Origin: Lagopus muta | Lineage: Eukaryota; Chordata; Aves; Galliformes; Phasianidae | Direction: 5' to 3' | NCBI RefSeq assembly: GCF_023343835.1 | Contig: NC_064437.1 | Span: 21,055,001 to 21,119,000 of the forward strand | Length of the DNA: 64,000 nt | Part shown: piece after piece, positions 1-64,000 of the stretch | Layout of the letters: every line of letters begins with the position of its first letter | How positions within the stretch are numbered: the first letter of the stretch is position 1 | Position numbers and translations under genes: made by a program | The notes under the pieces: model-generated | The model's database searches: none | Told to the model about the DNA's origin: nothing | Seen by the model: the letters and a program-made list of their open reading frames with translations, nothing else

Positions 1-261
1 CTCAGCAAAACTACTGCCTTTACCTTTCCCTCATTCTCCCACTCCATGGCAGTGGAGTGGTAATACAGTAAAAGAAAAAAAAAAAAGTTTTCTATCAAAC
101 ATGGGACTATCAACTGTATTTCAAGATCACCAAGATTACATTATACCTCTTCAAACCTTCCTTCCCTCTCCGTAAGGAATAATACTTTCTAATTTCTCTA
201 TATAAGAAATGCTAGCCTCTGTTCTTGAGTAACTGTTCAGAAAAGAAAAAAAAAAAGATAC
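1..261 (-). other. NEK7: NEK7 intron 2, 5' part
   Basis: This stretch lies directly 3' (in gene sense) of the NEK7 coding exon and starts with a consensus donor, GTATC on the minus strand at 261 downwards. It is AT-rich with short A tracts at 71-86 and 244-256. I see no further exon; the kinase-domain exons must lie beyond the left edge of the window. Confidence 0.85.
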
Positions 262-346
262 CTGTGGCTGAAATGGCGGAGCTGTGGGCCCCTGCATGCC
301 TTGTGACTGCTCATCCATTCTATCAGGCAAAAGTGTCCTTTAAGGC
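262..346 (-). CDS. NEK7: NEK7 exon 2, first coding exon (serine/threonine kinase, N-terminus)
   Basis: NEK7 is a small NIMA-related serine/threonine kinase. It acts at spindle poles and the centrosome and is also an essential partner of the NLRP3 inflammasome (family knowledge). Read on the minus strand, the exon follows a TCTTTTCAG acceptor (exon starts at 346), has 28 nt of 5' UTR, and an ATG at 318-316 with a strong context (A at -3, G at +4). The coding part, 262-318, gives MDEQSQGMQGPTAPPFQPQ, 19 residues. This agrees with the mammalian NEK7 N-terminal extension except for a few changes around residues 12-15. It ends CAG|GTATC, leaving phase 0. Only this disordered extension is present; the kinase domain is outside the window. 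The related NEK6 has a different N-terminus, so the assignment to NEK7 is firm. CDS proper is 262-318. Confidence 0.95.
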
Positions 347-799
347 CTGAAAAGAGAAACATAAACAGTCATTACACTGTAATCCAATTACGCTGTAATT
401 TACAAACAACAAAGCCAGCAGTAAAATTGAAGAACTAATATTCTCACTAGCATTCTTTAGTTTACCAACATCGAACTACTCCAGTTCCGCAGTTTGGAGA
501 AGGAAGTTTACTTGTCTTCAGCTGTTCTATAAAACATATGTGAACATACTGGACAGGCGCCAAACACTTGGAAGACCAGAGCCATGCAAAGGCCCTGTCT
601 GATGGAAGCTGCAACTCACCACTCTTCAGAGGCACCAGGCCCTTGTCAAACTACAAACACCTGAGGCCAGCAGCTCAGACCTCTAGGAAGAGTAGGAGAT
701 AGCAGACCAGCAGAAGAGTTACAATTGCACACATGCTATTTAAGCTCTATTAATTTATCCACAGATTTTACATGGTAGGCAAGCAGAGGCAGGGAAGCA

Positions 800-847
800 G
801 GTGCAGCATCCAACTTGATTGGTGCAGCATCCAGCTTTACTGGTGCC
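800..847. repeat. 21-bp tandem duplication
   Basis: Two adjacent 21-bp units (800-820 and 821-841) both begin GGTGCAGCATCCA and differ at a few bases in the second half. A third unit starts at 842 and breaks off after six bases. It is a short intronic minisatellite seed with no evident function. Confidence 0.85.
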
Positions 848-2257
848 TACAAGGAGCATCATACTCTCTCTGCTCAGAAGAGCACAGAATACAACAGAAA
901 CCTCACCAGCAGCCTTGAACCCAAGCAATGGAATCAAGTCTTACAAAGGGAAGCCCCTCAACAACTGTTTCAGCACACACAAACACAAAGCACTGCTGTC
1001 TGCCACTTGATCAAACCTGGCAAGGCTTCCAGATTAATGAGAGAGACATCTGACTGCAAAACTATTCCAGCTTTTTGGTGTCCAACTGATTTACTTCCTG
1101 TTTCCAATCCTCGAAGTTCACTGCTGGTAACTCTTAAATCTTTACCACCAGGAAAATTCCTATGATAATTTTATTCAGATAAATCTGTATAATTCAAACA
1201 CTGCAAGCATGCCTTCCTGCACACAGAGTTATTAATGTCCCACAAACCTTATTCTACAACTATCACACAAGATTTTCACCTAGCATTAAACTGAAGTTCA
1301 GCACGAAACCATGCAAGCTACTATCTCCTTTAAAACACAGACACAAAATAAATCTTCCCAGTAATTCCTTTTGACACTATTATAAGGGTTGAAATAGCTC
1401 CCAAGAGAAAACAGGGAACCTTAGACAAAGTTTTTTAAAGCTCATTGCAAAACATTTAAGAAATCCTAACAAACCACTCGTGTTCACAGCAACACCACTC
1501 TTACAGCATCACCCTGTTCACGCAGCTAATGGATCAAGTCATCGCTGAGCAGCTTTGCAAAGTTTCTCGCCACACCGCAGCAGTGAGCTGAGCAGCAGGC
1601 AGGACACACACAGCCAATCACTGTTTGTCCTCTCTCCCATCAAAGCAGGCATCCCACCCATCTCAGTATCACTACCCACTCCCAGCGCCACAGCAATCAG
1701 GGCTCACAGCAGCTTCCTCTTTGTATTCATGGTACTTCTTCATCAAGGATACAGTTTGGGGCTTTGGTTTCCCTATTAGCTGTAATTAATACAAAGATAA
1801 AAGAAATCCAAAGAAGCAATTTCAGGCAGGTCAGCAGAAAACATGTGATCAAACTGATGCAGGAGGCAAAATAAACAAAGTAGAAATGGGAAGATTTCTA
1901 AAAATGATAGAGAGGAGACAAATAAGAAAACAGCTGGTGGACAGATGCTGCACAACTCCGCAACTTGCAACTTCCCAGCCAGCTGCAGGATGCCAGCGCT
2001 GACAGCCTCCTCCAGGCTCCACCACATCCCCTGGCAGCCTCCCTGCCACAGTGACACAACCACGCTGAAAAACTTACTTAGCACAAGACTGCACCTCACT
2101 GCTTGCTTTTACAATGAAATAAAGAACTGAAAAGATAACAAACATGTTCTACCACAGTGAGCAAGGAAGACATATTAACTTCTGAGGTTTTTTTGTTGCT
2201 TTTGTAGAGGAAAGGCAGAGATCAGTGATTCATGCCCATATACTGAAGTCCTTCTAC

Positions 2258-2277
2258 TTTTTTTTTTTTTTTTTTTT
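2258..2277. repeat. T20 homopolymer
   Basis: Uninterrupted run of 20 T in NEK7 intron 1. No retroposon body is recognisable beside it, so I call it a simple repeat only. Confidence 0.9.
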
Positions 2278-3930
2278 GACTGCATGACCGATTTGTATTT
2301 TAGAGTAATTTGGCATTATGATCACACAAAATGGTAAGGGTGCAAAACTCATCTCTTGTACCATTTCTCAAGGCAGGCAAGAATTGGATTTTGCTGCTTG
2401 AAGACTGTTTTCACAGAGAAGTATGCCTTTCACCTTGACAATCAACCCATAACAGAGTAATACTTATTTGTATTTAAATTACAGATGATAATTTCTATTT
2501 TTCCGAAGATGTTTTTTTATGTTATAATTTACTAGTGAAATGATGCTTGAAAATGCTGCCAAGTAGTTAGCACTCAAAACTAAAACGCTAATGCAAGCAT
2601 TTAAACATAACAACATTCTCTTCTTGAAGCATGTCCCATGAGGATCTCCCTCTGCAAATCTACCACCTCCATACACAGTGGCTCCCGGAAAACCACAAAC
2701 AGATGAAGTGAGAGGCAAAGCAGCTACACCACCAGCACCCAAAAAGCCAAATCTGACTAATATTTCCAGATGTGCTTACGCTAATCATGCAGGAGTAAAT
2801 GCCTCCCCGTCTTCACCACATGACCTATAAAGATGTATTCAATTAAAGAGTCTTCATCACTCTCAGAAGAGCAGGCCAGGGGTGACAGAGCACTGCTGAA
2901 TGTCATGCAGTGCAATGAAGAGGGGAATGGTGCGCAGTGCAATAGACAAATACCCACAGTCAGGAAAGCTGATTCAGACTGAACTGATGTAAATACGGGA
3001 AAACAACATAGGCAAGACCAAGAGGGAGACTGAGAATTTCGGTTTTAATAAATACTCCAGAGTTCCTGAGAAATTAAACAAAACTGCAGGCAAATAATAG
3101 CTGGTGTAGCAGGAAGGCACACATACAGCCTCACCTTCTGCTTCAGCAGTACATGTCTTACACTGTATGGCACAGCTACTCTTCCAGTTGGTGTGCCCTA
3201 GCCTCTAACTAAAGGTGAGACTACCAATGACTCTTAAAGAAACCATAGCAGACAGCCTGCCCCTCTGCACCAACCACAGTTCTCTGCTACATCACGCTGG
3301 AGGATTTTTTTTTAATTAACACTTGTAAAAAAGAAAAAGCTACCTGGGAAAAACGTGAAATCCCTGCAACTTTTTTCTTCACCACAACTAAGTCTTTACA
3401 AACAGGGAGAAGTTATCTCAGGAGACCAAGTGCTACACACCACCTAATTGCATGAAATGTGCCTTTTCAAATGCTATTTTCATAGCTCAAAGTCCATAAA
3501 AAATTGAAATGTATTTGCCAGAATTCAGACACTAACGTCCTTGTCTTAACAGATGGCAGCACTACAACACAAAAATACAGCACATTCCTGTAGAAAACAT
3601 CACCACCAGCCCAGCAATACGTGGCTTCCAGTACTACATACTACAGACCATGATTTTTTAGTTTTGGACTTACCTGGAGACATTCAGTAATTGATGTCAA
3701 AGAATAAACAACATCTACACTTGAAAAATATAAATATACTTCAGTCAAAGGATTACTGAGTGTGGAAAATGTTAGTCATAGATTTAAGTACTCCACATAA
3801 CTGCTAACACGGCAGCACAAATTTACACTGCTCACAACGTGCTGGTCAGGTACAGTTACTTCAGTTCCTTTTCAAAAAGGATGCCACGTCCTTCGCTTAA
3901 CTCTGGATTGCGCTGTCAATCAAGGCAGGT

Positions 3931-4001
3931 ATTTTTTAGGTTTTTTTGTTGTTGTTGTTTTGGTTTTTTTGGGTTTTTTTGTTTGTTTGTTTGTTTTTTA
4001 A
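3931..4001. repeat. T/G-rich low-complexity tract with (GTTT)n
   Basis: The tract consists of T runs separated by single or paired G residues, including GTT repeats near 3948 and GTTT repeats near 3980-3993. It is simple sequence; the lysine/asparagine-rich open frame on the opposite strand is only a by-product of it. Confidence 0.9.
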
Positions 4002-5901
4002 ATAAGTTCCCTTAGTTTTACTCATTGTTCGGTTTTGTTTGCTTGTTTTTCTAAAGGATGATTGCTTCTGGAGAGCCGAGGTCCATTTAACATCATATAT
4101 ACACTCTACCTTTAGGTCCGGAAGTTGGAGTCCTCTGCATCTAGTAAGCACTTCAAATGGCAAACCTTAGTGGCCTAAACTGGTCAGCCTGGTTGAAACC
4201 AAAGAACAGCACTCTGGAAACAATGGCTGTAGATTTCCAAACAGCCGCACCTTGCTGGGCCAGCCACACCAGCACGCCTTCCTCAGCACCCACCTACTGC
4301 TGACAGCATCAGAGGACACAGTGCAGCAGCACACAGGCAGTACTCTCACAAGCTGCTCTTAGGATGCTGATGTGTCCCAAGCCCTCATGTCCTTGTTCCA
4401 CCTCCAAAAGGCATAAGAAAACACCCTGGCAGTTTACCTAAAGGTCTGCTTTCTTTCTTCAGATTGGGTGAGGTTTTGTTTGTTTTTTCCCTCCCTCTCC
4501 TCCAAATAGTGAACTGAAAGATGAAACCCAATGTGTTAACATACATTTCAAGAAGTTATTCACCCACCTCCATACCACTGGGATTCTAAGAATCATAATT
4601 AATATGGGTCTATTTAACGTGAAATGCAGGAGATCTTAATGAATTTTCTAGTGTCTTTTCATTAAATTATTCTTAACATAGGTCAAGAAAATGAAATTCA
4701 GTTATATATACACATGCTACTACACTATCCACTCAGAGTTGCACAGTCAGCTTTAAAAAAAAGCATTAAAAATTATTAAATATACTGGAACACTTGAAAT
4801 CTTTAAAAAAAAAAAAAAAAAGGAAAAAAGCCAATCAATGCTGCTCCACTGCAGCTGGTTATGCTTGAGGCTTACAGAGTACAATCAAAAAAGTATCTCC
4901 TGTTTCCTGCTCGAACACTACTGGACAGCAGCCAAGGCTTGCAAGACTTGCACAGGGCAGCTGATGCCAGGCTCACACAGAACTTAACAACCCCAAGCCA
5001 AACTGAAAGCTCAGGCTGTGATGCTGGAACAAGAAGTTTCAGCATTAGCTCGGGCACCAGAAGAACCAGGTGTGATGGCACTGAACAGCAGAGAGGGGGC
5101 TGCACTCCCACAGCCGGAGCTGGGGACTGGAAGGTGGGCAGGTGCTCACAGTACAGAAGGACCATTCAACTGCACTGAGGACTCTGCACTTCCTCTTGTA
5201 AAGACCAAAATACACAAACATTGCCTGTAACATGGGTTTTCATATACTCATATTTGCAATAAACTCATTAGGCTTCTGGACAAATTTATGCTCAGATAGC
5301 TTCAGTAAACAGCAAATTTTCCAAGGCTGACAGTTTAACATACAAACAGTGACACTGCACGCATCCATTGCTAACTAATTCTCCCCAGGACCTTTCTCAT
5401 ATGTTCCTACTTCCCTAGGAAGCACCTAAAAGATTAGAAGCATTTACAACAAGTACAGTACTAAATAATTAGCAATAAACAGTTCTACCATCACCCACTC
5501 CTCTTTTCCAGGTCCTTTGCTCTGCCCAGCTTAAACTTACTGTACTTTTCACTGGTTTGCTACTATTAACAGAGTATGACAAACATACAGTCTGCAACAT
5601 GCGTATTCTATGCTTATCATTTACTTAATGGCTTACTGATTATTTGAACTACTCATTCACTTGATGAATAAATATTTGACTACACCAATTTCTTTTTTTG
5701 CTAAGTTGGATATAAGTATTAATAAAGCAAAATGCATTTAAGTTGACACTCATTCAAACTCTGCCAAGAAGATCAAGGCCTTAATCAGCAAGGACTAAAG
5801 TCAACTCCACACTGGAAGAGCAAGTTAATCATGAGCACAGGGGGAGCCTGTAATTTACCCCAACTAACGTACATTATATACATGAACACACAGAGACACA
5901 C

Positions 5902-5919
5902 ATTATGCATATGCATAAT
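5902..5919. promoter_or_regulatory. Perfect palindrome containing a POU/Oct MORE site
   Basis: ATTATGCATATGCATAAT is a perfect 18-bp palindrome. Its central 12 bases (5905-5916), ATGCATATGCAT, are exactly the MORE sequence (more palindromic Oct-factor recognition element) that binds POU-domain dimers such as Oct1 or Oct4. It lies in NEK7 intron 1. The match is seen directly; function is inference only. Confidence 0.5.
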
Positions 5920-8900
5920 AACATAAATACACATACACGTCTATCCATAATCATTTATAAATTATGCGTATAGACATACAGAATGATTACTATTACTAGC
6001 TAATGGTCGTTAAAATGAAACATTTGTTTCACAATATAAAAAAATGTCTACAGTATGACAAAACCATATTCCTTGGTAAATTCTCTGCAAAAGCATCAGT
6101 ATCAGAAGAAAAACTATTTGTGACCTCTTAAGTGGTAAATATGATTGAATATAGATGTATATATACACACAGGATTACCTTACAAAGTACTTCTAAAAGA
6201 GTTATATTTTGAATATACTATCAACTGAACTCTCCCCATAGGATGGCAGCTCTATGAGGACAAATTTGAAAGTGGAGGACAAAACTAATTATCAGCATTT
6301 GTTAAATTAGAAATAGTTATTAATTATCTACCTATGTGGAAGGAACTATTCTTTATTTTTACTTAAGGCAATCAACAAAATGAATTTGGGCTTAAATGTT
6401 TCATTCCTTATGAGCTGTCCATTCCAAGCTCTACAGAAGCAGTCAAACACGCACAGTTAAGCTGGGTTAAGCGCTGGTTTTAGCAACAGCAATTTTAGCA
6501 GAAGCCAGCATACACAAATTATTTTTTTAATTACTTAAAAATAAAAAAATCAACAAATACAGTAAGTGATCACATACAGTTCTATCATCCATCCATCCAC
6601 CCAGATTCATCAGGCACTCTTGTTTCTGACCCTGAAAGCACACATTCCAGCCACTGTTGTTGCCCAGCCCCCAGGAGCTCCCTGTCAGTAGCCAGAAGAA
6701 AGGCCACACCTCACGGGCCCATCTCTCTTCCTCTCCCCCCACTGGCACAACGTAACAAGGATTTTCTTTTCTCCTCCCTCTCCTTGCCAGTTTTGTCAGG
6801 CAGGTAGATTCCTTATCTTCCCAGCTGCTCCCAAAGGGAGCACTGCACTGACTCACCCTTTTTCCAACTGTTGGCTATCTCATGACAACCGAATGAGGAT
6901 GAGCCTCCATTTTCACTCGGTTTCTGTTCACCCACTAAGAAATCCAACTGCCATTTCCTCATTTGGAGTAGCCAGTTACAAAGGAAATACTTCATTGCCT
7001 TCAAATGTTTTCCCTGTGACGCAATCTCAATTCACACACGGCCCTTGACCACGCCACTACCAGCAGAACAGGCCCTTGGCACACACAAGGACAGCAGCCA
7101 TCCCTGGGGCACCTCCCTCCCTCCCCTCAGCCACACGCGCCAGGCCCTGCTCCCTGCCCTAGGAGGAACCAGTGTTCCTTTACTGGACCAGCCACAAACC
7201 AACCCTGTCAGGCAACTCCATTTTTTCTCCTGATCAGTTCTTCAAATCTTTCCCCTTGCAGACACAAGGACGGAATTGTGATAGCAGAAAAGAGACAGGA
7301 AGATGCAGCTGGGGACAGAGCAGCCCTAACTTGCATCAGTTAAACCTCTGGTCAAATTACTCCTCAAGCACAAAGCCAATGTAACAGCTCACAAGCACTT
7401 AAGGTCGTCTTTTCTTTTGCACACGATCCTGCTTAGCCATCCTGACCACCCCAGAACGTTTGCTGAGCTGGTTCAGCCCCAAATGCAGCCAGGCCCACGC
7501 TCCACAAGCAACACACACTGAGCAAGGCACAGGGGACGCTGCCAGAGCCTTCGGTCTGCTGAGCAAGAGCAGAGATAGGAAACAAGGGAGAGATCAGAGG
7601 GAAATGAACATCTTCCTTCTGGCAACAGTGAGTAACTGCATTAGCTCACATTTCATTTTAGTTCAGCCTTAGGTACAGATGATAAAAAGTATGAAATGAT
7701 TAAAAAAAAAAAAAACCACAACACAATAACAGGAAGGCAGCCGACACAGAGAGAACACAAGTTATTCAGTAGAAAGCCAAGAGTTTTGTCTGCAAAATAC
7801 CATGCAGGTATGCAGGAGCAGGAAACAAAACACATGGTAACAAGTCCAACTGAAAAAAAAAAAAACCAACACAAACCACAAGATTTTCAGAGAAAGGAAG
7901 TTAAGATGTGATTGGAAGCCCTTAAAACCTAACCCTCCCCAGGCCAACACATGGGCAGGGTGATGAGATGCCCTTTCTCTTTAAAACATAACTTCAGTAC
8001 ACAATTTAAAACCTAAGCTACCTCCAAGATGATGAAATGAAGCAGCATACAGAATGGGAGCAGGAATACCAGCCAGACTCAAGAAGTTTTTCAGGATCCT
8101 CTCACACCACCTCCTAGTCCACAGCTCCCACAGCTGCAGTGACTGGTGTGAGATCCCCAGGCCCAGAAGCAGAGCACCAGCAGCCAGACACTTCACCTCT
8201 GCAGGACAATGCAAAGCTTCACAGCTGTTTCTGTATCTTACATTTAACCTCCGCCAGCAAAAATCTGCAAGATCCATTGCTGCTTTTGGAGTCTCCTCAA
8301 TGACTAATTGTTTGTGCAGTGCGGTGTACACAGGCTGCTCACAGCTCCTGCTCCTGAGCCCCGGTTGTGTCCACGAACCTCACAAGCAGCCCACACACCT
8401 AACACACAGTTCTGAATTCCACTCATGGCAAGTATTGGAAATTCACTGCTGTGAAGACAACTCCTTTTTTGGATCTGTTTTCAGATGAGGAAGAAAAGGG
8501 TACAGAAGAAGGGCCTCTACAGGCCAAACGCTATGCCTTTTCAAACTGCAAGCTTCTACTTCCTTATTATAGATTGAACACGAAGTTTACCTGTGATATT
8601 TTTGCCTTCCAGTTTTCAAGGAATCAATAGCTTTGTGACAGAGGATTAAAATGAACTGAAAAGGACCAGACCATCAACAGTGTAGCAGCTGGCTCCGCTT
8701 CTCCCAAAAACAAACATCTCAGCCACATGCTGAACTCCCAAGGCAATGTAAAGCAATTAATCTCATCCAGCTACTAAATATAACAGTAATAACTGTGTTA
8801 TAAATCATCCCAAGCAGATTAAAGCAAAGAGCCTTGAATGTAAGTTCCCAAATGCCACATGAATTAAATAGTCTATTTGAATTGGTACCTATAATCAGCA

Positions 8901-9718
8901 GTGAGAAGTCACTGGTATCAGAGAGCTAAACTATGCACAGTAAGACTCAAACATGCATACTATTTTCCTACAAGTTCTTCTTTTCAGAATCTTGTGGGTT
9001 TTTTTCTAACAAACTCCCATACGTAAGCACATGTGTTCTGCCTGCCCCATAGGCAATAATGGCACTTGAAACACACTGCTTTCTAACTTCAGAAACAGAA
9101 GCTGAATTGCACTTACGTTTCAGACACACACGGGATTATCCTTAACAGAAAAGGTACATTTTCTAGCAGTATTGCTTCTGTTCTGCTTTTTAAATAGCCT
9201 GACAAAAACAATCCTTTCAGTAGTTTCTTAAGAAGGCAATGGAGAGCGATGCTGTACTGCACTGCAAGGCTGAAGTACTTCCTATGTGGCCAGCAGGGTT
9301 CACACCAAGATAAATACAGGAAATGAGTGCTCTAAAGGCTGCCCCAATCATCACTTTGGAATCCCGACATTATTTTCATCTCTGGTGCACACTGTATACA
9401 ACATAGCTGAACTGAACAATTTTTCTTGAACTTAATCACCGATAAACTCCTATGACTATTCACAGCATTAACCTTTGCAAGGATATCTCCCCTCCTCGTC
9501 AGTTCTAAGCACTACTTCCTGGGACTCAGAAGGGACCTCCGGATAAGCTGCAAATAATGAACATTAGAAGTTACTGCAGGTCACCTTTTCCCCAAAAAAT
9601 TACCAAGATCAGGAGAATTCAACCATTCAGCACAGATGTTTGGAAGACTGTCAATCTTCCAAAGACAACAAGGGACCGATGGTGACGTGTCCAAATGCAG
9701 CAGAAACAAAGAAAAAGA

Positions 9719-9955
9719 ACTGCTTACCTTTGGAAGGCCTCAGGTAGGCACAGATCTGTAGCAAGAGGTGCCCTTCCCTCCACTGCCAGCCCTTAAATGA
9801 TGTCTGGGAAGGAGCGGATCCTGGCTCCAACCCTTCCAGTCACCCAGGTACACTGCATGCACCTGAGCTCCTTTGGGTTGGCCCTGCCTTCCCACCAGGT
9901 GCTCAATCACCAACTCAGGCCATGACTTAGCATTTCCACTACAACAATACAACCA
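9719..9955 (-). mobile_element. LTR-like promoter cassette, copy 1
   Basis: This segment aligns along most of its length with 40,798-41,055. Shared blocks include CAGCCCTTAAATGA, a GGTGxTCAATCA block and a CCATGACT block. In minus-strand sense the order is a TGAGTCAT-like start region, a GC-richer middle, a TATA-like CATTTAAGGGC near 9797, and after about 70 nt a consensus splice donor, AAAG|GTAAGC (last exon base 9728). That layout suggests a solitary LTR or similar repeat carrying a promoter and first exon. I cannot name the family with certainty. It lies in NEK7 intron 1 in the same orientation as the gene. Confidence 0.55.
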
Positions 9956-11319
9956 AACGCAGAACTAATGTGAAGGCAAGATCCTATACTAAGTCTATTA
10001 AATATGCATTTTTCACATGCATGGGCAAACTGCCTCCCCAGAGCATCTCCATGAACAAATATAGCAGGCTAACTACATTCAGCTCAACTTTGGCACAATA
10101 AAAGGAAAATACAGGTGTACCTCAGGCTCTGACAATTCAGAGGATACCACATGTTATAGCAAATCCATCGACTGACTTCATGTACTCTTTTTTGACTGTC
10201 TTAGGATAAATCTTTCACATGAGTTTCTCATATACTCATATGTCTTCAGCTAAACAACTCTAAAATTGTACTTATTCTTCTTTCTTTGGAAGAAATTTCC
10301 ACTACAGTCATGAGACTCCACTTGCCTATTTCTTGTAGACCCTGGAAGGCACAACAGTAAGTCAATCAAAAACAGATTTTCAGTGGACTAAAGTTCCTTT
10401 TTTTTTTTATTTTACATCCATTTTTTTTATTTTAGTTTTTATGTTGAATACAAGGTCTCTACCATAAAAGCAGTATCTCTATCCTTCCACTCAAAGTCTC
10501 TGAGCATGCTTTGAAAATCTATCTACCCAAACATCAGATACTTCTAAATACAACATCCTGAATACTTTGAAATTAAAGAACATGCAAGTGTGCTTTTGTG
10601 TTATTTCCTCCCAGTATCAAATATATATCACTGCAGGGCTTTAAATTCTTACTTTAAAGCTGCTTGATGATACTTGCAAACTTCTCTCTTTCCATAACAA
10701 AAAAAACAATTTACCCTTCTTTTCTCCTGTTTTCCAGAGCACATGAACTAATCAGAGCATTCTACTGCATTTCATCCCTCTCGCAGCAGCACAAGTCAGA
10801 AAGTTTAAATGCAGACACCTCTATAGTACTGCAACTCTAAGCTGTTTCCAAAGCAGCAACGAATGGAACATGTTTTAAAATTTCAGTCTTACAATTTAGT
10901 GGAGTTGCAAATATCCACATGACATCTACCTGACTGACGTGCCTACCTTATGGAGCAATACACTGTCCACTGTAACTTCAGACTAGTCACATAACTACAT
11001 ATAGGAAAGACATCCAGTCAATGAAATTACTACGCGTGCATGACCTGAAAAATAACGCTACCATTCAATCTGAGAAAACAGTGCTGTGACAGTTATGTCG
11101 TGCAAGGCAGAATTGATGCCTCTCATGAAACTCGAAGCAAAAGCTCAAATTCCAAAGAAGAGCATCTATTTTGAAGGGACAGTCTGTACAGACACAAGCC
11201 AAAACTCGGAACAGGTGCACGCAGAACCAAAATCGGGTACTGTGCAAGGTAAACACGAAGCCACGGGGAAAAGATATTTACCGATCTAATTTTTATTATT
11301 ATTTTATACTGACAGAGGA

Positions 11320-12510
11320 TGCCCCGCTCCCAGCGCTTCTCAGCAGGCCTGCTTCTCCTGGTCTTACACAGCCACGCCGCCCACGCCCGGCAGCCTCAGC
11401 ACAGCGCGGCCAACCCAAGGCGGAGCCGGCAGGCCGAGAGCAGCGTCGCACCTGCGCCGGACACGGCCCGCAACCAGGCGAGAGGAGCCAGGCGAGAGGG
11501 GCCGGGCACCCGCAAGGAAACGCCGAGAGACACCACGAGCGGCTGCCCCTTCCGCGACAATACCCGAGGAGCCCAGCCCGAGGCGCACCGCCTGGGGCCG
11601 CGCCGCCCCCGCCTCTCCCCGGCTCCCAAGTGACCCGGGAGCCGCTGCGGGACCTCGGCCCACCACGACCCCAGGGAGCCGCTTCCTCAAGAGCCGCCGC
11701 GACGCCCCTCGCCGCCCCGCAGGCGCCGACTGAGCGAAGGCGGCCCCTGGCCGGTTACTGCCCACCACCATCCCGCCCCCGCCCGCAGAAAGTTTCTCTC
11801 CCCGGCCCACACCGCTCCCTCTCCTTACGACGGAGGGAGCGGCAGCCGCGCCGCCCAACGGCGCCGCGAGAACGAGCCCCACCGACCAATACGAGGCGGC
11901 GAGAGGCGGGACCCCCGCGGTCCGCCCGCGCGACTCAGCGGGGGGAGCGCCTCCAGGCGGGCGGGCTCAGCCCCGCGCCTGCCGCCCCGGCCCCGCGGCA
12001 CCCCGCTCACCGGGAACCCGCCGCTGCCTTCGCCTGCTCCGGGCGCGGGGCGGGCCTCACCTCTTCCGGCTTCTCGGCAGCCGGAGCCAGGCCGCGTCTC
12101 GCGGCAGGCGCCTAGCGGGGCTGCTGGCCGCCGGCTCGGACGCCCGCTGCGGCCCCAACCTCCTCTCCGCCCCCCGCCGCTCCTGCCGGGCCCGTAAACA
12201 TCCCGGCATCCCCGAGGATGGAGGCGGGGCGGCCGCCGGGCTCCGCCTCGCCCCACCGCCCCCCTGCCGCCCGTGGCCGTGGGGCGCCCGGCGGCGGCTC
12301 GGCGAGGCGGGTTGCTGTTTCCGTCGGGCGCCTCACGGCCGGCCGGGCGGCTCTGCACCGCCGGCACTGGTGCGGTGCGGCTCGGCTCGGCCCGGCTCAG
12401 CGGTAACGGGCTCGCGAAGCTCGGAGCGCTCGGACCTCGGTGGGCAGCGGCGCTAAAGGCACGGTGCTCGCCCGGCGAAGCCGCGCAGCAGAACAGCATC
12501 AGTAGGCGCG
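11320..12510 (-). promoter_or_regulatory. NEK7: CpG-island promoter of NEK7
   Basis: About 1.2 kb is strikingly GC-rich with dense, undepleted CpG and several GC boxes (GGGCGG/CCGCCC), in an otherwise AT-rich, CpG-poor window. A CCAAT motif is seen near 11,885. No TATA box is evident, which fits a housekeeping promoter. It lies upstream of the NEK7 coding exon at the distance expected for a long first intron. The island also opens long frames on both strands (for example 11,171-12,115 plus and 11,825-12,499 minus). These are composition artefacts: they encode Arg/Pro/Ala/Gly-rich strings without domains. Confidence 0.85.
12061..12340 (-). other. NEK7: Probable NEK7 exon 1 (5' UTR)
   Basis: On the minus strand the best donor in the CpG island is GAAGAG|GTGAGG, putting the last exon base at 12,061. 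A weaker alternative is CCCG|GTGAGC near 12,010. The upstream boundary (transcription start) is not determinable by eye; about 12,200-12,340 is a guess from island density. NEK7 exon 1 is non-coding in mammals, consistent with the first ATG being in the exon at 262-346. Confidence is limited because several GT-containing donors occur in this GC-rich DNA. Confidence 0.45.
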
Positions 12511-15500
12511 CAGGCCTGTCTAATCAGGGCGCTGGTTCTGCGATCAGCCAGCAGCACCAGCCTGAAGCCTCGGCCCAGGCTGCTTTGGCGCACAATGGAA
12601 AGAGCACAAATTATACCGCACGATTTCTCAAGGAAGGTTACACGGCACTGTGATCAAATAGCTTCTTCCTAAGGTGAAGAAACCGTATGTAAAGGACAAC
12701 TGTTTTTGTTTAAGTTGTACTGTATCGAAGTCTCTTGCAGAACAAGTAAGGTATGGACCAGTGTGTCTGGAAGAAGTCCATTCACCTCTCTGCAAAAGTA
12801 CAGCCTGCTTGTGAGGTGGACCTCAGCCCTGAGACATCTGTGGGGTGTGCGGGGATAGAAACTCTCACAGTTAAAAAATACATTTTTCTTTACTGTCTCA
12901 TTTCTCTGATGTTAATACATTTATTAACGATTCTGCACATTTCCTGTTTATCATAGCAGTATGTCATCTGATGCTTTATCCACGTGGGTTTTTTGTTTTG
13001 TTTGAGCAAGATGTTATTTTTATATCCACTGCACTTATATTTTTAATCCTCAATTTTCTCCATTTGTTATGTCACTGTAGCCACTGTTACTGCATTTCTA
13101 CACTGTTCAGCTGTCTGAACCCAAACACTGTTTTAGCCTGATACTGCCAACTGTTGCAGCTTCTTCTCTTTCCTGTATTCTAGCCTCATTTGGTTAAAAA
13201 ATGTCTGCTTCCATTTTCTTTTTGGTGCTTTGAGAACCCAGAGGCTTAAAGCTGAATATGCTGCTTCAGTGAACCAAACATCATCATGGACATCAAAAAG
13301 AGCCTTACAAAAAAAAAAAAAAAAAAAAGGGGGGGGGGGGGAGGGGCTTTAATAAAATACTACACTTATTTTAAATAAAATACAAATTTAAAATTTGCAG
13401 GGTGACAAGCCTGCCATGTGCTATCAAAGTCAGTCTTCAGGCCTGCGCTGTACAAAGCTTTACTTGTAAAGGGATGTTTTCCTTTGCTTTTCAGTGCACA
13501 TTTTCACTTTAATAAACCCATCTAACATTCCTGGTAATGGAACCTTCACATCGTACAGAGTCAGAAAGGCAGAAAAGGCTCTGGAAGATTGACTAGCCTA
13601 AGGGGTTGTTAAGGAGCAGGCTCATCTCTGGTAAGTGATTCTCTTGGAGGCTGCAGGGGACACTGACTAACCAGCTAGCAAAGGCTTAGAGAAAACAGAT
13701 GAAGACATTGGAATTAGGGATCTGAGAGGAAGAACACAGCTCTTAGGTTAAGCCTTACCAGCTGCTGGAGGTGAGGCAAATGCTCCACACCTGGAATCAA
13801 GCAGGCCAGAGGCAGAAGGAAGGAGTTTAGCATACAACTCCCTATACTGGAGCTAGTTGATAAGTTTGGTCCCTGCAGTTTGCCTTAGTTAATGTTTGTG
13901 GAGATAAAGGGCTCTCATAGGACTGTTATTTTATTGACTGTTAGTAGCATCTTGTTCTACCTATTTTTTAATTATCCTTAGGTTAAAATTGCAAGTTAAG
14001 TGCACTGGTTTTGCATACTGAGAAAAAAGATCACTAAATAAGGGAATTGTAGAGATGGCAGAGAAAGATCCTGCGAATTACAGAAAGATCATAAATAAGC
14101 ATATTTTCCCTAGGTATCATACTAGGTGTGAGTTCTACAATATACATGGGAGAGTTATAGATGCCCCTCACTAATTCTAATGTGGGAGTTAATTTTGATC
14201 TTCCTTAACAGTCTGCAAGTAATGATATTGTAGCAATGCACATTCATAATTTACTGTTGAATTCGGTAGAGAAATATGTAACAACGTTGAACAGTTGGTA
14301 ACTGCAGATTCTCATTTACAGATGCTTCCTAAGCTCTACTGGCAGATGTCACTGTCACTGATGCTGCGCTTCACCAGCCTCAGTATTGTTAATTAGTTAA
14401 TCAACTTAAGAAAGCTCCATGAGTCTTTTTCTGGTCACTGAAATCTATTGGTATATATAAAAACTATAAACATGGCTACCATTCAGGGTATTATCTAAAA
14501 TACCACATGATCATAAAAGGTATTATTTGCAATGGTGGTGGTGTGTGTTATTATCATTGAACCAGAAACGGTGGTCTTTGCCAGGATTTTGTTACCAGAC
14601 TCAAAGGCAGTTAGAGACTTTTAGGCAATGACATTTAAGTCAAGCAAGGACTCAAAAGTTTAAACCTACTCTCCAGGTGATTCCTTATGTGCTTCCTGCT
14701 ACTCCTATTATCTAGGACTCCATGCATCTAGCTTCCTGAGATGTTCATTAACAGCATAAACTTTAGACTCAAGAAAAATACAGATTTCAAAACTTTAACA
14801 ATTTCAGGCAAAAGAGCTCACTAGGGCAGAGAAGCTGGGAATAGATGTCGTTGGGGTCACAGATGTAAGAGGTAACATAACAGCTCAATGGTTAACAATT
14901 CTTCAGGTTCTTCAAATCAATAAACCAGAGGAAATTAATCAAAAGGAGCAACTGTTCACTATAAAACCTTGAAGCCTGAATTTTCAGACTTAAAGTTTCC
15001 CTCTGTCCTGGTTCTTTGTTACTAATGGTAAAAAAGCTCATGTATCTACCTTTTTTGTGGCAGGGAAATTAGAAAGGTGTGATGGCCAGAGTGAAGAGAT
15101 ATCAGTTCTCTCTGGGCTTGATAAATATTGCCATAGGATATTACGCCAGTTTTAAATTCAATTCATTAGAGAAGCTCAGAGACCTCTTGCTTTGAATGAA
15201 GTAGGGCAGCAGGCTTCTGTATCAAAGAAGCATTCTAGAATTTTGATCACAATACATTCAAATTCAACACCTTTGTAGAAGCGAAAGGGAACAAATAAAT
15301 TTACCGTAGGAACAGTGAACTTTGAAAAGATGGCTGCAAGATGTCAAGTAAGCTTGTCAGAAGCAAATTAAAAGTAAGAGCCAAAGGGGAAAGTGACCTG
15401 CGTTAGGATTGCTGAGCAAGTGTCTATCAACTGTCGAAGCTTCTGGAAGGAATGGCTGAAGACCAGTGGAGGTCTGCAGGAGAGTAACGGATAGTAGTAG

Positions 15501-17251
15501 AGAAGCACTCTTAGAATGTTGTGTTCAGATGAGGGAAACAGAAAGTAGCAAAAGCTCTGGCAATCTAAACGTAAAACTGTAAAAAGCAGGCCAAAAGCAT
15601 TTCAAGGAAAATGTTGGTAATGGTATAAAAAGTAATTGTGAAACCTCTTCCAAAAACATCAGAAGCAGGAAACCTGCTGTGGTAGATGTTGTGAGGCCAA
15701 GTTTGACTGTGATTTAAAGACAAAGTTTTAACCAAGATAAGGCCAGAAAAAAAAACCTGGTGGCTTCAGTAAGTCTCATGAGACATTCCTGCTGGGGAGC
15801 CTGTCACACCACACAGACATGCTGAAGCTTTTGGAAGGGTGAGGAATGGGGAAAGGGTGAGAAAACACAAGATGACCAAGTTTGCCAGTGATAAAAAAAT
15901 TGTACAGGAGATAATATAGAAATGCAGGTACTTCAGAGAACTATGGACACAATCACTTAATGCTTTTTGCTCCAAATCCTTTAAGCATTTTGACAATAAA
16001 TACTGAGGAGGATTGAATTGCTTTTAACTGTTTTTTCCAAAGATGATTCTGCTCACCATTTTGAAGAGATGAACTCCATTCTAATGCAAACAGAGTTATT
16101 CCTTTTCGTTTACCCATTACAGTTTTTAAAGCATAGGATGATGGAACATGCAGTTATAAATCTAAAACATGGAGGCTGACAACTCAGGTTTACGGGCCAT
16201 CAAAGAGCTCTGGACACTTAGCAGTATTGCTGTGCAGGGCTGTATAAACAAGTGTGAGAAATACTGAGTTTAAGGAACCTAAAGCTGTGGTGAAATTTCA
16301 CTTAGTAAGGAAATAGTGTTGTGAGCAAACAAAACACCTAAATTCTCCTGCTTTGCACACACACACCAAATTATTGTTTTAAATTTTAAATGCAGTAATT
16401 TGAAAGATTTTAGCCCTTCTTTCATTTAGGATCCCAAGACATTATTAATGCAGTGTGCTGTTTCTGATTTCTCCATAATTGTCACGTGCAAAAAATTTTT
16501 GCCACACAGACGGTACATGCACTAAAAGCAGCAGTGAACTGAACCTTATTCTACTTTCAGATTGAGAACTACCCAAAATAGCATCTAAAATACATCCATC
16601 CAGTTAAAAAAAAAAAAAAAAAAATCACAAAATATTTTTGTGCAATATCACAAAAATAAAGCACTGAGATTCAAACAACGAAGCCAAAAGAGGACTTTTT
16701 TTAAGCAGGGCCTGGCGAGAATAGCAAGGCCTGACAGGGAGCCTAAATAACTCTTACTTGGAATATCTGTTCCTGTTTAGAAATAATCATTGTGTACTCT
16801 AATGCATCAAACTACTGTTGTTTAGTGGTTGGTTTTTTTTCCTTGTGTTTTGAATCTCACAAGATTGTTGGTCTCAGGAATTCTGTGGCAATGACAACAT
16901 CGTATTCCCTTTAGGTATGTTGAAGTGTTTTACCTTGGAAATGAATTGATTACCCTGCTCTGAATGCCGGAGCCTGGCTGCTCTTACTTCTTGCAGCAGC
17001 ACAAATTACCTAAGTCATGTCCGGCAGCGGCCCTACGTGCACGAAGCTCTCTCACTGAAAACCAGAAACTTGTGTTATTCATATAAAAGGAACTCTTACA
17101 GAAGTTGTTAAGCCTTACAACTTTCAAATAACTGTTATGTCTGTTTGTATGAGGCAGTAGTGTTTACGATATGACACAGGATTAGAAACTGTCCCAAAGT
17201 CTATAAACATGCACTTGCCAATAAAAACTATAAACAATACACTTGGTGTCA
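12511..17251. other. Intergenic, upstream of NEK7
   Basis: AT-rich DNA without a supportable gene. It contains an A20 then G13 run at 13,309-13,341 and an A19 run at 16,606-16,624. No exon with convincing splice sites and recognisable protein content was seen. Confidence 0.7.
13309..13346. repeat. A20-G13 homopolymer junction
   Basis: Twenty A are followed immediately by thirteen G, then AGGGG. The G run is long enough to form quadruplex structures and is prone to length error in sequencing. The A run could be a retroposon tail, but no body is recognisable on its 5' side. Confidence 0.9.
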
Positions 17252-17342
17252 CCAAGGCCCAGATTCTTAGTGTAAGTCAGTGTAGCTGCTCTGACTTTGG
17301 TGAGGTCACACTGATTTACGCAGTGGAAGACTTGGGCCTTGG
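17252..17342. mobile_element. Palindromic MITE-like ancient repeat
   Basis: The two halves are near inverted copies: CCAAGGCCCAGATTCTTA at the left pairs with the complement of AAGACTTGGGCCTTGG at the right, and the inner GTAAGTCAGTGTAGCT pairs with the right half around GTCACACTGATTTACGC. The whole 90-bp unit could fold into one hairpin. It resembles, from memory, the short palindromic elements with GATTTAC and GGCCCAGAT-type ends that are common in birds and turtles. No coding capacity. Confidence 0.6.
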
Positions 17343-20235
17343 CTGTTGGATCCAGGAATGTTCTTTTAACCAGAAAAGAAAAAAAAAAAAATCACCCAAG
17401 TTTGTCCTTTCTTTCACTAAGTCGTAGATTTCACAAAATGTGTTCTGCTTGAGTCATTATTACCATGAAGTTATAGTAAATTATTAATGAAAATCCAGAT
17501 CTGCAACATTTTATGCCAAATAAAATAAATACCTGAGTGCTGAATCACATTAGCTTCATTGGTGCCTAAACATTAAGACACTGTGTCCAGAGAATGCACT
17601 GACACCTCAACCTTAACTTTTGTTTCTCCTCCCACCTGACTAAATTCTTAGGTACATCAGCCATCCTCACCATTGTACACCTCAATGTCAAAGCCCTCAG
17701 GAGTTCATGGAAGATATTTATGAAAATAATAGTACAGGTAAAATTTAGAACAAGCTCTGTAAAACATATGGTATTTCCCAGTGGAAAATGATTCATAGGA
17801 TAATGCATTTCCTGGTTGGTTAACATACAAGTAAATCATGAAGCCACTGACCTCATGGAGGCTTTGCTGTTCTCCTCAGGGAGGTCACAATGTCATCCCA
17901 AATGTCCACCTATAAAGCTGGCAAAATCAAACTGATGTCAATGAGTTTGGTTTAGGGCTGTTCTTTTTTGGCTTTTTTATCTCATCAGATAATACAGTCA
18001 GCAAGTGATAGGGGTATTGCTATTTAAAAAGCAGAGTGGGTTATAAAGGAGAATATTCAGACTTACTGCTAACCACTGCTTCATGCCTGGTGATACAGCT
18101 GGACAGCTATTCAAAATACATATGGAGATCTTCTTTCTTACTGGAATTGAACAAAATTTACACCTTTGGAAAAGACAGCCTAAGGTTTGTAATTACTTAA
18201 ACGCCATTTAATTTTCATATTTAGTACCAATGCAAGATAAGAAGATTTCCATTTCTCTTGCAGGCTCTTTCCCCAGAAACTAATATAAATCTTTGCAAGT
18301 GTTCTGAACTTCAGCGTTACTTGATAAGCTTTCTTCAAGTAGCTTTATTCAGTCTTTCCATACAAGCTTGATCAAGTTTCCTATTTCAGCTAGAAATAAA
18401 ATGGAGGGAAAACAGCGTTAGTTCTCCTAGCATCCTTCCTCTCAGCCTTTGTCACAACTAGTTAGAGTGTAATTCTACCAAACAGGAGTTGTCTCTCACC
18501 ATGTCTTTGCACTTTGCCTAGTGGAATGGAGCCCACGCCTGCGCTGCAAAGTAAATGAATAATAATTTATGATGATGTTGGAAGGGTGTTGACAGAAGCA
18601 GAGCTAAAGGCACTAGTGGGGAATAACCACATTTATAGCAAAAATAACTATTGTCAGTCAAAAAAGCAAACTTAAGCTCCAGTGTTTAATCCTTATTAGC
18701 CAGAACTCCCAGTGGAAAGGACATGATTTTCTATAGTATTTTTTTAGAATAGGGACTAGAGATTTTTCCCACCAACTTCAGTAGACTTTGAGCCAGATTT
18801 AGAAGAAAAAATCCACATAACAAGTGAAATAAATATTGCTGGCATTTTACAATAAAATGTAAGTGCATTTTATAGGTGGCTAGCAGCTTGTAATTACCCT
18901 TAGTAAAACTAATCCTTTCCCTGTGCTTATTAAAATGTTTCATGTTTCAACAAGCCGTGAAAAGGACTCGCTACCAATCTCTTTAACGCGCAGTGAAGCT
19001 GAGAAACATCCACCAGAGTCACAGTTCCCAGTGCCAGTCCTGCTTCCGTGCCTGCCGTTGGAATTCAAAGCCTCCAAGGGAATTAAAACTAACATATTAG
19101 TTCCTAATTAAATCCAAAAGGGGTGTGAAACGTAACCAAATAACTTTATGGTATTTCTTGGGAATACACTCTCAGGAGAATAAGGAAGGAGAAGTGGCTT
19201 TCATTAATAATTTTCCCTCTTCTAACACACAGAAAATATCTAATGTTCTCTTGACCCCCTTTTCATTTCTTCAAGGAGAGCTTTTGACTCTTCAATCTTC
19301 CTGTTACAAATGTATTTTAAAAGTTGCTGCAGGTTTGTAATAATTCAGTAGGATAAGGAAGTACAGTCATCACTGTTGCAGTCCTTTTTTCTTCAATTAG
19401 TATTTCTAATCACATTAGACGTGTTTTCAGTATCCAGAGAGGATGCCTGATCCCTACAGCTATCGTGAACCATTAGCTTTAATTAAAATTTACAAGTCTA
19501 ATGTTGTTACATCTGCTAAAAGCATTAACTGCCATGTTAATTACCAAAATGTTAATGTTGCGTTAAAATATGAATGTTCCCTTTTGACAGTTCATCTGTG
19601 GCTTAATTATTTATTTTTGATAGAACATGTCCTAAAAAAAGGAAAAGGCATAAAAGCGGGTTGAAATAACAAGACATAACGGGATAACTACATCTAAATG
19701 AAGAACTTAATACTTCAGAATACCAACTGTCAGCAGAAAATCAGTTGTATCTTTGCTAAGTGTCTCAAATAAATACATAGCACTCACGTCACGTCTGGGA
19801 TATTATAGATAATTGCAGCACATTCTTGTGCCATCGCTTTATAGAGATATCTAATCTGTGAGGTGTAAAACTTTAATCCCTGTAGTGAGCACCATCATCC
19901 TTCAGCCCTACAATAGAAGCTTCCCCAAAACAGAATTTCACATCAAAGAGTTACGGAACCGCTGAAGTTTCCACATAGAACTTTTTTTCAAAATATTCAT
20001 CCATTTACAAAAGGAATTGTGTAGAATCCAGTCCCAAAGTTGCTGCATTCCCTCTACCAAGAAATCCAGATCACAGTGTAAGACTTCTAAAATTATTGTA
20101 CTTAACAGATAACGCAAAACACTTGCAATGATTCATCTAAAGAAAAGTAAAACCGTCACTTGCTATATTTCATGGTAAGTTACTCCTCTACCGTAATATT
20201 GTCACAGACATACCTTGTCACTGAAATGAATAAAT
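17343..20235. other. Intergenic, no gene seen
   Basis: Unique-looking AT-rich DNA. The part at about 19,441-19,680 is unusually rich in TTAAT/TAATTA motifs and free of repeats, and may be a conserved non-coding element. No exon is supportable. Confidence 0.6.
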
Positions 20236-20684
20236 GAGAAAATCCTGACAAACCAGGGTACTGATACTCTTTAAAATCTTTATCAGTGACACAGGTGATG
20301 AGATCAAGTGCACCCTCAGCAAGTTTGCAGGTGACACCAAGCTGTGTGGTACAGCTGACACCACAGAAGGAAGGGATGTCATCCAGAGGGAGCAGGACAG
20401 ACTCAAAAAAGAGGCACATGAAAACCTAATGAGGTTCAACAAGGCCAACTGCAAGGTGTTGCACTTGGGTTGGGGCAATCCCAGGTATGTGTGCAGACTG
20501 GGAGAAGGCCCTGAGAGCAGCCCTGTTCAGAGGGACCTGGGGGTGCTGGTGGGTGAAAAGCTGAACATGAGCCAGCAGCGTGCTCTTGCAGCCCAGAAGG
20601 CCAACTATAACCTGGGCTGCATCAATAGGTTAGATGTTAGGAAAGAATTCTTCACTTAGGTGATGGTGCTGAGAATGCAGTATT
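20236..20684 (+). mobile_element. CR1 LINE fragment with internal deletion
   Basis: The sequence encodes, in shifting frames, the C-terminal part of CR1 reverse transcriptase, including the typical strings [14 protein letters not shown] and [14 protein letters not shown] (in one frame at 20,429-20,580). The upstream part matches the CR1 segment for IxFADDTKL in other frames, so it has decayed by frameshifts. At about 20,625-20,635 the sequence jumps from the reverse transcriptase C-terminus straight to the 3' UTR-type GTTAGATGTTAGGAAAGAA, skipping a few hundred bases of normal CR1. The 5' end is truncated, as is usual for CR1. Confidence 0.9.
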
Positions 20685-23600
20685 TCAAATTATTACCCAT
20701 TATTAACAGGTTTGATGGTTTTTCTTAGTTCTGGGCTTTTTTGTGTGTGTGTTTGTTTTGCTGTTGTCTTGCTTTAAACAGCAGAAACTAGATATAAAGT
20801 TCCTTCTCATAACATGAAAAGGCCAGATTTGGGTTGATCACTGCAAGTTCTCAGTGGATTGCTGGCTGGAAGGACAGCAAGTGTGGAGTCACCTCCCTTG
20901 CCTCCTCCCAGCTATCCCTTTTCTAATGCCTTACAATTACATTTCTAATGTAATGGATTTTCTCAGCTGTACAGGGAAGTCAGTAGCTTCACCCACAGAA
21001 CAAGAGTTTTCTTGGAATATAACTGGAGCTCTTCCTTTAAAAGGTAGGCACTGTATCATTATTACTGGCTTCTCAGAGAAGTTGCATTCAGTTATTTTTT
21101 TTCAAGCTGTCATGTAGGAAAGCTTACAGTGTTTGGAGAACTTTCTTGCTGTCCCCTTTCAGGACCATGGAAGCTATCAAGCAGACAGCAGGAATCTGTT
21201 CTCCAGCCACTGTCCCAACAGTAACAACAAAAAAAGACATTCAAGCTCTGAACAGCATTTCTTCCAAGATGGCTCTTCAGGTTACTTTTATTTAATCCTA
21301 AAGATTCTTCAGGGTCCAAAGTGATTGTAGAACAGCTGACTGGCCCTCAAAGGACTCCTTTTCTGCACATCTCTGCAACTGAAACACTGCCCGGCCCTCT
21401 TGCACCTGCTGCAGTTCTGCTCCACGAGGGGAGCTCTGCAACCACCTTTTGGTCTTTCTTTGCATCTTTAATTTTGTTTTCCCCTAAGAGCCAGGGGAGT
21501 GTGACCGGGTTGATAGCACTACTTTGCACAAGGCTCAGTCAGTACCAAACCCAAGCTATGGCAGATTATGTTCCCAGAGGCGTGAGTCATATGGCACTGA
21601 CATAAAGCAGGACTAAAGATAGGAGTTACTCTGATTCCAAGGCTTTTGAAAACACTAGTTCAAACAGGAAATATTCCCAGTTAAAAATAATAGTTGTTAT
21701 TTTGAAGAATTGTATGTTTGGAAGAAAATTCTTTCTAATAGTCTGCCAGAAGGCAACCCATCTCCTGGGCTTTATTTGCTTGTATAGATTACACTGCCTG
21801 CAGCAATACTTCTTAAAGTCAAGTTTACAGAAACTTCTGTTTCTCTTGGGGAGATGAATACCTTCCCAAGCTCATTATCTGGGAGCAATCAAACACCCCA
21901 GAAGAGACAACATATTTCAAACAATTGATTTGCAATTAATCTGATATTAACTGCTGTCTTGCAGGGCTCTAACAAAATACTTATTGCCAAGTTATGCATT
22001 TCTACCAGTCTTGGGATTGGAATTTCACCCCTCTTTTTTGAGGTCTTCCAGTTCTTAACACATTTGAAAACTCCTTAACTTTTTTTTTTCCCCTAAGGAA
22101 AAACTGGAAACAGTTTTTATTTGGTTGCTTGTCATTATAGAGCAGAATGTGAAGGACTGCTGTACAACCATGGAAACACCAGGCCAACAAGGAGCTGCCC
22201 TGCTCATCTCTGCAGTAATCATAAATCCTCCTTATGAAATGGAAGTTAATCACACAGTATGACGCCCAGTAGTAGCTCCAGCACAAGTGTTGCCTTTTCT
22301 CAGGCATTCCGGCTAAGGCAACTCAGGATTATTCTCAGGGATGTAGCATTAAAAAGCAGTGTCTGTACCCAGCAGGTTCCAATTTCTCAGGAAGTGCACA
22401 TCCTCTCAAAATTAGTAATATTTTGTTTAGTAACAAAACCAACCTTAAAATTTGCAAGTGCCCTTTCTGTACTTTTTTTTTTAAAACTTTTAACAGTGCA
22501 TATACAGCTAGTTAAATGATAACTGAAGGATTTCTCTTGCTCCCTGCAGCTCCCTTTGGGTGGAGGATGCTTGTTAGAATGTGCTTTAATAGTGGCAACC
22601 AGCGTAGTGCACCATCCACCAAAAAAAAAACAAAAACCAAAAACACGTTACTGAACTGTAAAAGCAGTGGGGTTTTAGTAATAGTTAATTAAAAGGCCAA
22701 TGTAAAGGCATTATTTTATGGTCTCTTTCCAGATATGTTCACAAGAGTTTTTCCATCAGACAAAAACATCAAAAGGCAAGCTGCACGGTTTTGCTGGGCA
22801 TAACTTTCTGATAAACGTTTCTAAAAAGCAATGACAGACAGCTTCAGCAATAAACCTTTCTTTGACCTTTCTTGTGAACATGCACACATTGTTGAATAAA
22901 CACACTGCAAAGCACTGCACTCATAATTACAATGGAATTCATAAAGTCTGTTACAAAATCACTTACTGTAAATCTAGATTTATTTTAATGAGAGCAAGAC
23001 TGACTAACACTTTGATTTGCCTACAAGGAAGTTCCACTTGATGGGTATGTTCATTCGTAGCACTGAGGACCTGATTTACATACCAGTGCACAATCCACAT
23101 GTTTAATTTGGGCACAGGATTTATATACCTTCCAGAAGAGTACCTGTCTGTTCATTATAGAGTGTATGTTCATTGTGTGTATTTATGTATCCTGTATGCA
23201 TGTATGTATCTGCTTACATACTTGTGTGCAATATCCTATGTGTAATTGTAATTAGCACAGCAGGTCAATCAATACTGAAAACAAAACTAAATAACTAACA
23301 TTAAAGTTAATGGGAATTTTCATTCATTTCTGTAGACCGGTGTTTCCCCTAAAAACTTGATTGTTACCTGGCACCATATTTCCTGTCCTAATTACTTATT
23401 CTTGTGCAATTACTTGAAGTAATGTTCTAGTGACACAAGCAGTGACACTGGACATTTAGCAGAAGTCTTCAATCATTCCCCAGATCTTAAGTTCATGCAA
23501 ATCCATTGTAATTCTCAACTCTTGCAGTAACATAGCATCACCTGCACAAGTCAGTGCCTTATTGTTTAGTGAACAAATCTTTTAGATCTTAAATCTCTGT

Positions 23601-26600
23601 TCTCCAGATCATAAGCACTGAAATGCTTACAGCATCTCCTTGTCTGCTCTACAATTCGCAGCTAATGTGCAGGAATCATTTCATTTTTTGTATGTTCTGC
23701 CTGAGGAGTATTAATCACTCCTCTATAAGTCTTATACTCACTGCATTCCAAAATACTTTTTATTATCTCAAGGATTCCCATGAGCTATTTCATTCTCAAA
23801 AATTTAAGTATTTAATATTATTGCCCTATGCTATGTTAGAGTAAGTACTTGCATTAATTATTTCTTCCAGATATAGATGATTTAAGGTCATAGACTGCTA
23901 CATACTCTGTACTTCATTTCTGGAGTTCCCACAGCAGACAATCCTGCAAGGATTTATAGTAGCTTCAGTGCTTCACATAAGAAAATAACCCTACGTCCCA
24001 TTTTAAAACTTACTGTTGTTTTGTGTATTTTACAGGATACCAAAGTACCTGCAGCATAGTGACAAAGTAGCCAACCACATGATAGAAACAGCAGACGGGA
24101 ACACAGGTCATATGCAATTACGGCAATCTCTTACAGCGGGATTTAATGACAACATAGAAGCTGGATACTCCTTTAAAGAGTCACACACATCTGTACATGT
24201 ATAATCTGCATGTCATTTACTGATGACAGGATTAGAGTAGCACAATGCTGCTACGCTTGCAACTGCTATTAGATGAGCCTGGGCACACCAACTTATTACA
24301 AATCATAGGCAGATTTTTAGGACATGTGTTACTAAACATTCTAATTAAACATTCAAAATGCACCATCCTTGGCTATATGAACTTCACTCCTATGGATGGG
24401 CAAAAATATTCAAGACCCAACTCTAAAAGCCTTATGTTTGTTTCTTTTTTTAACCTTACAAGTCTCCCATTGCTTGGATTTGTTGTTCTAATCAGAGGAA
24501 AGTAGATACCTCCAGAGGGTTTTCCTTTATGAGGGGAAAAAGTGGATCCACAGTTTTATTCCAGATATTTCCACAGACTGCTTTATGAGGCATAATACTA
24601 CAGCTGAAAATGGATTTGGAGGCTTCCTGGTCCACACTCCTTAATAAAATATTTATGAATGGAATTTTCACTCCACAATATCTAATTCACATTAAACCAA
24701 CAGTGACTTTCCTACTCCTCTTGCCACTCGCTTGCCTTTTTTTCCCCTAGTAAAAGTCATTTCAATTAGACCCAAGCAGCAGAATGAAATGCATATAGGT
24801 AGACTGACTATCCCCTGCTGTTCACTAATGACAACGTTCACAAAGCATGTTGTTCTTCTTTAACACCTTATTCCATCTGATTTCCTAAAGGCTGATAATT
24901 AAGTACTCTGAAAAACCTTGGTCTCCAAAGATAATTGTTGTAGCCTATTCACTTACTAAATATGGCTCTAAATACATGGACCAAACCTTAATTATACAAA
25001 CATCAAAGAATAGAACTCCAAAGAAACCAAACAAGGTACATTAATCTGCCCAGAAAAAAAATATTCTCTATTGTCAGTATTTCACACAAGTGAGGACAAA
25101 TAGCTGCCAATTCAGAAAAAGTAAAAATCTGTTGTTCATTTTTTTCTTATGAAAACATGGCTTGGCATCAGCATCACTGCTGCTTTATTATTTTCTATAT
25201 CTGCTCCCTCCCCTATCATTCCTTACTAACTATAACCAGACTGCATCATAAAAATCTGTCTAATTCCTCATTCCTGTTGAAACTGGGAAAACAGGTCAGA
25301 TTTTTTTTACTAGATCTAAAAGATGCCCGCTTCCCCAGTACTATGTTTTGCAACAGTTCAAAACAAAAGTAGTTCAAAACAATTGAAGTATGGAAGAATT
25401 GGCCTTGTTTTCAGCTTGCACGTTCTCCTGCAACAATAAATTTAAAGAAAGACAACTTGGCACTGAAAATCTGATTTTCCTGACTTGGTCCTGATTGTCA
25501 GTGAAAAGGACAGTGTACACAGCCTTTAATAATGTGTTTTATACAAGCGTGACAGAATAAAATCGTTTTCTCAAATATCTTTTAATTATTTCCCCACACA
25601 AACTACAGTTCACTGCTTATTTTCTCCCTAAAAAGAATACATGAAAACTCTTAGTTCTATTGAACAAACACTCAATAAAAGGGGATACGACTCAGTAGTC
25701 TGGCATGGGAGGTATAAACACCAAGAACACCAATAAAATCTTGAGGAGCCTTGGTGGCTGCTATTACCTGAGGAGGAAAAGGGCTTCAGTTTGTCCCTTG
25801 GTTACAGAATGGCAGTCACCCAACACAATGATGCAGCACAGGAAGTTGTAAGGTAGCCTGAACGCACAGGGAACAGCGCATTCAGAGGTGGTAACAATAG
25901 CCTTTTAATAAGTTAACACAGCCTCAGGTGGAATATTGCAAGCTATTCCTTGTCATCCACTTTCAAGGAGGATTCATTGACCTAGATCAGAGACCACCAG
26001 TGTTACTAGGTGAGTAAATGCTTGGATGAAAGGGAGCAGCAAAAGTGAAAAACACATAAAATATCTAAGTATATGTATGGGTTCTTGTCACAAGACTTAA
26101 GTCTGGAAATCAAAAATGAGTAGGACTCTACTTTGAGTAATGGCATCATAAATTAAGAATTTAAAATACAGGCGCTGTGAAGGCTTTTAAAGCAACTGTG
26201 TGCTGTGATGCCATTTGGTCACTGATCCCAGATACAGTGGCTCTTATGAACTTCAGTACTCAAACTCCCTCCGTTTAGCGGACCCTTAACAGAACCAGAC
26301 TGAAATCCACTACTATAATCCTATGTCAGCCTTACAGTTAATTAATCTTAGCAGTAATTAGAATGGCCATCAATAGTAGTAGGCTGCTCCTGCAACATAG
26401 GCCAAACTTCATAGTGCTTCACAAAAACCCACTCACATGATAGGATGATACTTAAGACAAGAAAATACCAGGAGAGTTTATGATGAGAAGTGGTTATTAA
26501 ATCATCTTTCTTAGCCTATATAATAAAGCAAATCAGAATGAGTTTCTTCCTCACAGACTGCTGGCTCTGAACTCCCTCTCCTGAACCCTTGCCACTGCCT

Positions 26601-29600
26601 TAATAAATCCCAGAGACCATTGGGAGCAAGGTTTGGAAGCACTTCAGCAGATGAATCGCTTGCTAAAAATTGAAACCTCTGTTTGAAGAACATTCACGCC
26701 AATCTGACTCACGGAAGGACTGGAATCAGAGCCCCATTCTCTTTCCTGGACTCAGTTCAAATAGAGAAAAGTTGGAGAGAAAAGGTTGTTTTCGTGGTTG
26801 GGGTACAAATCAACAGAACGTGTGGAACATTGGTATGCATCTGCACAGATACAAGAAAAGAATTAACATTCATTCGAAGCTTCTTCTACTTTCTGACAGG
26901 TAATGATTGTTAATGGGACTGACATTTCCTCTGTACAATCAAAACATATTCTTCAAAACCTATTGCATAATTAACATTACTTACACACATTTCACATCAA
27001 ATAACATCAAATTAGAAAGACTTATGAGGCTAGAGAACAGCATCCTGAAAACATCTCATCCAGGTGTTACAAGTGACTGCTAATAACATACCCAGGAGCA
27101 CACTGGCTTATGTTTCTCAGACAGAGAGGCCCTCTCTCTGCTCCACCACTGTCAACAGAGAAAGGCTGCACACATGAGGAGAGGAGTTACAGGGACAAAT
27201 CGTTTCTTCTTTCTGTCCTTTTGCCCAACAGAAATACTGAGTGTGCACAGAGAGATCACACTGCTATGTTGGCCATCCATGGATGGCAGGAGAGGCAGGA
27301 GCAGGGTTCATCCACATTACTTTTAAATAAAAAGCTCCATCACTTGGTGATCGTTACAACATGAGACAACGAGCCTCAGCCTTCTTGGCAAACCCAAAGG
27401 GATGTGCACAGCTCTGAGGCTTGGAAGCAGGAGGCTGCCATCAAATAGTTGCTGGTATGCTAAATAAAAAAGATCTAAATACAAAAATGAACCTTCCTCT
27501 TCTTGGAAACTTTGATGTTTCCAAACATCGATTCTGAATTAAACAAGGAAAAAAATAAAAGCAAGCTGAAAATACACTGTAGCGCCAAGCTTTTTTATGA
27601 TTTTTTAATGCTCTGATGACAGATATATGAAAATGAGTGCAAACTGCACAGAAGAAAAAATAAAGCCTCAGTACAGAATTTGCATAGACAAAGAAGAAAG
27701 TATAATTTCATAGTACTGACGACAGCATAAGCACAGAATAACCTTCAGGAAAATTATTTTTGCAAAACACCAACATGTTTCACATGCTTCAGATTCTAAT
27801 ATGTCATTGTTAAATCAAAGAGCATTTTTTATTTTTTTTCAAGCACACAGAAATGTTAAGGAACGTGAAGCAAATTATAACAGTATCAGCAAGGCTTGTA
27901 AAAAATATTAAATCACTTGTTTGCGTTATTTCTCGTTATCAAGCCAACAGAAGAAATAGCCTATAGATTTCCACCGCAGTACACAGCAATGCACAAAACA
28001 GGCTAATTGAATCATGCATTAAGTTTTAAGTGTGCTTATACCTAATGTTTCAGATTATCCCTTTGTGAGGATCTCTGCGGATGGGTAGTATGCAGTCCTA
28101 TTTTCTTACAGTATCTGAGCAAGTCTTAATTTCACTTCATTCCATCTTTGATTCCTCTTCTAATTTCGCATTCGAAACATCAAAAAGCTTGAACTAAGTT
28201 TCTGGAGCTTTGCATGCTCGCAGGTTTTTAGTACTGAGGGCTTTTATACAGGATATTATTCGAGACTTGCTATAACATGTGAACCACGCAGGGATCTCAA
28301 GAACAGAAACACTGTTAGGAAACTTCAGGATTTAAAATACTGCATTTACACTGCATAGAAATGGATCTTGATGCAAGTTTTATTTGGATATCTGCAATTG
28401 CATAGAAATTAAAGTCATTTTTGAACTTGATCAAAATATTGCAATATTTTTCACATGCATCAAATAGCTTTAAATTATAAGCTGCATGTCATCTAGCTAG
28501 CAGCTGGGGCAGCATATTGTCACCAGCCATCGTGTATCCATACACTGTTTGGAGCACCATAATGAAAACAAAAATACAGTGCTCAGAATTGAACATTACA
28601 ATTATATAGAAGATTAATCTCACGGAGTGAAGTTGCCATGTCTTACATTAGTGGAGCCACATTTTCCTTGTTTTTAGGTTTGCAGTGCAAACACACACCC
28701 TGTTCTCATCTGCCTTACTATACTCTCTTTCGAGTCTTCTCTATGGAGTACTTTCCTTGCAGTACCATAGCACGTAGCAATGCATTACTAGGCTGCCTCT
28801 GCTCTGAATTGACAATATTTGAAAGTGTTTAGTTACATTAGCTAACATGGGTAGAATCTGTGAAGATAAGCAGTGATATGAAGCTCACGTGCAAGCAGCT
28901 TAGATGACTTCCTGAGTGGGCCACAGCCAACTGAGAAATAAGCAGTTTGTTGGGGTGTGTATGATAAAAGAAAAGAAAATACCACTTCTGTTAATACAAA
29001 GTCCCTACTTTTCTCACTTCCTTCCTGCTCCACAGTAGCTATACTTTGTTCCATAGGAGTTTCTTTGTTCACCTTTTATTTAGCACCAGAATTAGGGAAT
29101 TTGGTATCCCTTAGAACATCCTGCAACAGGTCACTGAGCAGCTACATTGTCTATTTCAGACCCACTGCCAGATGCATGCAGGGAAGTCTTGCTTTCCTTA
29201 TATTTTATAAATTCTGCTTAATTTACCCAATCAGATCCAACCTGTGCAATCTCATTGAAAATCCAAAAATGATTTTTGATAATCATGCAAGTGAGTTGAT
29301 GGCTGACAGAAGCGGGAGACAAAAGAGTGGTTTTCCTTGCTCTCCAAGCAAGGAAACCTCCATTAAGTTGTTACACAATGTTTTTTTAAGTCATGTTTTT
29401 TAGACTGCAATATTCTTTGATGGCTATTATGTTGCTATGGCAACTGGGAGCACTTCTTGTGGACCACTGTGCAAGGAACTACACACAACCAAAATGGTCC
29501 GTGCTGTAAATTTAGAAAATACTGAAAAGGAGATGAGTAATTGGAAGAAAAAAGACAGATTATTGATCCACAGGATAGTACACAACATCACTCTATCAGA

Positions 29601-32600
29601 CTAATAACTGACAGATGTATTGTAGATATCACAGTGAAGGAGAGATTTGAGGAAGGATGGAGCCTAAGGGCACAAAAGGGATTGTTTGAATAAGTTAGCT
29701 GGTGTCTGAACACGCATGTAGGGTTGTCAGAAGGCAGGAACTGCCATTTTTCAGTCATTAGCAAGATTGGTAGGATTGAACAATTTGCTAAAACCTGTGG
29801 CTAGTGCTGAATACTTGTGCCATCCCTGACACTTCATCATTGGTTGTATTTTGTCAATTCCTTAACAACGCTACTTCCTTAGGAACTATTTTTTATAACT
29901 TTGCATCACTACGATCAAAACATCAGAAAGACTCCTACCACACACCGATTCACATGTTTGGCATTACATTTACCTGATTTCAGGTCTGGAATTTGGGTGT
30001 ATTACTTCTGCACTTCAATGGTTGTCACTGCTTTCCTGAATATAAATTTCAGACTACAAAAAATCTGTCATTAAATTTTTAGATGTGCTTGGATTATTAA
30101 GTTTCAAAACCAAGCAGGAAGCAAATTAAGTGCTTCAAAAAAAAACTATATCTGTCAGATTCAGAATTGTCAAATGCATTGCTAAAGACACTGTTTTTGC
30201 CATTTTCCTGTTTGCCTTTAATAACTTCTTTGAATAATGTTCAACTACATTTTCGTTCCTTGCTTTGTTTTTTTCTGAGAGACAAATTAATCTTTTATCT
30301 TGAATTTATGGGCACAAATCAAACAAATCTGTTTGTGCAAGCATGATACACAGAGGAGGTTCTCAGCATTCCACAGCTGAACCCAGCAAGTGACAACTCA
30401 CTCCCTTTCTTGTGGTTCAGTATAATTTAGATACCTGTTCTGTAATTTTTGGCCCTATCCTATTACTGTGTGGAGAGTAGCCACACTCTATATATTTTTT
30501 CCTCAAACTTGTGTTAGAATAGCTGCCTCCCTAATCTGTACTGTTATTTTAAATATCTGATTTCTCAGAAGTAAATATGACAGAAGCAATGGTAGAAACC
30601 CATTTTCAAGCAGGCTTGTTGAGAGATTCTTGTGGCTGATCAACCTTACTGTCTTCCATTTTCTTTGAATATCAGCAATATAATCAACCTCTGCTAACAG
30701 GTGATCCATACTCATTTATCAGTTCATTGTTTATAGCCAGAATATGGTGGGATTTTTATTATCAAATACATTTGAGAATTGAAAGCACAAAGGCTGAAAA
30801 TTGTCTTCCTGAAGAAAGCTGATCATGTTCTCCTAGCTGTCATGAGTTCATGATACTGACTCCAGCTAGAAGACATCAAGTCAGAACCACTCTTGCAGGC
30901 AGAGCACAGATGTTTTGCAGCAATGCCATTAGCAATATTATCAAGTCTGTTTTTGTGTTTAGCAGATATGAATTTTAGTATTTCAAAAGGGAAAAAACAA
31001 TATATCTTCTACTGCAAAAACATTCAATTCAGGGATGCAGTGAGGAATACACAGACCAAGTTGCAAAGTAGACCAAGAGGATTAATTTACAATTCTCAGA
31101 CAACTTCTACGTGATTTCCACCAGAGCACTGTTGATAAATGCAGTTTTCATGAAATGTCTTAAACTCTTGCACAATCCTGTCCAGTAGAAAGGCTTCAAT
31201 AAAAGCTTCAGCTGAAGAACTGCAGGGTACAACATCTGGGTGAGGAGGTCCTACATTTACTATTTTCACTTTACGAGGGGCATTTACATTAACCACAAAA
31301 GTCTCCTCAACACTGGTCCTTTCAAATACTTGTACTCCCTATCATTGTATATGAAATGCACAATTTCAGAGGTTGCTTATTGTTCCAGGACATTAGTGAT
31401 TTATTTGTCAAATAAGAAAAAAAGGTTTCAGTTCAGAATATGTAACAGGAATAAAACAGATCTCCCACAAAACAGAGGATACGCTGAATCTTTCAAAAAA
31501 ATAAATAACCCAGCAGCAAAATCTCCTCCTTGGCAAAAGGCTTAAGCATACTTCTATGGCACTGATTTGTCTGCTTATCCCCTGGCACTTTACAAGATAG
31601 CAGTGATGGATTGCTGGTATTTCAGTGTCTGATTGCTCCTTCAGCATCACAGTACACACACTAAGTGCAAAGTACTTGTTTCCTTCAGGTTCTTAAATTC
31701 TAATGTTTTCTCACTACCTGGTACCCTAATGATACTAATGATCTCTTCCCATAACTAGCTACCAGTTCTGAGTATATCACTAATAATCAATCCTCTCTCA
31801 TTATTCCACCCACCCTGTTTTAAGTTTATCATATTGCAGAACATGAGAGTTCCTAAAATGCAACTCTGGATAACAAACTAAAATAAACACCAAAAAAGCT
31901 ACATCTATTCATTTACATGTAATTAACAGGCTGCTTCTGTCACAGGAAATGATTACATGATATCCTACAGTGCTGAGAATTATCCAACCAAGCTTGCTGT
32001 TAGTGCAGGAACTTGAAAGTGATGGAAGCAGTTCGTAAGTAAAGTAGGGGTAACACAGGAAATAAGGCAAGTTCAAAGAATTGTGCAACGTGATCAGAAT
32101 CATGAGAAAGAGAAACATTTTTAGCAGCTCCTTGGACAGATGTAAGAAAGGCAGAATTTCAACAAGTATTTGCATAATCAAGGGATTTAACTGCAAGTTT
32201 CAGTTTTGTCAAAGAATAAAAATTTCAGTTAGTTGAGAAAAGATGTGCAAGACTCGACCATCACTGAGGTGCTAGCATAGGAACACTGAGACAGTGATTG
32301 CTGTGTAATGGTTAATGACAGGCCAAAGGTTAATTTTTCTACAGTCATTGAAAAATGGAGAGAAGAACAGCATGATGAAAATACTAAGGGCTTTATTTTA
32401 GCCACCTGACACAAACTAAAATCCTAACAACCATAAGATTGTGTTAGAAAAGGCTAATGCTTTAGTTTGGCTGAAGGGAAAGAGCTACAGAGTTGGAAGA
32501 TATATCCACACATCACCTGCATAGCAGCTGTCCTTAGAATACAGGTCCCCAAACACAAAAAGAGCTGAGAAAGAACAAAACCATTGAAGCTAGGTAGAAC

Positions 32601-35600
32601 AAGTTTTAGGAGGAACACCTACCAGTTTCAGAAGCATTAACCACCATGAGATTCTGCTTGAATAAAGATCAGCAAATGCATTTTAGTTACGGGTAAGTTA
32701 CAGAAGTGTACTGGAGTGGAAGCAGGATGAGACAAGTATTGTGTTCACATCTTCTAAGATACAAGAAAAAACAAACACTTAGTACCCTTCCACATAAGAT
32801 AATCATTCTCACTGACTGTCTCTCAGCTTCCTTAGTCTCATGACATTATATTGGTGTTTGAGGACCCACGACTGATTATTGTTCAGTCCTACAATTTGAG
32901 AGCATTCATAACGAGCCCCAAAGCCCAACACTTAACATAGACCTATTTTCAGTGGAAGCACAGATGTGACAACTAAATGTGCTCTAAGACTTTTATTACA
33001 GGTTTTAATTTCTAATACTCTTCATGAGCTCATTTGCAGGTCTAGACCTATAATGCTTTGTTAGCTTGAACAGCTGTGTTTTTATGACTGGACTAGATCT
33101 GAATGAAAGTTTAAAGCTTGTGTGTAGTTATTGTATATGTCCAATTAATCTTCACTCTGCTAGAAAACGCCCCCCAACCCCTCTTTTGCTACCTCACAGT
33201 TCCCATGCTTGCTTTGGACTGCAGACCTGGCTCACACTTCAAGTTAACAAGGTTGAGGTACTGCACTAATAATCCCTAACATGTTTAAACAGATGTTTAT
33301 AGCTGCTGGGGAGCATAAGCTCTTGTTTTAATTCATGAAGTTACTTGTTAAACTTGAGTAAGATATGTGGTTTCTGGTGATAAAGTATGATATTTGCTAC
33401 ATTTGATTGCTGGTATAAAAATGCCAACACCTGAAATGTCTCAAACTATTCAAAATGAATGACTGGCACACATAAATAGGATTAAAACATTCATAGGAAT
33501 ACAGCAGAATCTTGTTCATGTTACATGTCCAAAAAAAGAGATCAGGACTTTGTGCCAGGTACTATACATGTTAGAACAAGGCATTTTCCCCAGCAATGGG
33601 CTAATAGTGCACAGCCAAAGACTCCTTGCATTAACAGGCAATAACTGAAACCTGGGCAGTCTACTTGTCTCATGCCACAGCTGATTGCAGACAGTACAGA
33701 TCTGGGTGTATTCCAGGCCATTTCATCTTTCTGACACTCTGCCACACTTGGAACAGTATTCCCATTGTTCTTGAGAGCACAGTTTATGTCAATAGACTTT
33801 AGGTTTTAGATTTGTATCTTCGCTGCCCAATGCATACTTATATTGATATTCAAAGGTTGCATGCTTGAAGCAGACCACTATCTGCTGATCAATCACAGCA
33901 CAGTTGCCATAGTTGACATAGGGCAGCAGACTAGCACATATGCATTTCCCCATCAAATGATTTCTGTAAGATCACATCAGTACTCTTGAAATCTCATTAC
34001 AAGTATTTGAGATACATATCAAATCAGAGCAAAGCATCAGAAAGGAACGTATACCAAAGATAGTAAGCATGTAACAATTTTCTGATAATTTGTCAGGGTA
34101 GAGATATGAAAAAAATCCAACACTGGATTTGTAAAACCCGTATGAAGTTGTTTATTCAAAAAAGACCAATAAAAGAGTTCATTAACTCATTTGATTCATC
34201 AAATTGCTCTGCAGATGGCAATAACATTTATTTTCTATTTAAAGAGTGTCTCGCCTCATCATAATACTGCACGCTCCAACTTAACCAGAAACTTGGCAAG
34301 GAGAAAATGCTGTACTAGCACCAAGAAATCCCATATGAAATCCTGTCTCCCATCTTTCTTGCTTTTGCTATGCCAGAAATATTTTTAAAAGACCACAAAG
34401 TAGACTTGTCATATTTTACTATGAAACATTCACTCACTTTGGACACATGTGCCTGGAGACTACAGCAGCTGGCTCAGCCCAAGCAGCAGAACTTAGAGCT
34501 GCAGCAGTGGTTGCAGCTCTGCCCACCAGCAGTACTGGCAGGTGGGATGTTTGCAGTACGTGTGTTCCTGCAGTGCCACAGGAACTCAGAAATGTGTTCT
34601 ACACCTCTGGATACAACTGCTTCTGAAGGATGTGATGGCCAGTGGACAGCAGACCCAGGGGACATCAAGGAGCTGTGGATGTGCAAACAGCCCAAAAGAA
34701 AGATGAACTGCCTCAGCGCAAAGACGAGGCTGCCCCTTCCTGGAAGCTCCTCTGAGCAGAACTGCAGGCAACCCTGAACCATGCGCAGGTAACACTTAGG
34801 CTCTACAGGTTTGCTTCTTTTGCTTTCCAGATGCCTTCCCAGGGGTGAGCGGTTAGCAAAGGCAGGCTTTTTGTATGTGCTTACATGCTGTCCCTGTGGC
34901 AGCGAATTCAGAACAATCATCCTTCCACAGTGTTTTAGCAAATCTGCAACTCCAGCTCTATTGCCATTGCTTCGAGCCAAAAAAGGAACTACCTTAACTT
35001 TTTGTGGAGCTCTCACTTCCCATAAACAGCCACTACACAAACATTTTCACAGTAAAATGTAATGGCCATTCAACATGCCTTCCCAAGATTCAAAATACAT
35101 GCTGCTGCTGGGAACAAACCCCCTTGTGGAACAGAGCGCAGGGGCTGAGAGGTTTGAAAAGAGACAAACATGCTCAGAATGGAGTTCAGTACATTTTCCC
35201 CTTCACAAGGAAGGATCCTGAGGATAGCAGCCCAGATAATACACCATTTTTATAACGTACTGAAGCCTTACTTAACATGAGCACTGGGTGCCAGCACTCA
35301 GCAGCTCTCCTTGACCTGGCTTCTCTTCTAATTCAGTCGCTAAACAAATGCAAAATGACAATTCTTAACACAAAACTGAGATTACAGATGAAATTACTCC
35401 TTTGTTTAAGGTCTAGATGATAATAACTCTACCTTGTTTAAAATATCTTGAGAGATCATAGAAGCTTACGCCTGAGGCAGCAAAGAATAACAAAACTAAA
35501 TACGATTCCTTCCTGTAAGGGTACTGGTGTAGTGCACCAGCAATGCCTCCCTGGGACTGTTTGTCATCAAAAATACATGCAAGAGCAAGTCCCCTGCTTG

Positions 35601-38600
35601 ACTATACACGGCAATTTAACATCACCTCTTCCCCAGCAGTGACACAATCATAAACAGATTATCAAGTCCTGCGGTGTGATCAACAACAGATGTAAAATTA
35701 AGAGCTGACACCTTTAGCAGGTAGCTGAGCCTTACGGATCTTCTGCCAAACTTAATTTTCACTTTCAAAAACCTTCCATACAACTCTTCTTAAACAGATA
35801 TCACAAAGCTCTCTTTTCTATTCCTACCGTTAGTACTTGCGTTCTGTAAAAGGAGTATTCAGATGTTGTTTCGGTTAGAACAATTTGCCTTTTATACACC
35901 CTTGCCTTTGTTTCATTCTGTGCAGAACAATAGATCCATGAAACAGGTCGCCTTCATTTGTAGTCACAGCCTGATTTACAACTCACAACATGAGCTAAGC
36001 TGAACACTTAAAACAGCAAATGAAATTTTGTAACCACCCTTTTTAGGAGATATATCAGGAACAAAGACACCCTAAAGGAACATTAAGGTCAAAAACCAGT
36101 AGCACAAGAAAGTGCAAAGGTAAAAATCACATCTAAGGCATATCTGGTAGTAAAAGACATGTCACAGTGACTTAGTCCCCAGCTATTACCCAGGTAGCCT
36201 TACCAGGCTATTAACACAGAGAGGATGCTGCATGCAGTTCTTTCTCTTGGAGAAGCTCATTTGGTTTCACATTTCTGAATGATGAGAAAAGTAGGCTGAG
36301 CAGGAATCTAAACTGTCTCAACCGCAATGCTAGGCAGGCAAATATAAATCTGTACCAAACAAATGCCCATCTAATCACTTTTCTTATGAAATAATACCAA
36401 TCTAGCAAAGCAAGAGAGATCGTGCATGGCTGTAAGGGTGCCTGTCAGCCCTTAAAGGCTTGTGCGTTGCAGGACATCTCAGAATACTTTGGAAGAATGA
36501 CTGCTCTTTCTCCACCAGTACCAAGTTTTTAAATTGGTTCTTATATTCTGAAGACAACTTCATCCCCCAAGTTTAGAAGCAAACAGAGCTCAAATATTCT
36601 TTGTGAGTAATTCCAATTCTTCCAAAATAGACACGATAGGTAATGCACCTATTACACTGTGATGGCTAACTCTTGTGGCATAGGGTACCAATGAATGCAT
36701 CTATTCCCTTTGGGTATAATTATATTTCATAAGCCACATCCTGGAGTTGCTGGTATAGATCCTCTTCAGATAAGTGTTTCTCTATCTTCCATGGGTTACA
36801 GCTGTATTTCTGCATTTTCTGAATTTTTGTATTTTTGGAAAAAAAAGAACAGGTATAGAATGACTGACAAGAATTGATGTGAGGATTTAGTTGTGCTATG
36901 TCAAGCTTCAAGTTTAGAGTTCAATCTAACCATGACATTATTGAAATATGACCCATCTTCCAAAACAAATTTCTTATCCTAAGATTCTTTGCAGAATTTA
37001 TACTTGACGGCTAAGTCTGTTAAAAACATATCTGTTCATTAAATTCTCTGTGGGGAGTAGAGTGCAAACCCATGTAAATCTCATTTGAATGTTAGAAACA
37101 AAGGTGGTACAATACCATATCTGTGTGTTTCATTGAAGATATTTAGTAGCTCCAGTATTAGAATAAACTTTTTTTTTTTTAAATAGCTGAAATAGCCTAA
37201 TCACAAGCACAGGAAAAATTAAGGAAAGGCCAGAGAAAAGACAACAAAGAGAACAGTAATAAATAATAATTTTATTTTGGAGTCAATTATTATGGAGTCA
37301 ATAATAAATTGACTCCAAAATGACAGGAACATTGAGCCCTAGGCATCATTGTGGCCAAAACTTGACAGATAAGTTTTCATAATTGCATTGTTTGGAACAC
37401 ATAAGGTAAAATAGGTTTTTACCTTAAAGGGAAAACATCTGGCAGGGTTGCAGATGAATTCTATCTTGAAGTCACCTTCTCTCTCAATAACACTGAATTT
37501 CCACACCACTGTATGGCCAAGAAACAAGTAACAGAGCCATGCTGACAGCACAATCATGTCAACCACATAAACCTATTACGCTGCTTGGCTTTTTTTTTCC
37601 TTAAAAAAAAAAAAAAAAAAGCATTTACTTACTTTCCTTGTATTTTCTTCATATCTTCATAGATTGTTTTAATTGCTTTTTACTTTATATGGGAAAACTA
37701 CTCTATTGGATTACTTGCTTGGGATCCTGTATTTAAATGTATTCTTCCTTGAAAATTTCTCTCTGTAATCTTGTTCCAGCCACTCCTCTGTACACACCTT
37801 TATACACCAATTTTGAACCTTGAAAATTCCTTAGATTTAACTGCAATTGAAGACTGTTCATGAAGTGGGCCATCAAGTCCAATGAATTTTTAGATCATTT
37901 ATATTAAAAAAAAAAATAATCAGAAACTGAAAACAAAACTGAGTTCCTTTGTAAGGAAAAATACAGTGGTGTTATAAAGTACAGTCAGTGAAGTACCATA
38001 GCAGATCAAAAGGTTATAAAATCAACCATTATAAAAAGGTGGCGATAACTATAGGCAAGTAGGAGAGAATATTGGAATGAAAAGGTGCTAATCCTTTTTA
38101 ATATGCTTGGAACAAAAACTGGGAATTGCAATTAATGAATAAAACAGAATTGAGGGGAAAGGGGGAAGGCATAGCCATAAAAATCTCTTAACATGAGTTT
38201 GTCATTTCCTCTAGTGAATGATGGGGACCCAGACAAAAAGTGTTAGGTTTGATCTGTTTTGCTATACTTTTCCTTTGCAAAAACAAAAACAGAAATCTTG
38301 CTGACAGATTCAGGGCACACTTCGCAGCAGTTGAAAGTGGTGACTGCTCTACTACTATTCCTTCCCATTCTGTTCTATTCACTTATGACTTCCATGACCT
38401 CTGTCTACACCTCCCAAAAACAATTCCAGTACACCTCACACAGGAAAGCAGTCCTAAACAAACTTATTTCCAGTTATTAAATAGCAGATAATCTAAAGCT
38501 GTCTCTTTTTTTTAAACTGTTTTTCTGTACATTTATATGCTTTATCTGTTTGCTACTTATTTTCTTTTTCAATTAACCATTTTTTGTGTCACCTTCCACT

Positions 38601-40790
38601 CATCTCTAAGTACTATACCCCAGTTACTCAAAATACTTTGGTAAGTCATGGCAGAAAGCTGCCACTAACCTTCCATCTTTCTGAGACATTTTACTCAGCA
38701 GGAATGAAATCATCTGTGCTTCTTCATTCATTAACAATTCCATGCAATGGCTGCCTACTAAGAATTATGCAGTGGTTTCCCTTCTCCAACCAGAGGCCTA
38801 AAAGTCAGTCCCAGAAATCTCATCTCCATTTGCATTATAGAATTGTTCTCTGAAAAGTACTTCCAATTCTCATCACTATTATTTGCCATATTTCAACTGT
38901 TTCGTATCCTTTAGATGACAATAGACTCAGTTCACATTTCCAAAAATCAGAACTACAAAATGCCTATATTTGGTAGAAAAGCATTACCAAACAGAATGAA
39001 TCACAGATAAAAATGAAGTCAACTAATTGAGTTACTACTTCATTATCTTTGGGTCTTCCCAATTGTGATGGAAAAGAACATACTGATTCCAGATCTCATG
39101 ATCTGCCAGTGGCTTTTATTTTTAATTCTCAAATTCTGTGCAGCATAAAGAAACAGCATGCTTCATAGCTGATCTGCACATAAGGAGCTCTGTTCACTGA
39201 AGCAATGTATATGCAGACTGCCTTCTTTCAAGAAGCTTGAATACGTTTAACTAGAAGTTTAAAAAACAGTAGAAAAATCACTTAATACTTTTGCACAGAA
39301 TAAATTTATGCCAAGACTTGCACAGAACACTTCAAAGTCTTTTTAAAAACTCTCTCTCAGCACACTGAGAAAGGCTTCTCATTTGAATGATCGATTTACT
39401 TTCACATTAGGGTATCAAGCAATGTGCTCTCCAGACTTGCTGTCTGGTACTAACGAGATTGAACAACTTAGTTTGCACCCCCAGGGCTGGAGACTTAACC
39501 ACACTGAGGTTTTGGCCCACTTCCCTCAGTTTGTTGTGATGGAGATGCAGCAGTCTGCCCTTCCTTCCCTCCATCTACCCCTAGCTGTTGCAGGCCTTGC
39601 TACCTCCCATGCACAGGAGAAGTACAAGTCATTGATTCTGATGAAAAATAAGCCAAAGCTGTCATCATACAAAGGCAAGAGATGAGCCGAGCTCTATGGA
39701 AACTCCAGGGCTGAACTGCAAAAAAGTCTCATACCATTTCCTGTAAAGCAACAGGAAACAAAGCCACCCACCACCCCTGTCTGGCTGCTTCAACACTGTG
39801 TGCTGCACTCCGGTGCCCAAGTGGGTCCTGTCCTCACAGCTGGGAACAACAGAAGGTGCAGTCACAAAGTGCTTCCATATGTTAATAATAACAGAGTAGC
39901 ACTTCATCTTCTGTAAGTTGCTACCACAGCTTCTTGTCAAAAAAAACTTTTATGTTTCACAAAATTTGAGTGCTTGGGCTGAACTGGGTAAGAAGCACAA
40001 TTTCAGTTGTCTGCCTCATGACTTCCGTATTCATTGCCTGGCAGAAAACAGAATCTTAAATCTTGCTAATTATGTGTAAATGCTGTAAAAACAGATTGGC
40101 GAGTAGATGCCTCCCTCATGGAGAAGGCAGCCTGTGTATCTCAGTGTTTTAATTCCTATGAATCAGGTATTTACAGCCTGTTAATTCGCACTCCTAAGTT
40201 TCTTATATCTTCACTCATATTCAAACTGGGTAAGAATCTTCTTTAAGTACACCAGCATTTTACCATCAGTAAACCATAACATTACAGCCACAACATCTGC
40301 TTCCTGCAAAAAGCTCTAAAACAGCTACATAGCACACATCTAATTCCAGGACTGCTATGTAGTACACAGCATTTAATAAAGGACCCTTACATATATTTCA
40401 GGTTTTTTACTTAATAAACCATCATGTTTGTATTAAGCTCAAAATTTAGTGCTCAAAACATGCTCCCTCTCCATCTAAGTCAGACCAGAGTCAACAGTTT
40501 ACTGATTTGGTGAGAATACAACACTTCTAAATTTTATTAAAAACCACAGAAGCATGTTTTATTTATAGTGGGAAGACTTACCTCTAGAAATGTTTCCTCT
40601 TCTTAACTACTTATTTAATTCTTTCTTCTGCCTGCATCAGGCAGGAATAAAACAGAAAGAGAGCAAGAAATTGGTCCATTGAACTTCAGTAACAGAGTAA
40701 TTAGACAGATCAACACTACTGGAAAGTCATTACAACAGATGTGCAATGACAGAAGGACCAATACAGTAGAAAGGAGCTACAAAGGAAAAG
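20685..40790. other. Intergenic, 20 kb without a recognised gene
   Basis: AT-rich, largely repeat-poor DNA. Open frames here are short and featureless. It contains a perfect 15-bp-stem hairpin at 37,274-37,321, a T9/A18 run at 37,590-37,620, a 16-bp palindrome at 27,272-27,287 and a locally GC-richer patch at 34,440-34,800. I see no known protein, RNA gene or additional CR1 in this stretch. Very old or unfamiliar repeats could have been missed by eye. Confidence 0.6.
37274..37321. repeat. Perfect inverted repeat, 15-bp arms
   Basis: Arms ATTTTGGAGTCAATT (37,274-37,288) and its exact complement (37,307-37,321) flank an 18-nt spacer that contains a further GGAGTCAAT copy. It could be the core of a short MITE or a chance inverted duplication. 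Confidence 0.85.
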
Positions 40791-40797
40791 AAGAAGA

Positions 40798-41055
40798 TTG
40801 CTCACCTGCGTCAGAAGAGCCTAAGCCGACAGGATAACACTTCACCAAGGAGGAACCTCCAAAAAAAAAAAAACCCTTCCCCTATAGCAGTCAGCCCTTA
40901 AATGAGCTCTAAGAGGGGCACAGCCAGACTCCACCCCTTGCAGCCACACAGCTGAACTGCCTTCACCTGTGCTCCCAGAGCTGATGGGGGTCCTTTCCCC
41001 AGGTGTTCAATCAGTGCTTCAGCCCATGACTCAACAGTTACCATGCAAGGGTCAT
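40798..41055 (-). mobile_element. LTR-like promoter cassette, copy 2
   Basis: Diverged homologue of 9719-9955 in the same orientation. Read on the minus strand it has the TGAGTCATGGGCTGAAGCAC start region, a TATA-like CATTTAAGGGC near 40,898 and, about 90 nt further, a donor CGCAG|GTGAGC (last exon base 40,806). A T13 run, read as A13 on the plus strand (40,861-40,873), interrupts the transcribed part relative to copy 1. The conserved TATA-like motif and donor suggest that the repeat family carries its own promoter and exon. The family name is uncertain. Confidence 0.55.
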
Positions 41056-44000
41056 GCCTTAAAAGAACAAACAAATGAGAAGAAATAGATTTTGAAGTTC
41101 ATCATGTGTATCCATTGGTGAGGATTTGGCCCACTGCTTTACCACCTATTTTACCATCTATTTGCTTCTGGCAATTGTATACGTCAGTGACTAAAGCATA
41201 TTTCCAGACTATTTATATGATGTGTATGTCTTTGTAATGTTATAATATGACTCAAAAATATGTGATAAATTGAAGGATTGGGCTCTCCCCTCTTCCCTCC
41301 CCCACCTTGTCTGATTCTTGTCGTCCCGGTCGTTATCTCCTTATTTCTGAGATTTTTCTCTCTCCACCGAGCTCTTGGAAATTTCATAGCTGCTGGATAG
41401 ATGCTATTGCCATATGACATGTTCAACCTTTAAAACAAATAATTTACTTTGAAAGTTGAACACTGTTAGAGTGATTAATTAGAGTGTTTACCACCAAGTT
41501 CTTCAAGCCTAAAATTGCTGTCATACTCTAAAACATACAAGTGTAATAAAATTATGCTTATTTGCAAGGTCTCTAAAATGGACGGTATGGTTTCTCTGGC
41601 TTCTCATTCCTGTAGAAGCCTGTATGGATGGGTAGTTTGCAAAATAGCACTCTCTGCTTTTATCTGACAGCTGCACTTGAAACAAGTAACAGACATCCAC
41701 TGCATTGTTACCTGCCACTCCTATTTGTGTTTCTGTGGACAAGAATATCAGATCGGCAAACTCTGGTGGCCAAGCCACACAGGCAGAAAAGAAGCAAGCC
41801 AGACAGGGTAAGAAGTGTTCCCCAAGCCCCAGAGCAGGGAAGTGGCACCAAAGCAGCAGCCCTTCTGTGCCAAGACAGCTTGAGTCCATGTGGAGGGGGA
41901 CACCAGATGAAAGGAAAACAGCATTCAAACAGCTGTTTCCTCCTGGCTGCGACAGTGCTACCCAAAGCAATATAAACAGCTTTAGTTTACCAGTTTGAAA
42001 AGGGCTGAAAAAATGTAGAACGTTGTGGCTCCACCAGATGTGCTGCAGTGAAAAGATGCATTCAGTCAGATCTAGTCTTGGGGAGATCATTTCCTCTGCT
42101 GGAGCCCCAAAGCCCCTCCGTCACCTATCCATATGAGCAGAGCTCTTCTGCAGCACCAGAACGAGTAGACCAATAATTCCAAAACTAGATCATAAGAATG
42201 AGCCATGCCAGAGCACTCTTCTCTCTCAAGGATCCTTTTTCCTTTAGGAATTTTATTACCATTTTTTCTGTTAATCAAGTTAGACACCACCAGCCCTCTC
42301 CTAACCAATTTCAAGCATCATACAAAAAAAGAATGTTTCGCTGCCTCAAGTATTTTCATTACAGAAGAGATAGAGAGAAAAAAAGCAATGCCTTAGAAAT
42401 TGCAACCAAGACCGGGCTTTTTAATCTCATTTTTTTCTTTAAGATCAAGTCACAACTCTTGCCTCTCAACTGAAAAGGCCTTTCTGTTAACAGTGTTTTG
42501 TGATTGAATTTGATAGTAAGTTTTTAAGTCATTTAACTTGGCACCAGGCGTGGCTCTGAGCCTTAGAAACTAGTAGGCAGCTAACATCTACTGTTGGTGC
42601 TGTGACAATTTGAGATAAAAGCAGGAGAGACTTGCAGTTTTCCGAGCTAGAACAGCTATGTTCCACTGTCAAAATAAAATAAAATTACAAAGTAAAATAA
42701 TTGGTGTGATACATATTCTTGCAGCATATTTAAATAGCTACTAAGTACTTTTTAGCAGTTTGTACTTTATGTAATATCTAGAGTAGCAAAACAATGTTCT
42801 AGCTGAACATTGTTCCATATGATTTGATTTCTGCCTCCTGGTAAAGCTTCTGGATAGGTTTGGGGTTCAAAATCTCTTCTGAAATGAAGAAAGCAGTCAT
42901 TGCCTCCAACTATAAACGCTCTATTACTTCTATGGTATTTAGGACACTGAAAGAAAAGAGCCCATAGAAAAGGGCCAGGGTTTTTTAATGTCAGTGCAAG
43001 AGAATGTCATCATTTGTTTCACTTCAAATCTTTGAAAAATGAAGAATAGCCAACATTATCTCAATTATATATACCTTTAAAAAAAAAAAGCAAAATTATT
43101 CTGTAATTTCTCTAAAATTATGTAAATATTGTGCAAGAATCACAAGTAAACTAACATATAAACAGCAGAGCAAGTTTCTATCTAACTTTGGCTTACTAAT
43201 GATATTTACTTTGAGAAGATCCAACAAGGGCTAGTTTTGTGTCATAAGTATGCAGCCAATAAGCATCTGGGCAGGCAGCTAAACCAGGCGTGATAAGATT
43301 TCAGGCCAGAAAAATGCAAAATCCAACATGTAACTTCACAAACTCACCAGTTAATTTCCCTAAAAATTAAATGCTGTTGATAATCACAAAAAGTGATTTA
43401 CAACCAATTTCTGATCCATCTGTTGCACTGAACTGTAATCGCCTAAACAAAGGTGGATGCTGCTTTTTTTCTGACTAGAACTAGCATCTCGAAATGTCAC
43501 TGTAATTCTTGTCACAGTCATCTTTCATTTAGCATCAGATGAACTACTAAAGTCTCCCAGGCAATAGTTTAGAACTGCCTACAGTATTCTTCTTTGATTT
43601 TGTCTCTTTTACTACTGCTTAAAAAGACTCTTGGTTTTGTTTCTCCTGACCTCACACAAAACTTTTGTAGTATTTTTTACAAGTTCAATATCAAAGTCTT
43701 TCTTCAGGAAAAAATGAAGGAGGCTGAATTTGGACCTTCACATTACCAAAGAAACAACAACATAGTAGCAAGACACAGGCACTGTCAAAGCATTTAAAGT
43801 TGGAATTCTTCAGAGACCTTTGTAAGAGCGAGAACAGAAAAATAACTTGATGCTACTGCACCCTGTGGGACTTCATTTTTGTTTTAAACCAGAAAACATT
43901 GTTCCTGAAGAAACAGCATATTGATTTGTATAATCTCTGAGTTATCAATCACTCTTTTATCAATTGAAAGTGAATGGTATACTTTTGGTGTCAGGGAAGC

Positions 44001-45497
44001 CTTCAGAGAAATACATCTTCTGAGAGACTGCAGGCATCAAAACTTATTTGTAAAATGTTTTGTCAAGAAACACGGGGCATGTTAGTAGGAACTAGTTACA
44101 GTTTTCTGCCAGGACTACAAAACACGCGGCCATCCTAAACTACACAAAACAAAGATTTTGAAAGGTACACGGGGCAACTGCATCAGTCCGTCTCATAGTG
44201 ATAGCGAAAAAAAAGTACTGCAGAAGTCAAACTGCAAGAAAACAACTAAGAAAGCCTTCAGTATAGATGGTATTGATCAAAGGGAACGAGGCAGAGAACT
44301 GTTTTTCAGATTTCTGACTACAAGGGAGAGAGGCATTCTAAGCCAAAAGTAGTTCTTTCTTGAAGCAGAACAGTTGATTCAACACTTGAATCAAGATCAG
44401 AATTTATTTTTGTAACTCTGCCTCTCAAGACCCAAAATCTATAGTCTAGACAGTAAGTTTTGTTCCACTGTTGCTCATTATGACAGATCGTTCCCATATT
44501 TCTTTTCAGCTCTGCATTGAAGCATGTGAAATCAACAGAAAAATACTTACTATGTCCACAGCATGCACCTTTCTGAAAATGAATAACCAAAGTATCACCT
44601 GAGGTACTGTCCTCGTGTTAATTTAGATTTGTACCCTCCTCAGAAAGGACTTAGGCTTCAGTACTTGGTTTGTAGTTGTCTCACCCTCTAGTGGTAGAGA
44701 CGCCTTAGTTCTCACGGAGTAAGAAATGGGAGATTTTTTTTCCTTCAAGCTGGCTGTGCTCAATTGCCTAATTACAGCACAGAACGTAGAAATTGGTTTG
44801 GTTTTCTTTTTTTATAGAGCTGCAGATCGTTGTCTTGTAAGTGTCCATCACTTCTAACAGAGTAATACAAAATGTGCTGTCCTGCAGGCACTGAGATGAT
44901 TAAAAAGGTGTTAATGAAGGGTAGCTGTGTGCTCAGATGTACTTCTTCCGTTATGAGAATGACTGCTATTCAAACTTTCCTAGGCAACCACCATTAGTGG
45001 TAATATTATGCCACTGCCCAAAGGGTCTAATAGAAAGAGATGCTCTGCTTTCCTCTAAAAACTCAAATTCCTTATCGAATTTAATAACAGGAGGCAATAT
45101 TTTATTTGGATCCTCTGGTAAATAAAGCACATTTTTAATGAAAATAGAATGTTGGCCAGATATCTGATGAAAATTTAATGTATTCTATCCTGCTTTTGAA
45201 AAAAAATAAAAGAAACACCACAATTTTTGATAGCTTTAGCTCCCAGAGTAATTGATCTGGAGCTTTACAGGATTAGATCCTTTTAAAAGAATGGATTAAA
45301 TCCTGACGGATTTCTGTTGGAAATAGTTTTTAATGTTTTTTTTATGTGTATGGTCAGTAAACTGAGAAGACTTTGCTTTTTTCAAAGAAAATACGAGGCA
45401 TTGCCAATATTTAGTTACAAGCAGCCACTGACAGAATGGGAACTCTGGAGATGAGTCATCATTTCACAGTTAGTTCCAAGCATAATTTATTCTATTA
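41056..45497. other. Intergenic, no gene seen
   Basis: AT-rich DNA. The longest frame, 41,521-42,090 on the minus strand, has no recognisable domain, repeat or membrane pattern and no supporting splice or promoter context, so I treat it as chance. Confidence 0.6.
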
Positions 45498-46020
45498 AGA
45501 ATCATAGAATTATTAAGTTTAGAAAAAAAGCAGTTCAGCCATCAACTCATCACCACCATGCCCACTAAGCTGTGTCCCCCAGTGCCATATTTAGAATTTC
45601 CTTGGATGCCTCCAGGGACAGTGACTCCACCACTCCCTGTGCAGCCTGTTCCAATGCCTAACTACTCCTTCCGAGAAGAAATGTTTCCTAATATCCAACC
45701 TGAACTCCATGAGGCCACTACCTCTCATCCTATCACCTGGGAAAAGAGGCCAATCCCCACTTCGCTACCACGTCTTTTCAGGGAGTTGTAGAGAGTGATA
45801 AGGTCTCCCCTGAGCCTGTTCTCCATACTGAAAGATCTCAGTGCCCTCATCAAGAATGTCTTTTGTCTGTTTTTGCTCCAGCTCAGGAGAGCCAAGGGTC
45901 CCATCACCAGTGCTCCATTCAATAAAACTCGGCAAGAGGGCAGTGTGTGGCTAACATAAGAGCTCCACCAGTAGCAAAGGCTACTCAGCAGCTCGTTGCA
46001 GTGCAAACTGAAAATGGAAC
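45498..46020 (-). mobile_element. CR1 LINE 3' fragment, antisense
   Basis: It begins with AGAATCATAGAATTATTAAG, the reverse complement of the usual CR1 terminus (ATTCTATGATTCT). It continues with the standard CR1 3' UTR signature on this strand: CACCACCATGCCCACTAA, GCAGCCTGTTCCAATGCC, CCTAATATCCAACCTGAA and GATAAGGTCTCCCCTGAGCC. The element is therefore in minus orientation. Its 5'-truncated end is at about 45,950-46,020, where similarity fades. It lies about 0.6 kb upstream of the HSF-like gene. Confidence 0.92.
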
Positions 46021-46440
46021 ATTAGATGTTAGGATAAGAAATCTGAGCATACTTCTCAAATCAAACATCCATATGCCAAGATGAAGATGGTAACATCCTG
46101 TTAAATCTGAACCAGAAATTGGCAAGCATACTGGTTTCAAAGAGGTACTGCTTAATCAACAGCTTAGACTACAGAAATGAGAGATCTTCAGTAAAAACTG
46201 AAAGCTTATCAAGTTTGCATAAAGTTGTCTAGAAGCAGATCAAAGAGGGAGCACTAGCTCTAGAAAGGTTCACAGGCAGAAACTAAGTCCCTACAGAAAT
46301 GTGCCCAACAAAGATATTAATGAATAAGTCTTCCTTTGGGAAATTATAAATATCTGTTTGCCTATTGGTTTAGGCAGCATAAACATCTGGAATCATATTT
46401 CCTTAATTAGCAAGTATGTCACTGCCACATTTTGCTAGCA

Positions 46441-46652
46441 GTCACCTGTCTGTGATGTCACTGTGGTGCAGCACAGTCACTATAGTGATGTTTCTGAATG
46501 TCCCAGTCCTCTCTTGGCTCCCCACACCACGGGAGCCACGTGCTTCATCCTGCTGATGGCAGGACAAACCTCATAGTCTGGAGAAACACAGACAGAAATT
46601 CCTGAGTGAAGAATTAATCATTAAATTAATCATTAAATAATTAAACATTAAA
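46441..46652 (+). promoter_or_regulatory. Putative promoter/5' UTR of the HSFY-like gene
   Basis: Upstream of the ATG at 46,653 are a CRE-like TGATGTCA (46,453-46,460, one base from TGACGTCA), a perfect 12-bp palindrome TCACTATAGTGA (46,477-46,488), an E-box CACGTG (46,537-46,542) and an AT-rich 12-bp tandem repeat of the form AATTAATCATTA (46,612-46,635) next to the start. No clear TATA box or CpG island is visible. CRE-like sites are common in promoters active in the testis, which would fit the family, but this is inference. Confidence 0.35.
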
Positions 46653-47165
46653 ATGGAGATATCTTTATCAGAAACACCAAGTGTTTCTGTTTTGGACATT
46701 GACTCGGCAGCCTCAGCTTTTTCTGTCCTTCAAGTACATGGTAAAGCAGATGCTCAGGATGCTGCCTTAGGATCTATAAAAGCAGAAAACACTTCTCAAC
46801 GTTCATGTGAGGAAGCTTCCTCAAAAAAACTACCTCTTAATCTCTCTGAAAAGTGCTCTGGCAAAGCCAATGACTTTGCATCCTTCTCCTTTCTGAAAAA
46901 ACTCTGGGAAATTGTTGAAAGCAAGTACTTTCAGTCCATTTCGTGGGCTGATGATGGAAACTCTATAGTGATTGAGGAAACACTCTTCAAAAGGGAAGTG
47001 CTGGCAAGGAGAGGATGTCTGCAAATTTTCAGCATTGGCAGCATGAAAACTTTCATTCGTCAGCTTCATCTTCACGGATTCTTCATTATGGAAGGAGATT
47101 TGCCAAGATCTGCTTCACGTGCTAAATTCCAAGCAGACGAAGCAGCAGTTTCCACTTCTAGCAAG
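46653..47165 (+). CDS. HSFY/HSFX-like heat-shock factor family protein, exon 1
   Basis: Encodes residues 1-171 of a predicted 291-residue protein. The start ATG has a good context (A at -3, G at +4). Residues 1-75 are acidic/serine-rich and unlike anything I know. Residues about 78-150 form the first part of an HSF-type winged-helix DNA-binding domain: FLKKLWEIVES (helix 1), QSISWADDGNSIVIEE (the conserved Trp strand), and MKTFIRQLHLHGF, matching the HSF recognition helix signature SFVRQLNLYGF. The nearest family in memory is HSFY/HSFX (mammalian sex-linked germ-cell HSFs) rather than the stress factors HSF1-4. The exon ends AAG|GTACAT at 47,165 in phase 0, at the same point as in mammalian HSFY (after a Ser-Lys). 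It is not disrupted, and its role is presumably as a nuclear DNA-binding regulator. Confidence 0.88.
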
Positions 47166-48092
47166 GTACATAGTCCACCTAGGGTCCCCCTACCCGTGAA
47201 ATACTCTTGGGACTAGTGGGATTGGGGATTGGTGGTCACTCAGTATAAATAAGATGCCTGAAAGTTGGTGGTATTTGGGTTTCTAAACCAACTGTTATGC
47301 TTTTGAAAATATTACATTTCTCTGCTGCTCTCAAATGGCAAGAGTTTAAGCAAGGGTAGTTACTACAATGGCTGCTCTGAAAGTAATGTCTCCCACTGAA
47401 TTATGTTGCCCCGTAGTGTCAGAAGTGGGTTTACATGGTATGGCAATAGAGGATGAACCTCCCACCCTGATATTCCATTAAGCTTTCTTGTTATGTGACA
47501 CATAACAGTAGACGGGCAGTCTGACAAAATGGCATCTGACATGGACATGTATACGAAGCAATAGTGTGGCATTGAGTTCTTAAAGGCTGAAAAAATGGTT
47601 CCCCTTGACATTCATGGACACTTGCTCAACTTTTATGGAGACCAAACGCTGGATGTCAGCATAGCGTGTTGGTGGATGGTGTGTTTCAGCAGTGGCAACA
47701 GAGACATGAATGAAGGCCTGGTTCTGGACAGCTGTGCAGATCTCCCCAAGCGTGGCACTCAGGCTCTTGTTCATCTCAGGAAAAAAATGCACCAATAATG
47801 GTGGTGGCTGTGTTGAAAGAGCGTTTTGTAGCTGAGATTTATTCTATCAAATAGTTTTATTGTGCTTTATATCTGTTGTGGTTTCCAATGAAATAAACAG
47901 GAGGCATTACTTTCAGAGACCTTGTACTTAACAGAACTGTACCATAACATTTTATTCGCAGGTATTCATGTCTAAAATGCCCCTGAGAGTCCTCTCTGCT
48001 TGTTTCTGAGGTTCTAATTACTAGTTATTGTGTCTTTGTCTTTTCCAACCTTGTAATGGTGGTGAGTAAATTTTCTCCTTTGCATTTTGTAG
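47166..48092 (+). other. Intron of the HSFY-like gene
   Basis: A 927-bp GT-AG intron. The donor is AAG|GTACAT and the acceptor TGCATTTTGTAG|TTTCTC. Both sides are phase 0, and joining them gives an uninterrupted HSFY-like sequence. About 60% of the intron is the mariner-derived element at 47,370-47,922. Confidence 0.85.
47370..47922 (+). mobile_element. Non-autonomous mariner element (Galluhop/Mariner1_GG-like)
   Basis: Terminal inverted repeats are GGCTGCTCTGAAAGTAATG at the left and CATTACTTTCAGAGACC at the right, flanking about 550 bp. The interior retains a decayed N-terminal mariner transposase segment (for example YGDQTLDVS and VCFSSGNRDMN in the plus frame near 47,630-47,710), but no full transposase. 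It is too short to encode one, so it was mobilised in trans. The terminus and the GGAGGCATTACTTTC end match the chicken Galluhop family as I recall it, which supports a galliform source. Confidence 0.85.
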
Positions 48093-48455
48093 TTTCTCTA
48101 CTATTACAACCCCTATTTCAAGAGAGATTATCCCCATCTGCTAAGAAGATTCAAGCGTAGTGCTGGTATAAAAAAGAGAGCATCAGGTGCATTCTTGATG
48201 AACCTGGATTTGAAGGAGGGCCACCTGAGCAGAAGCCCTCTGAAGAAAAAAGCAGGCCCTGCTGCGTCAGTGGGCACTGAGCTCCCTGGTAGCATCCACA
48301 ATGCTGTTCTTGCTTCATCTGCTACTTCTCTGAATCACATGGAGTCTTCTATACCAAACAGCCCTTTTCTACCAGGGCTGGGACCGGATACTGGAGCTGC
48401 AGGTGATGGGGTTGGACGTCAACACAATTTATTCTTCAGAAAGTATAGATGCTAA
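48093..48455 (+). CDS. HSFY/HSFX-like heat-shock factor family protein, exon 2
   Basis: Encodes residues 172-291. It opens with FLYYYNPYFKRDYPHLLRRF, which closely parallels the HSFY motif of the form FYYNPNFKRGYPQLL that completes the DNA-binding domain. A basic stretch at residues 189-200 (RRFKRSAGIKKR) and LKKK at 221-224 could serve as nuclear localisation signals. The remaining tail is Ser/Gly/Pro-rich with no recognisable domain. There is no heptad-repeat oligomerisation region (HR-A/B) like that of HSF1-4. The total of 291 residues is shorter than human HSFY (about 400, from memory), the difference being in the C-terminal tail. The frame is open to TAA at 48,453-48,455. A degenerating retrogene is unlikely, because the conserved intron is present. 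Confidence 0.87.
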   Translation, partial: FLYYYNPYFKRDYPHLLRRFKRSAGIKKRASGAFLMNLDLKEGHLSRSPLKKKAGPAASVGTELPGSIHNAVLASSATSLNHMESSIPNSPFLPGLGPDTGAAGDGVGRQHNLFFRKYRC

Positions 48456-48482
48456 GTATCAAGTGAATATAGCAGTTCCAAA

Positions 48483-48488
48483 AATAAA
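48483..48488 (+). terminator. Polyadenylation signal AATAAA of the HSFY-like gene
   Basis: A canonical AATAAA starts 28 nt after the stop codon. It is followed by a T-rich stretch and TTGTCCTGTCCTGTTACTT, a plausible downstream U/GU element. It implies a very short 3' UTR. Confidence 0.55.
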
Positions 48489-51400
48489 TTTTCTGAATAT
48501 TTTCCAGTTGTCCTGTCCTGTTACTTCAGTTTGACAGTTACTCTCCCTGTGCCCAAGGACGGGGGCATGTCTTCAGGCAGTTTTCATTTCTCTGATCCTT
48601 TAAAACAACCATTGTTATCCCTGCCCTCTAGGTTTTAGAAGACCTGCTAAATGCTACGCAGGCACTGTTTGAAGCAAGTCTGGTCCAAGGAATGATGCAA
48701 GCACAGGGCATGCCAGTGGGCAGCTGGAGCTGTCTGAAATGCCTGATCCCCTTCCTTCTCTGCCCTTCCTCTCTGGGTAGATGCCATGATGGCAACAGGG
48801 ACAGGAGGCCTCTGATGAGCCATTCAGCTTGTGAGGGTCCCTGGTGGTCACTGAGGTAAATTTAGCTACCTATGAGCAACACGTGCCTGGCACTGCCCTT
48901 CTGCTTACCAATCTGACCTCAGTGAGATTCTTGCAAATGAGTGGCTTCCAGCTGTGGGCAGCTTTTTGGTGCAAACATTCGTTTAATCCTGCTCCAACAT
49001 AAGAGAGGTGAGCACTGATACCACACAGATGGGTGCTTTAGAAATATCAATAAAAAAAAATAATTAACCAAGGGCATTTGAGCTGCTTGTGTCAAAACTT
49101 CCAACATTCAGAACCCCAGTCATCATGATTCTGGCTGATTTAAACTATACAAGAGTTAGCCTGTAGCCAAACTAATCCTTGCTTTGCATTCTGCAGAGCC
49201 ACATTGCTGAGCACAACCAAGCATGGCTGTAGACCAAGACAGCTGAGCAACTGCTAATCAAATGAGCCAGAGGCCTTTGGCCGTATTTTAGAGGAGGATG
49301 TATAAAGTACAAAACCACAGGAAGCAGTAGCTTACTTGCCAGTGTGCTAGCACATTTGCTAAAGCTGTTGTTTTACTATTCTTAAAAAGCTCTTAAAAAT
49401 CTTAATTCTTACTTGCATGGTGATGCTGATATTCAGATACAGTTCTACTATGTCACATGAGAATGCATTTTTTCTTTTTTCTTTTTAATTAAGTATAGAT
49501 AATTGTGCATTGTTATAATAGTCCATATTCCCCACTACAATGCTCCATTTCCTTTGTTCTTTGGAACTCGGCCTGACCTTGGCCAATTGGACTTCTTTTT
49601 TCACACCAGTACATGATAAATATTTCTGAAGATAAAATACAGAAAACTACAGCATTTTTATACATCCTGAAATTCTGCTGGCAAATGAGAACTCTTTCTA
49701 GTGGAGCAAATAAAAGTTTGCATCACAGCTATAGGACTGTGGAGCATCCATAAGAAGCTTGACATTTTTTATGGCTGCTCCAGACGCCCACGTCAGAACA
49801 ACTAAGCAGGAATTGGAACAATGTGAAGAATCACTAAATCTAGAGAGCCCACATTATAGACTTAGAAGGCAATATGGATTTAACAGCCCATGCAGCACAT
49901 GATGCCAACACTACTATTTTAATTCCCAGTATTCTGTAGTATGTATACAGCTATCATCCAGGTCTTCAGAAACACTTCTGGAGAAAGCAAGCCTTCAGAG
50001 CATAACTGAAGGTCACAGAACCCAAAGTTTAGGCTCATACTGAATCTCTGACTTCGAAGCCAGAGTCTAACCTATTACCACACAGCTGGATGCAGTCGTT
50101 TCTGGCTATGTCTGAAATTGTGCAGCCACGTTGTCACACCATGTGATCTAGGGTGCAAATTCTGCCTTAGGTAAAACTAGTTCACTTAACCTACTGCCCT
50201 ACTTGCTGAATACTTTCTCAATTTTCCTGTGTAGTTTAAAAGTGTCTAATAAAAATGTTTTACTTAATGTTTCCTCATATATAAGTCTCAAAGCTTAGAT
50301 AATGGGAACCAGATGACAATAGCACATACAAGCGAACTCATTTTGTAGATACGAAGTAGCTTTTGGAAAAGTGATTGAATTCTTGTGAGTGGGATGGGTT
50401 TAATTACGCCACAGACTTTGATCCTGTTTGCAATTCCAGTGTGAATTTGGGCAAAGCTTTACTGAAGTGATACAGTTACTGGCAAATTTAAAATAGGAAA
50501 AAGTGTTTCAAGATTCACAGCTGCAGCTGGAGGTCTCTGAGGAAAGAAGATGCTATAAGATAGGTGCTTAGAGCACATATGTTGTACCTGTGTATCAGAC
50601 TCCCTCCTTTACTTTCTGCAGTCTACACAGTGAGTATTCCAGTCAAGTAAGTCCATCAGAGAAGAACAGTGCAGTATCAGTGCACAGGGAACAAGCCATA
50701 TAAAAGTTCAATATTATGCACTAATTTTAAGCATGTTTGATACATTTGCTATTGTACTAAGCATGTAAAAATATCCACATACTGGATTTCACTTTCAATA
50801 ATGTCGAATTAATGATAATAGATGTACTGTAGCAACAGAATAGAAACACCCACATGCACGGGAGAGGTCTTCCAGCATCAGTGAGAGGACTGAAACAATT
50901 CCCTGCCTTTCAGAGCAGTAGACAGACACCTGATTAGTGCCTGTTGCACTGCTGCCTTTCATGAGCTACTGAACTTGAGGATTGCTGCAAGCAATGTTGA
51001 ATAATTCCAATCATTTTCTTTCTCTGTGTAACAGCAGACACTCACCTATGATCTTATTTCCCTTCCAAACAATACATAATGCAAAACCAGGATGAGGATC
51101 TGCTGATTGGAGTCTATAGGCCTGCTTGTCATGAAAGTTGCTCAAGTGTAATCACTGCCTAACTTGATTAATGACAGGAGTGGCATTGGTATGTGTACGG
51201 TCACAGTTAGCTGACATTACCACAAAGGAACTTGCACACTGGACAGGACTATCTTCTGCAGAGCTGAGCCTCTGAACACTTCCACTCCTTACTCACCATC
51301 ACCTGAATTCAAGCATACAGCACTTCTTCCTGGGGAAGTCAGATATTTACCTGTTTGAGTTTCCTGTCATTATCATATCAGATCACAGAGGATTCGAGTT

Positions 51401-51550
51401 TACCTTGTACTAGGGTCAGAATAATTCTGCACATATTCTCAACTTCATCTGTATGTGACAGTGTAAGTAGAATGTTACAAAATATACTCTCCATGGCCAC
51501 AGCTTCTAACATGAATAACAGGTCAGTTATCCAAATGCTTTTACACAGGG

Positions 51551-51592
51551 AAAAAAAAAAAAGAAAAAAAGAAAAAAAGGAAAAAAAATAAA
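51551..51592. repeat. A-rich (AAAAAAAG)n low-complexity tract
   Basis: Runs of 7-12 A are separated by single or paired G over about 40 bp. The Lys/Phe-rich open frames across it are artefacts. Confidence 0.9.
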
Positions 51593-63045: not shown

Positions 63046-64000
63046 CTGCAAACCAATCCCAATGGATTTCTTTACCGATGCTTGTTTGTTTGTTTGATTG
63101 TTTGTATGTCTTTGTTCTTGCTTTTACGCCATCTTTTTGATGTTTGATTTGCGTGGCAAGTTGCCCACATCACTCTACAGCCTGGCTTGCTACTGGTGGT
63201 ACTGGCTCACAGGCAGGCCCTGCACAAGGCTCGGGGCCCAGTGCCAAGTCCTGGGAAATCTGCTCGCTCACTCGCCCAACAGAGGCAATGTTTTGCATGG
63301 CCACTGGTGCTCGTTTCGCCTGGGGAGTTTTAGGGTCGAGACTCAAAGATGAAGGCAAAGGGTGAACGAGCAGATTTTGGCTAAGGCTTAAAGTTTATCT
63401 TAATCATTTTAAAAGACTGACAAGGAAGGAGGGGAAATTACACTGTCCCTGTCATGCAGCTTGTTGATATCGGTTACCTAGTCCTTCTCTTTGGCAGGGT
63501 TCACTGAAAGTGTTTTAGGTGATTTGGAATACAGACAAGCAATCACTGCTAATAGATTCTCTTTGTCCCTAGATTAGTGCCCTTCTCTGCACACAGCTTA
63601 CAACACATACCTCACTTTAACTTCTCTGAGCTAGCACGCACCATTACGAAGATTTTGTTAATGTCATTTGCTGAGCTCTTTCACAGGGAAGTAACTTTGC
63701 TATGGAGGCCCTTGGTAGTAAAAGGGAACAGGCTGATCCTGGAAGATCGTACTGGTCAAAGTTTGCCTCCTGTATATTGAGGATCTGCTCACTGAGGGGC
63801 CACGTTAACTGCCTCTCAAGAGCCCAAGGGCTTCACCCAGTATGTGTAAAATGAGTAGATTTGCTACCTCTGTCCTTAATAAGGTCAGCACATAGAGACT
63901 ACAGATCCCAGGATGTCCCCCAGGTCATAGACTCTGGAGACAATTTCCTCATCTTGAGGATGCAACTACTTATAAATCACATTTCAGTATTTGGCTGCCT
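63046..64000 (-). other. LHX9: LHX9 intron preceding the terminal exon, partial
   Basis: Intron sequence splitting the homeodomain, running off the right edge. It has a T-rich (TTTG)n tract at 63,082-63,105 and otherwise unremarkable sequence; no exon was found up to 64,000. Confidence 0.8.

Follow-up and report, generated by a model that had tools for sequence, protein, structure and literature searches.

An intact HSFX/HSFY-branch heat shock factor gene between NEK7 and LHX9 in Lagopus muta belongs to a multicopy family located off the presumed Z chromosome

Mammalian HSFY and HSFX are the closest described relatives of the gene analysed here. HSFY is Y-linked, has two exons and contains an HSF domain with a long wing region; its intron splits the domain before an NPxFKR motif, and the present gene shares both wing and intron. 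HSFX has the same type of domain but differs in being X-linked. HSFY is amplified in cattle and pig, as is the family described below: published reports give about 70 copies in cattle with testis-only expression among six tissues (PMC3049798), and about 50 copies of each of two variants in pig, one of them likely nonfunctional (PMC4460688). In earlier reports, HSFX/HSFY have been dated to the therian ancestor (PMC3477149), high-confidence HSFX/HSFY orthologues are known in mammals only (PMC12366260), and HSFY appears to be identifiable in birds (PMC4460688). A raptor study lists an annotated bird HSFY-like gene with a signal of positive selection (dN/dS 9.73, branch-site test), a possible relative of the present gene (PMC13254548). 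Among the matches listed from the open-licence literature, none reports an HSFX/HSFY array in a bird, and the passages cited here do not describe the present family. A second point of comparison is HSF5, which is reported to lack HR domains and yet to be able to oligomerise (PMC12366260); it has no heptad repeats, assembles in vitro into dimers/trimers as well as larger oligomers, and has a single GAA as its predicted ChIP-seq motif (PMC11059408).

Here, we describe an HSF gene in a 64-kb window (C8:21055001-21119000) of a 1.03-Gb, 165-contig bird assembly. It is a genuine gene and belongs to the HSFX/HSFY branch. Judging from its sequence, we consider it probable that it is a functional autosomal factor that arose within a multicopy family by duplication at the DNA level. 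It lies on the plus strand between two minus-strand neighbours, which we take to be NEK7 and LHX9 from matches to presumed human sequences; the sequence-only reading had placed it in this interval on the opposite strand, and both the position and the orientation hold. The features are as follows (window coordinates).

262 to 318, minus strand: first coding exon of NEK7, left neighbour (query of presumed human sequence).
46345 to 46350, plus strand: TATAAA, ~300 nt 5' of the ATG in CpG-poor DNA (CpG o/e 0.11), with five ATGs before the start codon.
46653 to 47165, plus strand: coding exon 1, 171 codons, open frame; N-terminal tail and the HSF domain from helix 1 through the recognition helix; PF00447 at 1.4e-14 for the exon alone.
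46887 to 47165, plus strand: portion of the HSF DNA-binding domain encoded by exon 1 (residues 79-171); the best PDB matches begin at residue 79, Pfam from 80.
47166 to 48092, plus strand: intron, phase 0, GT-AG (GTACAT...TGTAG), 927 bp; its site recurs in each of the 22 modelled paralogues.
48093 to 48455, plus strand: coding exon 2, 120 codons and stop; end of the HSF domain (FLYYYNPYFKRDYPHLLRRFKR), then a C-terminal tail ending GDGVGRQHNLFFRKYRC.
48483 to 48488, plus strand: AATAAA polyadenylation signal, 28 nt 3' of the stop.
62791 to 63051, minus strand: last coding exon of LHX9, right neighbour (query of presumed human sequence; weak Pfam match to the end of a homeodomain, 0.013).

Several lines of evidence support the gene model. 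First, the spliced frame encodes 291 amino acids and is stop-free, and the joined protein matches PF00447 at 2.9e-19 (69.9 bits, cut-off 22) over residues 80-193. Second, exon 1 alone reaches 54.8 bits and exon 2 alone has no match; thus, the higher score of the joined protein supports the splice junction. Third, in 2000 dinucleotide shuffles, exon 1 was open in one, exon 2 in one and both in none, with a mean of 13.9 stops. Because five stop-to-stop frames in the window are longer than that of exon 1, which has 191 codons, the weight rests on the Pfam match rather than on frame length; together, the match and the shuffles rule out an orphan or chance frame. A processed retrocopy is likewise ruled out by the presence of an intron whose position is common with the paralogues. 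The splice sites, the start context and the polyadenylation signal all look intact. Altogether, the intact two-exon gene with canonical splice sites, a 291-codon open frame and a short 3' end that had been read from the letters is borne out.

The position of the intron also connects the gene to HSFY. In the cattle study (PMC3049798), one frame of the HSFY primer at the exon-2 border reads NPNFKRG, the counterpart of the NPYFKRD that begins five residues into the second exon of the window gene, and an exon-1 primer encodes ASLPVFL. The primer frames were picked by eye, and the primer at the exon-1 border showed nothing recognisable on translation. Because the bovine primers encode NPNFKRG and ASLPVFL, the HSFY and window introns lie in the same stretch of the domain, before NPxFKR, as had been proposed.

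Pairwise identity and phylogeny agree with this assignment. The window domain is 46% identical to HSFY1 (over 135 columns), 37% to HSFX1, 35% to HSF5, 33% to HSF2, 28% to HSF1 and 30% to HSF4; the human HSFY1, HSFX1, HSF1 and HSF4 sequences used here and in the trees are presumed to be correct. In a tree of seven HSF rows, the window gene, HSFY and HSFX join at 98/98. A larger tree had 17 rows, of which 14 are distinct; besides five references it took in 12 of the 23 bird models, among them three of the 11 C8 units and two of the five C16 units. There, the split holding HSFY/HSFX with the bird copies has weak support (79/94), with no firm order among HSFY, HSFX and two bird clades. The proposal of an HSFY/HSFX-like gene is thus supported. 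It is highly improbable that the gene instead belongs to another class, i.e., HSF5 or the classical HSF1-4. The top PDB match is indeed HSF5 (1.3e-08), although no chain named HSFX or HSFY was shown in that search, in which 17 of the 19 distinct sequences matched are named heat shock factors, the two exceptions being a "putative transcription factor" and PtmU3, the latter matched weakly. Against this, identity to HSFY exceeds that to HSF5 and to HSF1/2/4 (partly on presumed sequences), a separate HSF5-like exon is present at C23:9.27 Mb, and both trees set the window gene apart from HSF5 and the classical HSFs; on these grounds, we reject an HSF5 or classical identity. HSF5 nevertheless resembles the gene in lacking HR domains and in keeping the helix Arg, and differs by an insertion between helix 2 and the recognition helix, as given in two reports (PMC12366260, PMC11059408). 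Structure prediction for exon 1 residues 73-171 was poor (mean pLDDT 53). In one scan of prokaryote genome contigs, 56 pattern matches yielded no confirmed relative.

Downstream of residue 193 the protein has no Pfam match, and a crude heptad count detected no HR-A/B coiled coil in the C-terminal tail, the eight best windows lying in the wing region and the N-terminus; the absence of HR-A/B noted earlier is thus supported at this resolution. The tail is shorter than that of the presumed human HSFY1 sequence, and its ending is like the GDGVGRRYNLRPRKRC of the paralogues in a tandem array on the same contig.

The window gene is one of many. PF00447 has 38 matches in the whole assembly, part of which are probably classical HSFs. 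Searching with the window protein gave at least 72 matches at E up to 0.01, the weakest of which (E near 0.001-0.002) may be chance; by hand, the 72 were sorted into about 48 family loci plus HSF5. An array of 14 units (13 exon 1s, 14 exon 2s) occupies 27.53-28.37 Mb of C8, the contig that also carries the window gene, and copies are found on eight further contigs: five at 10.07-10.66 Mb on C16, thirteen on C1 (C1:78.6 among them), two on C2, single copies on C3, C11 and C23 (7.47 Mb), five on C10, and a group on C31. A query of presumed DMRT1 sequence placed DMRT1 on C59, which we presume to be the Z. None of the 72 matches lies on C59; thus, the sex-chromosome linkage seen in mammals was not found on this presumed Z, and in this the family differs from mammalian HSFY.

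We modelled 22 paralogues besides the window gene. In every one, a GT donor stands 90 or 91 codons beyond the point where the domain match begins, and a CAG acceptor precedes LLCYY or LLLYS, an agreement that is partly built in because the donor was sought only in codons 88-94 and exon 2 by motif. Outside the models are 10 of the 32 listed family places: C8:27548713 and C8:28360588, at the edges of the stretch taken; C1:88.9, C1:86.2, C2:96.6 and four C10 loci, which have no match to the exon-2 motif; and C1:88.3, with a stopped exon-1 frame and an exon-2 match that was set aside. All 11 modelled C8 units are open, with a full exon 2 of 121-125 codons, and are near-identical (exon 1 99.2-100% to the first unit). 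In the C16 units, exon 1 is open in 5/5; exon 2 has 85 codons in three, whereas the remaining two reach a stop at 52 and 26. Open frames are also present at C11:33.4 and C1:96.1, where exon 2 is 225 and 229 codons long. The frame of C1:78.6 stops 37 codons into exon 2 and that of C1:69.1 after 30. C1:67.6 and C1:95.8 contain stops as well, C23:7.47 has a frameshift and C3:17.28 is broken.

In the larger tree, the window gene, the C16 copies, the C8 array and C1:78.6 form a sub-clade (100/99), and C1:96.1, 95.8, 67.6, 69.1 and C11 form a second bird clade (N-clade; 96/96). The intron and flanks bear on how the family spread. The intron contains the following element.

47375 to 47918, no strand assigned: 544-bp element with 19-nt terminal inverted repeats (95%); two frames tried, no Pfam match.

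The element may be mariner-like; it had no library match. Element-like sequence is present at the same intron spot in C1:78.6 and, in shortened form, in the C8 array; from this shared place, the element predates part of the family history. The C16 introns are 211-213 bp and are without it. C16 would accordingly be either the first to split off or a lineage that lost the element; the tree instead puts the window gene first (92/88 for the rest, below the mark for firm support), and the two signals conflict. Homology between the window and C16 continues beyond the exons both upstream and downstream, whereas with C8 and C1:78.6 it is less extensive; some of the upstream matches occur at unrelated loci too and are perhaps repeats. 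Because intron and flanks were copied too, duplication occurred at the DNA level.

The sequence-only reading had offered two origins for the gene, a duplicate specific to birds or sauropsids, or the ancestral autosomal position of the mammalian X/Y lineage. That it is a duplicate is well supported by the hand-sorted set of related loci in the bird's own genome; for the second, with copies on eight further contigs, C16 among them, the data neither support nor contradict it. We regard it as very unlikely that the LHX9-NEK7 interval is the site from which the mammalian X/Y pair derives. This origin is favoured by the early branching of the window gene and by its being the only copy in the window, where the one other match of the protein has an E of 0.45. 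The distribution of the intron element argues against it and fits the branching order only if C16 lost the element. Moreover, sub-clade copies share C16 with FMR1, IDS and MTM1 (17.5-18.4 Mb), which are X-linked in human, and N-clade copies lie elsewhere. Local X synteny of the C16 copies is ruled out, the three genes being 7-8 Mb away, and no gene near these copies was recognised by eye in the frames of two 10-kb stretches. An X-homologous ancestral site would fit the C16 linkage, although a family with this many dispersed loci could have one on C16 by chance; because the linkage is at the chromosome level only, this point decides nothing about the ancestral site.

Duplication within a multicopy family remains our preferred origin, and selection was assessed against members of that family. 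NG86 dN/dS values, which being pairwise are averages over two lineages, were overall 0.44 (0.31-0.62) against C16, 0.52 (0.36-0.75) against C1:78.6, a partner that is probably broken, and 0.56 (0.41-0.76) against the C8 array. In the domain, the corresponding values were 0.28 (0.16-0.46), 0.34 (0.20-0.57) and 0.42 (0.25-0.69), and outside it 0.70 (0.46-1.14), 0.99 (0.56-1.95) and 0.71 (0.48-1.08). Thus, in pairwise comparison, the HSF domain is under purifying selection and the tails are near neutral. Because dS between the window gene and the three partners is 0.56-0.66, their split is old. For the window's own branch, three-way estimates of dS are 0.16, 0.21 and 0.36, and dN/dS by trio is 0.55 (0.36-0.90), 0.59 (0.29-2.14) and 0.86 (-1.95 to 5.05); purifying selection on this branch alone is likely, not proven.

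These values bear on the possibility that the gene is a decaying duplicate whose frame is still open by luck, in a family that is a source of dispersed pseudogenes. Because many sister copies are broken, a recent loss of function is possible; the near-neutral tails, with intervals extending past 1, and the unclear branch value in two of the three trios point the same way. On the other hand, when the frame was evolved neutrally by substitutions only, frameshifts aside, it stayed stop-free in just 232, 107, 33 and 7 of 3000 runs at 0.1, 0.135, 0.2 and 0.3 changes per site, and the intact-looking signals and a domain dN/dS far under 1 also argue against decay. We therefore consider decay unlikely and a functional gene the better account.

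Where the domain departs from other HSFs, it does so in and around the recognition helix.

47043 to 47087, plus strand: recognition helix and turn MKTFIRQLHLHGFFI, residues 131-145; departs at 4 of 27 otherwise invariant positions, with R136 kept.

The winged helix is predicted to place its recognition helix into the major groove of DNA, and in HSFX this helix has the canonical RQLNLYGFRK. In an alignment with six other HSFs (four with presumed sequences), 27 columns are invariant among those six, and the four departures of the window gene all lie within residues 133-145, which hold 10 of the 27; the chance of this under random placement is 0.012, for a region picked post hoc. When the six were left out in turn, each showed 0-2 departures, HSFY1 having two, including an R>S in the same turn. 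Residue 133 varies. H139, H141 and I145 are present in 4/4 sub-clade lineages (one unit each of C8 and C16) and are shared by every modelled unit of C8 (11) and C16 (five). Three N-clade copies have N, Y and K at these positions. The sub-clade thus differs from mammalian HSFY by N>H, Y>H and K>I. The window gene lacks the helix Asn and Tyr that the six other aligned HSFs all have; these residues are a variable trait rather than a family-defining one. Y>H is not unique to the sub-clade because the broken N-clade copy C1:67.6 reads RQLNLHGFTR, in which H replaces Y and R replaces K.

In a study of HSF1, Arg71 makes the main contact to the G in GAA, Asn74 has an auxiliary role in contacting the base that precedes GAA, and Arg117 makes another contact (PMC8379338). 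These correspond to R136, H139 and, by count, R193 of the window gene. Both arginines, including the GAA-reading one of the helix, are kept and the Asn74 site is now His, so that core reading would be kept and one auxiliary reading changed. We suggest that R136 would read the G of GAA and that, with His in place of the Asn and the nearby Tyr and Lys also changed, the protein would recognise GAA sites that are single or short, its preference for flanking bases being altered; such a shift is expected because the Arg reading is kept but Asn, Tyr and Lys are replaced. That the helix change alters DNA-binding specificity is our inference from the residues. Lacking HR-A/B, the protein would not be expected to form a classical trimer, and another mode of oligomerisation may remain, as in HSF5. 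By analogy with HSFY and HSF5, germ cells would be the most likely site of action.

The gene is unusual in its setting, an amplified family off the presumed Z that includes a clade with a changed, retained DNA-reading helix. We tentatively propose, as a possibility short of our main reading, that HSFX/HSFY-like genes underwent autosomal tandem amplification in this bird lineage in parallel to Y-linked HSFY in cattle and pig, and that one sub-clade fixed the H/H/I helix under constraint, giving a germline factor with its own specificity that was possibly shaped by intragenomic conflict. The genome shows an HSFX/HSFY family off the presumed Z with intact, selected members as well as tandem arrays. 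If the proposal is true, HSFX/HSFY amplification is more than a by-product of the Y chromosome, and the role of the family can be tested without confounding by Y-linkage. The changed-helix sub-clade offers a concrete test of binding specificity.

Further observations concern the copies elsewhere and the sequence around the gene. Units of the C8 array are in tandem, about 3.8-4.1 kb apart within each cluster, and the frame 5' of their start codon reads through 14-codon repeats (RFLLLVGGQALLAV-like) whose number changes from one unit to the next; this points to a minisatellite in the 5' region. At 0.94-1.30 Mb of C31, a 3.3-Mb contig, there are five exon-2 matches; two of these loci were read and have no matching exon 1, and exon 2 was possibly captured there into another repeated unit. 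The five C10 copies, at 23.6-48.6 Mb, are decayed, each with stops in the matched stretch. In the window, two minus-strand open frames at 41524-42120 (199 codons) and 34477-35046 (190 codons) have no Pfam match and are probably chance or repeat remnants. A CpG island at 11001-13000 (CpG o/e 0.96-0.98, GC 0.62-0.65) is probably the NEK7 promoter with a noncoding first exon. To regard the TATAAA at 46345 as the promoter of the window gene is a guess. At 46453, 200 nt 5' of the start codon, TGATGTCA is a CRE with one mismatch, which is suggestive of CREM-type germ-cell control but may be chance.
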